Source: Octadecabacter algicola
GTDB taxonomy: Bacteria > Pseudomonadota > Alphaproteobacteria > Rhodobacterales > Rhodobacteraceae
DNA: 64,000 bases
NCBI RefSeq assembly: GCF_021532625.1
Contig: NZ_JAKGAR010000003.1
Span: forward strand, 372,001 to 436,000
Direction of reading: 5' to 3'
Part shown: positions 1 through 64,000 of the stretch, piece by piece
How positions within the stretch are numbered: the first letter of the stretch is position 1
Layout: each line of letters opens with the position of its first letter
Translations under genes and position numbers: made by a program
The notes under the pieces: model-generated
The model's database searches: none
What the model was told of the DNA's origin: nothing
What the model saw: only the letters and a program-made list of their open reading frames with translations

Positions 1-179
1 GCCGTTAAATACCACCATTCGATGCGGAAGTCGGTGTGTGGACCATGGTCCTTCGGGAAATTGAAAATCGCCGGTCGTTCAGGGGTCGCGAATGCGTCGC
101 TCCCTGTTCCCAAACCTGCAAAGCCTTGGGCTGATGCCGTTAAAGGAAGCAGGAGCAAGGCGATGATTTTAGCGTTCAT
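1..179 (-). CDS. AttH/lipocalin-like secreted protein (N-terminal part, cut by window edge)
   Basis: Only the first 59 codons are present; the gene runs off the left edge. It opens with a typical signal peptide (MNAKIIALLLLPLTASA, cleavage expected near residue 17-18). The mature start has FPKDHGPHTDFRIEWWYLT, the hallmark opening of the AttH / carotenoid 1,2-hydratase-like lipocalin family. The ATG at 179 overlaps the end of the upstream permease gene by 11 nt, so the two are translationally coupled. In this family such proteins often sit beside a LolCDE-like ABC exporter, as here, suggesting a secreted or envelope hydrolase or carrier working with that transporter. The substrate is unknown. 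Length cannot be judged from the fragment. Confidence 0.8.
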   Translation of the reverse strand, partial: MNAKIIALLLLPLTASAQGFAGLGTGSDAFATPERPAIFNFPKDHGPHTDFRIEWWYLT

Positions 180-2553
180 TGGAAAACACCTTGAGCAGTT
201 CGGCGGGCTTCGTGCGGCCGAGTTTTCGTGCAGGCCAGAGTGCCGCCAGAACCGCCGCTGCGACAGCAAAGGCCGCCAAACGAATGTAGTCCAAGGGGAA
301 CAGGAACATCGGCAATCGCCAACCGAAGGCTTCGACGTTTACGACCGCCAGCAGCGTCCATGCCAAAGCGAGGCCAAGTGGCAGTGCCAGAGCAGCCGTC
401 AGCAATGCCAATAGAACCGCCCGGATCACTTCGAGGTGCCCCAACCGCGCCCGCGTGACGCCTTGCGCCCAAACCGGTGCAAGCTGCGGTAGACGCATGG
501 TCGCGAGGGTAAGCAAACTCATCAAAATTGCAAAACCTGCAACCGCCAGCGTCAACACATTTAATGCGCCCGTAACTGTAAATGTGCGGTCGAATACGGC
601 AAGCGAAAATGCCTTGATGCCCGCCTGATCGACCATGTTGTCTTCGGCCAATCCAAAAGCATCGCGCAGGTTCTGTGCCAGTGCAGGGACGTCAGCGGGA
701 TCCATTCTCAGTCCAAACCTTTCGGGGCGAACATCTGGAAACAACGTCGCGAACGCAGTTTCAGTTACGATCACTTGGCCGATCGGATTGCCATAGTCCC
801 CGTAGATGCCAAGCACTGGGAAAGCTTTGCCCGCCAAGGTAATCTCGTCTCCGATTTCGATCTCCATGCGTCGGGCCAATTGCTCGTTTATGGCGGCGCC
901 TTGGGCGGTTTCGATTTGCGCCCAAGCATCCGGCGTCGACTGCAAGAACACCCAATTGTCCCGATAGGTCGAATGCGGTGCTGGGCCGTAAATGTCGGAC
1001 GGCATCCCTTTTACATCCTGCGTTGTGAATTGAATTGGCAGAACCTGATCGACGCGTGGCTCTAAATACGCTGCAAGGCGTTCCGCTTGATCGGCGTCAT
1101 TCGCATAGACGTAAAATTCAGAAGCCAACCGTTGATCGAGAAACCCAGTGAACGTCATTCGAAAGCTGCTGACCATTGTCGACACACCGACGTTGGCCGC
1201 CATTGCCAGCAGCAACGCCATGAGCGCCAAAGACAGGCCCGGCAACTGTTGGCGCGTGTCGGCCCAAAACCATTGGGCCATCACAGACTTTGCCCGTTTC
1301 GCACCTACCGCCAACACGCGGTCAAGGATCACGGGCAACGCGAGGGCCGCCCCAACCAATAGTGTAGCCAGCATTGCAAACCCCGCAATGAGGCCGCCCC
1401 CGACCACCCCCAAAACCAGCGCGACCAACAGTAACCCCGCAGCCAGACCAGCCTGCCAATAACGCGCCGCGACAGCTTGCATGCCCCATGCGCGTGGCTG
1501 CGCTGAGGTCAACAGCGGCATGCGGGACAGTTTCCATAAAGATGCAGCCGATGCCAAACCTGTCCCCCCAACCGCAATCGCGAGACCTGAAAGCCACCAT
1601 TCTGGTCGAAGTTGCAAAGTCCCGGAAACAGACGCGCCATAAAGGCCGGTCAAAGTTGCTGCGACGTCAGGCAAAAGCGCGGCAGCAACAACATACCCAA
1701 GACCAACACCAATGGCCCCGGAAATCAGCGAGATCATCAAGAGCTCTGCCGCAATCAAAATCATCAAGCGGCGCAAGGGAAAGCCCAGCGCGCGAAGGGT
1801 TCGTATCATCGGGCGGCGTTGTTCAAACGCGAGGCCAATTGCGCCATGAACAATGAAAATGCCGACCGCAAATGACAACAATCCGAACGCCGTAAGGTTG
1901 AGGTGGAAGCTATCGGTTAAGCGGGCGACATCTGAACCCGATTGCGGTTCGCGCAACGCCAAGTTGGGCGCGACGTCCTGCAACGGCTGCTGTGTGATCG
2001 GTTGATCGGGCGCGACGATCAACCGATCTATAATGTCCTCTCGACCAAGCAGACGTTGCGCGGTGCCGATGTCTGTCAGAAGCAGACCCGTCGCAACGTT
2101 TGGGAATACGATTTCAGTAACATTTTCAGCGGTGAAGCGATCGAGAGTCGCTTGCTGGCCAAATACGGCCCCGTCCATAAAAGTTTCAATGGCGAAACCA
2201 TCCTCACCCAAATCAGGGCCGCCCATACCATTCGGAGACGTGAGAGGGTCCAGCCCGATAACTAGCACTCCATCTAGGCGGCCCTGCACGAGCGGGCTCA
2301 CGAGCCAACCCGCACGACGAAGGCGGACATAATCGTTCTGCGCGATTTCCCCAGTTGGCGATGTTATCTGAGCGAATTGCCCTTCGCCCAAGGTTTCGGC
2401 GGCGGCATCATAGCTTGCGCGAGCTTCTGCGTTGACGGCCTGTACGCCAGACCACAAGGCCGTCGCCAACGACAATCCGACGACCAGCGTAAACAGCTGC
2501 ATCGGATTGCGCCTCCAATGAGACAGCAGCGCCTGAAGTCCCGCCTTCGTCAT
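169..2553 (-). CDS. FtsX-family ABC transporter permease
   Basis: Large inner-membrane permease of 794 residues. One membrane helix lies at about residues 18-40, followed by a long periplasmic domain. A cluster of helices follows in the middle (the segment around FGLLSFAVGIFIVHGAIG onward), then a second periplasmic domain and three C-terminal helices. This is the duplicated FtsX arrangement of LolC/E- and MacB-type exporters that move lipids, lipoproteins or peptides out of the inner membrane without a pore of their own. It starts with ATG at 2553 inside the stop of the ATPase gene (4-nt overlap), so ATPase, permease and secreted lipocalin-like protein form one operon. The substrate cannot be read from the sequence. 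Confidence 0.88.
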   Translation of the reverse strand: MTKAGLQALLSHWRRNPMQLFTLVVGLSLATALWSGVQAVNAEARASYDAAAETLGEGQFAQITSPTGEIAQNDYVRLRRAGWLVSPLVQGRLDGVLVIGLDPLTSPNGMGGPDLGEDGFAIETFMDGAVFGQQATLDRFTAENVTEIVFPNVATGLLLTDIGTAQRLLGREDIIDRLIVAPDQPITQQPLQDVAPNLALREPQSGSDVARLTDSFHLNLTAFGLLSFAVGIFIVHGAIGLAFEQRRPMIRTLRALGFPLRRLMILIAAELLMISLISGAIGVGLGYVVAAALLPDVAATLTGLYGASVSGTLQLRPEWWLSGLAIAVGGTGLASAASLWKLSRMPLLTSAQPRAWGMQAVAARYWQAGLAAGLLLVALVLGVVGGGLIAGFAMLATLLVGAALALPVILDRVLAVGAKRAKSVMAQWFWADTRQQLPGLSLALMALLLAMAANVGVSTMVSSFRMTFTGFLDQRLASEFYVYANDADQAERLAAYLEPRVDQVLPIQFTTQDVKGMPSDIYGPAPHSTYRDNWVFLQSTPDAWAQIETAQGAAINEQLARRMEIEIGDEITLAGKAFPVLGIYGDYGNPIGQVIVTETAFATLFPDVRPERFGLRMDPADVPALAQNLRDAFGLAEDNMVDQAGIKAFSLAVFDRTFTVTGALNVLTLAVAGFAILMSLLTLATMRLPQLAPVWAQGVTRARLGHLEVIRAVLLALLTAALALPLGLALAWTLLAVVNVEAFGWRLPMFLFPLDYIRLAAFAVAAAVLAALWPARKLGRTKPAELLKVFSNER

Positions 2554-3215
2554 GCGATGCGTCCGCTACGGAGATGCATGCGACGGCTCATTCTTGCGGC
2601 CAAACGTTCGGAATGTGTGACCATCAGCATAGCGGCTTCAGTTTCGGCCGCGAGGGACAACATCAATTCGAGGACAGTGTCGGCTGTGGCCTCGTCCAGA
2701 TTTCCGGTAGGTTCATCCGCAAGGATCAGCGTGGGACGAGCCGCCAATGTACGGGCAATCGCAACGCGTTGTTGTTGACCCCCCGACAGTTGTTCCGGGT
2801 ATTTCGACAGCTGATCCGAAAGGCCCATGCGTGCGGCCAAGTCTTGGGTCCATTCGGCGTTTTCGCGCCCGCTTAATCGCGCTTGGAATTCAATGTTCGC
2901 CGCGACGCTCAGAGACGGAATCAAATTGAACTGCTGAAACACCACGCCAACTTTGTCGCGTCTAACCGCTGCACGGCCAGCGTCATCCAAGCCACCGATG
3001 TCTTGGCCTTCCAGTTCCACGCTACCACTGTCCGGTTGATCCAGCCCGCCGACCAGATGCAAAAGCGTGCTTTTTCCGCTGCCGGATTCCCCAGTCAACG
3101 CAAGAGTTTCCCCCTTTTCCAAAGTCATGTTGATACCCTGCAGTATTGGCAAGATACCATCTGGCGCAGGATAAGTTTTGACGAGGTCAGTAACGCGCAA
3201 CAACATAGGGCTCAA
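2550..3215 (-). CDS. ABC transporter ATP-binding protein (LolD/MacB type)
   Basis: ATPase subunit of 221 residues, the usual size of LolD-like proteins. Walker A is GESGSGKST (42-50), the Q-loop FQQFN is near 93-97, the signature LSGGQQQR is at 143-150, Walker B LILADEPT at 163-170, and the switch histidine (VTHS) is near 201. All catalytic motifs are intact. It is the first gene of the minus-strand operon and overlaps the FtsX permease by 4 nt. It energises the exporter formed with that permease. Its promoter must lie in the roughly 300-bp gap shared with the divergent thiolase gene. Confidence 0.92.
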   Translation of the reverse strand: MSPMLLRVTDLVKTYPAPDGILPILQGINMTLEKGETLALTGESGSGKSTLLHLVGGLDQPDSGSVELEGQDIGGLDDAGRAAVRRDKVGVVFQQFNLIPSLSVAANIEFQARLSGRENAEWTQDLAARMGLSDQLSKYPEQLSGGQQQRVAIARTLAARPTLILADEPTGNLDEATADTVLELMLSLAAETEAAMLMVTHSERLAARMSRRMHLRSGRIA

Positions 3216-3514
3216 TCCAACTATAGGCCATTTGGAAACTCGATTAGGTTAAACCATCTCTTAGCCGTCAACGCGAGGTAAGGAATTGGTTATGGGCTGC
3301 GGCACATTCTCTTTTTGTTGGGGCAATGAAATTAGCTAGCCAAAGGGGTAGAATGACAATGACCAAACCGTTCGTGTACTCAAACTACAGTAAACTCATG
3401 ATTTGACCGTTGCTAATCGTCAGGTTCTTTGAATTTGGGACGGCGGTCGTAACGTAAGTCTTGGCAGACAGGCGTCGCTAGATAGGTTGCCTCTAAATCA
3501 CGGGGGAACAAACC
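3216..3514. promoter_or_regulatory. Divergent intergenic region between ABC operon and thiolase
   Basis: This 299-bp gap separates two divergent genes and must hold both promoters. I find no convincing open reading frame, tRNA or strong hairpin. A purine-rich Shine-Dalgarno sequence (GGGGGAAC) lies just before the thiolase ATG at 3515. The region is visibly more AT-rich than its flanks. Confidence 0.45.
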
Positions 3515-4690
3515 ATGTCAGAGATCGTAATTTTGTCCGGAGCACGGACTGCCATTGGCGCCTTTGGTGGAAGCCTTGCCGGTGTTGCACCAATTGAACT
3601 TGGCGCGACGGTAGCCAAAGCGGCGTTAGAACGCAGCGGAGTTGATGTAGGGCTGATCGGGACTGTGACCTTCGGCCACGTCATCAACACCGAACCGCGC
3701 GACATGTATCTAAGCCGTGTGGCTGCAATGCAGGCCGGCATCCCCAATACAGTACCTGCGATGAACGTGAACCGTTTGTGCGGCTCTGGTTTGCAGGCGA
3801 TTGTATCTGTTGTTCAGTCGCTATCCCTTGGCGATGCGGAGTTCGGCTTGGCGGGTGGGGCGGAAAACATGAGCCGCTCTCCCTACATCTTGCCCGATGC
3901 CCGTTGGGGCGCGAAAATGGGCGATTTGGGTGGTCAGGATCTGATGCTCGGCGCACTAAACTGTCCGTTTGGAACAGGGCATATGGGTGTCACCGCTGAG
4001 AACGTAGCAAACGAACATGCAATCACGCGGCAAGACCAAGATGCCTTTGCTCTCGAATCACAGAACCGTGCAGCCGCTGCGATCGAAGCTGGATATTTCG
4101 ACGAGCAGATCGTGCCCGTTGACGTAAAAAAACGCCGTGAAGTCGTTCAGTTTCAGCGCGACGAACACCCCAAGGCGACGACACTTGATGCCCTGTCCGG
4201 TCTCCGTACTGTTTTCCAGAAAGACGGCACTGTGACCGCGGGCAATGCGTCCGGTATCAATGACGGCGCTGCTGCCTTGGTCTTGGCCACTGCAGACGCT
4301 GCCGAAAAGGCGGGGCTGACACCTAAATACCGCATTCTAGGCTATGGCCACGCTGGCGTGCGGCCCGAAGTCATGGGAATTGGGCCTGTGCCCGCAATTG
4401 AAAACCTGCTGGCCAAGACAGGGTTGTCGGTCGGCGATTTCGACATCATCGAAAGCAATGAAGCTTTTGCATCTCAGGCGCTTGCGGTGAACAAAGAGCT
4501 CGGGCTTGACCCGGCGAAGGTGAACCCGAATGGTGGCGCAATTGCGCTTGGACATCCCGTGGGTGCGACCGGCGCAATCATTACAGTAAAGGCGATGTAC
4601 GAGTTGGAACGGACGGGCGGCAAACGCGCGTTGATCACCATGTGTATTGGTGGTGGTCAGGGCATCGCGCTGGCGATCGAACGCATCTAG
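3515..4690 (+). CDS. Acetyl-CoA C-acetyltransferase (thiolase)
   Basis: Thiolase of 391 residues, the normal length for biosynthetic or degradative acetyl-CoA acetyltransferases. The nucleophilic Cys89 sits in NVNRLCGSGLQ; NEAF is at 315-318, the base His347 in GHPVGATGA, and Cys377 in CIGGGQG. All catalytic residues are present. It condenses two acetyl-CoA to acetoacetyl-CoA, or cleaves longer 3-ketoacyl-CoA, in the cytoplasm. It stands alone rather than next to phaB or fatty-acid genes, so its exact pathway (polyhydroxybutyrate, ketone-body or beta-oxidation) is open. Its stop codon overlaps the stop of the convergent yaaA gene by 4 nt, so no terminator separates them. Confidence 0.93.
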   Translation: MSEIVILSGARTAIGAFGGSLAGVAPIELGATVAKAALERSGVDVGLIGTVTFGHVINTEPRDMYLSRVAAMQAGIPNTVPAMNVNRLCGSGLQAIVSVVQSLSLGDAEFGLAGGAENMSRSPYILPDARWGAKMGDLGGQDLMLGALNCPFGTGHMGVTAENVANEHAITRQDQDAFALESQNRAAAAIEAGYFDEQIVPVDVKKRREVVQFQRDEHPKATTLDALSGLRTVFQKDGTVTAGNASGINDGAAALVLATADAAEKAGLTPKYRILGYGHAGVRPEVMGIGPVPAIENLLAKTGLSVGDFDIIESNEAFASQALAVNKELGLDPAKVNPNGGAIALGHPVGATGAIITVKAMYELERTGGKRALITMCIGGGQGIALAIERI

Positions 4691-5460
4691 GCTTTAGGAT
4701 AATCGCGCAGGAACACCGGCTTATTGTCTTCGCTGAGATCGGCGTCGTAGGCATAGCCTCCTGCCCTAAAGTCGCGCAGACCGTCCATCGTCGTTACGCG
4801 GTTTTCGACGACATGGCGCGCCATGGCACCGCGTGCGCGCTTGGCAAAAAAGCTGACGATACGTGGACGGTCATCTTTGACCTCCATGAAAACGGGCGTA
4901 ACGACATTTAGCTTGAGTGCTTTGGTGTCTGCTGCGCCAAAGTATTCTTGGGACGCACAGTTGACGAGGGTATCCGTGTTTTGCGCTTCGCCAAGCGCAT
5001 TCAACGCCTTGGAAATCGTCGTGCCCCAGTAGTCATAAAGGTTCTTCCCGCGACGGGTTTTCAGTCGGCTGCCCATTTCCAGACGGTAGGGCTGGATCGC
5101 GTCGAGGGGCCGCAAGAGGCCGTAAAGGCCAGACAGAATACGTAAGTGATCTTGTGCATAGGATAAGTCGTCCTCGCCAAGTGTCTTGGCCTCCAGCCCT
5201 TGGTACGTGTCACCATCAAACATGAACGCCGCGGCCTTGGTTTGGTCGGCCGTTGGTACATCTGCAAAGGCTTTGAAACGGTCCCTGTTGAGTTTGGCCA
5301 GATCATCTGAGATCGACATCAGGTCTTTCAACCCACCAAGCGTAAGGTTGCGGGATGTCTTAGCGAGACTGATTGCTTCTTTCTGAAAATCGGGCGCGGT
5401 CGCCTCAACGGACACGGGTTCCATATTGAGGGATTTGGCGGGCGAAATGACAGTGAGCAT
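4687..5460 (-). CDS. yaaA: Peroxide stress protein YaaA
   Basis: Protein of 257 residues, full length for the YaaA/DUF328 family. It begins MLTVISPAKSLNME, the family signature. In Escherichia coli YaaA lowers intracellular free iron and DNA damage under hydrogen peroxide stress. An AAAGGTC ribosome site precedes the ATG at 5460. The gene faces the thiolase gene tail to tail with overlapping stop codons, and its own upstream neighbour recQ runs in the same direction about 50 bp away. Co-transcription with recQ is possible; the shared theme would be protection from oxidative DNA damage, which is inference. Confidence 0.93.
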   Translation of the reverse strand: MLTVISPAKSLNMEPVSVEATAPDFQKEAISLAKTSRNLTLGGLKDLMSISDDLAKLNRDRFKAFADVPTADQTKAAAFMFDGDTYQGLEAKTLGEDDLSYAQDHLRILSGLYGLLRPLDAIQPYRLEMGSRLKTRRGKNLYDYWGTTISKALNALGEAQNTDTLVNCASQEYFGAADTKALKLNVVTPVFMEVKDDRPRIVSFFAKRARGAMARHVVENRVTTMDGLRDFRAGGYAYDADLSEDNKPVFLRDYPKA

Positions 5461-5511
5461 GGTCTGACCTTTGGTTTGATAAGAACTAGATAGTGCGTTT
5501 ACGGTGAAGGT

Positions 5512-7545
5512 CTAGACATCGCGTAAGATTTCAAGGAACGCAGTGCCAAACCGATCAGCATGACGATCGCCAAGAACACGGGCAATTCCTGCTTCGTCAG
5601 AGGGTTTCTGACTAGCAACCTTGGCAAGTTGTGACGCGGTGCACGACATTGGCTTATCAGTTCCTTCGGGTCCGCGAGATAGGTCGGCTTGCACTTCGAG
5701 TAAACGGTCATAAATCGAACCTTCGGTTCGGCCTGCGAGTTTTTGGCGCTGCGGATGGAGCGCCTCGGCCTCGCCATTGATGACCTCAAGAAAAGCCGCG
5801 CCATAGCTGTCGAGCTTTTTAGTACCAACGCCACCAATGCGTGCCATTTCATCAAGGTTACTTGGCCGCTTTTCGGCCATCTCGATCAGGGTGCGGTCAT
5901 TGAAAACGATGTAAGCGGGACCACCGAGCTGTTCTGCAAACGCACGACGTTTGGCCTTTAGCGCGGACAGTAAGGGGGCGTCTTCTTCGGACACCATTTG
6001 TTTGACCTTTGGTCCGGATTTCGCAGCTTTGATCGTGTCACGGCGAAGGTCGATCTTGGCCTCATCCCGCAATATTGGGCGGGCTTTTTGCGTCATCCGC
6101 AATGCCCCGTGGCGTTCTGCATCAGGGCGCATCAGGTCATGCCCCATAATCTGGCGAAAAATGGCCTGCCACTGAACACGGGAATAGTCTTTGCCGACAG
6201 CGAAGGTTGGCAGTTGATCGTGATTCCACTGTCGCACTTTGTCAGTCATATTCCCGAGAAGAATATCGATCAGGTGCCCTGCACCGAACCGTTCATCCGT
6301 GCGCAGCGCGGCGGACAGGGCCATGCGCACGGGCGTCGTGCCATCGAAGACATCGGCAGGTTTATCACAGAGATCGCAGTTTCCACAGGGCGCGGGATCT
6401 TCGCCGAAATAAGATAGGAGATTCACGCGGCGGCATTTCAGCGCCTCGGCAAGACCGAGAAGAGCGTTCAGGCGACCATGATCTGCTTCGCGTCGTTCGG
6501 GCGGTGCAAGGCCTTCGTCGATCTGTTGGCGGCGGTAGCGGATGTCATCAGGACCAAACAACGTGAACGTTTCAGCGGGATCGCCATCACGGCCAGAACG
6601 CCCGATTTCTTGATAATAGGACTCAATCGATTTCGGCAGGTCTGCATGTGCAACCCAACGGATATCGGGTTTGTCGATCCCCATTCCAAATGCCACAGTA
6701 GCACAAACGATCAACCCGTCTTCTTGTTGGAAACGACGCTCGACAATGCGTCGATCATCAGCCTCCATCCCGCCATGATAGTAGCAGGCAGTGTGGCCTT
6801 GGTCGGTCAAGGCCTTGGCAAGGGTTTCGGTCTTGGCGCGGGTGCCGCAATAGACAATCCCGGCTTGATCTTTGCGCGCAGCAGCAAAGCGCAGGATTTG
6901 CGCGCGCGGGCCGTCCTTGGCCGCAAACGCGAGATGGATATTGGGGCGATCAAAACCGTGCAGGAAGATTTCAGGCGGTTGGTCTCCAAACAGCTTCGCT
7001 ACGATTTCGTCACGCGTTTCGGCATCCGCAGTTGCCGTAAAGGCGGCCAGCGGCACACCAAGGTCACGGCGTAGTTCCCCGATCCGCAGGTAGTCCGGTC
7101 GAAAATCATGACCCCATTGTGAAACACAATGGGCTTCGTCCACTGCGATCATCGAAACGCCTGCATTACGAAGCATCCGTTGTGCACCGTTGGAGGCCAA
7201 ACGTTCGGGCGCGATGTACAGAAGTTTCAACGTGCCGTTTTCAAGGTTGCGCCAAACCTCATCGGTTTCTTCTTCTGTATTGCCAGAGGTCAGAGCCCCC
7301 GCGACGACGCCTGCCTCCCGTAGCCCGCGCACTTGATCGCGCATCAAAGCAATGAGAGGGGAAATCACGACGGTCACACCGTCGCGCACCAACGCAGGCA
7401 ACTGAAAACAGAGCGATTTGCCGCCACCCGTTGGCATGATGGCAAGCGTGTTCTTCCCATCGGTCACGGCTTCAACGATCTCTTGTTGGCCCGGACGGAA
7501 ACCGTCAAAGCCAAAGACATCACGTAAAAGCGTGGCAGCGCTCAT
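5512..7545 (-). CDS. recQ: ATP-dependent DNA helicase RecQ
   Basis: Superfamily 2 helicase of 677 residues. Walker A MPTGGGKS lies at about 37-44, and the DEAH box plus aromatic-rich loop (VDEAHCVSQWGHDFRPDY) near 135-152. Helicase motif VI follows (QEIGRSGRDG). The RecQ zinc site CGNCDLC with its upstream cysteine is near 365-391, then the winged helix. A first HRDC domain is at roughly 530-595 (ending GTKKLDSYG) and a second, HRDC-like segment fills the last 60 residues. It unwinds forked and recombination DNA. It is longer than the roughly 610-residue E. coli protein because of the extra C-terminal segment. Confidence 0.95.
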   Translation of the reverse strand: MSAATLLRDVFGFDGFRPGQQEIVEAVTDGKNTLAIMPTGGGKSLCFQLPALVRDGVTVVISPLIALMRDQVRGLREAGVVAGALTSGNTEEETDEVWRNLENGTLKLLYIAPERLASNGAQRMLRNAGVSMIAVDEAHCVSQWGHDFRPDYLRIGELRRDLGVPLAAFTATADAETRDEIVAKLFGDQPPEIFLHGFDRPNIHLAFAAKDGPRAQILRFAAARKDQAGIVYCGTRAKTETLAKALTDQGHTACYYHGGMEADDRRIVERRFQQEDGLIVCATVAFGMGIDKPDIRWVAHADLPKSIESYYQEIGRSGRDGDPAETFTLFGPDDIRYRRQQIDEGLAPPERREADHGRLNALLGLAEALKCRRVNLLSYFGEDPAPCGNCDLCDKPADVFDGTTPVRMALSAALRTDERFGAGHLIDILLGNMTDKVRQWNHDQLPTFAVGKDYSRVQWQAIFRQIMGHDLMRPDAERHGALRMTQKARPILRDEAKIDLRRDTIKAAKSGPKVKQMVSEEDAPLLSALKAKRRAFAEQLGGPAYIVFNDRTLIEMAEKRPSNLDEMARIGGVGTKKLDSYGAAFLEVINGEAEALHPQRQKLAGRTEGSIYDRLLEVQADLSRGPEGTDKPMSCTASQLAKVASQKPSDEAGIARVLGDRHADRFGTAFLEILRDV

Positions 7546-7619
7546 CCCAAGAAACCTGTGTGTTTGTTTTATTGCTCGTTAGAGCGCAAAGAATCACAGC
7601 ACAGGGTTGGGGGCAAGCC

Positions 7620-7907
7620 TTAGGAGATTGCGTACAGTTGATTGGTTAAGACAATGCGGACCGCTTCGAGACCCAGCAACGCAACCAATGGCGACAAATC
7701 GATCCCACCCATTTGCGGTAGGATACGGCGGATCGGACCGTAGATAGGCTCAAGCAGGCGGCTCAAACCGTACCAGATTTGCGCGACAAATTGCTGACGA
7801 ATGTTGAGGACTTGGAACTGAATGAGCCATGACATGATGAAATGCGCAATGATGAACATGCGCAGGACGCCGATGACCATAAGCAGGATTTGAAGAATAG
7901 ATACCAT
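7620..7907 (-). CDS. YggT-family membrane protein
   Basis: Small integral membrane protein of 95 residues with two hydrophobic segments separated by the family motif around LEPIYGPIRRILPQMGGIDLSP. I chose the ATG at 7907 (MVSILQILLMVIG): it is preceded by a Shine-Dalgarno-like AAGGAC and gives the family's usual length. A longer reading frame begins at 8000 but its extra residues are not membrane-like. YggT proteins are linked to envelope or osmotic homeostasis and often sit near cell-division genes, but no biochemical role is established. It is divergent from the thioesterase gene; the palindromes at 7986-8010 lie between them. Confidence 0.88.
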   Translation of the reverse strand: MVSILQILLMVIGVLRMFIIAHFIMSWLIQFQVLNIRQQFVAQIWYGLSRLLEPIYGPIRRILPQMGGIDLSPLVALLGLEAVRIVLTNQLYAIS

Positions 7908-7985
7908 GATGAGTCCTTGAATTGGTTTGGGATGAGGTAAGCATGCAAACCCAAAAGGGCAATAACCTTCCGTAGCGTCAACACT

Positions 7986-8010
7986 TGACGTGCACGTCAC
8001 TTAGACGTCT
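7986..8010. promoter_or_regulatory. Tandem palindromes in divergent promoter
   Basis: A perfect 14-bp palindrome TGACGTGCACGTCA (7986-7999) is followed by a perfect 8-bp palindrome AGACGTCT (8003-8010). Both are built from GACGT half-sites. They lie between the divergent yggT-family and thioesterase genes, ending 10 bp before the thioesterase ATG at 8020. The layout suggests a dimeric regulator site that would block the thioesterase start region. No regulator can be named. Confidence 0.4.
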
Positions 8011-8019
8011 TTAGGTTGC

Positions 8020-8562
8020 ATGTATCCATTTATTCGCCTTGGCTGGACTTTGATTGCAGCCCGCAAAATGCCCCCAATGAACCCGCTGGACATGCACGTG
8101 TCACAGCACCGCTGTCGTTTGGTCGACTGCGATATCTTCGCCGAAATGAACAACGGCCGTATTCTGACGCTTTATGAGATGGGGCGGTTTCAGGCTGCCG
8201 TGCGCATGGGGCTTTGGGCGTTGCTGAAGAAAAAGCGCTGGGGGCTGACCGTTGCGGGCACATCAATCCGTTACCGCAAACGAATTACCCCGTTCGAAAA
8301 GTACGAAACGCGCACGAAAATCGCCACGTGGGATGACCGGTTTGTCTACATTGAACAGGGCATGTTCAAAAAAGACGGCACCTGTGCCAGTCACGTGTTG
8401 TTCCGCACAGCTGTGGTGGAGAAAGGTCGCGCAGTTCCGACAGAGGTTTTGCTAAATGCGATGGGTATCAATGAACCACGCCCCGAACCCGCAGGCTGGG
8501 TACAGAACTGGATTGACGCCGAAGCAACCAGAACTTGGCCCCCAGAATTGAACCCCACGTAA
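8020..8562 (+). CDS. Acyl-CoA thioesterase (hotdog fold, THEM6-like)
   Basis: Protein of 180 residues resembling the 4-hydroxybenzoyl-CoA thioesterase / THEM6 hotdog group. The central stretch LVDCDIFAEMNNGRILTLYE gives the helix and the Asn/Glu-type active site region, followed by the strands GLTVAGTSIRYRKRITPF. It would hydrolyse an acyl-CoA in the cytoplasm; the chain specificity is unknown. The ATG at 8020 is preceded by TTTAGG. A later in-frame ATG (MPPMNPLDMHVSQ) is a possible alternative start. The MFS transporter gene follows 62 bp downstream in the same direction. Confidence 0.8.
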   Translation: MYPFIRLGWTLIAARKMPPMNPLDMHVSQHRCRLVDCDIFAEMNNGRILTLYEMGRFQAAVRMGLWALLKKKRWGLTVAGTSIRYRKRITPFEKYETRTKIATWDDRFVYIEQGMFKKDGTCASHVLFRTAVVEKGRAVPTEVLLNAMGINEPRPEPAGWVQNWIDAEATRTWPPELNPT

Positions 8563-8624
8563 AGCGGCATTGCCAGTTCATCGCTTTCCCTGTCTTATCA
8601 CGCTTAGGGAAAAGGGAATTATCA

Positions 8625-10004
8625 ATGGCAACTGTATCTAAGAAACGCATTTGGGGTTGGATGGCCTTTGATTGGGCTGCTCAGCCCTTTTATACGCTAG
8701 GGCTGACGTTTGTATTTGGCCCCTATTTTGCGACCGTTGCTGCGCAATATTTCATTGGAACCGGCCTCGATGAAGAAGCGGCGAAAGCTCATGCAACCGG
8801 AACATGGTCAGCCGCGCAAACGATTGCCGGATTGGTCATCGCCTTTACCGCGCCGTTTCTTGGCGCATTTGCAGATAATTCTGGGCGAAAAATCCCATGG
8901 ATTGCATTCTTTTCAGTCCTATTCGTGATCGCATCAACGTCGACGTGGATGCTAACGCCCGATGCCAATGCACTTTACCTCGTGTTGGTCTTGTTCTTTG
9001 TCGCTTTCATCGCCGCGGAATCTGCATTGAATTTCATTAACGCCATCCTGCCCAGCCTTGGCTCCAAAGACGAAGTCGGACGCATCAGTGGGTCTGGCGC
9101 CGCATTCGGATATTGGGGTGGTGTGGTTGCTTTGGCTCTTATGTTGCTGCTGTTTGTTGAACAAGACAACGGTCGTACAATATTTCTGGGGCTTGAGCCT
9201 CCGTTCGGGCTAAACCCAGACGAAAAAGAAGGCACGCGATTTGCAGGGCCTTTTATCGCGATCTGGTATGCCGTTTTTATGATCCCATTCTTTCTGTGGG
9301 TGCGGGATGATCCTAAGGCCGGCGGAAAATCCACACAGTTTCGCGCCGTCGCCGGTGATCTTTGGCAGACGTTAAAGAGCGTAAAGGAACGCAAAAGCCT
9401 TCTGAACTTTCTGATCGGTTCGATGTTTTATCGTGACGCATTGAATGCGCTTTATGCATTCGGGGGGGTATATGCCGCGCTTGTTCTAAACTGGGGCATC
9501 ACCAAGATTGGCGTTTTTGGCGTAGTAGCCGCAATTGCGGCCGCGATTACGACTTGGTTGGCGGGTCTGGCTGACAGACGTTTCGGACCAAAACCCGTGA
9601 TCCGCGTGTCCGTCTGGTTTCTGATTTTGGTGAGCATCACCATTGTCGGAATGTCACGCGAACAGCTGTTCTGGGTTCCGCTGGCTGCGGATTCAACACT
9701 GCCTGACACGATTTTCTACATCTGCGGTGCTGTGATCGGTGGAGCCGGTGGAGCCGTCTATTCGGCCAGCCGTTCCATGATGGTACGCCACACGCATCCT
9801 GATCGCCCCGCCGAGGCATTCGGGTTATTTGCACTCTCCGGCAAAGCAACGGCCTTCCTCGCGCCCGCAGGGATTACGTTGTTCACTTGGATGACTGGGA
9901 ACACTCAATTGGGTTTCCTGCCAGTCATCTTCCTTTTTCTATGTGGGCTTGTATTGTTATGGTGGGTTAACCCCGAAGGAGATCGAGACGAATGGTCAAC
10001 CTAG
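8625..10004 (+). CDS. UMF1/Atg22-family MFS transporter
   Basis: Twelve-helix-type permease of 459 residues. It begins MATVSKKRIWGWMAFDWAAQ; the WMAFDWA motif followed by QPFYTLG is typical of the UMF1 family related to yeast Atg22 vacuolar amino-acid effluxers. I place the start at the ATG at 8625, preceded by a GGGAAAAGGGA ribosome site, instead of the longer frame beginning inside the thioesterase gene. The loop LADRRFGPKPV is a major-facilitator-type signature. Transport of amino acids or other small metabolites is inferred from the family. It overlaps the mepA start by 13 nt. Confidence 0.88.
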   Translation: MATVSKKRIWGWMAFDWAAQPFYTLGLTFVFGPYFATVAAQYFIGTGLDEEAAKAHATGTWSAAQTIAGLVIAFTAPFLGAFADNSGRKIPWIAFFSVLFVIASTSTWMLTPDANALYLVLVLFFVAFIAAESALNFINAILPSLGSKDEVGRISGSGAAFGYWGGVVALALMLLLFVEQDNGRTIFLGLEPPFGLNPDEKEGTRFAGPFIAIWYAVFMIPFFLWVRDDPKAGGKSTQFRAVAGDLWQTLKSVKERKSLLNFLIGSMFYRDALNALYAFGGVYAALVLNWGITKIGVFGVVAAIAAAITTWLAGLADRRFGPKPVIRVSVWFLILVSITIVGMSREQLFWVPLAADSTLPDTIFYICGAVIGGAGGAVYSASRSMMVRHTHPDRPAEAFGLFALSGKATAFLAPAGITLFTWMTGNTQLGFLPVIFLFLCGLVLLWWVNPEGDRDEWST

Positions 10005-10939
10005 TCAGAACCGGTATTGTGATTGCCGCACTCTGCTTTACGGCAAGTTGTCGCAATTCGGATGTGAGCCGCGCTGCCCCCGAGGATACGCGCCCTGCAG
10101 CATCGATTTCGACGCAGAACGCAAACGACAACCGCGTCGCCAAAGAGGTGTTTGGTCATATCCCAGTTGCCTCGAACCAACGCAGCGAAAGCTTCGGCGG
10201 CTATGCAAGGGGTTGCCAAGCCGGCGCCGAGCAATTGGCGGAAACAGGTCCAACTTGGCAGGCGATGCGCTTGTCACGTAACCGTAATTGGGGTCAGCCT
10301 ACTTTGGTTGATTACGTCCAAGATCTTAGCCGATTTGCCGCCACCTTACCCGATTGGGAAGGCCTCTATGTTGGCGACATGAGCCAACCACGTGGCGGCC
10401 CGATGCTATCGGGCCACGCGTCTCACCAGATTGGTTTGGACGTTGATATCTGGATGCTGCAACCGGACCGGCTCGACCTAAGCCGCACCGAACGGGAAAA
10501 CCTTTCTTCGATTTCCATGCGCCGCGAGCGGGGCGCTTACACGAACTCCAGCTGGACCGAACAGCACATGCAATTGTTGCGTGCTGCAGCCAGTGATGAC
10601 CGAGTGGCACGCATTTTTGTGTTCCCGGGCGCCAAAGTGGCAATGTGTAATTGGGCGACGGGCGATCGGTCATGGCTCAACAAAATCCGACCATGGTGGG
10701 GACACCACTACCATTTCCACGTCCGTCTGAGCTGCCCTGCTGGTCAGAGCGGTTGTGAAAATCAAGCTCCGCCACCTGCTGGTGATGGCTGCGCGGATGC
10801 GCAAACTTGGGTGAATAATATCTTGAATCCACCACCACCACCGCCACGCGACCCAAATGCGACGCCCAGCGCACCGCGCGGACCGGCCACAATGGCACGC
10901 CTTCCAAGCCAGTGTTTGGCAGTCGCGGCAAGCCGCTAG
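9992..10939 (+). CDS. mepA: Penicillin-insensitive murein DD-endopeptidase MepA
   Basis: Periplasmic peptidoglycan hydrolase of 315 residues. An N-terminal hydrophobic segment ends FTASC near residue 20, suggesting a lipoprotein signal. The zinc-binding motifs of the M74 family are present: SGHASHQIGLDVD and WWGHHYHFHVR. It cleaves D-Ala-meso-DAP cross-links in the sacculus. A proline run (six or so residues) follows near the C-terminus. The start ATG lies inside the preceding transporter gene, so translation is probably coupled. A strong intrinsic terminator stands 22 bp after the stop. Confidence 0.93.
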   Translation: MVNLVRTGIVIAALCFTASCRNSDVSRAAPEDTRPAASISTQNANDNRVAKEVFGHIPVASNQRSESFGGYARGCQAGAEQLAETGPTWQAMRLSRNRNWGQPTLVDYVQDLSRFAATLPDWEGLYVGDMSQPRGGPMLSGHASHQIGLDVDIWMLQPDRLDLSRTERENLSSISMRRERGAYTNSSWTEQHMQLLRAAASDDRVARIFVFPGAKVAMCNWATGDRSWLNKIRPWWGHHYHFHVRLSCPAGQSGCENQAPPPAGDGCADAQTWVNNILNPPPPPPRDPNATPSAPRGPATMARLPSQCLAVAASR

Positions 10940-10960
10940 AATAATACGTTTGACAAGTTG

Positions 10961-10994
10961 GACGCCGCCCCTCATTAGGGCGGCGTCCTTTATT
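10961..10994 (+). terminator. Intrinsic terminator after mepA
   Basis: A perfect 10-bp stem GACGCCGCCC / GGGCGGCGTC with a 7-nt loop is followed by CTTTATT. It closes the thioesterase-transporter-mepA transcription unit. It does not resemble a preQ1 riboswitch although yhhQ follows. Confidence 0.88.
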
Positions 10995-11040
10995 CTGAAG
11001 GGCCAAGTGTCCGACTACCTTGTCAAAACGGATTGATAAA

Positions 11041-11676
11041 ATGACCAAACTTCTACCAGGCGTAATCGCCATGGCCATCGTTGTGGTGGCATCAAACATC
11101 CTTGTGCAGTTCCTGATCCTCGATGGATTGCTAACGTGGGGTGCATTCACATATCCGCTCGCATTCCTCGTAACCGACTTGATGAACCGTGTTTACGGCG
11201 CAGGCCCTGCGCGGCGCGTTGTTTTCTTTGGCTTCGTCGCTGGCATCATCTGTTCCCTGATCGGCAGCCAGATCATGATCCAAGGCGATGGGTATGAATT
11301 CCCCGCCGTCGCACTACGCGTTGCAATTGGCTCGGCGACAGGCTTCCTCGTCGCGCAGCTCATCGACGTTGCGATTTTCCAACGCCTGCGAGACGGCCTT
11401 TGGTGGAAGGCGCCTTTAGCGTCGACATTGATCGGTTCGACCATTGACACGTTGCTGTTCTTCACCATTGCTTTCAGCAGCTTGATATCCTTCGGCGCAA
11501 ATGCTGATGCCGAAGTGTCATGGGCGCTCGATTCAGTTCCTTTCTTGCTCACCGGACCTGAGGCACCTCTGTGGATCTCACTTGCCGTGGCAGACTGGGG
11601 CGTAAAACTGATTATCGCTCTGCTCGCCCTTGTACCATTCCGCCTAATTGTGGGGCGCTTACAACGCGTCACATAA
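11041..11676 (+). CDS. yhhQ: Queuosine precursor transporter YhhQ (VUT family)
   Basis: Membrane protein of 211 residues with about six hydrophobic helices and the VUT-family motif FLVTDLMNRVYGAGPARRVV. YhhQ imports preQ0/preQ1 for queuosine modification of tRNA. I prefer the ATG at 11041; a TTG at 11020 in the same frame (residues MSKRIDK) is also possible and neither has a strong ribosome site. It lies downstream of the mepA terminator and must have its own promoter in the short gap. Confidence 0.88.
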   Translation: MTKLLPGVIAMAIVVVASNILVQFLILDGLLTWGAFTYPLAFLVTDLMNRVYGAGPARRVVFFGFVAGIICSLIGSQIMIQGDGYEFPAVALRVAIGSATGFLVAQLIDVAIFQRLRDGLWWKAPLASTLIGSTIDTLLFFTIAFSSLISFGANADAEVSWALDSVPFLLTGPEAPLWISLAVADWGVKLIIALLALVPFRLIVGRLQRVT

Positions 11677-11710
11677 ATGTTGTGAAAAAATCTTTGGTAA
11701 TCCCCAGAAG

Positions 11711-11740
11711 TTGTGCCAACCTAGGGTCAGGCGAAACAAT
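11711..11740 (+). promoter_or_regulatory. Putative promoter of the structured RNA
   Basis: TTGTGC (11711-11716 approximately) and AACAAT (11735-11740) are separated by about 17-18 bp and look like weak -35 and -10 hexamers. Transcription would start near 11746-11748, at the first bases of the segment complementary to the 16S rRNA tail. The assignment is by eye and needs mapping. Confidence 0.4.
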
Positions 11741-11743
11741 GAA

Positions 11744-11915
11744 CAGGAGGTGATCCAGTGTCGAGAAAGATAGTGGTAGGACGTGTCGGGACAACTATGG
11801 AGGCATGTGTCTAGGGCAGCCCTTGGGCATATAAATCTGTAGGTGAGACCCTCTAACCGGCATCACCTCCTGAACTTTCGAAGGGCCATTCCTATCGCTG
11901 GGAATGGCCCTTTTT
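11744..11915 (+). ncRNA. Candidate structured RNA with 16S-tail complement and anti-SD mimic
   Basis: The segment AGGAGGTGATCCAG (11745-11758) is a 14-nt perfect complement of the conserved 16S rRNA 3' end. About 100 nt later ATCACCTCCTG (11862-11872) repeats the 16S tail itself. The two can pair over about 13 bp with one bulge, closing the molecule end to end. A GTG seven nt after the GGAGG opens an 18-codon reading frame (11759-11815) rich in codons such as AGA, ATA and GTA that are unusual for this genome. The unit ends in a strong terminator. It lies between yhhQ and arfB, a ribosome-rescue gene. It may be a small RNA acting on ribosomes, a leader-peptide switch, or a 6S-like RNA. I recognise no named family. 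Confidence 0.6.
11881..11915 (+). terminator. Intrinsic terminator of the structured RNA
   Basis: A perfect 12-bp stem AAGGGCCATTCC / GGAATGGCCCTT with a roughly 8-nt loop runs into TTTTT. It ends the candidate RNA and separates it from arfB, whose ATG is 55 bp further on. Confidence 0.9.
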
Positions 11916-11969
11916 CATGCCAAACACCCTGTGGCTGTTCGTAGGCCCAAGACGTGGTAGAACCCCCGC

Positions 11970-12389
11970 ATGGGACTATGGATAAACGATAGTATTGAGA
12001 TTGCCGATTGGGAGCTGACGGAACATTTCGTCCGTGCCTCTGGCCCCGGCGGCCAGAACGTCAACAAAGTGAGCACGGCGGTTGAGCTACGGTTCGAGGC
12101 CGAACGATCCCCCGCGTTGACAGGGCCTGTCAAAACCCGCCTGCGCCGCGCGGCGGGTAGGAAATGGACAAGTGACGGCGCGGTGGTGATCTTTGTGCAA
12201 GATACGCGGTCCCAGGCAAGGAACCGCGAACTGGCCCGCGAGCGATTGGCCGAACTCATTCGCGCAGCTTTGGTCGCCCCGAAACGGCGGGTAAAAACGC
12301 GCGTATCCCAGAACCAGAAACGCAAAAGGGTAGACGCGAAGAAAAAGCGCGGAGAGGTTAAGGCCTTGCGTAAAGGGCCGGGAATTTAG
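11970..12389 (+). CDS. arfB: Alternative ribosome-rescue factor ArfB (YaeJ)
   Basis: Protein of 139 residues, the usual length of ArfB. It has the catalytic GGQ loop (ASGPGGQNVNKVST, about residues 24-37) of class I release factors, but no stop-codon recognition domain. The C-terminus is a basic tail (KRRVKTRVSQNQKRKRVDAKKK), which in ArfB enters the empty mRNA channel. It hydrolyses peptidyl-tRNA on stalled ribosomes. The start ATG at 11970 has only a weak ribosome site. The upstream structured RNA is a notable neighbour, and trmL converges on the gene from the right. Confidence 0.93.
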   Translation: MGLWINDSIEIADWELTEHFVRASGPGGQNVNKVSTAVELRFEAERSPALTGPVKTRLRRAAGRKWTSDGAVVIFVQDTRSQARNRELARERLAELIRAALVAPKRRVKTRVSQNQKRKRVDAKKKRGEVKALRKGPGI

Positions 12390-12419
12390 ATCGGGGAACC
12401 GCCTTGCCAAGGATCGCAG

Positions 12420-12893
12420 TCATCCACCCAGTTGTGTCCGCATGGCTTGATAAATCACTGCTGTCGCGACATTCGCCAAGTTCAAGGATCGGACGCGTGT
12501 ATCAAGCATCGGCAAGCTGAACGTCCGGTCTTCCATCTCATTAAGAATGTCCAATGGCAGACCCTTGGATTCGCAACCGAAGACCAAAAAACCGTCTTGT
12601 TGGTAATCAGCATCGTAGAGGGTTTGCGCCCCGGTCTCTTCGAAAAAGAACAGGTTTTCGCGCTGAGGGTTTCGGGCAATTAGGAAATCTTGCCAACTAT
12701 CGTATTCACTTAGGTTAACATACTGCCAGTAGTCTGTTCCGGCCCGCCGCACTGCTTTCTCATCAAGAGAAAACCCATAAGGTTTGATCAAAATCAGTTC
12801 TAGATTCAAAGCAACACAGGTCCGCCCGATGGCGCCCGTATTGTATGGGATTTCAGGTGTCACCAGAACGATTTTCATGCGCGGTTCAGACAT
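12420..12893 (-). CDS. trmL: tRNA (cytidine/uridine-2'-O-)-methyltransferase TrmL
   Basis: SPOUT methyltransferase of 157 residues. It contains IVLVTPEIPYNTGAIGRTC at the N-terminus, FGCESKGLP in the middle and the knot motif RSLNLANVATAVIYQAMR at the C-terminus. It methylates the 2'-OH of position 34 in tRNA-Leu isoacceptors. I chose ATG 12893 (MSEPRMK); the ATG at 12878 is equally compatible with the family. A longer frame reaching 13046 would overlap the next gene and has no family support. Together with arfB and yhhQ it gives this stretch a translation and tRNA flavour. Confidence 0.92.
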   Translation of the reverse strand: MSEPRMKIVLVTPEIPYNTGAIGRTCVALNLELILIKPYGFSLDEKAVRRAGTDYWQYVNLSEYDSWQDFLIARNPQRENLFFFEETGAQTLYDADYQQDGFLVFGCESKGLPLDILNEMEDRTFSLPMLDTRVRSLNLANVATAVIYQAMRTQLGG

Positions 12894-12969
12894 AGGATGT
12901 TTCGACTTTTTCGTTTGAGGAAGCTGCATTCGCAACGGGCCATCTGTTTTGTTGAGTTCCGCTTGGGGC

Positions 12970-13485
12970 CTATCGTTTCTCAAGAAACTGGTGGGCCTCG
13001 AGAAGTGTTTCGGAAAGGCCCGCAAAGAAACCCGGCACCTCAACATCTAAGAAAACAGATGGCGTGTTTTCTTCTTGTGGCGCGCTGCCTTCGGCGGATT
13101 TCACATGGAACGTATCGGTCCGAGTGTTGAGTAGTTCCCGATAGCTGGCGCCCGTTCCGTGTTTGAGCACGTTGATCGCCAGATAGTACTGATGAAGCCT
13201 GCCCGCGAGGTCAGTGCGACCCGCCTCCAAGAGAGCTGATTTCAACTTTCGCGAAAACGGACCACGTTTGAAGTGGTGCTGCATGCGCGCCTCAAAAACC
13301 GAGAAGCAATCAACGGCGGTCGCTTCAAGCGCGAGATACGCCGCGCGAAGGTCTTCGGTTTGGGTTTTGGAGTCGGCTTTCCCGTTCAATTCTGCGCGAA
13401 TGGCCAGAATTTGATCTTCGGATATCTTTGCTTCGGCTTTCGAGGCCGCGATCAGGTCCGGCATAGTTTGGGGCGTCGTCATCAT
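12970..13485 (-). CDS. Conserved hypothetical helical protein
   Basis: A 171-residue soluble protein I cannot assign. No signal peptide or membrane segment is seen. The sequence is mostly helical, with charged repeats near the start (SKAEAKISEDQILAIRAEL) and a conserved-looking block FEARMQHHFKRGPF around residues 64-77. The ATG at 13485 is preceded by GGAGAA, with a second ATG immediately after. It lies about 76 bp upstream of trmL in the same direction, so the two may share a transcript. Confidence 0.7.
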   Translation of the reverse strand: MMTTPQTMPDLIAASKAEAKISEDQILAIRAELNGKADSKTQTEDLRAAYLALEATAVDCFSVFEARMQHHFKRGPFSRKLKSALLEAGRTDLAGRLHQYYLAINVLKHGTGASYRELLNTRTDTFHVKSAEGSAPQEENTPSVFLDVEVPGFFAGLSETLLEAHQFLEKR

Positions 13486-13635
13486 TCATTCTCCGCATGG
13501 GTCCACCTTCCCTTAAGCTACGCCGCGAGGAATGATAGGGGCAGAGGCGATTCATTGTGCCGTCCCGCGAAAATTATCTGCTGATGGAAGTGCGCGCAGG
13601 ATAGGAACCTACGGGGCAAGATCAAAGAGTAATCG

Positions 13636-14412
13636 TTAAATTTCCAGCGCGGCGGTGCCCGCAATCCCGATCAGATCAAGCTGACCTGATGGGCCAATGA
13701 TGACGTGGTCCGCCCCATCATCACTCCATGATACGAAATCAAAGTCTCCGTTTGTTGATTCCGAAAATGGGGCAGGCGCAGTTTTGCTACTGCTTTGCAG
13801 GCAGAGCGCAACAACGAGGCCATTCACATCTGTATACATCAATTGCGCTACAGGTTTCCCGTTGGCGACAACAAGGCGGCCTCCCTCAAATGTAAGGCCG
13901 TGCGCGGTCAGATCCGGAATAATAAACTCCGCGCCAATCGTGCTGCCGAGCCACGTTTCAATGTGGTCGGTTTCCTCGGCGCTGACTTCAACAAGATGGC
14001 GGCTTTGACCGGCGTAAACCGCATGATATTCCGCAATCGCTGCAATCCAACCCTTTGGTTCGGCGCTTTGGATTTGCCCTTTGTATGCGTAGCCACCCAG
14101 ACCTCCGATCATGAACATTGCAAGTCCCGCTGCCAACGCCCCCCAAATCGGGCCGCGCGGTTTTTGTGCCGGCTGTAAGGTTTCTTCCTTGAGGTCAGCA
14201 GTCATAATCATTTTGGCAAGATCGAACGGCACGGGTGTATCAAGCTCTTTTTCAAAGTCTGCTTGCGCTGACGCGTCGGCCAGTAAGAGCGCATCCATCT
14301 CTTCTTGGACGGCTTCATCGGAGGCGAGTAGCGCTTCGATTTCTAGGGCTTGTTCGCCTTCTAGTTCGCCATCGATATAGGCGCTTAAACGTTTCGATAA
14401 ATCATCATTCAT
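13636..14412 (-). CDS. Membrane anti-sigma factor
   Basis: Protein of 258 residues. The N-terminal part (LSAYIDGELEGEQALEIEAL) matches the anti-sigma domain fold of ZAS-like proteins, but no zinc ligands are visible (no H-x3-C-x2-C). One membrane helix lies at 89-110 and the remaining 145 residues would be periplasmic. It would hold the ECF sigma factor encoded directly upstream; its ATG overlaps that gene's stop by 4 nt (ATGA). The signal sensed by the periplasmic domain is unknown. Confidence 0.82.
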   Translation of the reverse strand: MNDDLSKRLSAYIDGELEGEQALEIEALLASDEAVQEEMDALLLADASAQADFEKELDTPVPFDLAKMIMTADLKEETLQPAQKPRGPIWGALAAGLAMFMIGGLGGYAYKGQIQSAEPKGWIAAIAEYHAVYAGQSRHLVEVSAEETDHIETWLGSTIGAEFIIPDLTAHGLTFEGGRLVVANGKPVAQLMYTDVNGLVVALCLQSSSKTAPAPFSESTNGDFDFVSWSDDGADHVIIGPSGQLDLIGIAGTAALEI

Positions 14413-14915
14413 TGAAGATTCTCCTGTACGTTTATCTCTGTCAGCAGAAGTTTTCTGGCACGGTGTATGCGGCTCATGACAGTTCCGATTGGAACGTCCA
14501 ACATTTCGGCCGCCTCTTTGTAGCTAAAGCCTTCTGCGCAAACCAACAAAAGCGGTTGCGAGAGGTCCGCGCCAAGTGATGAAACCTTCTGGCAGATCTG
14601 TTGTGCGGCCAGTTTTTCGACAACGGTGCTTTGAACGCTAAGTTCTATTGTCTCGTCTTCGGCAGGAACCTGACCTTCGCCCTCTCGCACTTTGCGTTTT
14701 CGGATTTCAGAAATCCAGTGGTTACGTATTATCCGGAACATCCAGCGATCTAATGGCTGGGACGAGTCATACTGTCCCCACTTAAGAAGGGCCGTCGAAC
14801 AGGCATCTTGCAGTAAGTCGTCGGCGTCTGGTCCGGTTCTCGCTAGGCTTATCGCAAAACGGCGCAACCTCGGAAGCAGGTCGATCATCTCTGATTTGAA
14901 TTGATCTGCGTTCAT
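14409..14915 (-). CDS. ECF-family RNA polymerase sigma factor
   Basis: Sigma factor of 168 residues. Region 2 (DADDLLQDACSTALLKW and LDRWMFRIIRNHWISEIRKR) covers about residues 30-85 and region 4 (FSYKEAAEMLDVPIGTVMSR) about 130-155. I chose the ATG at 14915; the longer frame to 14987 encodes only the hairpin at 14924-14960. It is coupled to the anti-sigma gene. It probably drives its own operon and perhaps the small lipoprotein gene upstream, a common pairing for such regulators, though I could not identify its promoter motif. Confidence 0.9.
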   Translation of the reverse strand: MNADQFKSEMIDLLPRLRRFAISLARTGPDADDLLQDACSTALLKWGQYDSSQPLDRWMFRIIRNHWISEIRKRKVREGEGQVPAEDETIELSVQSTVVEKLAAQQICQKVSSLGADLSQPLLLVCAEGFSYKEAAEMLDVPIGTVMSRIHRARKLLLTEINVQENLQ

Positions 14916-14923
14916 GGTCTCAC

Positions 14924-14960
14924 TAAAAATGGCCCAGCGCGAAAAATGCCGCTGGGCCAT
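14924..14960 (-). terminator. Terminator or attenuator between lipoprotein gene and sigma gene
   Basis: An 11-bp inverted repeat ATGGCCCAGCG / CGCTGGGCCAT with a 10-nt loop is followed, on the minus strand, by TTTTTAG. It ends only 8 bp before the sigma-factor ATG. It would stop readthrough from the lipoprotein gene, or act as an attenuator in a longer sigma transcript. Confidence 0.75.
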
Positions 14961-14980
14961 AGTCCGTGATAGCGAGTGGC

Positions 14981-15039
14981 TTTTCAACAGTGTAGTTTGT
15001 AAGAAGGCAACTGATTACAGCACTGAGTCCTGTTGAAAA
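14981..15039. repeat. Inverted repeat upstream of sigma operon
   Basis: TTTTCAACAG (14981-14990) and CTGTTGAAAA (15030-15039) form a perfect 10-bp inverted repeat 39 nt apart, with CAGTG/CACTG extending it inside. It sits between the lipoprotein stop and the sigma gene. It may be an operator pair or part of the sigma leader. Confidence 0.4.
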
Positions 15040-15045
15040 TACGGC

Positions 15046-15390
15046 TTATTCCGCAACATGCCAAACGCCACCAACCCCGTCTCCGGTCTTGTCACCGGGG
15101 TTCTGGTCACCAGCCCAAAAATACAGTGGTTCACCGTCTTTTGCCCATTGCTGGCTGCCGTCACGACGTTCAATCAATGTCAAACCATCCCGAGTAGCGC
15201 CTGCCTGACCGAGGAAAGGTGGCCAGCTTGAAGCGCAACCGTCATAGCAGTTGGATGTGTTCGCCGTGTCGTTATCAAATGTGTAAAGCGTCATGCCATT
15301 GTCGTCCGTTAGAACCGCATGGCCGCCAGCGTAAGCGCTTTCGCAGCCAGCGACGAAGAGACCCAGTGTTAATGCAGAAATCAGTTTCAT
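15046..15390 (-). CDS. Small secreted lipoprotein of the COG4315 repeat family
   Basis: Lipoprotein of 114 residues. The signal peptide MKLISALTLGLFVAGC has a clear lipobox with Cys16. The mature part carries the family repeat: GMTLYTFDNDTANTSNCYDG followed by CASSWPPF, then a second copy-like half (GEPLYFWAGDQNPGDKTGDG). The function of the family is unknown. I chose ATG 15390, preceded by GGAAAAGAC, over the frame starting at 15417. Such genes commonly accompany ECF sigma/anti-sigma pairs, and it may be the target of the adjacent sigma factor. Confidence 0.85.
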   Translation of the reverse strand: MKLISALTLGLFVAGCESAYAGGHAVLTDDNGMTLYTFDNDTANTSNCYDGCASSWPPFLGQAGATRDGLTLIERRDGSQQWAKDGEPLYFWAGDQNPGDKTGDGVGGVWHVAE

Positions 15391-15522
15391 GTCTTTTCCA
15401 ATCCAATGTTTGAGCAACGCCCTGCTGCTCTCATTAGGACTACGCTTGGCGGACTAGTATTATTCTTGGAAAAGTAAGCTATTTTTTAAGTCGTTGTTAT
15501 TAATTGATTTTAAGGTCGGTCT

Positions 15523-16815
15523 TCAAACCACAACCTCAACCCGTTCCTGTTCCCCGACACCAAACACCCGCTTATACCGTTCGATCTCCGCTTCTGGGCC
15601 CATGGCTTTGTTGGGGTTGTCGGAGAGTTTGACGGTGGGGTTGCCGTTAGCCGTGACGGCTTTGCAGACCAGCGAGAACGGGGCGAGGGTGTCGCCCGTC
15701 GTCAGGCCCTTAAAATCGTTGGTGAGCATGGTGCCCCAGCCGAAACTGACTTGGCAGCGGCCTTTGAATTGGTTGTGCAGGGTCACGATTTTGTCGGCGT
15801 CCAGACCGTCAGAGAAGATCACAAGTTTGTCGCGCGGGTCCTCACCACGGGATTCCCACCATTTGATCGCAACTTCGGCGGCGGTTGCGGGGTCACCGGA
15901 ATCCACACGAATGCCCGTCCAGCCCGCAAGCCAGTCGGGAGCGTTATCAAGGAAGCCCTGCGTTCCGTAGGTGTCGGGCAAGATGATGCGCAAATTGCCT
16001 TCGTGTTCGTCGTGCCAATCGCGCAGTACGTCATAAGGCGCTTGGAACAGGGCATCGTCGTCTTTGGCCAGCGCGGAGTAGACCATGGGGAGTTCGTGAG
16101 CGTTGGTGCCGATGGCCTCGACCTCGCGGTTTTTGGCGATCAGGCAGTTGGAGGTCCCGATGAAGCTATCGCCCAAGCCTTCCTGCATGGCTTGCACGGC
16201 CCAGTCTTGCCACAGGAACGAATGGCGACGACGGGTGCCGAAGTCTGCGACGCGAAGGCCTTCAAGCGGGCGCAGTTTTTCGACCTTCTCCCAGAGCTTG
16301 GTCATGCCGCGCGCATAGAGAACTTCGAGTTCGAATTTCCCCATTGTGCCCAGTACAGCGCGGTTGCGCAGTTCCATGATGATGGCGAGGGCGGGGATTT
16401 CCCAGAGCATGACTTCGGGCCAGCTGCCTTCGAACGTCAGTTCATACTGGCCGTCACGTTTTTCGAGGTGGTAGGGCGGCAGGCGAAGTTGTTCGAACCA
16501 GTCCATGAATTCAGGCGAGAACATGGAGCGTTTTCCGTAGAACGTGTTGCCGCGCATCCATGTGCTTTCGCCGCGTGACAGCGAAAGGGAGCGGACGTGG
16601 TCGAGCTGTTCGCGCAATTCGCCTTCGTCCACCAGATCTGCAAGGCGAACGGATTTGGTGCGGTTGATCAATGAAAACGTGACCTGCGTGTCCGGTTTGT
16701 TGCGAAACACGGATTGGCACATCAGGAGCTTATAAAAGTCCGTGTCGATGAGGGATCGGACGATCGGATCGATCTTCCATTTGTGGTTCCAAACTCGTGT
16801 TGCGATATCGACCAT
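15523..16815 (-). CDS. pncB: Nicotinate phosphoribosyltransferase
   Basis: Enzyme of 430 residues, normal for PncB. It starts MVDIATRVWNHKWKIDPIVR and has SLIDTDFYKLLMCQ. The GTRRRHSFLWQDWAVQAM block includes the histidine phosphorylated during catalysis, and DSGDPA and FSDGLD line the phosphoribosyl site. It makes nicotinate mononucleotide from nicotinate and PRPP, coupled to ATP hydrolysis, in NAD salvage. The nicotinamidase gene pncA, which supplies its substrate, lies about 3.4 kb to the right. It is divergent from xylulokinase. Confidence 0.95.
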   Translation of the reverse strand: MVDIATRVWNHKWKIDPIVRSLIDTDFYKLLMCQSVFRNKPDTQVTFSLINRTKSVRLADLVDEGELREQLDHVRSLSLSRGESTWMRGNTFYGKRSMFSPEFMDWFEQLRLPPYHLEKRDGQYELTFEGSWPEVMLWEIPALAIIMELRNRAVLGTMGKFELEVLYARGMTKLWEKVEKLRPLEGLRVADFGTRRRHSFLWQDWAVQAMQEGLGDSFIGTSNCLIAKNREVEAIGTNAHELPMVYSALAKDDDALFQAPYDVLRDWHDEHEGNLRIILPDTYGTQGFLDNAPDWLAGWTGIRVDSGDPATAAEVAIKWWESRGEDPRDKLVIFSDGLDADKIVTLHNQFKGRCQVSFGWGTMLTNDFKGLTTGDTLAPFSLVCKAVTANGNPTVKLSDNPNKAMGPEAEIERYKRVFGVGEQERVEVVV

Positions 16816-16939
16816 GCCGTTCTCCCTTGTCGTGATGATGTTGTGACGGTTGGTGTGCGCGGGGGCAAGTGTCTGGCGACGCTTTGCAACCGACTGTGGC
16901 TATGGTTTGGTGCTTTGAACATCAAGCAAGGGGTATTAG

Positions 16940-18376
16940 ATGAGCTTTCTCGGAATTGACTTGGGGACTTCGGGGCTTCGGCTATTGCTGATTGACGAAG
17001 CCGGAGACGTCTTGGCGACTGCTGAACGCGGATACGCCACGCAGCGGCCCCATGATGGATGGTCCGAGCAATTCCCAAGCGATTGGGAAGCCGCGTTAGA
17101 AAGCGCCGTTGCCGAAATGCGAAAAGAATGCCCCGCATTTTCCGAGCTGCGTGGCATCGGGGTGTCCGGCCATATGCACGGAGCAGTGGTTCTCGATACC
17201 GCTGGAGACGTCTTGCGTCCCTGTATCATGTGGAATGACACGCGCGCGCACGTTGAAGCGGAAGCGTTGGATAAGGTTGACGGTGTTCGAGATCTGTCGG
17301 GCAACATCGTTTTTGCGGGGTTCACTTCGCCGAAACTGGTGTGGCTGGCCAAGCATGAGCCTGAGATTTTCGACCAAGTTGAGACGGTAATGCTCCCTGC
17401 AGGGTACATGAACTTCGCTTTAACGGGGGATCGCGTGGCAGACATGTCAGACAGCGCGGGAACGTCTTGGTTGGACGTGGCTGGACGCGACTGGTCAGAT
17501 TCTTTGCTTTCGGCCAGCGGCATGGCACGTTCAAAAATGCCTAAGCTGGTAGAAGGAAGCCAACATGCTGGCGTTTTGCGAGCCGATATTGCCGAGCGAT
17601 GGGGCGTCGGGCCTGATATCGTTGTTGCCGGTGGTGCCGGAGACAATGCAGCAGCAGCCTGTGGGATCGGAGCGTTGAACGACGGCGTTGGGTTTGTGTC
17701 GCTGGGCACCTCAGGCGTCGTGTTATGCGCGCGGGACCGGTGCGCGCCGTCACCAGCGACCGCGGTACACACGTTCTGTCATGCGGTGCCGGAGCATTGG
17801 TACCAGATGGGTGTTATGCTGTCGGCTACTGACAGCTTAAACTGGTGGGGGCGAATCACAGGGCGCTCGCCGGCTGAGCTTTCGGGAGCCTTGGGGACGT
17901 CGTTACGAGCACCAGGTGCCGGCCAATTTCTGCCCTATCTGGCAGGGGAGCGGACTCCGCACAACGATACCAGTTTACGGGGGTCGTTTGGCGGGTTGTC
18001 CCATGACACAAAGCAAGAAGACATGACACAGGCCGTTCTAGAGGGTGTGGCGTTTGGACTCCGTGACAGTTTGGAGGCATTGCGATCCGTCGGCGCGGCC
18101 CCCCAACGACTGTCTGCCATCGGAGGTGGTGCAAAGTCCGAATATTGGGTGGCGCTGATTGCGACGGTCTTTAACCTACCCTTGGACTTACCTGCGGGGG
18201 GTGAGTTCGGCGCAGCACTGGGCGCAGCGAGGCTTGGAATTTGTGCGGCGACTGGAGCAGATGTTGCAGAGGTCATGACGCCGCCCGATGTGGACAGAAC
18301 AGTTATGCCTGAGATGCACTTGGTCGACGCTTACGAGGCCGCGTATCAAAGATTCAGGGAACGGGGCCCTAGCTGA
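16940..18376 (+). CDS. xylB: Xylulokinase (FGGY family)
   Basis: Sugar kinase of 478 residues. The N-terminal phosphate-binding motif is GIDLGTSGLRLLLID, followed by GVSGHMHGAVVLD and WNDTRAH, which favour xylulokinase over glycerol kinase. VAGGAGDNAAAACG and the C-terminal GGGAKSEYW ATP-site block are intact. It phosphorylates D-xylulose to xylulose 5-phosphate. No xylose isomerase or transporter genes are seen nearby, so the physiological sugar is uncertain. It converges with the following membrane-protein gene, only 6 bp apart. Confidence 0.87.
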   Translation: MSFLGIDLGTSGLRLLLIDEAGDVLATAERGYATQRPHDGWSEQFPSDWEAALESAVAEMRKECPAFSELRGIGVSGHMHGAVVLDTAGDVLRPCIMWNDTRAHVEAEALDKVDGVRDLSGNIVFAGFTSPKLVWLAKHEPEIFDQVETVMLPAGYMNFALTGDRVADMSDSAGTSWLDVAGRDWSDSLLSASGMARSKMPKLVEGSQHAGVLRADIAERWGVGPDIVVAGGAGDNAAAACGIGALNDGVGFVSLGTSGVVLCARDRCAPSPATAVHTFCHAVPEHWYQMGVMLSATDSLNWWGRITGRSPAELSGALGTSLRAPGAGQFLPYLAGERTPHNDTSLRGSFGGLSHDTKQEDMTQAVLEGVAFGLRDSLEALRSVGAAPQRLSAIGGGAKSEYWVALIATVFNLPLDLPAGGEFGAALGAARLGICAATGADVAEVMTPPDVDRTVMPEMHLVDAYEAAYQRFRERGPS

Positions 18377-18382
18377 CATCGT

Positions 18383-19129
18383 TCAAGTGGACATCACGGC
18401 ATCACCAAGAACGAAATGTGTAATAGTTGCGTCGATGGCATAAAACGACCAGTGCAGCCCATAAGCCCACTGAAACCCGTTCCGCGATTGCAAATATAGA
18501 TAGGGCACGAAAAGCCCGAAAACTGTTGCCGAGAGAGTGAAGCGCGTAACGTAGAACGCCGTGAAACCATCGAACCCGAGGGTCAGATGGTAACCGCCAA
18601 ACAGGATCGCCATTGTAATCGCGATATACCGCAATTTGATATTCCGTCGGGCCATTGCGAAGATCATCGCAGCGATTAGCACCTGCTGAAACAGAATGTC
18701 CGCTGATTTGGGCAAGTAATACCACGCGGTTGCAAACATAAACTCCGGCGGGTTAGACGGCGCCAAGTCTACCGAGACCTCTGGCAACATCGGCAAAACA
18801 ACAGTGACGTAGGCCCCGAGCACCACCATCATCGGGACCATGATCGCTGCCTGATAGGAGGCCCGTTTCGCGCTTAGGTCACTGAACAAGAGCGCGCGAA
18901 ACCACACAGCGGCAAGACCTGCCCAGATCAAATAGTACGCTGTGAACAAAAACGGGGCTTCATCGTAGCCTCGTTCAAGCGACATGGCATCAACCAACCA
19001 GTAATAGAGCAGACTAGAGACTGCCCAAAATGACGCGACGACCACAACCAGTGACGCGGCCGCTCGCAATTCGAACTGTGAAAGGCTGGCGAACGTGCCA
19101 CTCCTATTTTGCATCCGGTCTCCCATCAT
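18383..19129 (-). CDS. Hypothetical membrane protein, about 7 helices
   Basis: Integral membrane protein of 248 residues with about seven hydrophobic segments, the first around residues 25-47. The C-terminal block YLYLQSRNGFQWAYGLHWSF recalls CAAX-protease-like (CPBP) helices, but the catalytic EExxxR motif is not visible, so I do not assign that function. It is divergent from the universal stress protein gene, with a candidate FNR-type site between them. Start ATG at 19129; the second Met (residue 2) is equally possible. Confidence 0.7.
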   Translation of the reverse strand: MMGDRMQNRSGTFASLSQFELRAAASLVVVVASFWAVSSLLYYWLVDAMSLERGYDEAPFLFTAYYLIWAGLAAVWFRALLFSDLSAKRASYQAAIMVPMMVVLGAYVTVVLPMLPEVSVDLAPSNPPEFMFATAWYYLPKSADILFQQVLIAAMIFAMARRNIKLRYIAITMAILFGGYHLTLGFDGFTAFYVTRFTLSATVFGLFVPYLYLQSRNGFQWAYGLHWSFYAIDATITHFVLGDAVMST

Positions 19130-19149
19130 TGAGCTTCATGAAAACCTTC

Positions 19150-19163
19150 TTGATCTGCCTCAA
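19150..19163. promoter_or_regulatory. Candidate FNR/Crp-type site
   Basis: TTGATCTGCCTCAA matches the FNR consensus TTGAT-N4-ATCAA with one mismatch. It lies 67 bp upstream of the universal stress protein ATG and close to the start of the divergent membrane-protein gene. Oxygen-responsive control is a reasonable guess because universal stress genes are frequent FNR targets. Confidence 0.45.
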
Positions 19164-19229
19164 GGCTGGCGCGGTGCGTTGCGGTTATCAATAGGAACGT
19201 TCTTGAAGCATTCAAAGGGAGATACAGCA

Positions 19230-19634
19230 ATGTATAAGAATATTCTTGTTCCGATCATGTTGGATGACGGCGGACATGAAGTGTCGTTTAAACTCACTCG
19301 CACGCTTGCGGATGAGGGAGCGAAGATAACGGTGGTCCACGTCGTGGAGGATATACCAGACTTTGTCACCGCGGAAATTCGACAGGATGTGTTGGATAAA
19401 TCCTACGAAACAGCGAAAGAAAAGTTACGTAATGCCGCTGCGGAAATCCCCGGTGCGAGTGCAGTACTGCTCCACGGTCATCCCGCCCGCACGATTGATA
19501 ACTATGCAAAAGAACACGACATCGATTGCATCGTGATTGCATCTCATAAACTGGGATTCACGGATATCTTCATCGGGTCAACAGCATCGCGCGTAGTGCG
19601 CCATGCACCGTGTTCGGTCCATGTGATCCGCTAA
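19230..19634 (+). CDS. Universal stress protein, UspA family
   Basis: Single-domain Usp protein of 134 residues. It begins MYKNILVPIMLDDGG and ends with GSTASRVVRHAPCSVHVIR. The ATP-binding G-x2-G-x9-G-(S/T) region is only partly kept (GFTDIFIGSTASR). I chose ATG 19230 after AAAGGGAGAT rather than the longer frame from 19095, which overlaps the divergent gene. Its role is stress adaptation. A candidate FNR site lies upstream. Confidence 0.9.
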   Translation: MYKNILVPIMLDDGGHEVSFKLTRTLADEGAKITVVHVVEDIPDFVTAEIRQDVLDKSYETAKEKLRNAAAEIPGASAVLLHGHPARTIDNYAKEHDIDCIVIASHKLGFTDIFIGSTASRVVRHAPCSVHVIR

Positions 19635-19748
19635 TCTATGGTTTGGATTGATTGCGCGTTCTCGAACTTGTAAGGCGGGACCCTTTGACGGTGCAATGCA
19701 ATAAATGCAAAGACAACTCAGCCCACTACACGTTTAGGAGTTGAGTAG

Positions 19749-20198
19749 ATGCTCAAAGGTGTCCTGTTTGCTGTTTCGATCGGAGTTGCTGCTCCGCTCT
19801 CGGCGGAACCAACTGTTATGTCCGCGCCAGATGCCTTTGCAGCGGTCAGCAACGATGAAATGATCCTGATCGACATCCGCAGCCCTGGTGAATGGGTTGA
19901 GACAGGAGTGGCCGAGGGCGCGCTTGCATTGACAATGCACAGCCCCGAGTTCGCCAGCAAAATCACAAGCTTGCTGAATGCAAACCAAGGTGTTCCCGTC
20001 GGCTTGATCTGTGCCACGGGTGGTCGAACCGAATATGTTGTCTCTATTCTTGCGGAAAATGGGTTTCCTGATGTCATCGACGTCTCCGAAGGGATGATCG
20101 GCAATGATCGCGGCGCGGGTTGGATTGAGCGCGGGTTACCGCTGATCACGTCAGATGAAGCGCAAGCAGCTTATCGGCTGGTGTCTCTTCGTCGCTGA
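19749..20198 (+). CDS. Secreted rhodanese-like protein
   Basis: Protein of 149 residues with a signal peptide (MLKGVLFAVSIGVAAPLSA) and one rhodanese domain. The active-site loop is CATGGRTE with Cys88, so sulfur transfer or thiol chemistry in the periplasm is possible. The helix before it carries the family motif LIDIRSPGEW. The ATG is preceded by AGGAG. It converges with pncA; the stops are adjacent. Confidence 0.88.
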   Translation: MLKGVLFAVSIGVAAPLSAEPTVMSAPDAFAAVSNDEMILIDIRSPGEWVETGVAEGALALTMHSPEFASKITSLLNANQGVPVGLICATGGRTEYVVSILAENGFPDVIDVSEGMIGNDRGAGWIERGLPLITSDEAQAAYRLVSLRR

Positions 20199-20199
20199 A

Positions 20200-20793
20200 T
20201 TAGACGACGTAGACACCAGCGGTTTTCATCCCATCTACAGCTGCAACCAAACTGCCATCAAAATCGATTGCACGGCACAAATCGGTGCGTACGGTAACTC
20301 TAAAGCCAAGCTTTGCGGCATCCACAGCAGAATAGTTCACGCAAAAATCTGTAGCCAGCCCAACCAAAGTGAGGGTGTCGATCCCGCGTGTGTTTAGGTA
20401 ACCCGTCAGCCCTGTCGGCGTCGTATGGTCGTTCTCAAAGAATGCAGAATAGCTGTCGATTGCTGGATTGTATCCTTTACGGATGATCATGTCGGCGGCG
20501 TCAACGTTGAGGTCTTTATGGAAAGCCGCGCCTTCGGTGCCTTGGATGCAATGGTCAGGCCAAAGCACTTGTGGACCGTAGGGCATGTCGATGACGCTCA
20601 TCGGATCCGCCGAGTGAGTGGTTGCGAAGGAGCTGTGTCCCGCTGGATGCCAATCTTGCGTCAGGATGACTGCGTCAAAATCAGCCATGACTGCGTTAAT
20701 TGGGGAAACGATATCGCTCCCACCAGCGACCGCGAGCGCGCCGCCTGGGCAAAAGTCGTTTTGAACATCAATGACAAGAAGAGCGTGGGACAT
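20200..20793 (-). CDS. pncA: Nicotinamidase/pyrazinamidase PncA
   Basis: Isochorismatase-fold amidase of 197 residues. It starts MSHALLVIDVQNDFCPGGAL with the catalytic Asp9; the catalytic cysteine lies in GLATDFCVNYSA, and metal-ligand histidines are in the segment DWHPAGHSSF. It deamidates nicotinamide to nicotinate, feeding the pncB product also encoded in this window. The ATG at 20793 is preferred over the longer frame to 20850. It is divergent from the flavodoxin-like gene. Confidence 0.94.
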   Translation of the reverse strand: MSHALLVIDVQNDFCPGGALAVAGGSDIVSPINAVMADFDAVILTQDWHPAGHSSFATTHSADPMSVIDMPYGPQVLWPDHCIQGTEGAAFHKDLNVDAADMIIRKGYNPAIDSYSAFFENDHTTPTGLTGYLNTRGIDTLTLVGLATDFCVNYSAVDAAKLGFRVTVRTDLCRAIDFDGSLVAAVDGMKTAGVYVV

Positions 20794-20855
20794 GTGAGAC
20801 TCCAACAAGTTAAGTTGCGCGCAGACTAAGGATTGAGGCGGCGCGTGCAACGGGA

Positions 20856-20871
20856 TTTGACGTCGGTCAAA
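20856..20871. promoter_or_regulatory. Palindrome in pncA/flavodoxin divergent promoter
   Basis: TTTGAC-GTCG-GTCAAA is a perfect 6-bp inverted repeat with a 4-bp spacer. It fits a relaxed Crp/Fnr-family site (TTGAY-N4-RTCAA). It lies 63 bp upstream of the pncA start and 79 bp upstream of the flavodoxin-like start. Confidence 0.45.
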
Positions 20872-20949
20872 GAAGCGGTCGCATCATCAAGTTAGCATGA
20901 GGGTCAAACGTAAGATTGAGGATACGTGCAACGAAGAGGAGTGCCAGAA

Positions 20950-21486
20950 ATGAAAATTTTCATCGGATATGCGACAACCCAAGGACACTCTCGCAAGGTT
21001 GCGCAGTGGGCTGCGGATCGGTTTGTCGAAACGGGAAACTCTGTAGAGCTCATGTCTCTTGTTGATGCCGATGGCTTGGACCTTGGCCGATTTGATCGGG
21101 CGGTTTTCGTCGCTTCCGTCCATGCGGGACACTATCAAGCTTCTTTGACGGATTTTGTATCCGACAGTGCTAAGGCCCTGAAGACAGTTCCGTCATTGTT
21201 TCTATCAGTGTCGCTGGCGGCGGGCGGGCATGACTCGGATGACTGGCGCGGGTTAAGCCGTATTGTCTCGGATTTTGAACAAGCCACGGGCTGGGCGCCA
21301 AATGAGGTTGCCCATATCGCAGGGGCCTACTTGCCATCAGAATATGACCTGTTCACGAAGTTCATTATGCGACGGATCATCGCTGAAAAAGATCCAAATG
21401 CGGAATTGGGCGTAGACCATGAGTATACGGATTGGAGCGGTCTTAGTGAAATTTTGGACCGCTGGCTGAGTGCAGGGCCGCAGTAG
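20950..21486 (+). CDS. Flavodoxin-domain protein, HemG-like
   Basis: Protein of 178 residues. It begins MKIFIGYATTQGHSRKVAQW, an FMN-phosphate loop of flavodoxin type, and FVASVHAGHYQASL and FLSVSLAA follow as in menaquinone-type protoporphyrinogen oxidase HemG. The C-terminal segment (YDLFTKFIMRRIIAEKD) matches that subfamily better than electron-transfer flavodoxins. Oxidation of protoporphyrinogen is a family-based guess. ATG 20950 was chosen over an upstream frame start at 20926, as a GAGGAG ribosome site precedes it. Confidence 0.78.
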   Translation: MKIFIGYATTQGHSRKVAQWAADRFVETGNSVELMSLVDADGLDLGRFDRAVFVASVHAGHYQASLTDFVSDSAKALKTVPSLFLSVSLAAGGHDSDDWRGLSRIVSDFEQATGWAPNEVAHIAGAYLPSEYDLFTKFIMRRIIAEKDPNAELGVDHEYTDWSGLSEILDRWLSAGPQ

Positions 21487-21532
21487 ATGTAGGCGCTTGC
21501 GCTCTCAGAATGACGACTTTAATTGGATAGCT

Positions 21533-22444
21533 ATGTATACAGTTGCTGCACTCTACCATTTCACCTCATTTGATGATCCCGCTGCTTTGAAGGGGCCGCT
21601 GGCGGCCGTTTGCGCGTCTGGTGATGTCATGGGAACACTGCTGTTAGCCCGCGAAGGGATCAACGGCACGATTGCTGGTCCGCGAGCGGGAATTGATGCG
21701 GTTCTAACACATATCCGCGCGCTGCCAGGTTGCGCGGATTTCGAATGGAAGGAAAGCACTGCGAGCGTGCCGCCGTTCAATCGGATGAAGGTGCGTATCA
21801 AACGCGAGATCGTGACAATGGGTCAACCAGATGTAGACCCAACAGCGAGCGTCGGGAATTATGTGGCGCCCGAAGACTGGAACGCGCTGATTACCTCCCC
21901 AGACGTAGCTGTAATTGATACGCGCAATGACTATGAAGTGGCGATTGGGACGTTTGATGGTGCGATAGACCCTGAAACGAAATCTTTCGGTGAATTTCCT
22001 GCATGGTGGGAAGCAAACAAAGACCGCTTTCACAACAAGCGCATTGCAATGTTTTGCACAGGCGGCATCCGCTGCGAAAAGTCGACCAACTATCTGATCG
22101 GTCAGGGGGTTGAGGATGTGTATCACCTGAAGGGTGGCATCCTGAAGTATCTGGAAGAAGTGCCTCAGGAGGAAAGCACTTGGGATGGTGAGTGTTTCGT
22201 CTTTGATGCGCGGGTGAGCGTTGGTCACGGGTTAAAAGAAGGGCCGCATCTTTTGTGCTATGCCTGTCGGCGGCCCTTGCTGCCGGATGACCAGAAACGA
22301 CCGGAATTTGAGCTAGGCGTGTCGTGTCACCAGTGCGCCGGCGAAACGAGTGAGTCCGACAAGAATCGGTTTAGAGAGCGCCAGAAACAGATCGCGCTAT
22401 CCGCCGCGCGTGGCGAGTCGCATGTTGGACCTGCTGCAGGTTAA
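21533..22444 (+). CDS. trhO: tRNA uridine(34) hydroxylase TrhO (YceA)
   Basis: Protein of 303 residues with an N-terminal acylphosphatase-like domain and a rhodanese domain. The active loop is CTGGIRCEKS with Cys175 and Cys181. A C-terminal cysteine-rich segment (CYACRRPL and CHQCAG) suggests a metal site. TrhO hydroxylates U34 of certain tRNAs using oxygen. I chose ATG 21533 (MYTVAALYHF), the family start. It follows the flavodoxin-like gene by 46 bp. Confidence 0.92.
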   Translation: MYTVAALYHFTSFDDPAALKGPLAAVCASGDVMGTLLLAREGINGTIAGPRAGIDAVLTHIRALPGCADFEWKESTASVPPFNRMKVRIKREIVTMGQPDVDPTASVGNYVAPEDWNALITSPDVAVIDTRNDYEVAIGTFDGAIDPETKSFGEFPAWWEANKDRFHNKRIAMFCTGGIRCEKSTNYLIGQGVEDVYHLKGGILKYLEEVPQEESTWDGECFVFDARVSVGHGLKEGPHLLCYACRRPLLPDDQKRPEFELGVSCHQCAGETSESDKNRFRERQKQIALSAARGESHVGPAAG

Positions 22445-22506
22445 AGGCTTGTGCGACTCAACTGTTCAGGTGTTCACTAGGACTCTCATGATTGGGAGGA
22501 TCTGAA

Positions 22507-22821
22507 ATGCCTAAGTTTTTATTCGTGTATCACGGCGGTGGAATGCCGGAAACGCCCGAAGAGGGAGCGAAAGCCATGGCCGCGTGGGGCGCATGGTATG
22601 AATCCATGGGGGCTGCGACTGTTGACGGTGGTGCACCTGTTGGGCAGTCCCATACCGTTAGTGCAGATGGTCATGTTGAGAATGGTGGCTCGAACCCGGT
22701 TTCCGGTTACACGGTTATTCAGGCAGCTGACTACGCGGAGGCATGCGCTCATGCAAAAAGTAATCCGATGGTGGTTGATGGCAGCGGGTCAGTGGAAGTA
22801 GCGGAAATGATTGACCTGTAG
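22507..22821 (+). CDS. YCII-related domain protein
   Basis: Small soluble protein of 104 residues with the YCII fold: MPKFLFVYHGGGMPETPEEG at the start and SGYTVIQAADYAEACAHAKS in the second half. Proteins of this family are dimeric ferredoxin-like; some are thought to be hydrolases or to detoxify small molecules. A GGGAGGATCTGAA ribosome site precedes the ATG. The function is not known. Confidence 0.85.
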   Translation: MPKFLFVYHGGGMPETPEEGAKAMAAWGAWYESMGAATVDGGAPVGQSHTVSADGHVENGGSNPVSGYTVIQAADYAEACAHAKSNPMVVDGSGSVEVAEMIDL

Positions 22822-22883
22822 GCGCACGTTTGTGCTGGCATTGGGAGCTTGTTTGAGATGAAGTCTTCGTAAGGAGACTTACC

Positions 22884-24134
22884 ATGATCAATGCCGACCT
22901 ACTTTCAGAAATCCGCGGTAAATTTGCCCATGTTGATGCCTGCCCTTTCAATGGGCCGAGGGTGTTTTTCGAGAATGCGGGTGGCGCGTTAACACTTAAC
23001 TCTGTGGTTGAGACTTCGGCGCGGTTCGCAGCCATTCCCGACAACCAAGGACGCGCAAACGTCGCGTCCTTGGCATTGGTCGATATCATCAAGGAAGCTA
23101 AGGCCGCCGCTAGCGATTGGTTCAACGTCACGGACGGGCAAGTCATTGTCGGTGAAAGCGGTACTGAATTGCTTTTCCGTCTAATTAGGACCTCAATTGC
23201 GGGCACGGATGGCGGCGTTTTGATTGGATCGACGGTCGAGCATCCAGCATCTTGCTCGGCCATGTCGTATTGGGCGGATAAGTTAGGGCGGGATTATTGT
23301 CGCGTGCCCCATGATGACACTTTGGGACTTGTCACGGCCGAGGCCTACGCGAAAGTCATCACAGCTGACACGAAAGTCGCCACAATTTTGCATACGTCGC
23401 CGGTGACGGGGATGGCGATGGATTTGAATGCAATCTGTGCTGCGATCCGCGCAGTTGCGCCGGAGTGTTTTATCATCGTTGATGGCATTCAGCATGCGTC
23501 ACATGGCTTGGTGGACCTCGAGGCTGCCGGCGTTGATGGGTACGTTGTGTCCCCCTACAAAGTGTTCTCTCGTCACGGCTATGGGGTGGCTTGGGTGAGT
23601 GACCGCCTGACGGCTTTGGGGCCAGAAAACCTGATAAACGGGCCGGAGGCCAATTGGGAATTCGGGACACGCGATACGGGCGCTTATGCGACGTTCCACG
23701 ATGTCGTGGATTACTTCGATTGGCTTGGTGGGCAGGTGGGCTCGTCCGAAACCCGTCGCGGCAGAATTGAAGATGCAGGTGCTGCCATTAAGATCCAAGA
23801 AAAGGCGCTGACGGATGCGATGTTGCACGGTACCGGCAACCTAAAGGGACTGGCCGAGATGAAGGATGTCACAATTGTTGGTGGTGTGGACAACCCCGCC
23901 CGCGAGGGGCTGGTGTGTTTTTGGGCCGAGACAGTTCCCGCAGCGGAGATCGTTGCTGCGTTGAATGCCGAAGGCATTCGAACCCATGTCCGTAAAGCGG
24001 ACCATTACAGCGGCAATATCCTGAACCCCTTGGGGCAATCCGCTGCCGTAAGGGTGTCGATGTGCCACTACAACAGCGAAGCCGAAGTCGCGCGGTTCTT
24101 GGGTGTGATTGCGCAGGTCTTGGACGAGGACTAG
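22884..24134 (+). CDS. Class V aminotransferase / cysteine desulfurase-like PLP enzyme
   Basis: Pyridoxal-phosphate enzyme of 416 residues. The Schiff-base lysine is Lys226 in SPYKVFSRHGYG, and the cofactor-binding Asp200 and His204 lie in IIVDGIQHASHG. Unlike true cysteine desulfurases, I see no obvious mobile catalytic cysteine loop near the expected position. It could therefore be a kynureninase-, isopenicillin-epimerase- or SufS-like variant. The AAGGAGACTTACC site precedes the ATG. Its stop overlaps the stop of the small convergent ORF at 24131. Confidence 0.82.
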   Translation: MINADLLSEIRGKFAHVDACPFNGPRVFFENAGGALTLNSVVETSARFAAIPDNQGRANVASLALVDIIKEAKAAASDWFNVTDGQVIVGESGTELLFRLIRTSIAGTDGGVLIGSTVEHPASCSAMSYWADKLGRDYCRVPHDDTLGLVTAEAYAKVITADTKVATILHTSPVTGMAMDLNAICAAIRAVAPECFIIVDGIQHASHGLVDLEAAGVDGYVVSPYKVFSRHGYGVAWVSDRLTALGPENLINGPEANWEFGTRDTGAYATFHDVVDYFDWLGGQVGSSETRRGRIEDAGAAIKIQEKALTDAMLHGTGNLKGLAEMKDVTIVGGVDNPAREGLVCFWAETVPAAEIVAALNAEGIRTHVRKADHYSGNILNPLGQSAAVRVSMCHYNSEAEVARFLGVIAQVLDED

Positions 24135-24307
24135 CGGCTAATAAGGTTGTGGATCACCACAAGCGCCATGAACATCACATAGCGAATACCAAAGAACAGT
24201 ATCGCTGCGATGGCGAATGTCATCAAAGCCGTCGGTGACGGACCAAAGGCCCGCAGTATCAGCGTTGAGCAAATTGCAGCGCTGATACTTACGGCCCAAT
24301 AGAGCAT
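24131..24307 (-). CDS. Small membrane protein (58 aa) downstream of gyrB
   Basis: A 58-residue frame begins MLYWAVSISAAICSTLILRA and ends HNLISR. Two hydrophobic segments (about 4-20 and 29-53) fill most of the length. Its ATG at 24307 lies 2 bp after the gyrB stop, and its stop overlaps the stop of the convergent PLP enzyme by 4 nt. It thus exactly fills the gap between the two genes, which supports it being real. No ribosome site is strong; coupling to gyrB termination is likely. I do not recognise a family. Confidence 0.6.
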   Translation of the reverse strand: MLYWAVSISAAICSTLILRAFGPSPTALMTFAIAAILFFGIRYVMFMALVVIHNLISR

Positions 24308-24309
24308 TC

Positions 24310-26742
<2,433 letters not shown>

Positions 26743-26815
26743 TTATTCCTGTAATTTTATAGGAGTTTTGGCGCAGATTGTCACGCTTAACAGGCATATT
26801 TTATAGGTAGTTTCG

Positions 26816-27925
26816 TCAAGTTTGGCTGACTTGCGAAACACCGCTTTCATCCGTGACGTTGACGTTCTGTGCCGCCTCGCCGAGTTCTTGGAACAACTCT
26901 GGCCCAGTCCCAGTCATAAAGGCCTGAGCACGGAGTGCAGTGATCTCTGAATAAAGTGCATCACGTCGGCTGGCATCCAGATGAGCTGCGACTTCGTCCA
27001 GCAGTAAAATTGGAGGTGCACCAAAATCATCAGCTAAGGCGCGCACGTTTGCTAGAATGAGAGAGATGAGCAGTGCCTTTTGCTCACCCGTTGAACAGTC
27101 TTTCGCTGGCACGTCTTTTGCCGCGTAGACAGCGCTAAGATCCGCACGGTGCGGGCCAATCAAGGTCCGGCCCGCGGCCATGTCGCGTTGGCGGCTGCCC
27201 TCAAGCGCAGCAAGCAGCGCGGCTGGGTCATCAGGAGCATCACAGGCGGGGTCCGCATGTGTCAGATCAAGGAGCGCAGACGGGAAGGCTGTTTCAGCCG
27301 CGGCCTGCGCGTTTGCCAGAAGCAGAAGGGCATCCATGCGGTTGCGATGAATTTTCGCGCCAGCGTCCGCCATTTGGCGTTCTAGGGCAGCATACCAGTG
27401 GGCGTCCCGCACCATATCCTTCAGCAGCCGGTTGCGTTCTCGCATCGCCTTTTCATAAGTCAGGACGGTTTCGGCGTGGGACGGTTCAAACGAGAGCGTT
27501 GCACGGTCCAGAAAACGCCGCCGCCCCTCTGCGCCCTCAATCCAAAGCCGGTCCATTGCGGGGATTAGCCAGAGCACCCGTCCAATGCGGCCCAATGCCA
27601 CCTGCGCGGCCGCTTTGCCGTCAATTTTGGTTTGTCGAGATGCACCACCTTCGGACCATGTTTCGATCTCGTGATGCTGATTGATAGAGGTAAGGTCCGC
27701 AGTGATCTTCCAGCCCAGCGCTTCGGGACGACGGGTCATGTCCTGTGAACTCGCACGGCGCAAACCACGTCCCGGAGACAAGATCGACACGGCCTCAAGG
27801 ATATTCGTCTTGCCCGCTCCGTTGGGGCCATAGATCGCGACCGGCCGGCCATCAAGTTCGAGCGTGGCGCGCTTGTGGGACCTGAAATGGGAGAGCGTCA
27901 GTGAAGACAGGAAAAGGGCCGACAT
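26816..27925 (-). CDS. recF: DNA replication and repair protein RecF
   Basis: SMC-like ATPase of 369 residues. Walker A GPNGAGKT lies at 33-40, the signature STGEQKALLISLILA is near 283-297, and Walker B PILLLDEVAAHLD near 309. It loads RecA at gaps with RecO and RecR. It sits 54 bp after dnaN and 88 bp before gyrB, the classical order. No strong ribosome site is visible before ATG 27925. Confidence 0.95.
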   Translation of the reverse strand: MSALFLSSLTLSHFRSHKRATLELDGRPVAIYGPNGAGKTNILEAVSILSPGRGLRRASSQDMTRRPEALGWKITADLTSINQHHEIETWSEGGASRQTKIDGKAAAQVALGRIGRVLWLIPAMDRLWIEGAEGRRRFLDRATLSFEPSHAETVLTYEKAMRERNRLLKDMVRDAHWYAALERQMADAGAKIHRNRMDALLLLANAQAAAETAFPSALLDLTHADPACDAPDDPAALLAALEGSRQRDMAAGRTLIGPHRADLSAVYAAKDVPAKDCSTGEQKALLISLILANVRALADDFGAPPILLLDEVAAHLDASRRDALYSEITALRAQAFMTGTGPELFQELGEAAQNVNVTDESGVSQVSQT

Positions 27926-27979
27926 TATCTGCGGCCCCCCTGTTTCATTGTGCTTAAAATACTCAACCTACGTGCGAGG

Positions 27980-29098
27980 TCACACGCGCATCGGCATGAC
28001 GACGTAGACGGCGCTGGTGTCGTTACCTTCGCGCATCAGTGTCGGATCGCCGGATGAGTTGAACATGAAGACCGCGTTTTCACGGTCCACTTGGCTTGCA
28101 ATTTCGAGCAAGTACTTCGCGTTGAAGCCGATTTCTAGACGTTCATCACCGTATGCGACCGCGAGCTCTTCTTCGGCAGCGCCGCTATCAGGTGCATTGA
28201 CCGAGAGGATAAGACGGTCTTCGTCGAGCTGCAGTTTGACCGCACGGGAACGTTCGGACGATACAGTCGCCACACGATCAACGGCCTTGGCGAACTCGGC
28301 AGCATCCACTTCCATTTTGCGCGTGTTCCCCTGCGGGATAACGCGCGTATAGTCGGGAAATGTACCGTCAATCACTTTGGACGTCAGCGTGATGTCAGGT
28401 GTCGCAAACCGGATTTTGGTTTCGGATACTGAGACGGCAATTTTCATTTCGTCATCATCAAGCAGCTTGCGCAATTCGCCCACGGTTTTACGTGGGACAA
28501 TCACACCCGCCATGCCCTCTGCACCTTCAGGAAGCTCTGCGTCGATACGGGCGAGACGATGGCCATCCGTTGCCACGCACCGCAGAACTTTGCCGCCATC
28601 GGCATCGGAAACGTGCATGTAAACACCGTTAAGGTAGTAACGGGTTTCTTCGGTGCTGATCGCAAATTTGGATTTGTCAAAAAGGCGGCGAAGCGTCGGC
28701 GCTGGGCAGGAGAAATTCGCCGCATAATCAGACGTCGCCATAACAGGGAAATCTTCTTTGGGCAGTGTCGCGAGGCTAAAGTTCGAACGGCCGGCTTCGA
28801 TTGTCAGGCGACCGGACGCGCTGTCTTCTGTCAGGGTGACCAATGCACCGTCAGGCAGCTTGCGTACAATTTCGTTCAGGGTCACGGCGGAAACCGTAGT
28901 AGCCCCTGCCCGTTCGATCTGCGCCGGTGCTTTGTCCACGACTTCTATGTCGAGGTCCGTCGCACGGAACGTGGCTTCGTTTCCTTCGGCCTCGATCAAG
29001 ACGTTGGCAAGAATCGGAATCGTGTTACGCCGTTCCACTACCGATTGGGCTTGCGCCACGGCTTTGAGCAGTGTTGCGCGTTCGATGCTGAGTTTCAT
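27980..29098 (-). CDS. dnaN: DNA polymerase III beta sliding clamp
   Basis: Clamp subunit of 372 residues. It begins MKLSIERATLLKAVAQAQSV and ends in the typical YVVMPMRV peptide. Three repeats of the clamp fold are expected across the length. It tethers polymerases to DNA and helps inactivate DnaA. I chose ATG 29098; the 14 extra residues of a longer frame do not match the family. It lies 80 bp downstream of dnaA. Confidence 0.96.
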   Translation of the reverse strand: MKLSIERATLLKAVAQAQSVVERRNTIPILANVLIEAEGNEATFRATDLDIEVVDKAPAQIERAGATTVSAVTLNEIVRKLPDGALVTLTEDSASGRLTIEAGRSNFSLATLPKEDFPVMATSDYAANFSCPAPTLRRLFDKSKFAISTEETRYYLNGVYMHVSDADGGKVLRCVATDGHRLARIDAELPEGAEGMAGVIVPRKTVGELRKLLDDDEMKIAVSVSETKIRFATPDITLTSKVIDGTFPDYTRVIPQGNTRKMEVDAAEFAKAVDRVATVSSERSRAVKLQLDEDRLILSVNAPDSGAAEEELAVAYGDERLEIGFNAKYLLEIASQVDRENAVFMFNSSGDPTLMREGNDTSAVYVVMPMRV

Positions 29099-29178
29099 GG
29101 CCCTGTCTCCGATAGTGGTGCCGCAATGGTCGGACGCCAAAACTAGCGGATTTCAGCCCATCTACAAGGGCTTTATGC

Positions 29179-30519
29179 CTAGTCTTCGAGGGCGCGGCGT
29201 AGCATTTCCAGATCATCGGCGATTTGACTGTCAGATTGGCGCAGTTCGTCGATTTTACGGACCCCGTGCATGATCGTGGTATGATCACGTTTCCCAAACT
29301 TACGGCCAATTTCCGGTAAAGATCGCGTCGTAAGTTGTTTGCACAGCCACATCGCAACTTGACGAGGACGCGCGAGGCTACGTGTGCGTTTAGGGCCAAG
29401 CATGTCAGACAAACGAATGTCGTAGTGTTCGGACACTTTCCGTTGGATTTCTTCGATAGTGAGCTTGCGATCAGACGCGCGCAGAATGTCGGACAGGCAA
29501 TCTTGAGCCATTTCAACCGTAACAGTGCGACCTACGAGGGATGCGAGCGCATAAAGGCGATTTAAGGCACCTTCCAGAACACGCACGTTTGACGAAATAC
29601 GGTGTGCAAGGAATTCAAGAACGCCCGTGGCGATTTCCACCCCAGGATAGACGTTAACGTAGTTTTCCTGTTTCGCGTGCAGGATACCAAGACGCAATTC
29701 GTAATCAGTCGGGTGCAAATCAACAACCAAACCACATTGTAGACGTGACTTAATCCGCTCACTCAAGTCACGGATCTCACCAGGTGCGCGGTCCGCAGAA
29801 ATGATGAGCTGCTTATTTTGATCTACAAGTGCGTTGAACGTGTGGAAGAATTCTTCTTGTGTTGATTCCTTACCCTCAAGGAACTGAATGTCATCCACCA
29901 TCAAAATGTCGACTGAACGGAAGTGCTGTTTGAAATCCATCATCTTGCGATCCCGCAGAGCAGAGATGAATCGATAGATGAACTGGTCCGCTGAGATGTA
30001 GAGAACGTTGAGATCTGGGCGACGCTCGCCAAGCTCATGTGCGATCGCGTGCATCAGGTGTGTCTTACCCAAACCAACGCCCCCATATAAGAACAACGGG
30101 TTGAAAGTTGTCGGACCACCTTCGGCTACTCGTTTGGCCGCAGCGTGAGCCAATTCGTTTGGCTTGCCGATGACGAAGTTGTTGAACGTAAAACGTTGAT
30201 CGGGACTCGCGTCGGCCTGAGTGTTGGCCGGTTTTGAGGGCGCGCTTTTGGGTGCGTTGTTCAAAGCTGGCTTCGTCGCACCGGCGACCTCAAATGCCAA
30301 ACGCTGAACAGAAAGGCCCTGGCGGTTTAGGTGGTAAATGATTTGATCGCCGTACGTCTTACCAACGTAATCACCAACGAACAGATTTGGGGCACCAACG
30401 TGGGCAACGCCCTGGTCAGTAGTCAGGAGGGACAGGGGTTCTATCCAACTTTTGTAGTTCCCTGCGCCGACAGCTGCTCGCATGTCCGCCTTAACCTGAT
30501 CCCAATTCGCGTCCGTCAT
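29179..30519 (-). CDS. dnaA: Chromosomal replication initiator DnaA
   Basis: Initiator of 446 residues. Domain I (residues 1-80) is followed by a short linker rich in Pro, Ala and Ser (about 82-108). The AAA+ domain has Walker A GGVGLGKTH (146-154) and Walker B VDDIQFLEG (near 208-216). The domain IV helix-turn-helix ends with KRDHTTIMHGVRKI, which reads DnaA boxes. GGGGAA precedes the ATG with 5-nt spacing. The linker is short compared with many DnaA proteins. I see no clear oriC next to it. Confidence 0.97.
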   Translation of the reverse strand: MTDANWDQVKADMRAAVGAGNYKSWIEPLSLLTTDQGVAHVGAPNLFVGDYVGKTYGDQIIYHLNRQGLSVQRLAFEVAGATKPALNNAPKSAPSKPANTQADASPDQRFTFNNFVIGKPNELAHAAAKRVAEGGPTTFNPLFLYGGVGLGKTHLMHAIAHELGERRPDLNVLYISADQFIYRFISALRDRKMMDFKQHFRSVDILMVDDIQFLEGKESTQEEFFHTFNALVDQNKQLIISADRAPGEIRDLSERIKSRLQCGLVVDLHPTDYELRLGILHAKQENYVNVYPGVEIATGVLEFLAHRISSNVRVLEGALNRLYALASLVGRTVTVEMAQDCLSDILRASDRKLTIEEIQRKVSEHYDIRLSDMLGPKRTRSLARPRQVAMWLCKQLTTRSLPEIGRKFGKRDHTTIMHGVRKIDELRQSDSQIADDLEMLRRALED

Positions 30520-30980
30520 AAATTCCCCATTTGTCCCGTACCAACACTTATTGTTTAGCGGCTGCCACCACTTGTTCTTGGACTAATTCGTTCCTTGGCC
30601 AAACAAGCAGACACCGCACCAAACTGGTGCAGGCCGCATAGGACCTTGAGTAAACGTAGAACTGGCCGTCTAAAACAGCAGTCTTCGTAGAAAACATGGG
30701 TCACGCTTACGATTGCTAGGTCCCCACCTATATGCATTCGCTAGCCTGCCGAACAGGTTCAGGAAAGCCCGTTTGCCACACGCAAACTTAGCCTCAGAAT
30801 ATGTTCGATTGTCCCACGCTCCCCCAGGAACGAAATGAATCGCTCGATGAAACTAGCCTCCGAGAGATCGTGTTTTCAACAGTGTTGATGGTCTTGACAG
30901 GCGTAGCCGCAAAACGAATCTGGCCAGCCGTTGAATCACAACAGAAAGTAAGTTGTGAGGGGGGCAAAAATGTAACTGCC
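30520..30980. promoter_or_regulatory. dnaA upstream region with GANTC cluster
   Basis: This 460-bp stretch between dnaA and the rpsT terminator holds no convincing gene; a plus-strand frame from 30801 runs through the rpsT terminator and stop and is rejected. Three GANTC sites, the target of the alphaproteobacterial CcrM methylase, lie at 30837-30841, 30916-30920 and 30933-30937. No canonical DnaA boxes (TTATCCACA) are found. The dnaA promoter must be here. Confidence 0.45.
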
Positions 30981-31012
30981 AAAAAGAAAAGGCGACCCGC
31001 TTGGATCGCCTT
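30981..31012 (-). terminator. Intrinsic terminator of rpsT
   Basis: On the minus strand AAGGCGA-T-CC / GG-G-TCGCCTT with a 4-nt loop is followed by TTCTTTTT. It ends the rpsT transcript. Confidence 0.85.
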
Positions 31013-31021
31013 ACCTAAGGT

Positions 31022-31052
31022 AAATCTGAGAATCGGTAGCGATTCTAGATTT
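31022..31052 (-). repeat. Hairpin directly after rpsT
   Basis: AAATCT-g-AGAATC and GATTCTAGATTT form a 12-bp stem with one bulge and a 6-nt loop. It overlaps the last bases of the rpsT stop codon and precedes the terminator by about 10 nt, giving two hairpins in tandem. It probably protects the message end. Confidence 0.55.
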
Positions 31053-31314
31053 AGCCGATTGATTTTACGCGAGACACGAGACGGGACATCTTACGTGCCG
31101 CTGTGTTCTTGTGGAAAACGCCTTTGGTAACGCCACGCATCAATTCTGGCTGAAGAGCGCGTACAGCTGCTGTTGCTGCTTCTTTATCGCCGGATTCGAT
31201 TGCTTCTTCAGCGCGGCGCAAGAAAGTGCGGATACGGGAGCGACGTGCTTTGTTTACTTGAAAACGGGCTTCGTTCTGACGTGCGCGCTTCTTTGCTTGT
31301 GGAGTATTTGCCAT
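31051..31314 (-). CDS. rpsT: 30S ribosomal protein S20
   Basis: Ribosomal protein of 87 residues: [20 protein letters not shown] at the start and [12 protein letters not shown] at the end, highly basic and helical, as expected for S20. I chose ATG 31314, preceded by AGAGACTG; the 23-residue extension of the longer frame is not family-like. It binds 16S rRNA early in 30S assembly. rpsT upstream of dnaA is a widely conserved alphaproteobacterial order. Confidence 0.97.
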
Positions 31315-31516
31315 TTTAATCAGTCTCTTTCGGGTTCGTTTGTTCAATATCTTTAACGCACGCAACCCAATGGTTCTCACCAAGATTGATTCGAGCCTAG
31401 GCGGGCATCACGCGCATTTCAGCGCTGCGTATAGGTGGCGCGATCAAATTTTGCAAACATCCTTTTGCATTGCGTGATTCCACAGGTCAGGGTGACAGAA
31501 ACATCAGGAGCAAACC

Positions 31517-32830
31517 ATGACATTGAAGACGCGGAATTGGGTGCCGATGGCAAGTGAAGCCAGAGTGCAAGATATTGCACAATATGCGAGTTGGTCATCG
31601 AACGACATTATGGCCCGATTGGATGCTTCGGTTATCGAGAACCGCGACATTCATGAACGACACTGTTTCAACTTAAATCCGGCGACCAACGTCATGAACC
31701 CGCGCGCCGAAACGATGCTAGCGTCTGGCATTGGGTCGCGGCCTTCGCTTGGCTACCCGGGCGACAAGTATGAAATGGGGCTGGAGGCAATCGAAGAAAT
31801 CGAGGTTCTTGCAGCCGCGTTGTGTGCTGAGGTCTTTGACGCCGATTTTGCCGAGATCCGTGTGCCATCTGGTGCGATCGCAAACCTTTACGGCTTCATG
31901 GCGACTTGCAAAGCAGGGGACACAATCATCGCTCCGCCCGCTTCGATTGGCGGGCACGTCACACATCATCTGGCAGGGTGTGCGGGTCTGTATGGCCTGC
32001 GGACTGTTGAAGCCCCAGTACTGGCGGACGGCTATACTATCGACGCCGAGGGTTTGATGTCACTCGCGGAACGGGAACGGCCAAAGCTGATTACTGTCGG
32101 GTCAAGTTTGAACCTGTTTGAACATCCTGTCGCAGAGATTCGCGAGGTGGCGGATGCCGTAGGGGCAAAAGTTATGTTTGATGCCGCCCACCAATGCGGG
32201 ATTATTGCCGGAAAGGCGTGGCGGGATCCGCTGGCCGAGGGTGCGCATTTCATGACGATGTCCACTTACAAAAGCCTTGGAGGGCCAGCCAGCGGACTGA
32301 TCGTTACCAATGATGCAGAGATGGCAGAGCATTTTGATGCGATTGCTTTCCCTGGAATGACCGCCAATTTTGATGCTGCAAAATCGGCAGCGATGGTTGT
32401 CACGATGCTAGATTGGCGCGACCATGGTCGAGCCTATGCGGCAAAAATGATCGAGGTTGCCCAAGGGCTGGCGGCTGGATTGAAGGCCCGAGGTATTCCT
32501 GTGTTTGAAACGGCGCAAGGCGCTACTTCGAGCCATCAATTCGCAGTGCATGCCGAACCTTATGGGGGCGGACAAGCCGCGTCCAAGAAACTATACAAGG
32601 CTGGCTTTCTGGCCTGTGGTATCGGGTTGCCGAGTGATCCTGTGGACGGAGATATGAACGGGCTGCGGATTGGCACTCCGGAGCTGGTGCGATGGGGCGT
32701 GGATATGCAGCACGTTGATCGTATGGCCGACTTGATCGCGGAAGCGCTGTGCAGCGGTGATCCGTCAGCGATGGCTGGCAAGGTCCGTGAATGGCGTCAG
32801 ACCTTCGATGAGCTGCACTATATCAACTAG
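31517..32830 (+). CDS. Serine hydroxymethyltransferase-like PLP enzyme
   Basis: Fold-type I PLP enzyme of 437 residues. The N-terminal half follows GlyA: NLNPATNVMNPRAETMLASG corresponds to the substrate loop, and GYPGDKYEMG to the GYPG.RYYGG motif. The cofactor lysine is Lys252 in MSTYKSLGGPASG, where GlyA has THKTLRGPRGG, and Asp222/His225 hold the pyridine ring. Differences at the lysine loop suggest a paralogue with another substrate (for example an aldolase or alpha-methylserine type) instead of the housekeeping enzyme. The AGGAGCAAACC site precedes the ATG. It converges on the enoyl-CoA hydratase gene. Confidence 0.82.
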   Translation: MTLKTRNWVPMASEARVQDIAQYASWSSNDIMARLDASVIENRDIHERHCFNLNPATNVMNPRAETMLASGIGSRPSLGYPGDKYEMGLEAIEEIEVLAAALCAEVFDADFAEIRVPSGAIANLYGFMATCKAGDTIIAPPASIGGHVTHHLAGCAGLYGLRTVEAPVLADGYTIDAEGLMSLAERERPKLITVGSSLNLFEHPVAEIREVADAVGAKVMFDAAHQCGIIAGKAWRDPLAEGAHFMTMSTYKSLGGPASGLIVTNDAEMAEHFDAIAFPGMTANFDAAKSAAMVVTMLDWRDHGRAYAAKMIEVAQGLAAGLKARGIPVFETAQGATSSHQFAVHAEPYGGGQAASKKLYKAGFLACGIGLPSDPVDGDMNGLRIGTPELVRWGVDMQHVDRMADLIAEALCSGDPSAMAGKVREWRQTFDELHYIN

Positions 32831-32831
32831 A

Positions 32832-33608
32832 TTATTTGTCTCGGAACTGCGGCTCGCGTTTTTCGACATAAGACGCCATACCTTCGGATTGGTCTTCTGT
32901 GGCGAACAATGCTTGGAACATCCGACGTTCATAGTTGACGCCTTCAGCAAGCGTCGTCTCATAAGCGCGGTTCACCGTGTCTTTGACCGCCATGGTCGCA
33001 AGGAGCGATTTTTCAGCGATTTTTCCGGCAGCAGCCATAGCTTCTTCTTTAAGCTTCTTGGCGGGGACAACACGGCTTACGAGACCAGATGACTCGGCTT
33101 CTTCGGCAGTCATGAACCGGCCTGTCAAATGCATGTCCATCGATTTCGATTTCCCGACAAAACGTGTCAGTCGTTGGGTTCCGCCGATGCCCGCAATAAC
33201 GCCAAGGTTGATTTCGGGTTGACCGAATTTCGCGGTTTCTGCGGCGATAATGAAATCGCACATCATCGCCAGTTCACATCCACCGCCCAGCGCATATCCT
33301 GCAACGGCAGCGATAATCGGTTTACGCACTTTCAAGAATCGGTCGGCTTCGTCGCCAAAGAAGTTTTCGACATACATGTCTACAAATGATTTTTCAGCCA
33401 TTTCTTTGATATCAGCACCGGCGGCAAACGCTTTGTCGGACCCAGTGATGACAATACAGCGTACTTTGTCCGATTTATCAGCAGCCTCCAGAGCATCAGC
33501 CAGTTCGCCTAAAAGCTGAGAGTTCAACGCATTCAACGCATCTGGACGGTTGAGCGTGATGAGTGAGACGCCGTCGTTAATGTCGACAATGATAGTTTCA
33601 TAGGCCAT
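32832..33608 (-). CDS. Enoyl-CoA hydratase
   Basis: Crotonase of 258 residues, normal length. The oxyanion-hole segments are [11 protein letters not shown] (about 60-70) and [15 protein letters not shown] (about 105-120). The two catalytic glutamates lie in GGGCELAM and in the following [15 protein letters not shown] block. It hydrates trans-2-enoyl-CoA in beta-oxidation. It stands alone between a convergent SHMT-like gene and mutM. Confidence 0.93.
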
Positions 33609-33671
33609 TTGAGAGCGCTCCGGCTACTGTGATGAATGTTCAGGATTACCAAAGCCAGCGATGCATTCAAG

Positions 33672-34523
33672 CTATCTTTGGCACTTCGGGCAGTAGAATG
33701 TCGAACGCCCTGATTGAGTGATGCGCGCAATTGTGCCGTTACATTCATCAGTTTGGCACTCATTCCCCTCTCGGTCATAGGCCTGAAAACCATGCTGGAA
33801 ATAGCCGAGTTCGCCATCTGCTTGGCGGTAATCCTTCAGTGATGATCCTCCTGCGTTTATCGCTTCGCTCAGCACGTCACGAATAATCGGAACGAGGGCC
33901 GCGATTCGCTTTCCAGATAGATCGCGGGCTTTGCGTTTGGGGTTGATCCCTGCCCTAAACAGGACTTCGCAAACATAAATATTGCCCAGCCCTGCAACAA
34001 CGTGCTGGTCAAGAAGCGCCGTTTTTATGGGGGTGTTGCGCGTTGAAAGAGCCGAGGTCAGGTAAGAGTCGCTGAAGTCATTCCCGAGTGGTTCCGGACC
34101 GATAGGCTTAATCAACCAATGATCATCGAGCTGGGCCGTATCCGCTAAGTCCATGGCCCCAAAACGCCTCGCGTCGTTAAACGTCACCCGTGCTCCATTG
34201 GCCATGTGAAACACCACGTGATCATGTTTGGCCGGTGCCGGATGATCATGATGAAATTGCCCCAAAGGGTCACCAGAAACCGTCATACGGCCCGACATGC
34301 CAAGATGAATAATCAGTGTTTCGCCTGTATCCATGTCCGCTAGGATGTATTTAGAACGACGGCGCAACCCCGTGACTTTGGCCCCCGAAAGGCGCGCCGC
34401 CATATTTTCGGGAAAAGGCCAGCGCAGATCGGGGCGGTTAACGTCCGCACGGGTGATTACATGCCCCTCCATTGAAGGGGCGAGCCCTCGGCGGACGGTT
34501 TCGACTTCGGGTAATTCGGGCAT
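33672..34523 (-). CDS. mutM: Formamidopyrimidine-DNA glycosylase MutM
   Basis: DNA glycosylase/AP lyase of 283 residues. The mature start is [14 protein letters not shown] with catalytic Pro2 and Glu3. The C-terminal zinc finger has CQTDEC and, 16 residues later, CPKC. I chose ATG 34523, since any longer start would hide the catalytic Pro2. It removes 8-oxoguanine and ring-opened purines. It is divergent from ubiE, 98 bp away. Confidence 0.97.
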
Positions 34524-34621
34524 CTGCACATCCAGCAATGAATTGGCCGCGATAATTTGGCCATTTGTATCTGAGGGATGGACGCTATATCTGCGAGATA
34601 CGCAACGCAAGGTGGCCTGCA

Positions 34622-35368
34622 ATGACGGACGATCAGACAACCCATTTCGGTTTTGAAACAGTACCAGAGGGAGACAAGGCGGGCCTTGTTCAGGGTGTGT
34701 TTTCGAGTGTGGCCAGCAAGTATGACGTCATGAATGACGCGATGAGCCTTGGCATTCACCGCGTTTGGAAAGATGCGATGATGGATTGGTTGGCGCCGCG
34801 CACTGGGCAAAAATTGCTGGATGTTGCTGGGGGAACTGGCGACATTTCGTTCCGGTTTCTAAAACGGGCTGGCGATGCACATGCAACGGTTTTGGATCTT
34901 ACCGAACCAATGCTGATTGAAGGGCGCAAACGTGCGGAAGCCGCGCAACAAGAAGACTCATTAGATTGGATCGTGGGCGATGCCATGGCGCTCCCGTTCG
35001 AGGACAATACATTTGATGTCTATACGATAAGTTTTGGCATCCGAAACGTCACTCGTCCGCAAGAAGCCTTGAACGAAGCTTACCGAGTCTTGAAACCGGG
35101 TGGCCGCTTGATGGTCTTGGAATTCAACCAAATCCCCAATGACATGCTGCAAAAGATGTATGATGTGTATTCGTTCAACGCCATACCGGTGATGGGCCAG
35201 ATCATCACAGGCGATCGAGATAGCTATCAATACCTTGTGGAATCTATCCGTAAGTTCCCAGATCAGGACACTTTCCTCGAGATGGTAAAAACCGCTGGTT
35301 TTGACAACGCGAAGTATCGCAACCTTAGCCTTGGGATCGCCTGCCTACATTCTGGCTGGAAGCTCTAA
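34622..35368 (+). CDS. ubiE: Ubiquinone/menaquinone C-methyltransferase UbiE
   Basis: SAM-dependent methyltransferase of 248 residues. It begins [20 protein letters not shown] and has the SAM motif [15 protein letters not shown] (about 60-75) and [20 protein letters not shown] near the C-terminus. It methylates the quinone ring. The ATG at 34622 is chosen on family alignment; the longer frame overlaps mutM. ubiB starts one base after its stop, so both are one operon. Confidence 0.96.
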
Positions 35369-35369
35369 T

Positions 35370-36902
35370 ATGCGCGGCCCACACAATATTTTGCGATTGA
35401 TCCGCACTGGCGCAACGCTAGAACGAACCGGTGCGATGAAGGTGATTATGGATGCCGCTGATGCGCCAAAGATCACGCGTGTTGCCATTCGAACCCTCGT
35501 CTGGCCGTTTCAGTGGGTGGGACTAAAAGGCGACACTGAATTGCCGCCTGTCACGCGGGCTTTGCAAGCACTTGGACCGGCCTATATCAAATTTGGGCAA
35601 ATCCTTTCGACCCGACCGGATGTTGTCGGCACGGATCTCGCGGCCCAACTTCGCGTCTTGCAAGACAAATTACCCCCTTTTCCAGTTGAGGTTGCTAAAG
35701 CCGAAGTCGAAAAGGAACTCGGTATCCGTGTGGATGAAGTGTTCGACGAATTCTCGGAAGCTGTTGCCGCTGCCTCGATCGCGCAAGTCCACAAAGCGCG
35801 AATTCGCGAGAGCGGGGAAGCTGTCGCAGTAAAGGTGCTGCGGCCCGGGATTGAAAAAGCATTCCAACGCGATATTGACGCGTTCTACCTTATCGCTTCC
35901 GTAATCGATACGTTTTCGCCGTGGTCTCGCAGGTTGCGCCCTCTCGATGTGATTGAACATTTTGAAGGCGTCGTAGTAAGCGAGCTGGATCTTCGTCTGG
36001 AGAGCGCGTCTGCATCTGAGTTTGCGGCAAACACAGAAAACGATGCGGGATTTGCATTGCCGCGTATCCGGTGGGGGTTGTCAGCGCGTCGTGTGATGAC
36101 GCTGGATTGGGCCGAGGGAATCAACGCGGCCGACGTGGACGATATTGCTGCTGCTGGCCATGACCTGACGGAACTTTCCCAACGTGTGCTCCAGTTGTTC
36201 CTGAACCACGCCTTAAGGGATGGGTTCTTTCATGCGGACATGCATCACGGCAACCTCAAGATCGCGGCCAACGGTGACATCATTGCTTACGATTTCGGGA
36301 TCATGGGCCACTTGGACGAGTACACTCGCCGTGTCTATGCCGAGATATTGTTTGGTTTTATCCGGCGCGATTACAATCGCGTAGCCGAGGTGCATTTTGA
36401 GGCGGGTTATGTCCCCGCCGATCGCGATGTGAATGAATTCGCGCGGGCATTACGCGCCGTTGGTGAACCCATTTTCGGGATGAACGCCGAACAGATTTCT
36501 ATGGCTCGCCTGTTGTCTTATCTGTTCGAAGTCACGGAACGGTTTGGCATGGAAACCAGAACCGAACTCATCCTTCTTCAGCGCACCATGGTTGTCGTCG
36601 AAGGTGTCGCAAGAACCTTTGATCCACAAATGAACATCTGGGACGCAGCGAAACCTGTTGTGGAAAACTACATCAAAGACAGCATTGGCCCACGGGCAAT
36701 GATCGACGACCTGACCAAGACCGCGCGGGTTTTGGCTCGGTTTGGTCCACGTCTTCCAGCACTGGCAGAAGCAGCCTTAATTCGCCTAGGAGAAGAACCC
36801 CCTGCCCCTCCTCGGCAGCGGCCCTATGCAGCTGCTGCGTGGGTTGTGGTCGGGGCCGGAATGGCCTCAGCGGTGGCAGTTCTGATCACTTTGGTAAACT
36901 GA
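35370..36902 (+). CDS. ubiB: Ubiquinone biosynthesis regulatory kinase-like protein UbiB
   Basis: ABC1/ADCK-family protein of 510 residues. Atypical kinase motifs are visible: KFGQ with a following QDKLPPFP (the family's KxGQ motif), AVKVLRPGIEK for the ATP-binding lysine, and FHADMHHGNLKI plus AYDFGIMG for the catalytic loops. A C-terminal membrane segment (AAAAWVVVGAGMASAVAVLI) anchors it. It is needed for coenzyme Q synthesis. Its stop abuts the stop of flgD, marking the border to the flagellar cluster without any visible terminator. Confidence 0.94.
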   Translation: MRGPHNILRLIRTGATLERTGAMKVIMDAADAPKITRVAIRTLVWPFQWVGLKGDTELPPVTRALQALGPAYIKFGQILSTRPDVVGTDLAAQLRVLQDKLPPFPVEVAKAEVEKELGIRVDEVFDEFSEAVAAASIAQVHKARIRESGEAVAVKVLRPGIEKAFQRDIDAFYLIASVIDTFSPWSRRLRPLDVIEHFEGVVVSELDLRLESASASEFAANTENDAGFALPRIRWGLSARRVMTLDWAEGINAADVDDIAAAGHDLTELSQRVLQLFLNHALRDGFFHADMHHGNLKIAANGDIIAYDFGIMGHLDEYTRRVYAEILFGFIRRDYNRVAEVHFEAGYVPADRDVNEFARALRAVGEPIFGMNAEQISMARLLSYLFEVTERFGMETRTELILLQRTMVVVEGVARTFDPQMNIWDAAKPVVENYIKDSIGPRAMIDDLTKTARVLARFGPRLPALAEAALIRLGEEPPAPPRQRPYAAAAWVVVGAGMASAVAVLITLVN

Positions 36903-37556
36903 TCAGCCCTTCCGCAATGCACTGACATCGGACGCTAGAACTGCGACATTGCCTTCGAGAATCAATACAGACTCGCCATTCTCACTGCGCACTTCGTTCA
37001 CCCGAGCGTAGACATCCGCCGTTTCGTTCAAGATAACTTCGCCATTGGAAAAACTCTCAACGTTGAAGGTGTAAGTGCCGTCCGGGAAAGGCGTGCCATC
37101 CGATGATGTTCCAGCCCATTCGACAGGCTCCGCCGAGAGTGGGAGTGCCGTCCGCTGAACTTCCTCACCAGCTTCATCGTAAACAACCAGTTCAACAGTA
37201 TCGGAAACTGCAGCCGGATTGGGCGCAATCGTTATTGGGGTTCCGTCAAAATAAGCAGGCGCAGCGACTCGGGCCTCGTTGCCGACCCAGTCAGCCATCT
37301 GCGCCATACCAGACGTATTCATCTGCACCATTAACGAAGACAAAAGTTCATTGGTCAGCACCGCCTGTTCCACACCAGAGAATGTCGCCAGTTGTTGGGC
37401 GTACTCCGTAGAATCGGTCGGATTAAGCGGATCTTGGTTTTCCATTTGCACGGTCAGCATTTTTAGAAATGTTTCGAAGTCAGAAGATATTACTGCTTCC
37501 GACGTTTCAGCTGTCGGCACAAAAGAAGCCGATGTTGCGACTGAACTGATTTCCAT
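36903..37556 (-). CDS. flgD: Flagellar hook-capping protein FlgD
   Basis: Protein of 217 residues. The N-terminal export and capping motif FETFLKMLTVQMENQDPLNP (about 28-47) is diagnostic, followed by two beta-rich domains including GTPFPDGTYTFNV. FlgD sits on the growing hook tip and permits FlgE addition. It is downstream of fliK in the same operon, 15 bp apart. AGGATCT precedes the ATG. Confidence 0.95.
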   Translation of the reverse strand: MEISSVATSASFVPTAETSEAVISSDFETFLKMLTVQMENQDPLNPTDSTEYAQQLATFSGVEQAVLTNELLSSLMVQMNTSGMAQMADWVGNEARVAAPAYFDGTPITIAPNPAAVSDTVELVVYDEAGEEVQRTALPLSAEPVEWAGTSSDGTPFPDGTYTFNVESFSNGEVILNETADVYARVNEVRSENGESVLILEGNVAVLASDVSALRKG

Positions 37557-37571
37557 GATTTGAGATCCTAT

Positions 37572-39029
37572 TTAGAGTTTGAGGTCGAGTCCGCGCGATA
37601 TGGCGGATTGAATGTGAGTTAATGTGGCGTGATCATCCAATGGCTGATCAGTAATGTTGGATAGGTGTAACTGCGCATCCTGATCATGCTGGTTCGGCTC
37701 ATCCGATTGATTGTCGAATGTAAATTCCAATGACTCGTAGCCGAGATCCTGGAATTCGCGGATCAGGTCGTTGATGTTCTTTCGGATCAGGTCCACGGTT
37801 TCAGGGCGCTCTGCTAGAATTGAAACGGAAAGCCCTGCGTCCGTATTCGTTAGCGTCATCTTGATACGGCCAAGCTCCTCGGGATTGAGGACAATCTCTG
37901 TTGTTCCCGTACCCGTCTGTGCAGCAACTGTCGCAATTTGCGCCGCTATCTGCGGCGTGTGAACCCGACTAGTCACCATAGAGTTCGACGTCTGCATCTC
38001 AGGAGCTGTGGTATTTACGATCGCAAACCCGCTTTCGGCAAAGGCAACTTCTGATAAACCATCTTGGGTCGATATCGCTCTGTCAATAAACTGCACTGGT
38101 GGGTTTGGATCTTGAGACATGGGAGAAAAAGATGGTGCGATACTCGTAATGGCCCTTTTCGTTGCCATACCCCTCATTGCCCCATCCGCTTGCGTTTCCA
38201 TTTCTTTATCGGGGTTAATTTTAGCACCGCGGTTTTCTGGAATAGCAGCGAATGAATAGAGTTTCCTATTAACTTGCGCCTCTTTCAAAGAACCCGAACT
38301 CGTTGATCCTGCTGATGAAATCGCTTGGACTGGCCCCATTAGTTTGGCTGAAGTCGCGAGTGGCGAGGAATGACGTCCTTCGATCTCACCTAGGAAATGT
38401 GATTCCTCTATTTGGCCGTTCATAAGGGGCGTCTTAGTGTTCGCCATTTCTTCTGTGAACAGTGTTTGTGAGTTCAATGTTTCAGGCTTCACTGCAGGCT
38501 GATTCATTGATGCCCTCAGTTCCTTAGAGTTAAGATCCGGACTATCCGAAGTCGCCATGTTTTGATCGGGTCGCTCCCGATGGCTTGGCTGAGACGAGTC
38601 CACGAGGTCGGCCCTTTTAACGAGCTCGACTTGAGACAAGCTTTCAGCTGACTCGGGCGTCTTCACGATTGTCGACTGATGAGCCCTAAGTGGCTCAAAC
38701 AAAGCGAACTCAACCGGGTCAGAGTCTGACTCCGTTTCCGTCGTGTCAGTATTCGGTGACTTTCCAGAGATGCGCGCGTTAGCAGGAATTTGCTCAGAAG
38801 ACTCATCGTTTTCGGTCGCAAGGTCTGATTCATCTGGAATTGAAAGTGGTGGGGGGGGCGAGTGCTTCGCCTCATCCCTACGCAAGGCGAGGTCTTGTTC
38901 TCTTAATACCTCAGCAAAGGCCATCTGCGCGTCGCCTTCATCACGGCTCTGCAGCCCGATGTCATGTTGCGGATTTGTACCTGCCAATGCCGACGGCCTA
39001 GCTAGACTTTGGCTCTCATTTTGAAACAT
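37572..39029 (-). CDS. fliK: Flagellar hook-length control protein FliK
   Basis: Protein of 485 residues. The first 350 residues are Ser-, Glu- and Pro-rich and look disordered. The C-terminal hook-length domain begins near residue 370 with TEIVLNPEELGRIKMTLTNT and DAGLSVSILAERPETVDLIR, the Flg_hook signature. It measures hook length and switches export specificity. The ATG at 39029 is preceded by GGAGAAG. It is divergent from flgJ. Confidence 0.9.
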   Translation of the reverse strand: MFQNESQSLARPSALAGTNPQHDIGLQSRDEGDAQMAFAEVLREQDLALRRDEAKHSPPPPLSIPDESDLATENDESSEQIPANARISGKSPNTDTTETESDSDPVEFALFEPLRAHQSTIVKTPESAESLSQVELVKRADLVDSSQPSHRERPDQNMATSDSPDLNSKELRASMNQPAVKPETLNSQTLFTEEMANTKTPLMNGQIEESHFLGEIEGRHSSPLATSAKLMGPVQAISSAGSTSSGSLKEAQVNRKLYSFAAIPENRGAKINPDKEMETQADGAMRGMATKRAITSIAPSFSPMSQDPNPPVQFIDRAISTQDGLSEVAFAESGFAIVNTTAPEMQTSNSMVTSRVHTPQIAAQIATVAAQTGTGTTEIVLNPEELGRIKMTLTNTDAGLSVSILAERPETVDLIRKNINDLIREFQDLGYESLEFTFDNQSDEPNQHDQDAQLHLSNITDQPLDDHATLTHIQSAISRGLDLKL

Positions 39030-39140
39030 CGGCTTCTCCGAACGTTGTATATTGAGACGAGGTCTAACGCAGAGATACTTACTCAATCTTTACCGCTGGC
39101 CCCTAATGATAGGGAAAATTGTCAACGTCGGAGTTTCAGA

Positions 39141-39416
39141 ATGGAAATACAGACACTTCAAACCACACCCTCTATCTCAGAGGAACGCGCGGCCCAGCTC
39201 ATGGAGGTTGCGCAGTCGCTAGAAACTCAATTCCTATCTGAGATGTTGAAGTCAGCTGGTGTCGGTCAAACACCCGACGCTTTTGGTGGGGGAGCAGGCG
39301 AAGACCAGTTCGCGTCATTCTTGCGCGAGGAGCAAGCCAAGCAAATGACGCAAGTCGGTGGTATCGGCCTTGCCCAGTCCCTGTTTGATGCAATGATCGA
39401 GGCACCTCATGAGTAA
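39141..39416 (+). CDS. flgJ: Rod-binding protein FlgJ (rod-chaperone domain only)
   Basis: Protein of 91 residues with only the FlgJ N-terminal (Rod-binding) domain: AAQLMEVAQSLETQFLSEML and EDQFASFLREEQAKQM. The muramidase domain found in enterobacterial FlgJ is absent, as usual in alphaproteobacteria. I chose ATG 39141; the longer frame overlaps the fliK promoter. It overlaps the next gene by 8 nt. Confidence 0.92.
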   Translation: MEIQTLQTTPSISEERAAQLMEVAQSLETQFLSEMLKSAGVGQTPDAFGGGAGEDQFASFLREEQAKQMTQVGGIGLAQSLFDAMIEAPHE

Positions 39417-39744
39417 GCATGCCGTCCAACGGTTAAAGAAAATTCTTGATGCGGAACGCGCGGCTCTCTTAAGCGGCGATTTTGCGACGGTCGACACCCT
39501 AGCCGAAGAGAAAACCAGGCTTTCCCAACGTATAGGGCCCGAAGACCGGCGAGAGTTATCGGCGCTCTCTGGAGCATTGGCGCAGAATAGCGCGCTTTTG
39601 GCAGCGGCGCGCGATGGCGTGTCCAATGTTCTCAAGGCACTGGCAAATCAACGTGCTGCGCGACAAAAGTTGTCCAGCTATGACAGTTCAGGGAAAGCGA
39701 CCATGATCGCTCAACAACCCGCCAAGACCGAACGGCGTTTCTAG
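39409..39744 (+). CDS. FlgN-like flagellar chaperone candidate
   Basis: Helical, coiled-coil-rich protein of 111 residues, starting inside flgJ. The repeated pattern (LKKILDAERAALLSGDFATV, then LAEEKTRLSQRI) matches the FlgN/FliT chaperone style, in which a long helix with Leu and Ala repeats binds hook-associated proteins. The family call is by resemblance and place, not by a clear motif. It precedes flagellin by 209 bp. Confidence 0.6.
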   Translation: MSKHAVQRLKKILDAERAALLSGDFATVDTLAEEKTRLSQRIGPEDRRELSALSGALAQNSALLAAARDGVSNVLKALANQRAARQKLSSYDSSGKATMIAQQPAKTERRF

Positions 39745-39770
39745 AAAATTGAAATCAAATCGCTCAGACT

Positions 39771-39811
39771 TGCCCCTGTCTCGTTAAGGCCACGTTAGGA
39801 GACAAGGGGCA
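39771..39811 (+). promoter_or_regulatory. Hairpin with embedded CtrA-like box upstream of flagellin
   Basis: TGCCCCT-GTCTC pairs with GAGAC-a-AGGGGCA, a 12-bp stem with one bulge and a 16-nt loop. The loop holds TTAAGGCCACGTTAG (39784-39798), matching the CtrA pattern TTAA-N7-TTAA except the last base. It lies about 155 bp before the flagellin start. It may be a promoter control site or, if transcribed, part of a long leader. Confidence 0.5.
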
Positions 39812-39840
39812 TGTTGGCCTTGCACCCGAGTTGGGTGGCG

Positions 39841-39900
39841 CTGACCGTCAATCGGTCCAGCCTCCGTCAGAATGGCGTTCCTTCCAATCCAAAGGGATTG
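39841..39900 (+). promoter_or_regulatory. Two small hairpins in the flagellin leader
   Basis: CTGACCG / CGGTCCAG (39841-39860) forms a stem with one bulge. CAATCC-aaag-GGATTG (39885-39900) forms a perfect 6-bp stem. Both precede the flagellin ribosome site. FlbT is known in Caulobacter to act on the flagellin mRNA leader, which is the natural candidate role. Confidence 0.45.
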
Positions 39901-39953
39901 GTTCTTGAAAATCTGGCGCAAAACGCGCCCTTCAACTTATAGGACCCAAAAAC

Positions 39954-41225
39954 ATGTCCAGTATTCTGACAAACAACAGCGCAATGGTTGCCCTTCAGAC
40001 ACTTAAATCCATCAACAACGATCTGAGCGACACCCAGTCCGTTATTTCGACAGGTAAGGAAGTTTCCAGCGCAAAAGACAACGCCGCCGTTTGGTCAATT
40101 TCCAAAACCATGGAAAGCGACGTTAAGGGTTTTAAGGCGATCTCCGATAGCTTGAGCCTTGGTGAATCGACGGTTGCCGTTGCACGTAACGCTTCTGAAA
40201 CAGTCACTGACCTCCTTACGGACATCAAAGGCAAAATTGTTGCGGCTCAAGAAGAGAACGTTGATCGATCAAAGCTTCAAGACGACATTTCCGCTTTGAC
40301 TGAGCAAATCAAATCCGTTGTTGGCGCAGCGCAATTTAATGGTCAAAACCTTGTTGACGGGTCAAACACCGGCACAAACACAAATGGCAATACTGGTATT
40401 GATGTCTTGTCTTCCCTAGATCGCGACAGCTCTGGTGCTGTTTCTGCCAGCTCAATCGGCGTTGACACGCAAAACCTGTCGACGTCTGCCGGCCTTGATA
40501 TCACTGCTGGGACGGGAACAGGTAGCGCAAGTGTCACCACTTTAGCTGAGAACGGCGGCGCTGACGAAGTTGATATTACTGGCTTTACGTTCCTGGATAC
40601 GTCCGGTGCTGCGGCTGGAGCAAGCGCACTGAAAGCGAGTACGGCAGGCGTTGACGATACTGTAGTCAACGGGCTTGTCGTAGGCGACGAGGTGTCGCTC
40701 AAGATTGGTGACGTCGAGGGCGTATATCGTGTTAGCGAAGGCGACACAGACGCCTCTATTGCCTCTGGCCTGAAAGACGCTTTGCAAAGCAGTGGTCTGT
40801 CTACCGATGACTTCTCTTTCGATCTCACTACAGCCGGAACGCTGACAATCGAAAACCTTACAAGTGAAGCAAATATCGACATTGAATATGGCGTTTCACG
40901 TGGGTCCGGTGCATTGGCTGGCATCGAAAGCATCGATGTTGTTAATGATCCATCTGGTGCACTCTCAGAGATTGAAAACATGCTCAATGGCGCAATTGAC
41001 GCCGCTGCAGCGTTTGGTTCTGTCGAAGGCCGATTAGAGACGCAGGCCAACTTCATCAGTAGCCTGTCTGACAGCCTGACGTCCGGTATTGGGTCCATGG
41101 TCGACGCAGATATGGAAGAAACGTCCGCTCGTTTGCAGGCCTTGCAAGTACAGCAACAGTTGGGCGTTCAATCCCTGTCCATCGCTAACCAATCTCCGCA
41201 GTCGATCTTGTCACTGTTCGGATAA
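39954..41225 (+). CDS. fliC: Flagellin
   Basis: Flagellin of 423 residues. The N-terminal D0/D1 helices (SSILTNNSAMVALQTLKSI onward) and the C-terminal segment (QQQLGVQSLSIANQSPQSIL) are well kept. The central part (about residues 140-330) is a Gly-, Ser- and Thr-rich variable domain. It is exported and polymerises into the filament. It is preceded by a long structured leader and a CtrA-like box and followed by a terminator. The flaF and flbT genes follow. Confidence 0.96.
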   Translation: MSSILTNNSAMVALQTLKSINNDLSDTQSVISTGKEVSSAKDNAAVWSISKTMESDVKGFKAISDSLSLGESTVAVARNASETVTDLLTDIKGKIVAAQEENVDRSKLQDDISALTEQIKSVVGAAQFNGQNLVDGSNTGTNTNGNTGIDVLSSLDRDSSGAVSASSIGVDTQNLSTSAGLDITAGTGTGSASVTTLAENGGADEVDITGFTFLDTSGAAAGASALKASTAGVDDTVVNGLVVGDEVSLKIGDVEGVYRVSEGDTDASIASGLKDALQSSGLSTDDFSFDLTTAGTLTIENLTSEANIDIEYGVSRGSGALAGIESIDVVNDPSGALSEIENMLNGAIDAAAAFGSVEGRLETQANFISSLSDSLTSGIGSMVDADMEETSARLQALQVQQQLGVQSLSIANQSPQSILSLFG

Positions 41226-41233
41226 GTCTAAAA

Positions 41234-41268
41234 GTCTGAGGCCTCGAAAGGCGCCTCAGACATTTATT
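41234..41268 (+). terminator. Terminator after flagellin
   Basis: GTCTGAGGC / GCCTCAGAC form a 9-bp perfect stem with a 10-nt loop, followed by ATTTATTC. The T-tract is imperfect, so some transcription may read into flaF. Confidence 0.7.
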
Positions 41269-41273
41269 CACCC

Positions 41274-41315
41274 CACGACAAAGTCGTGAGAAATATCCTT
41301 CCGTCCCGAAAGGAC
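41274..41315 (+). promoter_or_regulatory. flaF leader hairpins masking the ribosome site
   Basis: CACGAC-aaa-GTCGTG (41274-41288) is a perfect 6-bp hairpin. A second, GTCC-cgaaa-GGAC (41303-41315), includes the AAGGAC Shine-Dalgarno of flaF. Folding would partly hide that site from the ribosome, a possible translation switch. Confidence 0.4.
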
Positions 41316-41320
41316 AAGTC

Positions 41321-41695
41321 GTGAATATCATAGAACAGGCCCACCAAGCTTATGGGCACAAGTCCTCTCCGTTACGAAGCGACCGATCGGCTGAGCATCA
41401 ACTTTTCAGTGAAGTCACAAGTAGGCTCACTGCCACCGCGGGCCATTTACCATCCGGATTTCCAGCTTTCGCAGAAGCCGTTCAAGCTAATCGAGCAGTC
41501 TGGACCCACCTTGCAGCTCAAGTCTCCGATGATGAAAATGGACTGACTAAAGACCTGCGGGCACGCATTTTCTATTTGGCTGAGTTCACAACCTTCCACT
41601 CTCGCAAAGTGCTAAAAGGGGAGGCTGATATTAAGCCTCTTATTGAGATAAACACAGCAATGATGCGTGGCCTGAATCCACGGGAGGAACGATAA
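41321..41695 (+). CDS. flaF: Flagellin secretion/biosynthesis protein FlaF
   Basis: Protein of 124 residues, the FlaF family found with FlbT in alphaproteobacteria. It opens MNIIEQAHQAYGHKSSPLRS with a GTG start and contains LFSEVTSRL and a central helical part. FlaF helps flagellin synthesis and secretion and opposes FlbT. Its stop overlaps the flbT start by one base. Confidence 0.93.
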   Translation: MNIIEQAHQAYGHKSSPLRSDRSAEHQLFSEVTSRLTATAGHLPSGFPAFAEAVQANRAVWTHLAAQVSDDENGLTKDLRARIFYLAEFTTFHSRKVLKGEADIKPLIEINTAMMRGLNPREER

Positions 41696-42105
41696 TGTCT
41701 GGTCTAGTATTAAAACTCGGGCCCAAAGAACGGGTTCTCGTGAATGGCGCAGTTATTGAAAATGGAGACCGCAGGTCCCGCCTTTCAATCCTGACACCCA
41801 ATGCAAACATTCTTCGGCTGCGTGACGCTATCCGGCCTGATGAGGTCAATACACCCGTACGACGGGTTTGCTATATCGCACAATTGATCTTGTCCGGTGA
41901 TGCAGAACCTGACGAAGCGAGGCTACAATTGATGCGCGGCGTTGAACAATTAAGCCAAGCGTTGACAGATGATGACAGCCGTAAACTATTGTCAGATGCT
42001 ACGGACGCTTTCAGGGACGACGAATTCTATCGTGGCCTAAAACGACTTCGTGGACTTCTACCAAGGGAGGGGCGTTTGCTTGCATCTCAGCCGCGATTGT
42101 CATGA
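41695..42105 (+). CDS. flbT: Flagellin mRNA regulator FlbT
   Basis: Protein of 136 residues: MSGLVLKLGPKERVLVNGAV, then GDRRSRLSILTPNANILRLR, typical of FlbT. In Caulobacter it destabilises or represses flagellin mRNA through its 5' leader until the hook is complete. It is coupled to flaF upstream and overlaps the DUF1217 gene by 4 nt (ATGA). Confidence 0.95.
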   Translation: MSGLVLKLGPKERVLVNGAVIENGDRRSRLSILTPNANILRLRDAIRPDEVNTPVRRVCYIAQLILSGDAEPDEARLQLMRGVEQLSQALTDDDSRKLLSDATDAFRDDEFYRGLKRLRGLLPREGRLLASQPRLS

Positions 42106-42899
42106 CCTTCCAACCGGTTCTTCCTCTATCTGGCTACGCGGGATGGTTGTTTCTTGAACGGACCGCGGACAGCCAACGCGCGGTCTTCAACGAAAGCGCA
42201 ACAGTGGTTCGGGCTACCGATAGTTTCCGCGACAATATTGGAAATATTACTACCGCCGAAGATCTTGTAAATGATCGGGAATTACTGAGCGTGGCACTAG
42301 GGGCCTTTGGCTTGGATGATGATATCGACAACAAGTTCTTTATCCGGAAAATTCTGGAAGAAGGCACCGAAGATTCGGATTCCTTGGCCAACAAATTGTC
42401 GGACAGTCGCTACGCAGCATTCAGTGAAGCATTTGGGTTTGGGACCTTGGGCGGTCTACCCAAAACTTCACTTTCGTTTTTCTCAGATGACATCATTGAT
42501 CGATATGAGGCCAAACAGTTTGAGGCCGCCGTTGGCGAACAAAACAATGACATGCGCCTGGCTATGAATGCCGGAACTGCGATTGCTGACGTTATGGAAA
42601 CATCGAGCACGAATGACGGCCAATGGTTCGGAATGATGGGGGATGCAGCGCTACGTAGTGTCTTTGATACGGCTTTTGGATTCTCATCTAGCTTTGCCGC
42701 GCTGGATCTTGATCAACAACTCGAACAATTTCAGAGTCGCGCGAAGGCAACGTTTGGGACAGATCAATTTTCTGAACTCGCTTCGCCGGAAAACCAAGAA
42801 AAAATAATTCGGCTCTATATGTTGCGGACAGAAATTGAGACGAATTTCGCCATAACCTCCGGCGCTTCGGTTGCATTGAGCCTGCTGCAACAAGGCTAA
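42102..42899 (+). CDS. DUF1217 flagellar protein
   Basis: Protein of 265 residues of the DUF1217 family, found in alphaproteobacterial flagellar clusters. A typical block is LSVALGAFGLDDDIDNKFFI followed by LADSRYA-like SDSRYAAFSEAFGFG. Its role is not known; secretion or filament assembly is guessed from context. It is the last gene of the flagellin operon and its stop overlaps the convergent fliI stop by 4 nt. Confidence 0.85.
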   Translation: MTFQPVLPLSGYAGWLFLERTADSQRAVFNESATVVRATDSFRDNIGNITTAEDLVNDRELLSVALGAFGLDDDIDNKFFIRKILEEGTEDSDSLANKLSDSRYAAFSEAFGFGTLGGLPKTSLSFFSDDIIDRYEAKQFEAAVGEQNNDMRLAMNAGTAIADVMETSSTNDGQWFGMMGDAALRSVFDTAFGFSSSFAALDLDQQLEQFQSRAKATFGTDQFSELASPENQEKIIRLYMLRTEIETNFAITSGASVALSLLQQG

Positions 42900-44212
42900 G
42901 CGCCACCAATCTGTAAAGCACGTTGCAGCATTCGAAAGGCGCCGACGATCCCTTGATCGCTTTGCATTGCAATGAAGTTTTCCAAGGCATCATGTGTCGC
43001 TATCGCATCGTCGATCTTTTGATCTGACCCGTTCGCATATAGGCCAGACTGAATCATCAGCTCTGCTTGTTCGTAGGCACCCATGTGACGTCTAGCTGAC
43101 GCAATAAGTTTATTTTCAGCAGCGTTAGCAGCGTCCGGGAGCGAGCGCGAAACTGAGCGCGTCACATCGATCGCCGGAAAACGACCGCGTTCTGCAATTA
43201 TTCGATCCAAAACAACATGACCATCAAGCACACCGCGCAACATATCGGCGACGGGTTCTTCCATGTCAGACCCCGCAACCAAAACACTATAGATTGCTGT
43301 GATATCGCCGGTTTCATCTCTGCCGGGGCCCGCACGTTCACAGAGTCTGGCAATAGCTGCCGGCGTAGACGCCGGATGTCCGCGCAAGTTCGCTGTTTCA
43401 CCTGCAGCGACAGCGACTTCACGATGCGCTTCAGCGAAACGGGTAACACTGTCGACTAGCAGTAAAACCTGCAAACCCTGATCTCGAAAGTACTCGGCGA
43501 CGGTTGTGGCGACTTGCGGGCACCTGCGGCGCACTTGCGCCGCACGATCTGAAGTCGCAGCGACAATGACACTGCGCGTCATCCCGTCCGGCCCAAGGGA
43601 CTTTTCAACGAACTCCCGAAGTTCACGGCCCCGCTCTCCGACCAATCCAATGACGATAACATCTGCATCGACCTTTTTGGCAAGCGACGCCAATAGGGTG
43701 GATTTGCCCACACCGGATCCCGCAAAGAGCCCAATTCTTTGACCGCGGACAATTGGAAGAATGGTATCGAAGACAGCAAAACCAGTCGCCAATCGGGTTC
43801 CTAATCCACGCCGAGAAGCTGCTGGGAGAGGCGCTACGTCTATCTTGCGAGGTTCGACCCCCGGCAAAAGCGGTCGACCATCTAAAGGTTGTCCGTCGGG
43901 ATCAACCACACGACCAATCCAGCCAGCGTGAGGGGCAAGAACAGGACGGGGCAATAACACCACTTTGGCTTTGGAACCTAATCCTTCGGTCGAGCCATCC
44001 ATCATCACATCAAGCCGCGCTGCGCCCACACGGATGATCTCGCCAGTTAGTTCGTGACCGATAACTTTGATCCGATCCCCGACCACCCCGTGGGCGGATA
44101 ACCCACAAACTTGGACCAAACCCCCAGCTATTTCGCTGATTTCCCCGACTGGTCGTATTAGCGATACGCGGTCGAGTGATGCACCCATTTGGGCGAATAA
44201 TTCTTCTGTCAT
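42896..44212 (-). CDS. fliI: Flagellum-specific ATPase FliI
   Basis: Export ATPase of 438 residues, normal for FliI. Walker A GLFAGSGVGKSTLL has its lysine near 170, and Walker B (LLLVDSVTRFAEAHREV) lies in the middle. I chose ATG 44212, preceded by GGGGATAAG; the longer frame runs through the flgB promoter. It powers unfolding and export of flagellar substrates with FliH and FliJ. It is divergent from flgB. Confidence 0.95.
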   Translation of the reverse strand: MTEELFAQMGASLDRVSLIRPVGEISEIAGGLVQVCGLSAHGVVGDRIKVIGHELTGEIIRVGAARLDVMMDGSTEGLGSKAKVVLLPRPVLAPHAGWIGRVVDPDGQPLDGRPLLPGVEPRKIDVAPLPAASRRGLGTRLATGFAVFDTILPIVRGQRIGLFAGSGVGKSTLLASLAKKVDADVIVIGLVGERGRELREFVEKSLGPDGMTRSVIVAATSDRAAQVRRRCPQVATTVAEYFRDQGLQVLLLVDSVTRFAEAHREVAVAAGETANLRGHPASTPAAIARLCERAGPGRDETGDITAIYSVLVAGSDMEEPVADMLRGVLDGHVVLDRIIAERGRFPAIDVTRSVSRSLPDAANAAENKLIASARRHMGAYEQAELMIQSGLYANGSDQKIDDAIATHDALENFIAMQSDQGIVGAFRMLQRALQIGGA

Positions 44213-44258
44213 CTTATCCCCGCTGTGTTCGTGACAACCAATTCTTAGGGAATCATCC

Positions 44259-44273
44259 TTAAGGCTTAGTTGA
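44259..44273. promoter_or_regulatory. CtrA-like box between fliI and flgB
   Basis: TTAAGGCTTAGTTGA fits TTAA-N7-TTAA with one mismatch (TTGA). It is 24 bp before the flgB ATG and 47 bp from the fliI start, so it could serve either divergent gene. Confidence 0.45.
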
Positions 44274-44296
44274 AGCCACTCGAGGGAGAAGCCCCG

Positions 44297-44680
44297 ATGT
44301 TTACGAACCTGAACTTGTTTCAGACATCTTATGCCATGGCGCGTCATGCAGGCGCGCGACAAGCCGTAACGGCCGCCAACATGGCGAACGCCGATACACC
44401 AAATTATCGTGCACAAACGATGGCGTCTTTTGCCGACAGCTATGAAAATGGTTCATCGGGTAAGATGCGAACGACACGTGCCGGACACCTAGGTTTGGGC
44501 GATGCAACTTTAACAACCTCAAATGATTTCACAGATGCCGAAGCATCTCCAAACGGGAACTCTGTCTCTCTAGAACAAGAGATGATCAATGCCGTTGAGG
44601 TGCAGCGCGAACATAATCGGGCGCTCGCGATCTATAAGCATTCGCTGGATGTCCTGCGCATGAGCATTGGACGGAGATAA
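44297..44680 (+). CDS. flgB: Flagellar basal-body rod protein FlgB
   Basis: Proximal rod protein of 127 residues. The family signature QAVTAANMANADTPNYRAQT is near the N-terminus (about 20-40). It ends with SLDVLRMSIGRR. I chose ATG 44297, preceded by GAGGGAGAAG. It is the first gene of the flgBC-fliEQ-flgFGAH operon. Confidence 0.95.
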   Translation: MFTNLNLFQTSYAMARHAGARQAVTAANMANADTPNYRAQTMASFADSYENGSSGKMRTTRAGHLGLGDATLTTSNDFTDAEASPNGNSVSLEQEMINAVEVQREHNRALAIYKHSLDVLRMSIGRR

Positions 44681-44682
44681 GA

Positions 44683-45075
44683 ATGGCAGATTTTTCTGAC
44701 GCAATGAGGGTGACCGCAAGTGGCATGCGAGCGCAAGCCGCACGCTTACGTCATGTCTCCGAAAATATCGCAAATGTCGACACACCTGGTTACCATCGCA
44801 AAACGGTTAGTTTTCAATCCATTGTAGAAGCTGGACAGGAAAACGGCCTGGTTGAAGCGGGGCGTGTCCAATTGGATCAAACCCCGCTTAATGAAATCTA
44901 TGATCCTTCGCACCCTATGGCCGACGGTAACGGCAATTATGAAGGATCCAACGTGAATCTCCTCATTGAGATCGCTGACGCCCGAGAGGCGCAGCGTAGC
45001 TATGAGGCCAATTTGAAATTGTTCGATCAGGTTCGGCAAATGTCGACGTCCCTGATGGACATTCTGCGTAGATAA
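44683..45075 (+). CDS. flgC: Flagellar basal-body rod protein FlgC
   Basis: Proximal rod protein of 130 residues. It has RHVSENIANVDTPGYHRKTV near the N-terminus and the C-terminal EAQRSYEANLKLFDQVRQMS signature. It follows flgB with a 2-bp gap. Confidence 0.96.
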   Translation: MADFSDAMRVTASGMRAQAARLRHVSENIANVDTPGYHRKTVSFQSIVEAGQENGLVEAGRVQLDQTPLNEIYDPSHPMADGNGNYEGSNVNLLIEIADAREAQRSYEANLKLFDQVRQMSTSLMDILRR

Positions 45076-45089
45076 AAAGGGCAGACATT

Positions 45090-45377
45090 ATGCAAGTTCA
45101 ACCGACAGTCGTCGCGCGCGCCTATGCCGCGAACCGACCAGCCACGGCACCATCTCCATCCGATTCTGAAGGATCAACTTTCGGCCAAGCCTTGTCTGGT
45201 TTCGTCGATACCCTACAAACCGGCGAACGAACGGCCATGGCATCAATGACAGGTGACGCTGATCCACACGCTTTGGTTCAGGCACTGGCCCAAACAGAGT
45301 TGGCCGTCGAAACCGCTGTTACCGTTCGGGACAAAGTCGTCGAGGCGTACCAAGAAATCCTGAGGATGCCTGTCTGA
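45090..45377 (+). CDS. fliE: Flagellar hook-basal body protein FliE
   Basis: Small protein of 95 residues. The second half has DPHALVQALAQTELAVETAV and VEAYQEILRMPV, the FliE signature. It joins the MS ring to the rod. fliQ starts one base after its stop. Confidence 0.94.
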   Translation: MQVQPTVVARAYAANRPATAPSPSDSEGSTFGQALSGFVDTLQTGERTAMASMTGDADPHALVQALAQTELAVETAVTVRDKVVEAYQEILRMPV

Positions 45378-45378
45378 T

Positions 45379-45645
45379 ATGGACGACACGATCTTCTATG
45401 ACACGCTGAGGCAAGGCCTCTGGACGGCGACACTGGTGTCGATGCCAATCTTAGTTGTCGCACTGATTACCGGCTTAACGGTCGGTTTGTTCCAAGCTTT
45501 AACCTCGATTCAGGAAATGACCCTGACGTTTGTCCCGAAACTCGCAGCAATCGTAGGCGTGTTCTGGATCACTATGGGTTTCATGACCGAGACGCTCGTC
45601 GGCTTCTTTCAAAACACTCTCGTTCCGATCATCGCAGGAGGCTAA
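45379..45645 (+). CDS. fliQ: Flagellar export protein FliQ
   Basis: Membrane protein of 88 residues with two hydrophobic helices (MPILVVALITGLTVGLFQAL and KLAAIVGVFWITMGFMTETL). The family motif QEMTLTFVPK lies between them. It forms the export gate with FliP and FliR. It lies in the rod operon. Confidence 0.96.
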   Translation: MDDTIFYDTLRQGLWTATLVSMPILVVALITGLTVGLFQALTSIQEMTLTFVPKLAAIVGVFWITMGFMTETLVGFFQNTLVPIIAGG

Positions 45646-45648
45646 TTT

Positions 45649-46365
45649 ATGGAAAATGCGACTTACACCGCATTAACGCGGCAATCTGGTCTAATGAATG
45701 AAATGCGCGTGGTCGCCAATAACCTTGCCAACATGAACACGACCGGCTTTCGCAGCGAAGGTGTGATTTTCGCAGAGCACGTTACCGCTCTTGGACCCGA
45801 TGATCCTTCTCTTTCAATGGCAACGGCGTCGGTTCGTGAAACTCATGCGGATCAGGGCGGCTTGATGCAAACGGGTGGGTCATTTGACTTGGCAATCGAG
45901 GGCGAAGGCTTCTTCCTCATCGAAACTCCGGCGGGTGAACGCCTGACACGTGCGGGTGCATTCACCTCCAATGAAAACGGCGATCTTGTTACACCCGAAG
46001 GCTTCCGTGTTCTCGACGCAGGCGGTGCGCCTGTGTTCGTACCGCAAGGTGCCGGGCCTGTTGGAATTGCACCAGACGGAACGGTCAGCGCTGGTGGCCA
46101 ACCTGTCGCTCAAGTTGGCCTTGTGACACCAATCAATCTATCTGGATTAGTGCGGGAAGATGGTGTTCGGTTTCGCGCCGATGAGGGGCATGAACCTGCG
46201 TTAACTGGCAAGATGCTTCAAGGATACCTTGAGGAATCCAATGTTAATCCGGTGCTCGAGGTATCTCGGATGATCGAAGTTCAACGCGCTTATGAACTCG
46301 GACAAAGTTTCATCGACAAAGAAGACGAACGAATTAGGAGCGCCATCCGTGCGCTCGGCAAGTGA
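45649..46365 (+). CDS. flgF: Flagellar basal-body rod protein FlgF
   Basis: Rod protein of 238 residues. It has MENATYTALTRQSGLMNEMR and then VVANNLANMNTTGFRSEGV, and the C-terminal signature ESNVNPVLEVSRMIEVQRAY. It follows fliQ by 3 bp with AGGAGG before the ATG. Confidence 0.95.
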   Translation: MENATYTALTRQSGLMNEMRVVANNLANMNTTGFRSEGVIFAEHVTALGPDDPSLSMATASVRETHADQGGLMQTGGSFDLAIEGEGFFLIETPAGERLTRAGAFTSNENGDLVTPEGFRVLDAGGAPVFVPQGAGPVGIAPDGTVSAGGQPVAQVGLVTPINLSGLVREDGVRFRADEGHEPALTGKMLQGYLEESNVNPVLEVSRMIEVQRAYELGQSFIDKEDERIRSAIRALGK

Positions 46366-46386
46366 TCCCAAATAGGAGGCAGCCTT

Positions 46387-47172
46387 ATGCGTGCCCTAAG
46401 AATTGCCGCTGCTGGTATGGCAGCACAACAAACCCGAGTCGAAGTCATCTCCAATAACCTCGCCAACATGAGCACTACCGGATACAACACCCGCCGTGCC
46501 GAGTTTGCGGACTTACATTATCAACAGTTACAACGGCCAGGGACAATCAACGCCTCTGACGGTACCGTGCTACCGACCGGTGTACAATTGGGCCTGGGTG
46601 TACGGCCGACATCCGTTTCAGTGATGTTGTCACAAGGCTCATTGGCGGCGACGGGTGGCGACCTCGATCTCGGGATCGAAGGAAATGGCTATCTTGAAGT
46701 AACACTCCCTGATGGTCGCGCGGCCTACACTCGCGATGGCAGCCTGAAACGTACAGGCGATGGACTGATCGTCACATCTGATGGGTATCCAGTGGTTCCA
46801 GACATTACGATACCGGACGATGCACGATCCATTTCCATCAATTCTGAGGGTGAAGTTTACGCCTACTTTATAGATCAAGTTAACCCACAGCTTTTGGGGC
46901 AGTTTACATTATCTGGGTTCACAAACCCAAAGGGATTAGAAGCAATCGGTTCAAACTTGTTCCTCGAAACCCCCGCATCCGGCCCCTCCGCAGCAACAAC
47001 CCCAGGCCAAGATGGTTTGGGCGTCTTGCGCCAAGGTTATCTTGAAGACAGTTCCGTTGATCCCGTTCGGGAGATCACCGATTTGATCAAAGCCCAGCGC
47101 GGGTACGAGTTAAATTCCAAAGTGATTTCCGCAGCTGACCAGATGCTCGGCGCGATGGTACAGATCCGATGA
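46387..47172 (+). CDS. flgG: Distal rod protein FlgG
   Basis: Distal rod protein of 261 residues. The N-terminal EVISNNLANMSTTGYNTRRA, the rod-specific segment DLHYQQLQRPG and the C-terminal LEDSSVDPVREITDLIKAQR are all present. Its stop overlaps flgA by 4 nt. Confidence 0.96.
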   Translation: MRALRIAAAGMAAQQTRVEVISNNLANMSTTGYNTRRAEFADLHYQQLQRPGTINASDGTVLPTGVQLGLGVRPTSVSVMLSQGSLAATGGDLDLGIEGNGYLEVTLPDGRAAYTRDGSLKRTGDGLIVTSDGYPVVPDITIPDDARSISINSEGEVYAYFIDQVNPQLLGQFTLSGFTNPKGLEAIGSNLFLETPASGPSAATTPGQDGLGVLRQGYLEDSSVDPVREITDLIKAQRGYELNSKVISAADQMLGAMVQIR

Positions 47173-47585
47173 GAGTTCTGGTTCTTGTGTTCAGTGTTCT
47201 CGCAGGCCCTGTAATCTCAGATACCGTCGTCGCTGCTCGAACTCTGCCGGCGCGAACACTTATCGGCCCCGAAGATATATTATTGCGAGATACCAATGTT
47301 GTTGGGGCGATCGACCAGCCAGAACTGGCTATTGGGCGCGAGTCCCGCGTCGCGCTTTACGCTGGTCGACCCATCCGTTTGGGCGACATTGGACCGCCAG
47401 CGGTGATCGAACGCAATCAAATCGTCATGTTGGTCTATCGCCGGAATGGTATCTCGATCTCAACCGAAGGCAGAGCTCTCGACCGTGCCGGGCCAGGGGA
47501 CTTAATCCGAGTGATGAACTTGTCATCTCGCGCAACAGTTAGCGCAGTCATTGATGACAATGGCATAGCCTTTGTCGCCCAATAG
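47169..47585 (+). CDS. flgA: P-ring chaperone FlgA
   Basis: Secreted protein of 138 residues, shorter than enterobacterial FlgA. A signal peptide MRVLVLVFSVLAGPVIS is followed by a SAF-type domain: VAARTLPARTLIGPEDILLR and IRLGDI, VYRRNGISISTEGRALDRA. It chaperones FlgI for P-ring assembly. The start overlaps flgG. Confidence 0.92.
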   Translation: MRVLVLVFSVLAGPVISDTVVAARTLPARTLIGPEDILLRDTNVVGAIDQPELAIGRESRVALYAGRPIRLGDIGPPAVIERNQIVMLVYRRNGISISTEGRALDRAGPGDLIRVMNLSSRATVSAVIDDNGIAFVAQ

Positions 47586-47595
47586 GAGAAAAAAC

Positions 47596-48330
47596 ATGCG
47601 AAAGTTAACTCACACCCTCGTAGTGGCCTCGATGATGCTGACCGCTTGTGGAAGATTGGCGGAGGTCGGAAAGGAACCCGATTTCACCTCGCCGCAAGCA
47701 TCTCCGGAAGCGACGGCAATGATGACATACGGCATCGAACCCGAGCTTGCAGTTTCAACAACGCGCGCAGTGACGCCATCCCTTTGGACTGGTGAGCGTG
47801 GATCGTTACTTGGGGATCGTAGAGCGGTCCAACGAGGAGATATCTTGACGGTCGTCATCGAGATTGACGATTCCGCGTCGATATCAAATTCGACAGATCG
47901 GTCACGTAGCGGATCTGAAAGCATGTCAGTTCCCAGCCTTTTTGGCGTTCCACAACGCATCGATGAATCTTTACCGGATGGTGCAACGCTGAACGATGCC
48001 GTTGATCTGACATCGAGCAGCAGTTTTGGAGGCGATGGATCCGTCCGACGCAACGAACAGTTGGAGCTGCGTGTCGCTGCTACAATCGTTGGGGTCATGC
48101 CAAATGGCGTTTTGTCCATACAAGGCACGCAAGAAGTTCGAGTGAACTTCGAAATGCGCGAACTACTCGTATCTGGATTCGTTCGGCCGGAAGACATCAG
48201 CCGCCAAAACGAAATCACTTATGACAAACTGGCCTCGGCGCGCATTTCATACGGCGGGCGTGGGCAAATTTCTGACGTTCAACAACCGCGATACGGCCAA
48301 CAAATCGCCGACGTTATCCTTCCATTTTAA
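47596..48330 (+). CDS. flgH: L-ring lipoprotein FlgH
   Basis: Outer-membrane lipoprotein of 244 residues. The signal MRKLTHTLVVASMMLTAC has a lipobox with Cys18. Signature segments are SLWTGERGSLLGDRRAVQRG and RPEDISRQNEITYDKLASAR. ATG 47596 is preceded by AGGAGAAAAA. It forms the L ring. Confidence 0.95.
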   Translation: MRKLTHTLVVASMMLTACGRLAEVGKEPDFTSPQASPEATAMMTYGIEPELAVSTTRAVTPSLWTGERGSLLGDRRAVQRGDILTVVIEIDDSASISNSTDRSRSGSESMSVPSLFGVPQRIDESLPDGATLNDAVDLTSSSSFGGDGSVRRNEQLELRVAATIVGVMPNGVLSIQGTQEVRVNFEMRELLVSGFVRPEDISRQNEITYDKLASARISYGGRGQISDVQQPRYGQQIADVILPF

Positions 48331-48341
48331 GAGGACCCATC

Positions 48342-48854
48342 GTGAAAAAAATGATCTTGCCATTAATCTTTTTGCTGTTGGGCGTCGGAGGCGGAGTTGG
48401 CGCTGGGCTTATTCTGACGCCCAAGCTCGACGAAGTGGCCGTTGACCCATGCGGAGACACGAGTGAAGAGCCGTTTGATGTTACGCACGAAAAAATGGAA
48501 ACCACTGAATCGGCTCCGTTGGACGAACGTGAATACGCCCGAATGAACAACCAGTTTGTGGTCCCCATCGTAGTCGGTGAACGCGTAACAGCCTTGATCG
48601 TAATGTCACTGAGCATCGAGGTGGAGACTGGAGGGCAAGAAGCGGTGTTTTCCCACGAGCCTCGTTTGCGCGATGCTTTTCTTCAGGTGATGTTCGACCA
48701 TGCCAATATCGGAGGGTTTGCTGGGGCCTTCACATCGTCATCCAACATGCGTTTGTTGCGAGAAGCGCTGCAAGGCGCCGCAGATGATGTAATGCAAGGC
48801 CATATCACTGATGTGCTGATCGTAGATATTGTTCGGCAGGATGTCACCAACTAG
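48342..48854 (+). CDS. fliL: FliL-family protein (first copy)
   Basis: Membrane-anchored protein of 170 residues. A single N-terminal helix (MILPLIFLLLGVGGGVGAGL) precedes a linker and a FliL-like domain (NNQFVVPIVVGERVTALIVM and EPRLRDAFLQVMFDHANIGG). It starts with GTG 48342, with AGAGG at good spacing; the ATG three codons on is an alternative. A second, more typical FliL is encoded at 57414-57917. It follows flgH by 11 bp and overlaps the convergent gene by 11 nt. Confidence 0.82.
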   Translation: MKKMILPLIFLLLGVGGGVGAGLILTPKLDEVAVDPCGDTSEEPFDVTHEKMETTESAPLDEREYARMNNQFVVPIVVGERVTALIVMSLSIEVETGGQEAVFSHEPRLRDAFLQVMFDHANIGGFAGAFTSSSNMRLLREALQGAADDVMQGHITDVLIVDIVRQDVTN

Positions 48855-49218
48855 AGCGCCTTGCGGTTATCTGCCGCTCTTCCAGTACTGCGCGCCGTTC
48901 CATTTGTTTCGCCGACTCAAGTTTCGACAGCGTTTTGATCAGGCGGTCGCGGGCGATCTCTCGGTCCCGAAAAGCATGTGCCAATTCTTGGTTGATCAAT
49001 ACCTTCTTGTCCTGCGCCCATGTTTCCCAGAGCACGTCCGCACCCGTCCTTGACGCCAAACTCATCGGATCAACGCTTTGAGGTCGCTCAAGTTCATCAA
49101 GCTGCTTGTTCAAGCTGGAGATACGGTTCGCAACTTGTGCCATCTTCAGTTGTTCCGCTTGAAACGCCATATCGAGAACCGGTATCAACCGACGAAAATT
49201 TGAGAGCGCGTCCGTCAC
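48844..49218 (-). CDS. FliJ-like coiled-coil protein candidate
   Basis: Protein of 124 residues made almost wholly of charged helix (VANRISSLNKQLDELERP and AFRDREIARDRLIKTLSKLE). Size and helix pattern fit FliJ, the export chaperone that normally accompanies FliI, but the family motif is not strong. A GTG start overlaps the flhB stop (GTGA), so it is coupled to the flhA-fliR-flhB operon. It would fill the missing fliJ of this cluster. Confidence 0.55.
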   Translation of the reverse strand: MTDALSNFRRLIPVLDMAFQAEQLKMAQVANRISSLNKQLDELERPQSVDPMSLASRTGADVLWETWAQDKKVLINQELAHAFRDREIARDRLIKTLSKLESAKQMERRAVLEERQITARRSSW

Positions 49219-50294
49219 TTTGCTGTAGCCTTCCGAATTCGATCAGCAAACCGGATCGCCGCAGCGACTGCTTTGTAATGATCTCGGGGTATCGTTTGTC
49301 CAACTTCTATTGTTGCGTGAAGAGCGCGGGCAGTCGGTGGATCTGAATGGATTGGCACCGCATTTTCCTGCGCAACCTCGCGGATGCGTGCGGCGACCAA
49401 ATCTACACCCTTTGCCACACACTCAGGCGCGCCGCCCGCAGCTCGGTCCCACTTTAGCGCAATAGCATAGTGGGTTGGATTCACGATGATCACGTCAGCT
49501 TCTGGTACATCTGCCATCATCTGATTCATTGCGATCGCGATAGCTTTCTGACGGCGTTTCTGTTTCATCGAAGGATCGCCTTCGGAATTCTTATTTTCAT
49601 CCGTCAACTCTTTGCGGGACATCCGGTTCTTGCGAAAATGTTCCGATCGTTGCCAAGTATAGTCCACCACACCAAGCGCGGTGGCGATGAGCAAAACGAT
49701 AGACATCAGGCTTATGCAAAGCTGCAAAAGCGTCACCATAATTTGCGCCGGAGACAGCGCCATTGCGCCCATGATTTCAGGCATCCGGCCCGCCAGAAAA
49801 GTAAACAACACGATGCAATATAGGATTAGTTTTGCAGTGCTCTTTCCGAATTCAAATAGACCACTTCGTCCAAATTTATTCTTTGCCTGAGAGACCGGGG
49901 AAATGCGGGACATCTTCGGTTCGAGCTTGGACGGCGCAAAAACAAATGCCTTCTGAAGAACAAGAGAGAGAATCACACACACCGCTGGAATGGCGAACCA
50001 AGGCCCGAGTTCAATCCCAAGATTTCGCATCATCCCTCCCAAGAAAGGAGAGCCACTAGACGCGAAAATGCGTGTTGAAATCGTATCTGCCCTTGCGATC
50101 ATGCCTGACAGTTCAGAACCGAGCTGCATCAGCGAAGCAGCCCCGAAACTAACTCCGGCTATCAGAATCCCAGCATAAGCCGACGCTGTGTTTAGATCGG
50201 TCGACCGCGGAAAATCACCCTTTTTACGGGCTTCGGCCAACTTATGTTCAGACGCTTCATACTGCTTGTCGTCGTCGTTGCTGTCATCGCTCAT
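49215..50294 (-). CDS. flhB: Flagellar export switch protein FlhB
   Basis: Membrane protein of 359 residues with four helices in the first 215. The autocleavage motif NPTH is at 272-275 in VNPTHYAIALKW. The N-terminal EASEHKLAEARKKGDFPRST is diagnostic. It sets export specificity, switching after FliK. ATG 50294 overlaps the fliR stop by one base. Confidence 0.96.
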   Translation of the reverse strand: MSDDSNDDDKQYEASEHKLAEARKKGDFPRSTDLNTASAYAGILIAGVSFGAASLMQLGSELSGMIARADTISTRIFASSGSPFLGGMMRNLGIELGPWFAIPAVCVILSLVLQKAFVFAPSKLEPKMSRISPVSQAKNKFGRSGLFEFGKSTAKLILYCIVLFTFLAGRMPEIMGAMALSPAQIMVTLLQLCISLMSIVLLIATALGVVDYTWQRSEHFRKNRMSRKELTDENKNSEGDPSMKQKRRQKAIAIAMNQMMADVPEADVIIVNPTHYAIALKWDRAAGGAPECVAKGVDLVAARIREVAQENAVPIHSDPPTARALHATIEVGQTIPRDHYKAVAAAIRFADRIRKATAK

Positions 50295-51061
50295 CAGAGG
50301 CCACCAAATGGGTCCGAGATGAAGCGCCCCATCGATTCGACCCACAGTGACAACATAAGCGGTGCTGCGAGCATCAGGATGATCAGACCTCCGGCCGTAA
50401 TGGCAGGAGCACCAACGAAGGCGACCATCAACTGAGGCATCGCTTTGTTAATTACGCCTAGAGTAATGTTGTAGATCAGTGATGCGACAACAAAGGGCGC
50501 GGCAAGCGTAAAGCCCAATGCAAACGCGCGTGAAATCTCAGTAATGCCAGCCGGTGTCAGAATATCGGGCGGAATAACCGAACCGTGCGGAACAAAATTG
50601 TAGCTGTGGATTATGAATTCTGCGATCTGAACATGCAGCCCCATGATCGTCGCCAAGGCCAGGCCACCAACGACCAATACATGGCCCATTGCGGGCAATG
50701 GGTCTGTTCCAGCCCCACCAAATAGCTGGGACAGGGAAGTCGACTGCGCCGCGATTGATCCAGCCGTTTGCAATGCCAAAACGAACAAACGAAGCATCAT
50801 TCCAAGAAAAAATCCTGTGAGGGACTCGGCAAAAATGAGTCCGATTGCCGCTTTAGATTCTAAAGGCGGTGGCGTCGGTATGGCCGGCAAGACGATCATC
50901 GTGAACGCAAAAGCGATTCCCAGCTTAACTTGCGCCGGGATCGACTGTTCACCGAACGCCGGCAATAGAGATACCATTGCACCGACACGAACAAACACAA
51001 TGAAAGCTTGCCAGAGCAACACTTGAGAAGCCGACGTAAGGTCGCCCAACGACTCCATCAT
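50294..51061 (-). CDS. fliR: Flagellar export gate protein FliR
   Basis: Membrane protein of 255 residues with about six helices, beginning MMESLGDLTSASQVLLWQAF. The block RVGAMVSLLPAFGEQSIPAQ and the later FVVASLIYNITLGVINKAMP are FliR signatures. It overlaps flhA by 4 nt and flhB by one base. Confidence 0.95.
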   Translation of the reverse strand: MMESLGDLTSASQVLLWQAFIVFVRVGAMVSLLPAFGEQSIPAQVKLGIAFAFTMIVLPAIPTPPPLESKAAIGLIFAESLTGFFLGMMLRLFVLALQTAGSIAAQSTSLSQLFGGAGTDPLPAMGHVLVVGGLALATIMGLHVQIAEFIIHSYNFVPHGSVIPPDILTPAGITEISRAFALGFTLAAPFVVASLIYNITLGVINKAMPQLMVAFVGAPAITAGGLIILMLAAPLMLSLWVESMGRFISDPFGGL

Positions 51062-53148
51062 GCGGCCACCAAACCGACCAGAGCTGGTTTTGCGTCGACA
51101 CCGATTTCTTCGAAGGACAGTACTGGGTTAGGCAAGCCCTTAGCGGTGAGGACGGTACGTAAGAACCGGCGGCGCTTCATGGATGTTACCACGGCCGGAT
51201 AAGCACCCGCTTCTCCAGCTGCTGTAATTTTTTCCGAAATAGCTAACGCGAGGCGATTAAATTCATCTGGTGGTAAGGCAACATCACCCAAACCTCGTTC
51301 CGTAGAAATCTGGTATGTCGCAAACATGTCTTCCCATTCTGGCGCCAATTGAACGAGTGGTATGGTACCGTCGTCACGGCGCATCTCAGCGACCAGTTGG
51401 AACCCAAGACGTTGCCGAACATGCTCCGCCACACCTTCGACGGTGGGGTAAAGCTGTCGCCCTTCCGCTGTGGCTTCGATGATTAACGAAAGATTGCGGA
51501 TCGAGACCCTCTCTTCGAGCAAAAGACGCAGGACTGATAACAACATGTCCACGGGAACCTTATCAGGAACCAATTCATCCAGCATCTTCCGGTTGGCCTC
51601 ACCTCGCGCGGTGTCAGTTAATTGGCTCATTTCATCCATAAGACGGCGTAAAGTCTTAAGCGTCATAAGACGGGCGAAATTCTTTTTAATAACTTCCAAT
51701 AAATGAGTCGCCAGAACTTCAGTTGGCTGAACTGTTGTCAGGCCACTTAAGGATGCTGTCTCCAAATCATCCGAACTAATCCATCGAGCCGGTGCACCGT
51801 AAACCGGCTCTTGTACGTCTTGCCCGTTAGGTACATGAGTTTCAGGGCCCGCCAACAATGCTAAAACACGACCGGGTTGCAGGCGATCCCTGACCTGCTC
51901 GACGCCTTGAACAAGAATCCGATAGTAACCGTCCGGAAGAGATGCGTTATCGGTCAGTCTAATTTCTGGTAGCAGGACTCCGAATTCAGTTGCGACGTGG
52001 TTGCGCATATTGCCGATCCGAACATCCAGGCCAACGCCAGGATCCAAAACCATATCAACCAAATCCGGAGCAAACTCGACGTGAATGTCATCAAGATCCA
52101 GTAAATCGCCCATGCTTTCGCTTGGCGCTTGAACCATTGGTTTCTCGGCTTTCAATGAAGCATCAGCCGCGGCTTTGTCAGCCGCCTGCTTGCCAAACCA
52201 GGCGGCCGCCCCCAAAGCGCCAGCGCCAGCTACAAATGGTAGAAACGGCAACCCTGGAACCAAAGCGAACAAAAACATTAGGACGGCAACAGTCGCCAAC
52301 GCAGCCGGATATCCTCCAAGCTGAGATACCAGAGCGAGGTCAGTGGCTCCTTTTGCTCCACCCCGAGCCAACAACAACGCCGACGCTATAGAAATGATGA
52401 CTGACGGGATCTGATTCACTAGGCCGTCGCCGACCGTCAAGATGGCATAGGTTTCAAACGCAACACCAATCGGCATGCCGTGAACAGCTGCTCCCATGAT
52501 AAGCCCCATCACAAGGTTCAATGCTGTGATGAGAAGCCCTGCAACGGCATCCCCTTTGACGAATTTCGATGCGCCATCTAGGGAACCGAAGAAGGTCGTT
52601 TCGGCTTGCTCGATTTCGCGTCGGCGTTTGGCTTCTTTATGATCAATCGCCCCAGCGCTCATGTCGCTATCAATTGCAAGCTGCTTGCCCGGCATTCCAT
52701 CTAAGGCAAAACGCGCTCCGACCTCGGCCATGCGCGTTGCACCTTTGTTGATCACCATAAAGTTCACGATTAACAGCACCCCAAAGACTACGAGGCCCAG
52801 AAAGACACTACCGCCCATTACAAAATTGGCGAAGCCTTCTATCACATCGCCGGCGGCTCCAGTTCCAGTGTGTCCTTGACCAATGATGAGCTTGGTCGAT
52901 GACACATTGAGGGATAGGCGCAGCATCAACGATGCCAATAGAATTGTTGGGAACGCCGAAAAATCCAACGGGCGTTCAATGAATAACGTGACGGTGAAAA
53001 TCAAAATCGCGAGAGCGAAAGAAGCCGCAAGTCCAATATCCAGAACCCACGATGGCATAGGTAAAATCATCATCACGATGATCGCCATCAATGCGAGCGC
53101 CAACAGTACGGTCGGTTGAAAGACAGAACGTAGAGAAAAGCTTGGCAT
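51058..53148 (-). CDS. flhA: Flagellar export protein FlhA
   Basis: Export-gate component of 696 residues. Eight N-terminal helices include the FHIPEP signature RMAEVGARFALDGMPGKQLA (about 150-170), followed by DADMSAG-like DSDMSAGAIDH. The C-terminal cytoplasmic domain docks chaperones. GGAGGG precedes the ATG. It is the first gene of the flhA-fliR-flhB operon. Confidence 0.97.
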   Translation of the reverse strand: MPSFSLRSVFQPTVLLALALMAIIVMMILPMPSWVLDIGLAASFALAILIFTVTLFIERPLDFSAFPTILLASLMLRLSLNVSSTKLIIGQGHTGTGAAGDVIEGFANFVMGGSVFLGLVVFGVLLIVNFMVINKGATRMAEVGARFALDGMPGKQLAIDSDMSAGAIDHKEAKRRREIEQAETTFFGSLDGASKFVKGDAVAGLLITALNLVMGLIMGAAVHGMPIGVAFETYAILTVGDGLVNQIPSVIISIASALLLARGGAKGATDLALVSQLGGYPAALATVAVLMFLFALVPGLPFLPFVAGAGALGAAAWFGKQAADKAAADASLKAEKPMVQAPSESMGDLLDLDDIHVEFAPDLVDMVLDPGVGLDVRIGNMRNHVATEFGVLLPEIRLTDNASLPDGYYRILVQGVEQVRDRLQPGRVLALLAGPETHVPNGQDVQEPVYGAPARWISSDDLETASLSGLTTVQPTEVLATHLLEVIKKNFARLMTLKTLRRLMDEMSQLTDTARGEANRKMLDELVPDKVPVDMLLSVLRLLLEERVSIRNLSLIIEATAEGRQLYPTVEGVAEHVRQRLGFQLVAEMRRDDGTIPLVQLAPEWEDMFATYQISTERGLGDVALPPDEFNRLALAISEKITAAGEAGAYPAVVTSMKRRRFLRTVLTAKGLPNPVLSFEEIGVDAKPALVGLVAA

Positions 53149-53295
53149 CAGCTTACCCTCCGGTCACGTTTAATGTTCGCACACTGGTCGCTAGCATGAA
53201 GTCAAAACGTCTCTGGCCCATTTCATCCCTGCACATTCTGTTGCTGGTCATGGGAACCTAAGAGCTAGGTCGTTACGATATGGTAACCAAATCAA

Positions 53296-55530
53296 TTAAT
53301 TTGACGCAGCAGTTCCATCAAATCGCATAAGCAGTGCTTCAATTGCCCGTCGACTTTCTTGTGACTGCGCTAGAATTTCTCGCCGATCAAACAACGTTTC
53401 GACTGGATCCTCAAAAGGAGGATTCAGAACGGTTTCCGCGAAGGCCGATAAAACCTCATCGTCGTCAAGGGTGAGTCGATCCCATGCGCCAGCGCGAAAT
53501 TGTAGTGTCGCGTCATCTACTGCAGCGTCACCAACTGTCTGCGCGGACAGGACGGCCCTATGGTCTCCCAAACCCTCATATGCACGCGTGCGCAGCTCAT
53601 TCGCACGTCTATTTGTCGAACCAGTCAAACTTTCAATCGCACCGACATAATCTTCTACTCCTATCGCGGCTTCGGCACGTAAATATCGCCGTTCAGCCGC
53701 CGCGTTGCGCTGGGCTGAACCTTTAAGAAACTCAGCTGCTCGTGCTGGAAACCCATTTTCGATCAACCGCGCTGCAATGAGATTTTCACTATGTGACGCA
53801 AGGCCTTTTGGCGGGTCTTCAAATGCAAAGCCAAGAAATGTTTCAGTTTCAGCCTGCTCTACCATTCTAACGACCGCAAAGTTGACGACATCGAAAGCTG
53901 CTTGATCTTCCCGCTGCTCAAGAAGATCAAATGCCGCGCGATACTGCTTGAGTTGTACGCGGCCAATTGCTTCTGCGACGGCGAGACGGTTCGCAACGGG
54001 CGTACCACGATGCTCTTGTCGCAATGCTGCAGCCAAAATCAGATCTGACTCTCTAGGGATCGTTTCGTTTTCAACCCCGAGCTCTATCAAGCGAATAAGT
54101 GAATCAGGAGAAATACGCGCATTGTCTGCAGCTTCTTCCTTCAGCGCGGCCATTGCTTCCTCTAGATGGTCTTGCTGTTCCGCAACAAAAGCTCTGGCTG
54201 CCACAGTTTCGTGATTTGCTGCGGTATCATGGTGATCGGTCGCTCGGAGCAATTGTGCAGCAGCGTCGACATCGCCAACGGCTGCAAACTGTCGAGCCAT
54301 ACGATGGGCTAACTGCCCACGCAAAGGCTGCGGTAATTCCAAAAAATTCTGTAGAATTTGATTTCTTTGATCTTCATCAACTTCTGTTGGCTGAGCAATA
54401 AATGCCCACATCGAACCCGGTGTGTCGCATCCCGCTTGCGCGAGTATGAGATCCGTTTCTGCATCATATTCGTCAATCAATCCAGCAAGTTGCAAAAGAA
54501 CTATCCGGTCCTGACTTTGCGCCGGATCAGACGCTAAAACAATTCTCGCCTCGGCACCAAAGCCAAAATGCAGATACAGTTTGGCCAGTCGGTTCTGCGC
54601 TTCCAACGGTTGCTCCCCAAATTCACCAGCCAAAGCTTCAGCCAAATCCGCTATTTGAGTGTGTATCGCTCGATCATCACCCCACCGATCAATTTGGAAT
54701 AGATCGGCTGATAGGCATTGTTCTCCAATTCCAGCACCCAAAATATCGCGGATCGCTGCAAGGTCTCGATCCATCGCCGTCGAAATCCCAATACCAGGAT
54801 GGCTAGGCACGGCTGACGGAACTGATGGGATTTGTTGCACGATCCTATCTATAGGTACTTCATTATACACCGGCTCTCGCTCAGCAGATGACGTAACATT
54901 CGCATCAAGAAAGCCCTGAGACGTTGCTCTCGCAAGGCCCTCAATAAGCGCAGCCTGCATTGCAGCAACATCCGTTCGATCTAGGCCAATCGGATCCCTA
55001 TAATCAGGAGTTGCAGCGTTTTCAGGAACCACCAAATCTGGACTAGATAGAGACAAAGGCGGTAGGGACGCGTTCCGCAATACCAGCAAGTTTGGCAATT
55101 CCAGGCCTAAGTCTTCCGATGCCAAAAGTGGTCGCGAGGGTCGTGTTGGCGGCTGGGCAGGTTCGACCTCACTGGCTAGCGTTTCACCCGAAACGATATC
55201 GACTACCAACTTTCCCCTTTGCCATAGAAAGGCGTCGGCCTCACAATCGCAATCCACAGCGAAGAAGAGTTCATTCTTCGTTGTCTGCGAAACACTTAAC
55301 ACCCTTTCTCGAGGGATCCGTTCAAAAACTTCTGAGGTGTCAAACCCGTCCTCGTGGCCTTCGAGGGTCAACAGGTAGCCGCCGTCTGTAGGTTCGATGA
55401 ACCAAGGCGTTCCGGACCCGATACCAATCACAAATCGGGAAAACGTCTCGTGTTCACCGGTACGGATTGGTGCAGGATCGGCCCAGGCCGCTATAGGGAA
55501 ACACAAGAAAGCCAAAACATAACGCATCAT
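53296..55530 (-). CDS. Large periplasmic protein coupled to motA (AMIN-like head, TPR-like tail)
   Basis: Protein of 744 residues I cannot name. A signal peptide (MMRYVLAFLCFPIAAWA) is followed by an AMIN-like beta domain (about 25-115, ending FLWQRGKLVVDI), a proline-rich linker (about 120-160), and a long helical, TPR/SEL1-like region from about residue 270 to the end (repeats such as QNRLAKLYLHFGFGAEARIV). Its ATG overlaps the motA stop by 4 nt. Rhizobial MotC is a periplasmic motility protein in a comparable position, so a motor or envelope role is the best guess. Confidence 0.7.
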   Translation of the reverse strand: MMRYVLAFLCFPIAAWADPAPIRTGEHETFSRFVIGIGSGTPWFIEPTDGGYLLTLEGHEDGFDTSEVFERIPRERVLSVSQTTKNELFFAVDCDCEADAFLWQRGKLVVDIVSGETLASEVEPAQPPTRPSRPLLASEDLGLELPNLLVLRNASLPPLSLSSPDLVVPENAATPDYRDPIGLDRTDVAAMQAALIEGLARATSQGFLDANVTSSAEREPVYNEVPIDRIVQQIPSVPSAVPSHPGIGISTAMDRDLAAIRDILGAGIGEQCLSADLFQIDRWGDDRAIHTQIADLAEALAGEFGEQPLEAQNRLAKLYLHFGFGAEARIVLASDPAQSQDRIVLLQLAGLIDEYDAETDLILAQAGCDTPGSMWAFIAQPTEVDEDQRNQILQNFLELPQPLRGQLAHRMARQFAAVGDVDAAAQLLRATDHHDTAANHETVAARAFVAEQQDHLEEAMAALKEEAADNARISPDSLIRLIELGVENETIPRESDLILAAALRQEHRGTPVANRLAVAEAIGRVQLKQYRAAFDLLEQREDQAAFDVVNFAVVRMVEQAETETFLGFAFEDPPKGLASHSENLIAARLIENGFPARAAEFLKGSAQRNAAAERRYLRAEAAIGVEDYVGAIESLTGSTNRRANELRTRAYEGLGDHRAVLSAQTVGDAAVDDATLQFRAGAWDRLTLDDDEVLSAFAETVLNPPFEDPVETLFDRREILAQSQESRRAIEALLMRFDGTAASN

Positions 55531-56396
55531 GCTGCATCCTGTTTGGCAGCTTTCAAAGCCTCTTCCAGATCAGTAAAGCTTGGACGGCAATGACCAGGCG
55601 TATTCTGGCGACCAACTTCGATACAAATATTAGGCGCATGTTGGTAAAGGTTTGCCACAAGGACTTCCCTAATAAGCTGATAAAAATGTGCGTCGTCTTC
55701 AACAACCGTTTTAACCCGCCCTGCAAAGGGACCGACCAAACCATAGGCGAGAAATACTCCCAAGAATGTGCCCACCAAGGCACCACCAATCATTTTTCCA
55801 AGGACTTCTGGCGGCTGATCAATAGACCCCATCGTCTTGATAACGCCGAGAACGGCCGCAACAATTCCCAGAGCAGGTAGACCATCAGCAATCGTCTGAA
55901 GCGCATGTGTGCCATGCATGGAATGGTGAAAGTTAGCCTCTATCCGTTTCTCAAGGACTTCTTCGACCTGATGTGGATCATCATAATTCATAGAGGCGGA
56001 CCGCATCGTGTCACAGATCAATGCAACCGCCTCGCCATCGGAAAGAATTTTTGGGTACTTCCCAAACAAAGCGCTGTCCGTCGGTTCCTCAATGTGGGCC
56101 TCTAACCCGACGGGATTGGTCCTCGCAATGCGGATCAGCTCAAATAGAAGACACAACAGGTCGCGATAATCATCGGGCTTCCATTTCGTCCCTTTGAAGA
56201 CTTTTCCCATATCTTTCATGGTGTGTTTGATACCTGACATATCGTTGGAAATCACAAAGGCGCCGACAGCCGCGCCGCCAATCATGATCATCTCGAATGG
56301 GAGCGCTTTTATGATCATCCCCATCTTGCCCCCGGCTAGCGTGTAGCCACCAAAGACCATAACAAAAATGATTACGATTCCGATCAAGCCGATCAT
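55527..56396 (-). CDS. motA: Flagellar motor stator protein MotA
   Basis: Stator of 289 residues with four helices. It begins MIGLIGIVIIFVMVFGGYTL and has PALGIVAAVLGVIKTMGSI in helix 3 and GGALVGTFLGVFLAYGLVGP in helix 4, with a charged cytoplasmic loop between. It conducts ions with MotB. motB is not in the window. It is downstream of the motE-like gene. Confidence 0.96.
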   Translation of the reverse strand: MIGLIGIVIIFVMVFGGYTLAGGKMGMIIKALPFEMIMIGGAAVGAFVISNDMSGIKHTMKDMGKVFKGTKWKPDDYRDLLCLLFELIRIARTNPVGLEAHIEEPTDSALFGKYPKILSDGEAVALICDTMRSASMNYDDPHQVEEVLEKRIEANFHHSMHGTHALQTIADGLPALGIVAAVLGVIKTMGSIDQPPEVLGKMIGGALVGTFLGVFLAYGLVGPFAGRVKTVVEDDAHFYQLIREVLVANLYQHAPNICIEVGRQNTPGHCRPSFTDLEEALKAAKQDAA

Positions 56397-56461
56397 GATT
56401 CTACCCCTACTTGTGCTTAAATGGTGATGCCATGGCAGTGGTTAACGTTCCGTCAGCACCA

Positions 56462-57025
56462 CTACTCAGTAGGTGCGTTTGTATTTCGGCCGGCGATAAT
56501 AACGCTTATTGAATAAGCAGTTTGCGGGTCTAACCCTGCCAAAACTGCCGCCGCCGATTCAGGTGCCATACGCATTAGAAAGCCCGATGCAAAATCTGGC
56601 GCCATCTGACTAAATAGTCCGGCGGCATCCGCAGGTTTCATGTTTTCATAGACCGCTGTGAGCCGTGCTATATCGTCGTCGTTTGCGGTCTCGGATAGGG
56701 CTATCGCCGCTATCAAAGACTCCTCTGCAGCCCGGAGTTCGTCCAAACGTTCACTCAACTCGACTTCTGCCAATGACAAAGCGCGCATCCGGTCTTCCAT
56801 TGCGACTTCTCTCTCTGAGATGCGCCTTTCGCGATCCTGCAATGCGTCTAGCAAAGGCTGAACGACTACGACGGGCGTCTCCATCGGTGCTTCAACCATT
56901 GGGGCAACCGTTTCTTCGGCTAATGCAATGGCCGGTCCGACACCCGTCGCGAACCTGGTCACCCCGGAGATTAAAAGCAGGCTCGAGATTACGAGGAGGA
57001 CATGTTTGGATTTTCGACGCCCCAC
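56462..57025 (-). CDS. motE: MotE-like motility protein
   Basis: Protein of 187 residues with an N-terminal hydrophobic segment (VLLVISSLLLISGV), a coiled coil (about 60-110, RERRISEREVAMEDRMRALS) and a C-terminal MgtE-N-like domain (YENMKPADAAGLFSQMAPDF and LDPQTAYSISVIIAGR). In rhizobia MotE is a periplasmic chaperone for MotC. The start is GTG 57025. It is one base from the upstream gene. Confidence 0.85.
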   Translation of the reverse strand: MGRRKSKHVLLVISSLLLISGVTRFATGVGPAIALAEETVAPMVEAPMETPVVVVQPLLDALQDRERRISEREVAMEDRMRALSLAEVELSERLDELRAAEESLIAAIALSETANDDDIARLTAVYENMKPADAAGLFSQMAPDFASGFLMRMAPESAAAVLAGLDPQTAYSISVIIAGRNTNAPTE

Positions 57026-57026
57026 G

Positions 57027-57401
57027 TTATGTCACCTCTTCAGAGAAGATCGGACTGCGAACAAAAAAGGGATCAAGAGTTGGTGTTTGAGGCGATGTTG
57101 GCCTCGAATTATTTGGGGCAGGAAGATCGTGGAGCGAAGCCATCAGCAACTCTAGCCGCTTTGCGGCTTGATCCGCCTGTTCACATTGAACCACTAGTGT
57201 ATTCCCCGACTCTAATGAAGCATGCTCTGCCTGTCTGAGCGCTTTCGAAAGATCGTCAACCTGCACCGACAGCACAGCGATGGCGCCTCCAACCCCATGT
57301 TCGAGGTCCGTAAAGCGACGCAACCTTCGTGAAAGAACGAAACAATAGAAACCGGCCGCTAAGGCCCCTGCGGTTAGTAATATATCGGCGATAAATGCCA
57401 T
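57027..57401 (-). CDS. Membrane-anchored flagellar operon protein (DUF6468-like)
   Basis: Protein of 124 residues with one N-terminal helix (about 4-22, FIADILLTAGALAAGFYCFV), a coiled-coil stretch (DDLSKALRQAEHASLESG) and a proline-rich tail. The pattern RRLRRFTDLEHGVGGAIAVL agrees with the DUF6468 family found near fliL in alphaproteobacteria. The function is unknown. It lies between fliL (12-bp gap) and motE, where fliM is often found upstream. Confidence 0.7.
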   Translation of the reverse strand: MAFIADILLTAGALAAGFYCFVLSRRLRRFTDLEHGVGGAIAVLSVQVDDLSKALRQAEHASLESGNTLVVQCEQADQAAKRLELLMASLHDLPAPNNSRPTSPQTPTLDPFFVRSPIFSEEVT

Positions 57402-57413
57402 AGCTGACCCTTT

Positions 57414-57917
57414 CTAGTTCAACACAAATTCCATGATTAGGATGTCCTTGACCCGTCCATCCCCAACAACGACCTGCACGCGTCGCAGCATCTGTGCGCG
57501 CAGCCGGATTAGAGCTGTTGAGTCTTCCAACTCAGACAGATCGACGGCGCGCAGATATCCATTCAGGACATCGATAATGCGCGGCATGAGGCTCAAGACT
57601 TCTTCGCTGTATGCTGGGTCAACTTCCAGCTGAGACGTAAATAATAGATGTTGCGCACGGGCATGCGGAGGCAAGTTTATAACCAAGGTTTCCACTGGCA
57701 CGAACGCGAGATCTGGGAGTTCTTCGGCAACTTCCTCATGAACAGCCTCTACTTGGCCATCGTTGCCTGACCCGCCGATGATTCCCATATTTACTGCCAA
57801 GAAACCGCCAGCACCGCCAACAATTGCTAAGACCAACCCGAGAATCAGAGGTATCTTCGAAGACTTTTTCGGTGGGTTCCCGTCTTCGGCGTCGGGTGTT
57901 TCTTCTACTTTTGCCAT
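57414..57917 (-). CDS. fliL: Flagellar basal body-associated protein FliL (second copy)
   Basis: Protein of 167 residues. A helix (IPLILGLVLAIVGGAGGFLA) is followed by a FliL domain (AFVPVETLVINLPPHARAQH and IRLRAQMLRRVQVVVGDGRV). It ends KDILIMEFVLN, as FliL does. ATG 57917 is preceded by GGAAGGATCG. It stabilises stators and aids torque. It is divergent from fliF. Confidence 0.92.
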   Translation of the reverse strand: MAKVEETPDAEDGNPPKKSSKIPLILGLVLAIVGGAGGFLAVNMGIIGGSGNDGQVEAVHEEVAEELPDLAFVPVETLVINLPPHARAQHLLFTSQLEVDPAYSEEVLSLMPRIIDVLNGYLRAVDLSELEDSTALIRLRAQMLRRVQVVVGDGRVKDILIMEFVLN

Positions 57918-57960
57918 CGTTGCGATCCTTCCGTTCTTATCAATCAATACCTGCGAGGAA

Positions 57961-57975
57961 CTAACCGATTGTTAA
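57961..57975. promoter_or_regulatory. CtrA-like box between fliL and fliF
   Basis: On the minus strand TTAACAATCGGTTAG fits TTAA-N7-TTAA except the last base. It is 44 bp from the fliL start and 59 bp from the fliF start, so it can serve both divergent operons. Confidence 0.5.
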
Positions 57976-58033
57976 GCCTGATCCGGATATTGATGAGAAA
58001 CAGGCAGCACGCCTTGATACGGGAGAATCCCCA

Positions 58034-59641
58034 TTGGGAAGCACAAACACCGCTTGGTCTAACCTTGATACACGCCGCCGAATCATTGTGATCGGCGCAT
58101 CGCTGGCCGTCTTTGGCGCCGTCTTGATGATGGCTCGGTCGACAACGTCGCCAGATCTTTCCTTGCTTTATGCTGGATTGGACAATGCAACCGCTGGCGA
58201 TGTCGTCACATCCCTAGATCAGCGCGGCGTGACATATGAAATACGAGGCGGCTCGATTTTCGTACCTTCGTCCGATCGGGATCGCCTTCGTATGGCATTG
58301 GCTAGCGAAGGTTTGCCTGCGAATAACTCTCAAGGGTATGAACTACTTGATAACTTGTCTGGCTTCGGCACGACGTCACAGATGTTTGACGCTGCTTATT
58401 GGCGCGCCAAAGAAGGTGAACTTGCTCGAACGATTCTGGCGAGCCCCCATATTCGTGCTGCGCGGGTCCATATTTCAGCGACGTCTGCACAGCCGTTTCG
58501 TCGCGAGCAAGCGCCCACAGCAGCTGTAACCGTAACAACTGTCAATGGAACTCTGGATGCCGGACAAGCAGATGCGCTTCGTTTCTTGGTCGCGTCCGCG
58601 GTCCCAGGGCTAGCACCAAACGACGTCGCTATTATTGATGGTGTTGGCGGGCTTGTTTTAAGCAGTGATCAAGGAGCAATCGCGCCTGAGGCAAGTGAAA
58701 AAGTCGCCGAGCTGCGAAATCGAGTCGAACGACTCTTGGCCGCACGAGTTGGGCAAGGCAATGCCGTCGTCGAGGTGAGCGTCGATACCATTACCGAAAC
58801 CGAATCGATCTTTGAACGTCGGTTCGATCCCGAAACGCGCGTGGTAATCAGCACAGATTTGCAAGAAAGCAGCGCATCGTCGCAAGACAGCATATCAGGA
58901 GACGTTTCTATCGCATCGAATCTCCCCGACGGAGATGGCGTAGGAAGTGCAGGTGCGGCCACAAACGAAAACAGCGAAACCCGTTCTGTCACCAATTATG
59001 AAGTGTCCGAAACCCAACGGGAGGTAGTACGGGCGCCCGGAGCTGTGCGTCGCATAAGTGTAGCGGTTTTGGTCAACGGCATTGAAACAACGGACGATGC
59101 GGGGGTGACATTTCTTGCGCCGCGTCCAGCGGAAGAACTTGAAGATCTTCGCATGCTCGTAGCATCCGCGGTTGGCCTCGATGCAGAGCGCGGTGATGAA
59201 ATTACGATTCGTTCAATGGCTTTCGAAGCGCTACCAGAACTCGGAACTGCGGCGGGGGAGGCTCCTGACCTACCCACGGCACCTCTCAACATTATGAAAC
59301 TCGTACAAACTGGGGTGCTCGGCCTCGTCGCATTAATTCTAGGCCTATTTGTGGTGCGTCCAGTGCTAACGGCAAAGCATGAAACGCCGCCATTGCTAGA
59401 TAATAGCGGAGGCGGCGTTACACCAATGGTCATTGGCCCAAATGACAGCGTCATAGACGGCACGTCCGCACCTTCTGTCGCGCAAAGTAGCCGAGCAAAT
59501 CAAACAGGCAGAGATGAAGCTGAAAACGCGGACGATGACCCTGTGCAGAGACTTCGTGGACTTATTGACGACCGACGCGACGAAGCAATTCAAGTCCTCC
59601 AAAGCTGGATTGAAGATCCAAATTCGGAGCCTGCTAAATGA
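58034..59641 (+). CDS. fliF: Flagellar MS-ring protein FliF
   Basis: MS-ring subunit of 535 residues. The first helix (IIVIGASLAVFGAVLMMA) follows the N-terminus, the ring-building motifs NNSQGYELLDNLSGFGTTSQ and LARTILASPHIRAARVHIS come next, and the second helix is near residue 430 (GVLGLVALILGLFVVRPVLT). The C-terminal cytoplasmic tail ends LIDDRRDEAIQVLQSWIED, the FliG-binding helix. The start is TTG 58034 after GGGAGA with good spacing. It overlaps fliH by 4 nt. Confidence 0.95.
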   Translation: MGSTNTAWSNLDTRRRIIVIGASLAVFGAVLMMARSTTSPDLSLLYAGLDNATAGDVVTSLDQRGVTYEIRGGSIFVPSSDRDRLRMALASEGLPANNSQGYELLDNLSGFGTTSQMFDAAYWRAKEGELARTILASPHIRAARVHISATSAQPFRREQAPTAAVTVTTVNGTLDAGQADALRFLVASAVPGLAPNDVAIIDGVGGLVLSSDQGAIAPEASEKVAELRNRVERLLAARVGQGNAVVEVSVDTITETESIFERRFDPETRVVISTDLQESSASSQDSISGDVSIASNLPDGDGVGSAGAATNENSETRSVTNYEVSETQREVVRAPGAVRRISVAVLVNGIETTDDAGVTFLAPRPAEELEDLRMLVASAVGLDAERGDEITIRSMAFEALPELGTAAGEAPDLPTAPLNIMKLVQTGVLGLVALILGLFVVRPVLTAKHETPPLLDNSGGGVTPMVIGPNDSVIDGTSAPSVAQSSRANQTGRDEAENADDDPVQRLRGLIDDRRDEAIQVLQSWIEDPNSEPAK

Positions 59642-60189
59642 CATTTTCAAATATCAAACTAGAATGCTTCGATATCGATGGCGGCGAGGAGTCTTCGCCC
59701 CCCAGTGCTGACTACAATAGAGGTTTTGAAGCCGGATTACTCCAAGCGAAAAATAGCATCACCGCCACGCAAGAGCAGAGCATTTCCGAAATCGCCGCAA
59801 CCTTGGGTGATATGACCTTCGGTTACACCGAGGCCCGAGACATCCTCCTAGAACAAATCCAACCATTGTTGGCTCAGATTTCCCAGATCGTTCTGCCCCA
59901 AATCGCCATGCATAGCTTTTCGGAACATCTCACTGAAGCGATGGCACAGGCATTTTCAGATGCAACCGACAAAGCGATCGAGGTGGCAGTCGAGCCCAGT
60001 ATCATTGGGAGCCTAAATTTACGCAATGAAGCAGTCAGAATCGTCCCTGATCCGGCCATGGAACATGGGCAAGCCAGACTTCGCCGTAAGGACACGCACA
60101 TCATCGTTGATTTGCCAGCCTTACTCGATGCCCTTCAAACGGCCCTTCTAGGTCACGATCTAACGCAAAGGACTCATTCAAATGGATGA
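59638..60189 (+). CDS. fliH: Flagellar export ATPase regulator FliH-like
   Basis: Protein of 183 residues. It has a helical middle (DYNRGFEAGLLQAKNSITAT) and a C-terminal FliH-like domain (EQIQPLLAQISQIVLPQIAM, then AVEPSIIGSLNLRNEAVRI). It is short for FliH, as in other alphaproteobacteria (FlbE). It would regulate FliI. It lies directly after fliF, where fliG is commonly found, and overlaps fliN by 8 nt. Confidence 0.82.
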   Translation: MTFSNIKLECFDIDGGEESSPPSADYNRGFEAGLLQAKNSITATQEQSISEIAATLGDMTFGYTEARDILLEQIQPLLAQISQIVLPQIAMHSFSEHLTEAMAQAFSDATDKAIEVAVEPSIIGSLNLRNEAVRIVPDPAMEHGQARLRRKDTHIIVDLPALLDALQTALLGHDLTQRTHSNG

Positions 60190-60463
60190 CACACCAACAA
60201 GTGCAGTTGCGCACCCCCTTCATAACGTACCAGTCGAAGTCACAATTTCCGTCGGTCGGGCCCGGCCCCTCGTGCGAGATCTCTTAGAACTCGGTGAGAA
60301 TGCTGTGCTCGCTTTGGATAAGCGCATCGAAGACCCAGTGGACTTGTTTGTAGGTGGACGGCTCATTGCCCGCGGTCAACTTGAGCAAGTCGCCGACAGC
60401 GAAACCGGTCAATTAGCCGTGCGCCTTACCGAGGTAATTTCAACAGGTATTAGCAGTGAGTAA
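60182..60463 (+). CDS. fliN: Flagellar motor switch protein FliN
   Basis: C-ring protein of 93 residues with one SpoA domain: HNVPVEVTISVGRARPLVRD and DPVDLFVGGRLIARGQLEQV. It is the only switch protein found in the window. It overlaps fliP by 8 nt. Confidence 0.93.
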   Translation: MDDTPTSAVAHPLHNVPVEVTISVGRARPLVRDLLELGENAVLALDKRIEDPVDLFVGGRLIARGQLEQVADSETGQLAVRLTEVISTGISSE

Positions 60464-61190
60464 CCGGATGCCATTATTGCTTGTCTTTGGTTGTCTTGCC
60501 GCTCTAGCGGGTCCAGCTTTTGCGCAAGATGTTTCAATAACGCTGGACAATAGTGGGTCACTTGCCACGCGATCCGTTCAACTTATGGTGCTTATCACGC
60601 TATTAAGCATCGTCCCTGGCCTCGCTATCATGATCACATGCTTCCCGTTCATGGTGACCGTGTTATCGATACTTCGGCAAGGCATAGGATTGCAGCAATC
60701 TCCGCCTAATATGTTGATTGTTAGCCTAGCCTTGTTCCTTACTTACTTCGTAATGGAACCTGTTTTTACCGAGGCGTGGAAAAATGGAATTGATCCCATG
60801 CTGAATGGAAACATGTCGTTGGAAGTCGCTTTTGTAAAAGTCATGGAACCATTTCGCGTTTTTATGTCGGGCCGTATTGAACCTGATACGTTTGAAGAAC
60901 TCGCCAGCCTCCGCTCAGAAGTGGCACAGTCACAGCCTGTCGAGACCTCACCTCTTTCGATTCTAATCCCATCATTCTTGTTGAGCGAAATTGAGCGTGC
61001 CTTTCAAATTGGTTTCTTAGTCTTCTTGCCGTTCCTGATCATTGACCTCGTCGTAGCCGCTGTACTTATGTCCATGGGGATGATGATGGTACCTCCAGCC
61101 ATTGTCTCGTTGCCTTTCAAACTATCATTCTTTGTGGTCGCCGATGGCTGGAGTTTGATTGCTGGAAGCCTAGTTCGAAGCTACTTTTGA
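60456..61190 (+). CDS. fliP: Flagellar export protein FliP
   Basis: Export-gate protein of 244 residues. A cleavable signal (about residues 1-24, LLLVFGCLAALAGPAFA) is followed by about four helices. LVMLITLLSIVPGL-type and MTCFPFMVTVLSILRQGIG-like stretches are present, and IPSFLLSEIERAFQIGFLVF is diagnostic. The GTG at 60456 and ATG at 60468 are both possible starts; I keep the GTG because it shares the GTGAGTAA overlap with fliN. Confidence 0.95.
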   Translation: MSNRMPLLLVFGCLAALAGPAFAQDVSITLDNSGSLATRSVQLMVLITLLSIVPGLAIMITCFPFMVTVLSILRQGIGLQQSPPNMLIVSLALFLTYFVMEPVFTEAWKNGIDPMLNGNMSLEVAFVKVMEPFRVFMSGRIEPDTFEELASLRSEVAQSQPVETSPLSILIPSFLLSEIERAFQIGFLVFLPFLIIDLVVAAVLMSMGMMMVPPAIVSLPFKLSFFVVADGWSLIAGSLVRSYF

Positions 61191-61198
61191 GGTCACCT

Positions 61199-62299
61199 TC
61201 AACGCACTACGAATTCAGCGTGGAGCGCGCCTGCTGCTTTAATGCTTTTCAGAATATCGATCATGTCGCGTGGCGAAACACCTAACGCGTTCAATCCCGC
61301 CACGACTTCTGAGAGTGAGGTGCCTTCCTGGATCTCCGCAAGACCTATCCCCGGTTCTTCGTTGATCTGTGCATTAGTATTTGGAACCACAATTGTTTGC
61401 CCATCAGAAAATGGGTTAGGTTGAACAACAAGAGGCGCTTCCTCAATACGTAGAGTGAGGTTACCTTGACTAACTGCAACACGGGAAATCCGAACGTCTT
61501 CCCCCATGACGATAGTTCCTGACCTCTGATCAACGACAACTCTTGCGCGACGTTCCGGTTCGACCAGAATGTTTTCAACCCGAACCAGCGAATGAGCAGG
61601 CGAAACATCGTTTGCTGCCGCGATGTCTAAGCGAACAGTCCCCGCGTCGAGCATGACCGCAACACCACGACCATAGGCTTGGTTTATCGCGGTTTCGATC
61701 CGAGCCGCAGTCGTAAAGTCAGGAGATCGCAAAGCGAGCCGGATGACGGTTAAGTCGGAAAATTCAAAATCAACCTCGCGTTCCACAGTCGCACCTGACG
61801 GGATCACACCGGCAGTCGGAACGCCCTGTATCACCCCCCCTCCATCGCCTTGTGCAGACACACCACCAGCAATTATCGTCCCTTGCGCTACGGCATAAAT
61901 CTCACCGTCAGCGGCATTGAGTGGCGTCATAATAAGTGTACCACCCAATAGGCTATCAGCATCTCCAATCGCCGAAATAGTAACGTCAATCGGACTTCCC
62001 GTCCGAGCAAATGGCGGCAGGCTGGCCGTCACAATGACGGCGGCAACATTGTTTGGTCGAAACTGCTCGCCCGTTACATTTACCCCAAGCCTTTCGAGGA
62101 TGTTGCTCATGATCTCTTCTGTGAACGGCGAATTTCGTAGACCATCCCCAGTCCCATTCAACCCAACAACAAGACCATATCCGACTAAATCGTTTGAACG
62201 AACACCGTCAAACTCGACCAGGTCTTTGATCCGGATGGGTGAGGCGCAAGCTATGTTAGTCGAAAGAATTAGAAATAACGCGGCAAACATTCTGATCAA
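61199..62299 (-). CDS. flgI: P-ring protein FlgI
   Basis: Periplasmic protein of 366 residues. A signal peptide (MIRMFAALFLILSTNIACA) is followed by RIKDLVEFDGVRSNDLVGYG and GLVVGLNGTGDGLRNSPFTE. The C-terminus has LNALGVSPRDMIDILKSIKA. It forms the P ring around the rod. It is coupled to flgL (4-nt overlap) and converges with fliP. Confidence 0.96.
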   Translation of the reverse strand: MIRMFAALFLILSTNIACASPIRIKDLVEFDGVRSNDLVGYGLVVGLNGTGDGLRNSPFTEEIMSNILERLGVNVTGEQFRPNNVAAVIVTASLPPFARTGSPIDVTISAIGDADSLLGGTLIMTPLNAADGEIYAVAQGTIIAGGVSAQGDGGGVIQGVPTAGVIPSGATVEREVDFEFSDLTVIRLALRSPDFTTAARIETAINQAYGRGVAVMLDAGTVRLDIAAANDVSPAHSLVRVENILVEPERRARVVVDQRSGTIVMGEDVRISRVAVSQGNLTLRIEEAPLVVQPNPFSDGQTIVVPNTNAQINEEPGIGLAEIQEGTSLSEVVAGLNALGVSPRDMIDILKSIKAAGALHAEFVVR

Positions 62300-63306
62300 C
62301 GCAAATACTCCATTAATGAAAGGCGCGATAATCGCGCGGTTAGGGTATATTGGGTTTCCAACTGTTGCTGGACGGCCTGCAAGCGCGTGGCTGTTTCAAA
62401 CGGATCGGCTAAAACCAAATCATTTCGCGCGATGCCGTAGGACGATTGTTGTGCCGAAATTCGAACGGACGCTTCTTCAACTTGGCCTTCAGCATAACCT
62501 ATACGGGCTTGCAGGTTTACGAGTGGTGACGCGGCAGTCAAAAGTTCATCGCCGGCCTGCTTTTGCATCGCGCGTCGCGTGTCTAGGTCTAGCGATAACG
62601 ACGTATCACCCGCCAGAGCACCAAGAGCCATCGCCTTCATGGTATCGCGAAGCGACGGGTCATCAGCGCGCGCATCAACGTTTATTGTTTGGTTCGAGCC
62701 GACAGGACGAGTCATCGTACCCGTCTGGTCGCCTTGATAACCGAAAGTTTGAAACCCTCCTATTGGATCATCAAACCAAGTGTCCAAGGCCGCTTGAATA
62801 TCTGCTTGAGTCGTAAGGCCCGAAACTGCAAGACGTATGTCTTCCATCATTAACTTTGGGTCCGACATTGGATTTGAATCCACATCATTGCCGCCAAATA
62901 TACTGCGATCGCCAAAACGAGTGTTAAGTGTATTCACCGTCATTTCGAATCCAGAGAGTGAAATGCTGCTGACGTTCTCAATTTGAGACATAGAGCTTCC
63001 CGAATTTACGGTAAGAAGCGCGTCACTGATCGCAGATCTTTGCCCATCGATGCCGTCGAGCGCAATTTGCATTGTAGACAACAGCTGACTGACGCTAGTG
63101 CTGGACTGCGCGTAAGTCTCGAGCATCTCTAACTGGCGATCAATGCTATTCAACTTAGTTTGGTCGGCACCAAGATGGGCCGTGAGATCAGATTTCTCCC
63201 CCGTGGTTAGTTCTTCCACCAAAGTTTGCATGTCATTCTTTAGTGAAAGATTTGCCCGTGATGTCATGAAATATTGGCGCATGTCGCCAACCGTTGAGAC
63301 CGGCAT
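62296..63306 (-). CDS. flgL: Hook-filament junction protein FlgL
   Basis: Flagellin-like protein of 336 residues. The N-terminal helix is DMRQYFMTSRANLSLKNDMQ and TLVEELTTGEKSDLTAHLG, the family's typical start. The C-terminal flagellin-like helix ends LTARLSRLSLMEYLR. It links hook to filament. It follows flgK by 3 bp and overlaps flgI. Confidence 0.93.
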   Translation of the reverse strand: MPVSTVGDMRQYFMTSRANLSLKNDMQTLVEELTTGEKSDLTAHLGADQTKLNSIDRQLEMLETYAQSSTSVSQLLSTMQIALDGIDGQRSAISDALLTVNSGSSMSQIENVSSISLSGFEMTVNTLNTRFGDRSIFGGNDVDSNPMSDPKLMMEDIRLAVSGLTTQADIQAALDTWFDDPIGGFQTFGYQGDQTGTMTRPVGSNQTINVDARADDPSLRDTMKAMALGALAGDTSLSLDLDTRRAMQKQAGDELLTAASPLVNLQARIGYAEGQVEEASVRISAQQSSYGIARNDLVLADPFETATRLQAVQQQLETQYTLTARLSRLSLMEYLR

Positions 63307-63309
63307 GTA

Positions 63310-64000
63310 TTATAACTCCATCAAGGATTGCATCATCGTCTCGACCGCCTGTATGACACGAGCGTTCGCGGCATAGGCTTGCTCTACTCGAAGCAACATT
63401 TGCATCTCGTAATCGCTGTCCACGCCATTAGCCGCTTCAGCTTCTTGCAGACTTGCCCAGCGAGCGGTTGCGAAACTGAGTTCCGCCTCAAACTCAAGAC
63501 GTTGACTTCCGACCTTTCCCTCAAAGGACGACGCTCGACCCGCCGCACTTTGTTGAACTGGGTCGTTTGCTGTGCTTTTCGTTGCTGTGAGTGCTGACGA
63601 ATAGGCCTGCAGTAAGCTGGCGTTGCCTGAGGGGCCCGCTACGGCTGCATTTATGCCATCTCGCAAATTGGTCAACGTGCCACCCTGATCAGGGTCAACT
63701 GCAGCGTTAACGGAAATTCGTCCTGCCAAGCCTGTCGAATTGGCAGCATCGAAAGCTGCACCTGCGTCCGTGAAAAGCCCCGCGTCACCCGCTACCAATG
63801 TTGGATCAACATTAGGGTCCTGAAACCGCTCCATTAAATCGGCGGCAATATTGTCGAGTCCTTCCTGTGCCGTAACCAATTCAACGTCACGTGCTTGGAA
63901 TGCGGCACCAAGGGATCCGCCTGAAAGTTTGCCTAAACCATCGCTCGCAATAGGCTGGCCATCAAGGGTTATGCCAGATAACCCGCCGCTAGCGAGGGTC
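63310..64000 (-). CDS. flgK: Hook-associated protein FlgK (C-terminal part, cut by window edge)
   Basis: The reading frame is open to the right edge, giving the last 229 codons. The segment SGITLDGQPIASDGLGKLSG and GSLGAAFQARDVELVTAQEG is the FlgK central-domain signature, and the C-terminal helix MQMLLRVEQAYAANARVIQA matches family ends. A TTG at 63879 inside it is not the real start. It forms the first hook-filament junction ring. flgE and motB would be expected beyond the window. Confidence 0.92.
   Translation of the reverse strand, partial: TLASGGLSGITLDGQPIASDGLGKLSGGSLGAAFQARDVELVTAQEGLDNIAADLMERFQDPNVDPTLVAGDAGLFTDAGAAFDAANSTGLAGRISVNAAVDPDQGGTLTNLRDGINAAVAGPSGNASLLQAYSSALTATKSTANDPVQQSAAGRASSFEGKVGSQRLEFEAELSFATARWASLQEAEAANGVDSDYEMQMLLRVEQAYAANARVIQAVETMMQSLMEL

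Follow-up and report, generated by a model that had tools for sequence, protein, structure and literature searches.

The window, a stretch of 64,000 nt, carries between a transporter gene and an arfB-like gene an element that is a real, conserved and structured small mRNA, most likely rreR. Specifically, we consider it very probable that the element is a copy of rreR in the form of an independent small mRNA, about 180 nt long, folded so that its extended Shine-Dalgarno (SD) sequence is held in a closing helix, P1, and gated by the 30S ribosomal subunit.

Results

A 16S-tail complement and a 16S-tail mimic in one RNA

The extended SD of the element, AGGAGGTGATCCAG, is a perfect 14-nt complement of the 3' tail of 16S rRNA and the longest such complement in the window, the next independent match being 10 nt long and on the opposite strand. 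About 0.002 such 14-mers are expected on both strands of the window under a second-order model, in agreement with the initial annotation, which had reported the complement and judged a chance match very unlikely. The same 16S tail stands at a site resembling rRNA in a relative (L298, L300); the search for a 16S gene found none in the window's own assembly, and the control list of that search likewise lacks Caulobacter.

Downstream of the SD lies an 11-nt segment resembling the 16S tail itself, ATCACCTCCTG (ATCACCTCCT(G)), which on the plus strand, the one scanned for this purpose, is the longest tail-like stretch (10 nt). This mimic pairs with the SD, as had been proposed, in the minimum-energy fold, whose energy of -80 kcal/mol (z = -5.7) was equalled by none of 200 shuffles. 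The terminator hairpin expected behind the mimic is part of the same fold. A simple consensus scan for promoters and terminators listed neither at the element. The features are collected in the table below.

Table. Features of the element and its neighbours in the window
Feature	Position	Strand	Evidence
Vut_1 family transporter, upstream neighbour	11041..11676	+	PF02592; upstream in 123/129 loci
Weak -35-like element TTGGTA	11694..11699	+	4/6 matches to TTGACA
P1 5' arm (the SD itself)	11744..11754	+	Fold and pair counts
Extended SD, running into the GTG start codon	11745..11758	+	No variation in GGAGGTG or AGTG among 76 aligned RNAs
18-codon GTG frame VSRKIVVGRVGTTMEACV with TAG stop (taken to be rreR)	11758..11814	+	Frame lengths and stop conservation in relatives
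P2 5' arm (GTCGG, codons 10-11)	11785..11789	+	94.4% of cells paired; 4/5 pairs changed on both sides
P3 5' arm (codons 13-15)	11794..11800	+	68.6% of cells paired; 7/7 pairs changed on both sides
Hairpin P4, stop codon in its 5' strand	11811..11826	+	82.4% of cells paired; 4/6 pairs changed on both sides
P3 3' arm, in the 3' region	11837..11843	+	As for the P3 5' arm
P2 3' arm (CCGGC)	11857..11861	+	As for the P2 5' arm
P1 3' arm (16S-tail mimic)	11862..11872	+	7 core pairs counted
Intrinsic terminator hairpin, then T run	11880..11913	+	15 pairs in the minimum-energy fold
ArfB-like RF-1 domain protein, downstream neighbour	11970..12389	+	PF00472; downstream in 108/129 loci

Distribution in the Rhodobacteraceae

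At the curated gathering thresholds, no Rfam family is found in the window. Below threshold, the element matches RF01867 (CC2171) over the full length of the model (positions 1-159 of 159) with 38.6 bits and E = 7.1e-7, short of the gathering score of 75. The other Rfam matches at E up to 5, suhB and RAGATH-32, are both weak and below their gathering scores, and families other than CC2171 are rejected as the identity of the element; 6S RNA, which had also been considered, is not among the three hits obtained at this cutoff.

RF01867 matches were obtained in 120 of the 149 Rhodobacteraceae genomes searched, with 0/149 reaching the threshold, which points to conservation in the family. Of the 29 genomes without a match, 20 were searched by pattern, and 11 places in 9 genomes were obtained: 6 genomes carry an SD followed by a short frame, one of them of 12 codons, whereas two of the remaining hits are 16S ends in one genome and three look like chance. 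For comparison, sequences were drawn from the matching genomes with the exception of three (G026, G094 and G160), yielding 132 distinct rows, and 129 after removal of L108, L119 and L138, in which the SD was not located. Both the SD and the mimic are conserved in the family, and in 74 of the 129 relatives the perfect complement at the same place is 16-18 nt long, compared with 14 nt in the window copy.

A conserved fold

The RNA adopts a predicted structure of six helices that is maintained among the relatives. In alignment A1, which comprises 76 of the 129 rows (rows with long inserts, some others and all ten rows lacking a stop at codon 19 were left out), 90.0% of the cells of this structure are paired, and 24 of the 39 pairs have changed on both sides, compared with 13.3 in shuffles, none of 500 of which reaches 24. 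The stems thus covary in relatives. When helix partners are slid by 1-3 columns, pairing falls to 31-60%, a comparison that favours the unslid structure because it was partly derived from the same sequences. RNAalifold alone returns P1, P2, a 3-pair helix and the terminator, without P3 or P4; the latter two were placed by reading the alignment, and the register of P3 was moved by one column after the counts had been seen. Repeating the pair counts, without shuffles, on all 129 rows and on the 53 left-out rows gave 96.0% and 95.1% of cells paired for P1, 94.1% and 91.5% for P2, 69.7% and 71.3% for P3, and 79.8% and 76.0% for P4. The terminator helix is paired in 98.4% of cells among the 76 relatives, with 9 of its 11 pairs changed on both sides.

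The 7 core pairs of P1 are formed in 97.7% of cells in the 76 RNAs, and the minimum-energy fold pairs the SD core with the 3' part of the RNA in 118/129 rows. Since the SD arm is invariant in the aligned rows, no double change can prove this helix. The changes on the mimic side lead mostly to G-U or U-G pairs; most of them are transitions that keep the pair, as mutation bias could also produce.

Pairing energies point to a possible contest for the SD. The predicted duplex of the SD with the 16S tail averages -31.3 kcal/mol, versus -18.0 kcal/mol for the SD with the RNA's own 3' region, the tail being stronger in 129/129 rows; in the window copy, the values are -29.0 and -23.5 kcal/mol, respectively. 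With a shorter SD stretch, the duplex with the 3' region averages -16.5 kcal/mol compared with -13.0 for shuffled 3' regions, and beats all 50 shuffles in only 27/129 rows. According to these calculations, the SD could be contested between the mimic and the 16S tail of the ribosome.

The 18-codon frame

To judge from its conservation among relatives, the frame following the SD is a gene. It spans 18 codons in 119 of 132 rows, and GTG is the start codon of 112 out of 116 distinct frames of this length. A stop stands exactly at codon 19 in 119/129 related RNAs (TAG in 56, TGA in 50 and TAA in 13) and is absent in 10/129, with 0-8 stops at each of the neighbouring offsets; TGG at codon 19 was found 0 times, versus 23.5 expected if the two purine columns varied independently. 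Because the stop is conserved as a stop, the proposal that the frame is a mere decoy is not supported. The peptide pattern in the Rhodobacteraceae is roughly VSRKVLERGVGTxxExxx. A BLOSUM coding test gives a weak signal (mean 0.31 versus -0.36, sd 0.39, in column shuffles, where the highest of 30 was 0.43), and variation at codon position 3 does not exceed that at positions 1 or 2, perhaps because the fold constrains the RNA as well. Seven rows from the family (L084, L090, L093, L118, L120, L127 and L133) keep the SD, but their frame starts with ATG and is diverged or longer.

Related elements across the Alphaproteobacteria

In the class as a whole, 71 of 288 genomes match RF01867, 10 of them over the threshold. 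All ten loci over threshold (L142-L151) contain a short frame after an extended SD, nine beginning with VSHC or MSHC and the tenth with VSHR, and these frames suggest that CC2171 may code for a peptide instead of being a non-coding sRNA. The window element and RF01867 have in common the 5' region with SD and start and the 3' terminator, and differ in that Rfam types the family as an sRNA gene and the element scores below its threshold. CC2171 is listed among the sRNAs of Mesorhizobium in one paper, and CC2171/RF01867 also appears in the paper on Rfam 15. A passage of another article states that two formerly predicted Caulobacter ncRNAs are in fact translated (PMC4117421).

A pattern scan of named genomes yielded at least 118 places, among them Ruegeria, Roseovarius, Paracoccus and Defluviimonas loci with the element. 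Among the 80 listed places that were analysed, the frame has 14 codons at 5 loci, four of which are titled Bradyrhizobium, 18 codons at 38 and 20-31 codons at 35, and in the other 2 it ran past the end of the fetched DNA. The peptide sequences differ from order to order. At least 4 of 5 SD-core bases are paired in the predicted fold in 20/22 rows with a peptide starting xSR, versus just 17/54 with xSH and 4/13 with xSS, and an SD-sequestering mimic is not supported as a class-wide feature. At the five 14-codon loci, the predicted partner of the SD core lies within the frame. The VSHCH group has a recurring closing helix, TCATTGTC/GACAATGG, but individual sequences do no better than shuffles: in 1 of 84 rows were there at most 5 equally good ones among 100 shuffles. 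In the Bradyrhizobium and Xanthobacteraceae loci L228, L239, L245, L249 and L201, a TCACCTC within the 14-codon frame can pair with the SD, suggesting that the tail mimic is differently placed in this lineage. One contig titled Gemmatimonadota (L204) shows the SD-plus-start pattern with a 21-codon frame, for which chance, mis-binning or transfer are possible explanations.

Promoter and neighbouring genes

Upstream of the element, the Vut_1 gene presumably encodes a queuosine precursor transporter. The gene downstream carries an RF-1 domain, in accordance with its annotation as arfB. Although the -35-like element of the window copy is weak and no -10 box was identified there, 82/129 loci have an upstream hexamer that agrees with TTGACA at 5 or all 6 positions, located between -50 and -48 relative to the SD in 69 of them, and transcription of the window copy would begin at about 11728-11735. 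The pair of transporter and RNA occurs without a detected arfB in 17/129 loci. Together with the near-fixed TTGACA-like element, these loci indicate, at the level of sequence comparison, that the RNA is most likely transcribed from a promoter of its own and does not serve primarily as a leader of arfB.

The longest downstream frames at the 21 loci without a nearby arfB include some that look spurious, and Pfam was consulted for four of them: an amidase (L024), a LysR-type regulator (L132) and an amidohydrolase (L125), the last two on the opposite strand, and an MFS transporter at L090, where both usual neighbours are missing. At 30 class-level loci, tblastn over about 1.5 kb of surrounding DNA detected no arfB and no transporter gene. 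As the RNA also occurs without a detected arfB, the readthrough switch of arfB suggested at the outset is unlikely to be its conserved role, and we reject it as such. On the minus strand, a gene at 12420-12896, presumably TrmL-like, is convergent to arfB and has a counterpart in only 2 of 132 fetched rows.

Discussion

Our results suggest an order of events in which the RNA would be made from its own promoter and end at the terminator, with the SD of the free molecule held in P1. Since the 16S tail is predicted to pair with the SD more strongly than does the RNA's own 3' region, an arriving 30S subunit could open P1, and translation would next unzip P2-P4; the RNA would in this way be held by, and regulated at, 30S subunits, with little peptide made. 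The earlier reading of the molecule as a structured and conserved RNA, in which SD and mimic keep their pairing and the ribosomal tail could compete for the SD, accordingly stands in these parts, but not in the decoy frame or the arfB switch. We further offer, tentatively and with more doubt than confidence, that the Rhodobacteraceae RNA senses or buffers 30S subunits: its internal version of the 16S tail, in competition with the ribosome's 3' end for the SD, would let the fold read out free 30S tails, and the peptide would be replaceable, while the tail-pairing site would not.

A non-coding RNA acting in trans, which holds 30S subunits or free 16S tails as a sponge or sensor while its frame is incidental, would account for an SD complement far longer than initiation needs, for the strong predicted pairing with the tail and for peptide sequences that differ between orders, and rreB reportedly co-sediments with 30S subunits. 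We nonetheless hold it to be unlikely, given that the stop is kept through alternative stop codons in 119/129 relatives and the peptide pattern is conserved in the family; an RNA that acts in trans may also be coding, and the chances of this explanation therefore overlap those of the rreR mRNA. Less likely still is that the element is simply a small protein gene, specially regulated in no way, whose ribosome-binding site is unusually strong: the spacing of the SD and the start codon are indeed ordinary and the frame is conserved, but compensatory changes occur in helices that run through the coding region, the SD is predicted to pair with the mimic, and long tail complements recur ahead of short frames in several orders.

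That the RNA is a leader or attenuator of arfB, in which the state of the ribosome alters the fold and transcription runs on into the gene, appears very improbable. The position of arfB downstream on the same strand in most loci and the attenuator-like combination of a short frame, a stop-codon hairpin and a terminator would fit it, yet arfB does not always follow (108/129), its place being taken by other genes in loci that retain the transporter and the RNA (L024, L132 and L125), and it was not detected within about 1.5 kb at the 30 class-level loci. Leader peptides and attenuators such as trpL and peTrpL resemble the element in their short frame, stop codon within a hairpin and terminator, and differ from it in that its family has no constant downstream gene. 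As for a chance match combined with a chance fold, we found no point in its favour, and its probability is negligible in view of the conservation across genera, the RF01867 matches throughout the Rhodobacteraceae, the rarity of the 14-mer, the comparison of the fold with shuffles and the stop counts.

The preferred reading, a small mRNA of the rreR type, connects the element with a known kind of gene. Hahn and colleagues, in 2017, reportedly described rreB and rreR as small mRNAs whose extended SD complements the 3' end of 16S rRNA over at least 16 nt, rreB having 14 codons and occurring in Bradyrhizobium, and rreR having 18 residues and occurring in the Rhodobacter/Roseobacter lineage; besides its association with 30S subunits, rreB is said to be weakly translated and to be stabilised on loss of its start codon. 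The 14- and 18-codon frames found here agree with these lengths, and we take the 18-codon frame of the window to be rreR. As far as rreR can be compared from its reported description, the element shares with it the extended SD, the GTG start of an 18-codon frame (14 codons in Bradyrhizobium), the small, presumably free-standing transcript and the conservation in the Rhodobacter/Roseobacter lineage, and the covarying fold and the 16S-tail mimic are what is described here from sequence.

While the kind of gene is thus already known, no description was found of the helix between mimic and SD or of the covarying fold in a literature search that covered sources other than the full text of Hahn et al. 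2017. Beyond the mentions of CC2171, no further paper among the matches listed was tied to the gene. The reference list of PMC7298713 includes Hahn et al. 2017 (RNA Biol 14:1353). Caulobacter Sis sRNAs, which according to a passage of PMC12559287 carry an anti-SD-like motif and are said to use it in pairing with target RNAs, have a 16S-tail-like stretch in common with the window RNA, in which the predicted partner of the mimic is instead the SD of the same molecule.

A near-complete complement of the 16S tail on a small mRNA is kept in at least 120 of 149 Rhodobacteraceae genomes and recurs in other alphaproteobacterial orders, even as the related family CC2171 is typed as an sRNA in Rfam. The conserved fold and the tail mimic provide specific bases at which an mRNA gated by the ribosome could be tested and, if the proposal is true, a 30S-sensing RNA would constitute an alphaproteobacterial kind of regulation.

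The window copy departs from rreR, as the latter is reported, in the length of its perfect complement, 14 nt compared with 16-17 nt. At base 11744, a C replaces the A ahead of AGGAGG both in the window copy and in one relative (L003), which shortens the 16S complement to 14 nt, and in the window copy the self-pairing of the SD extends to 11 bp.
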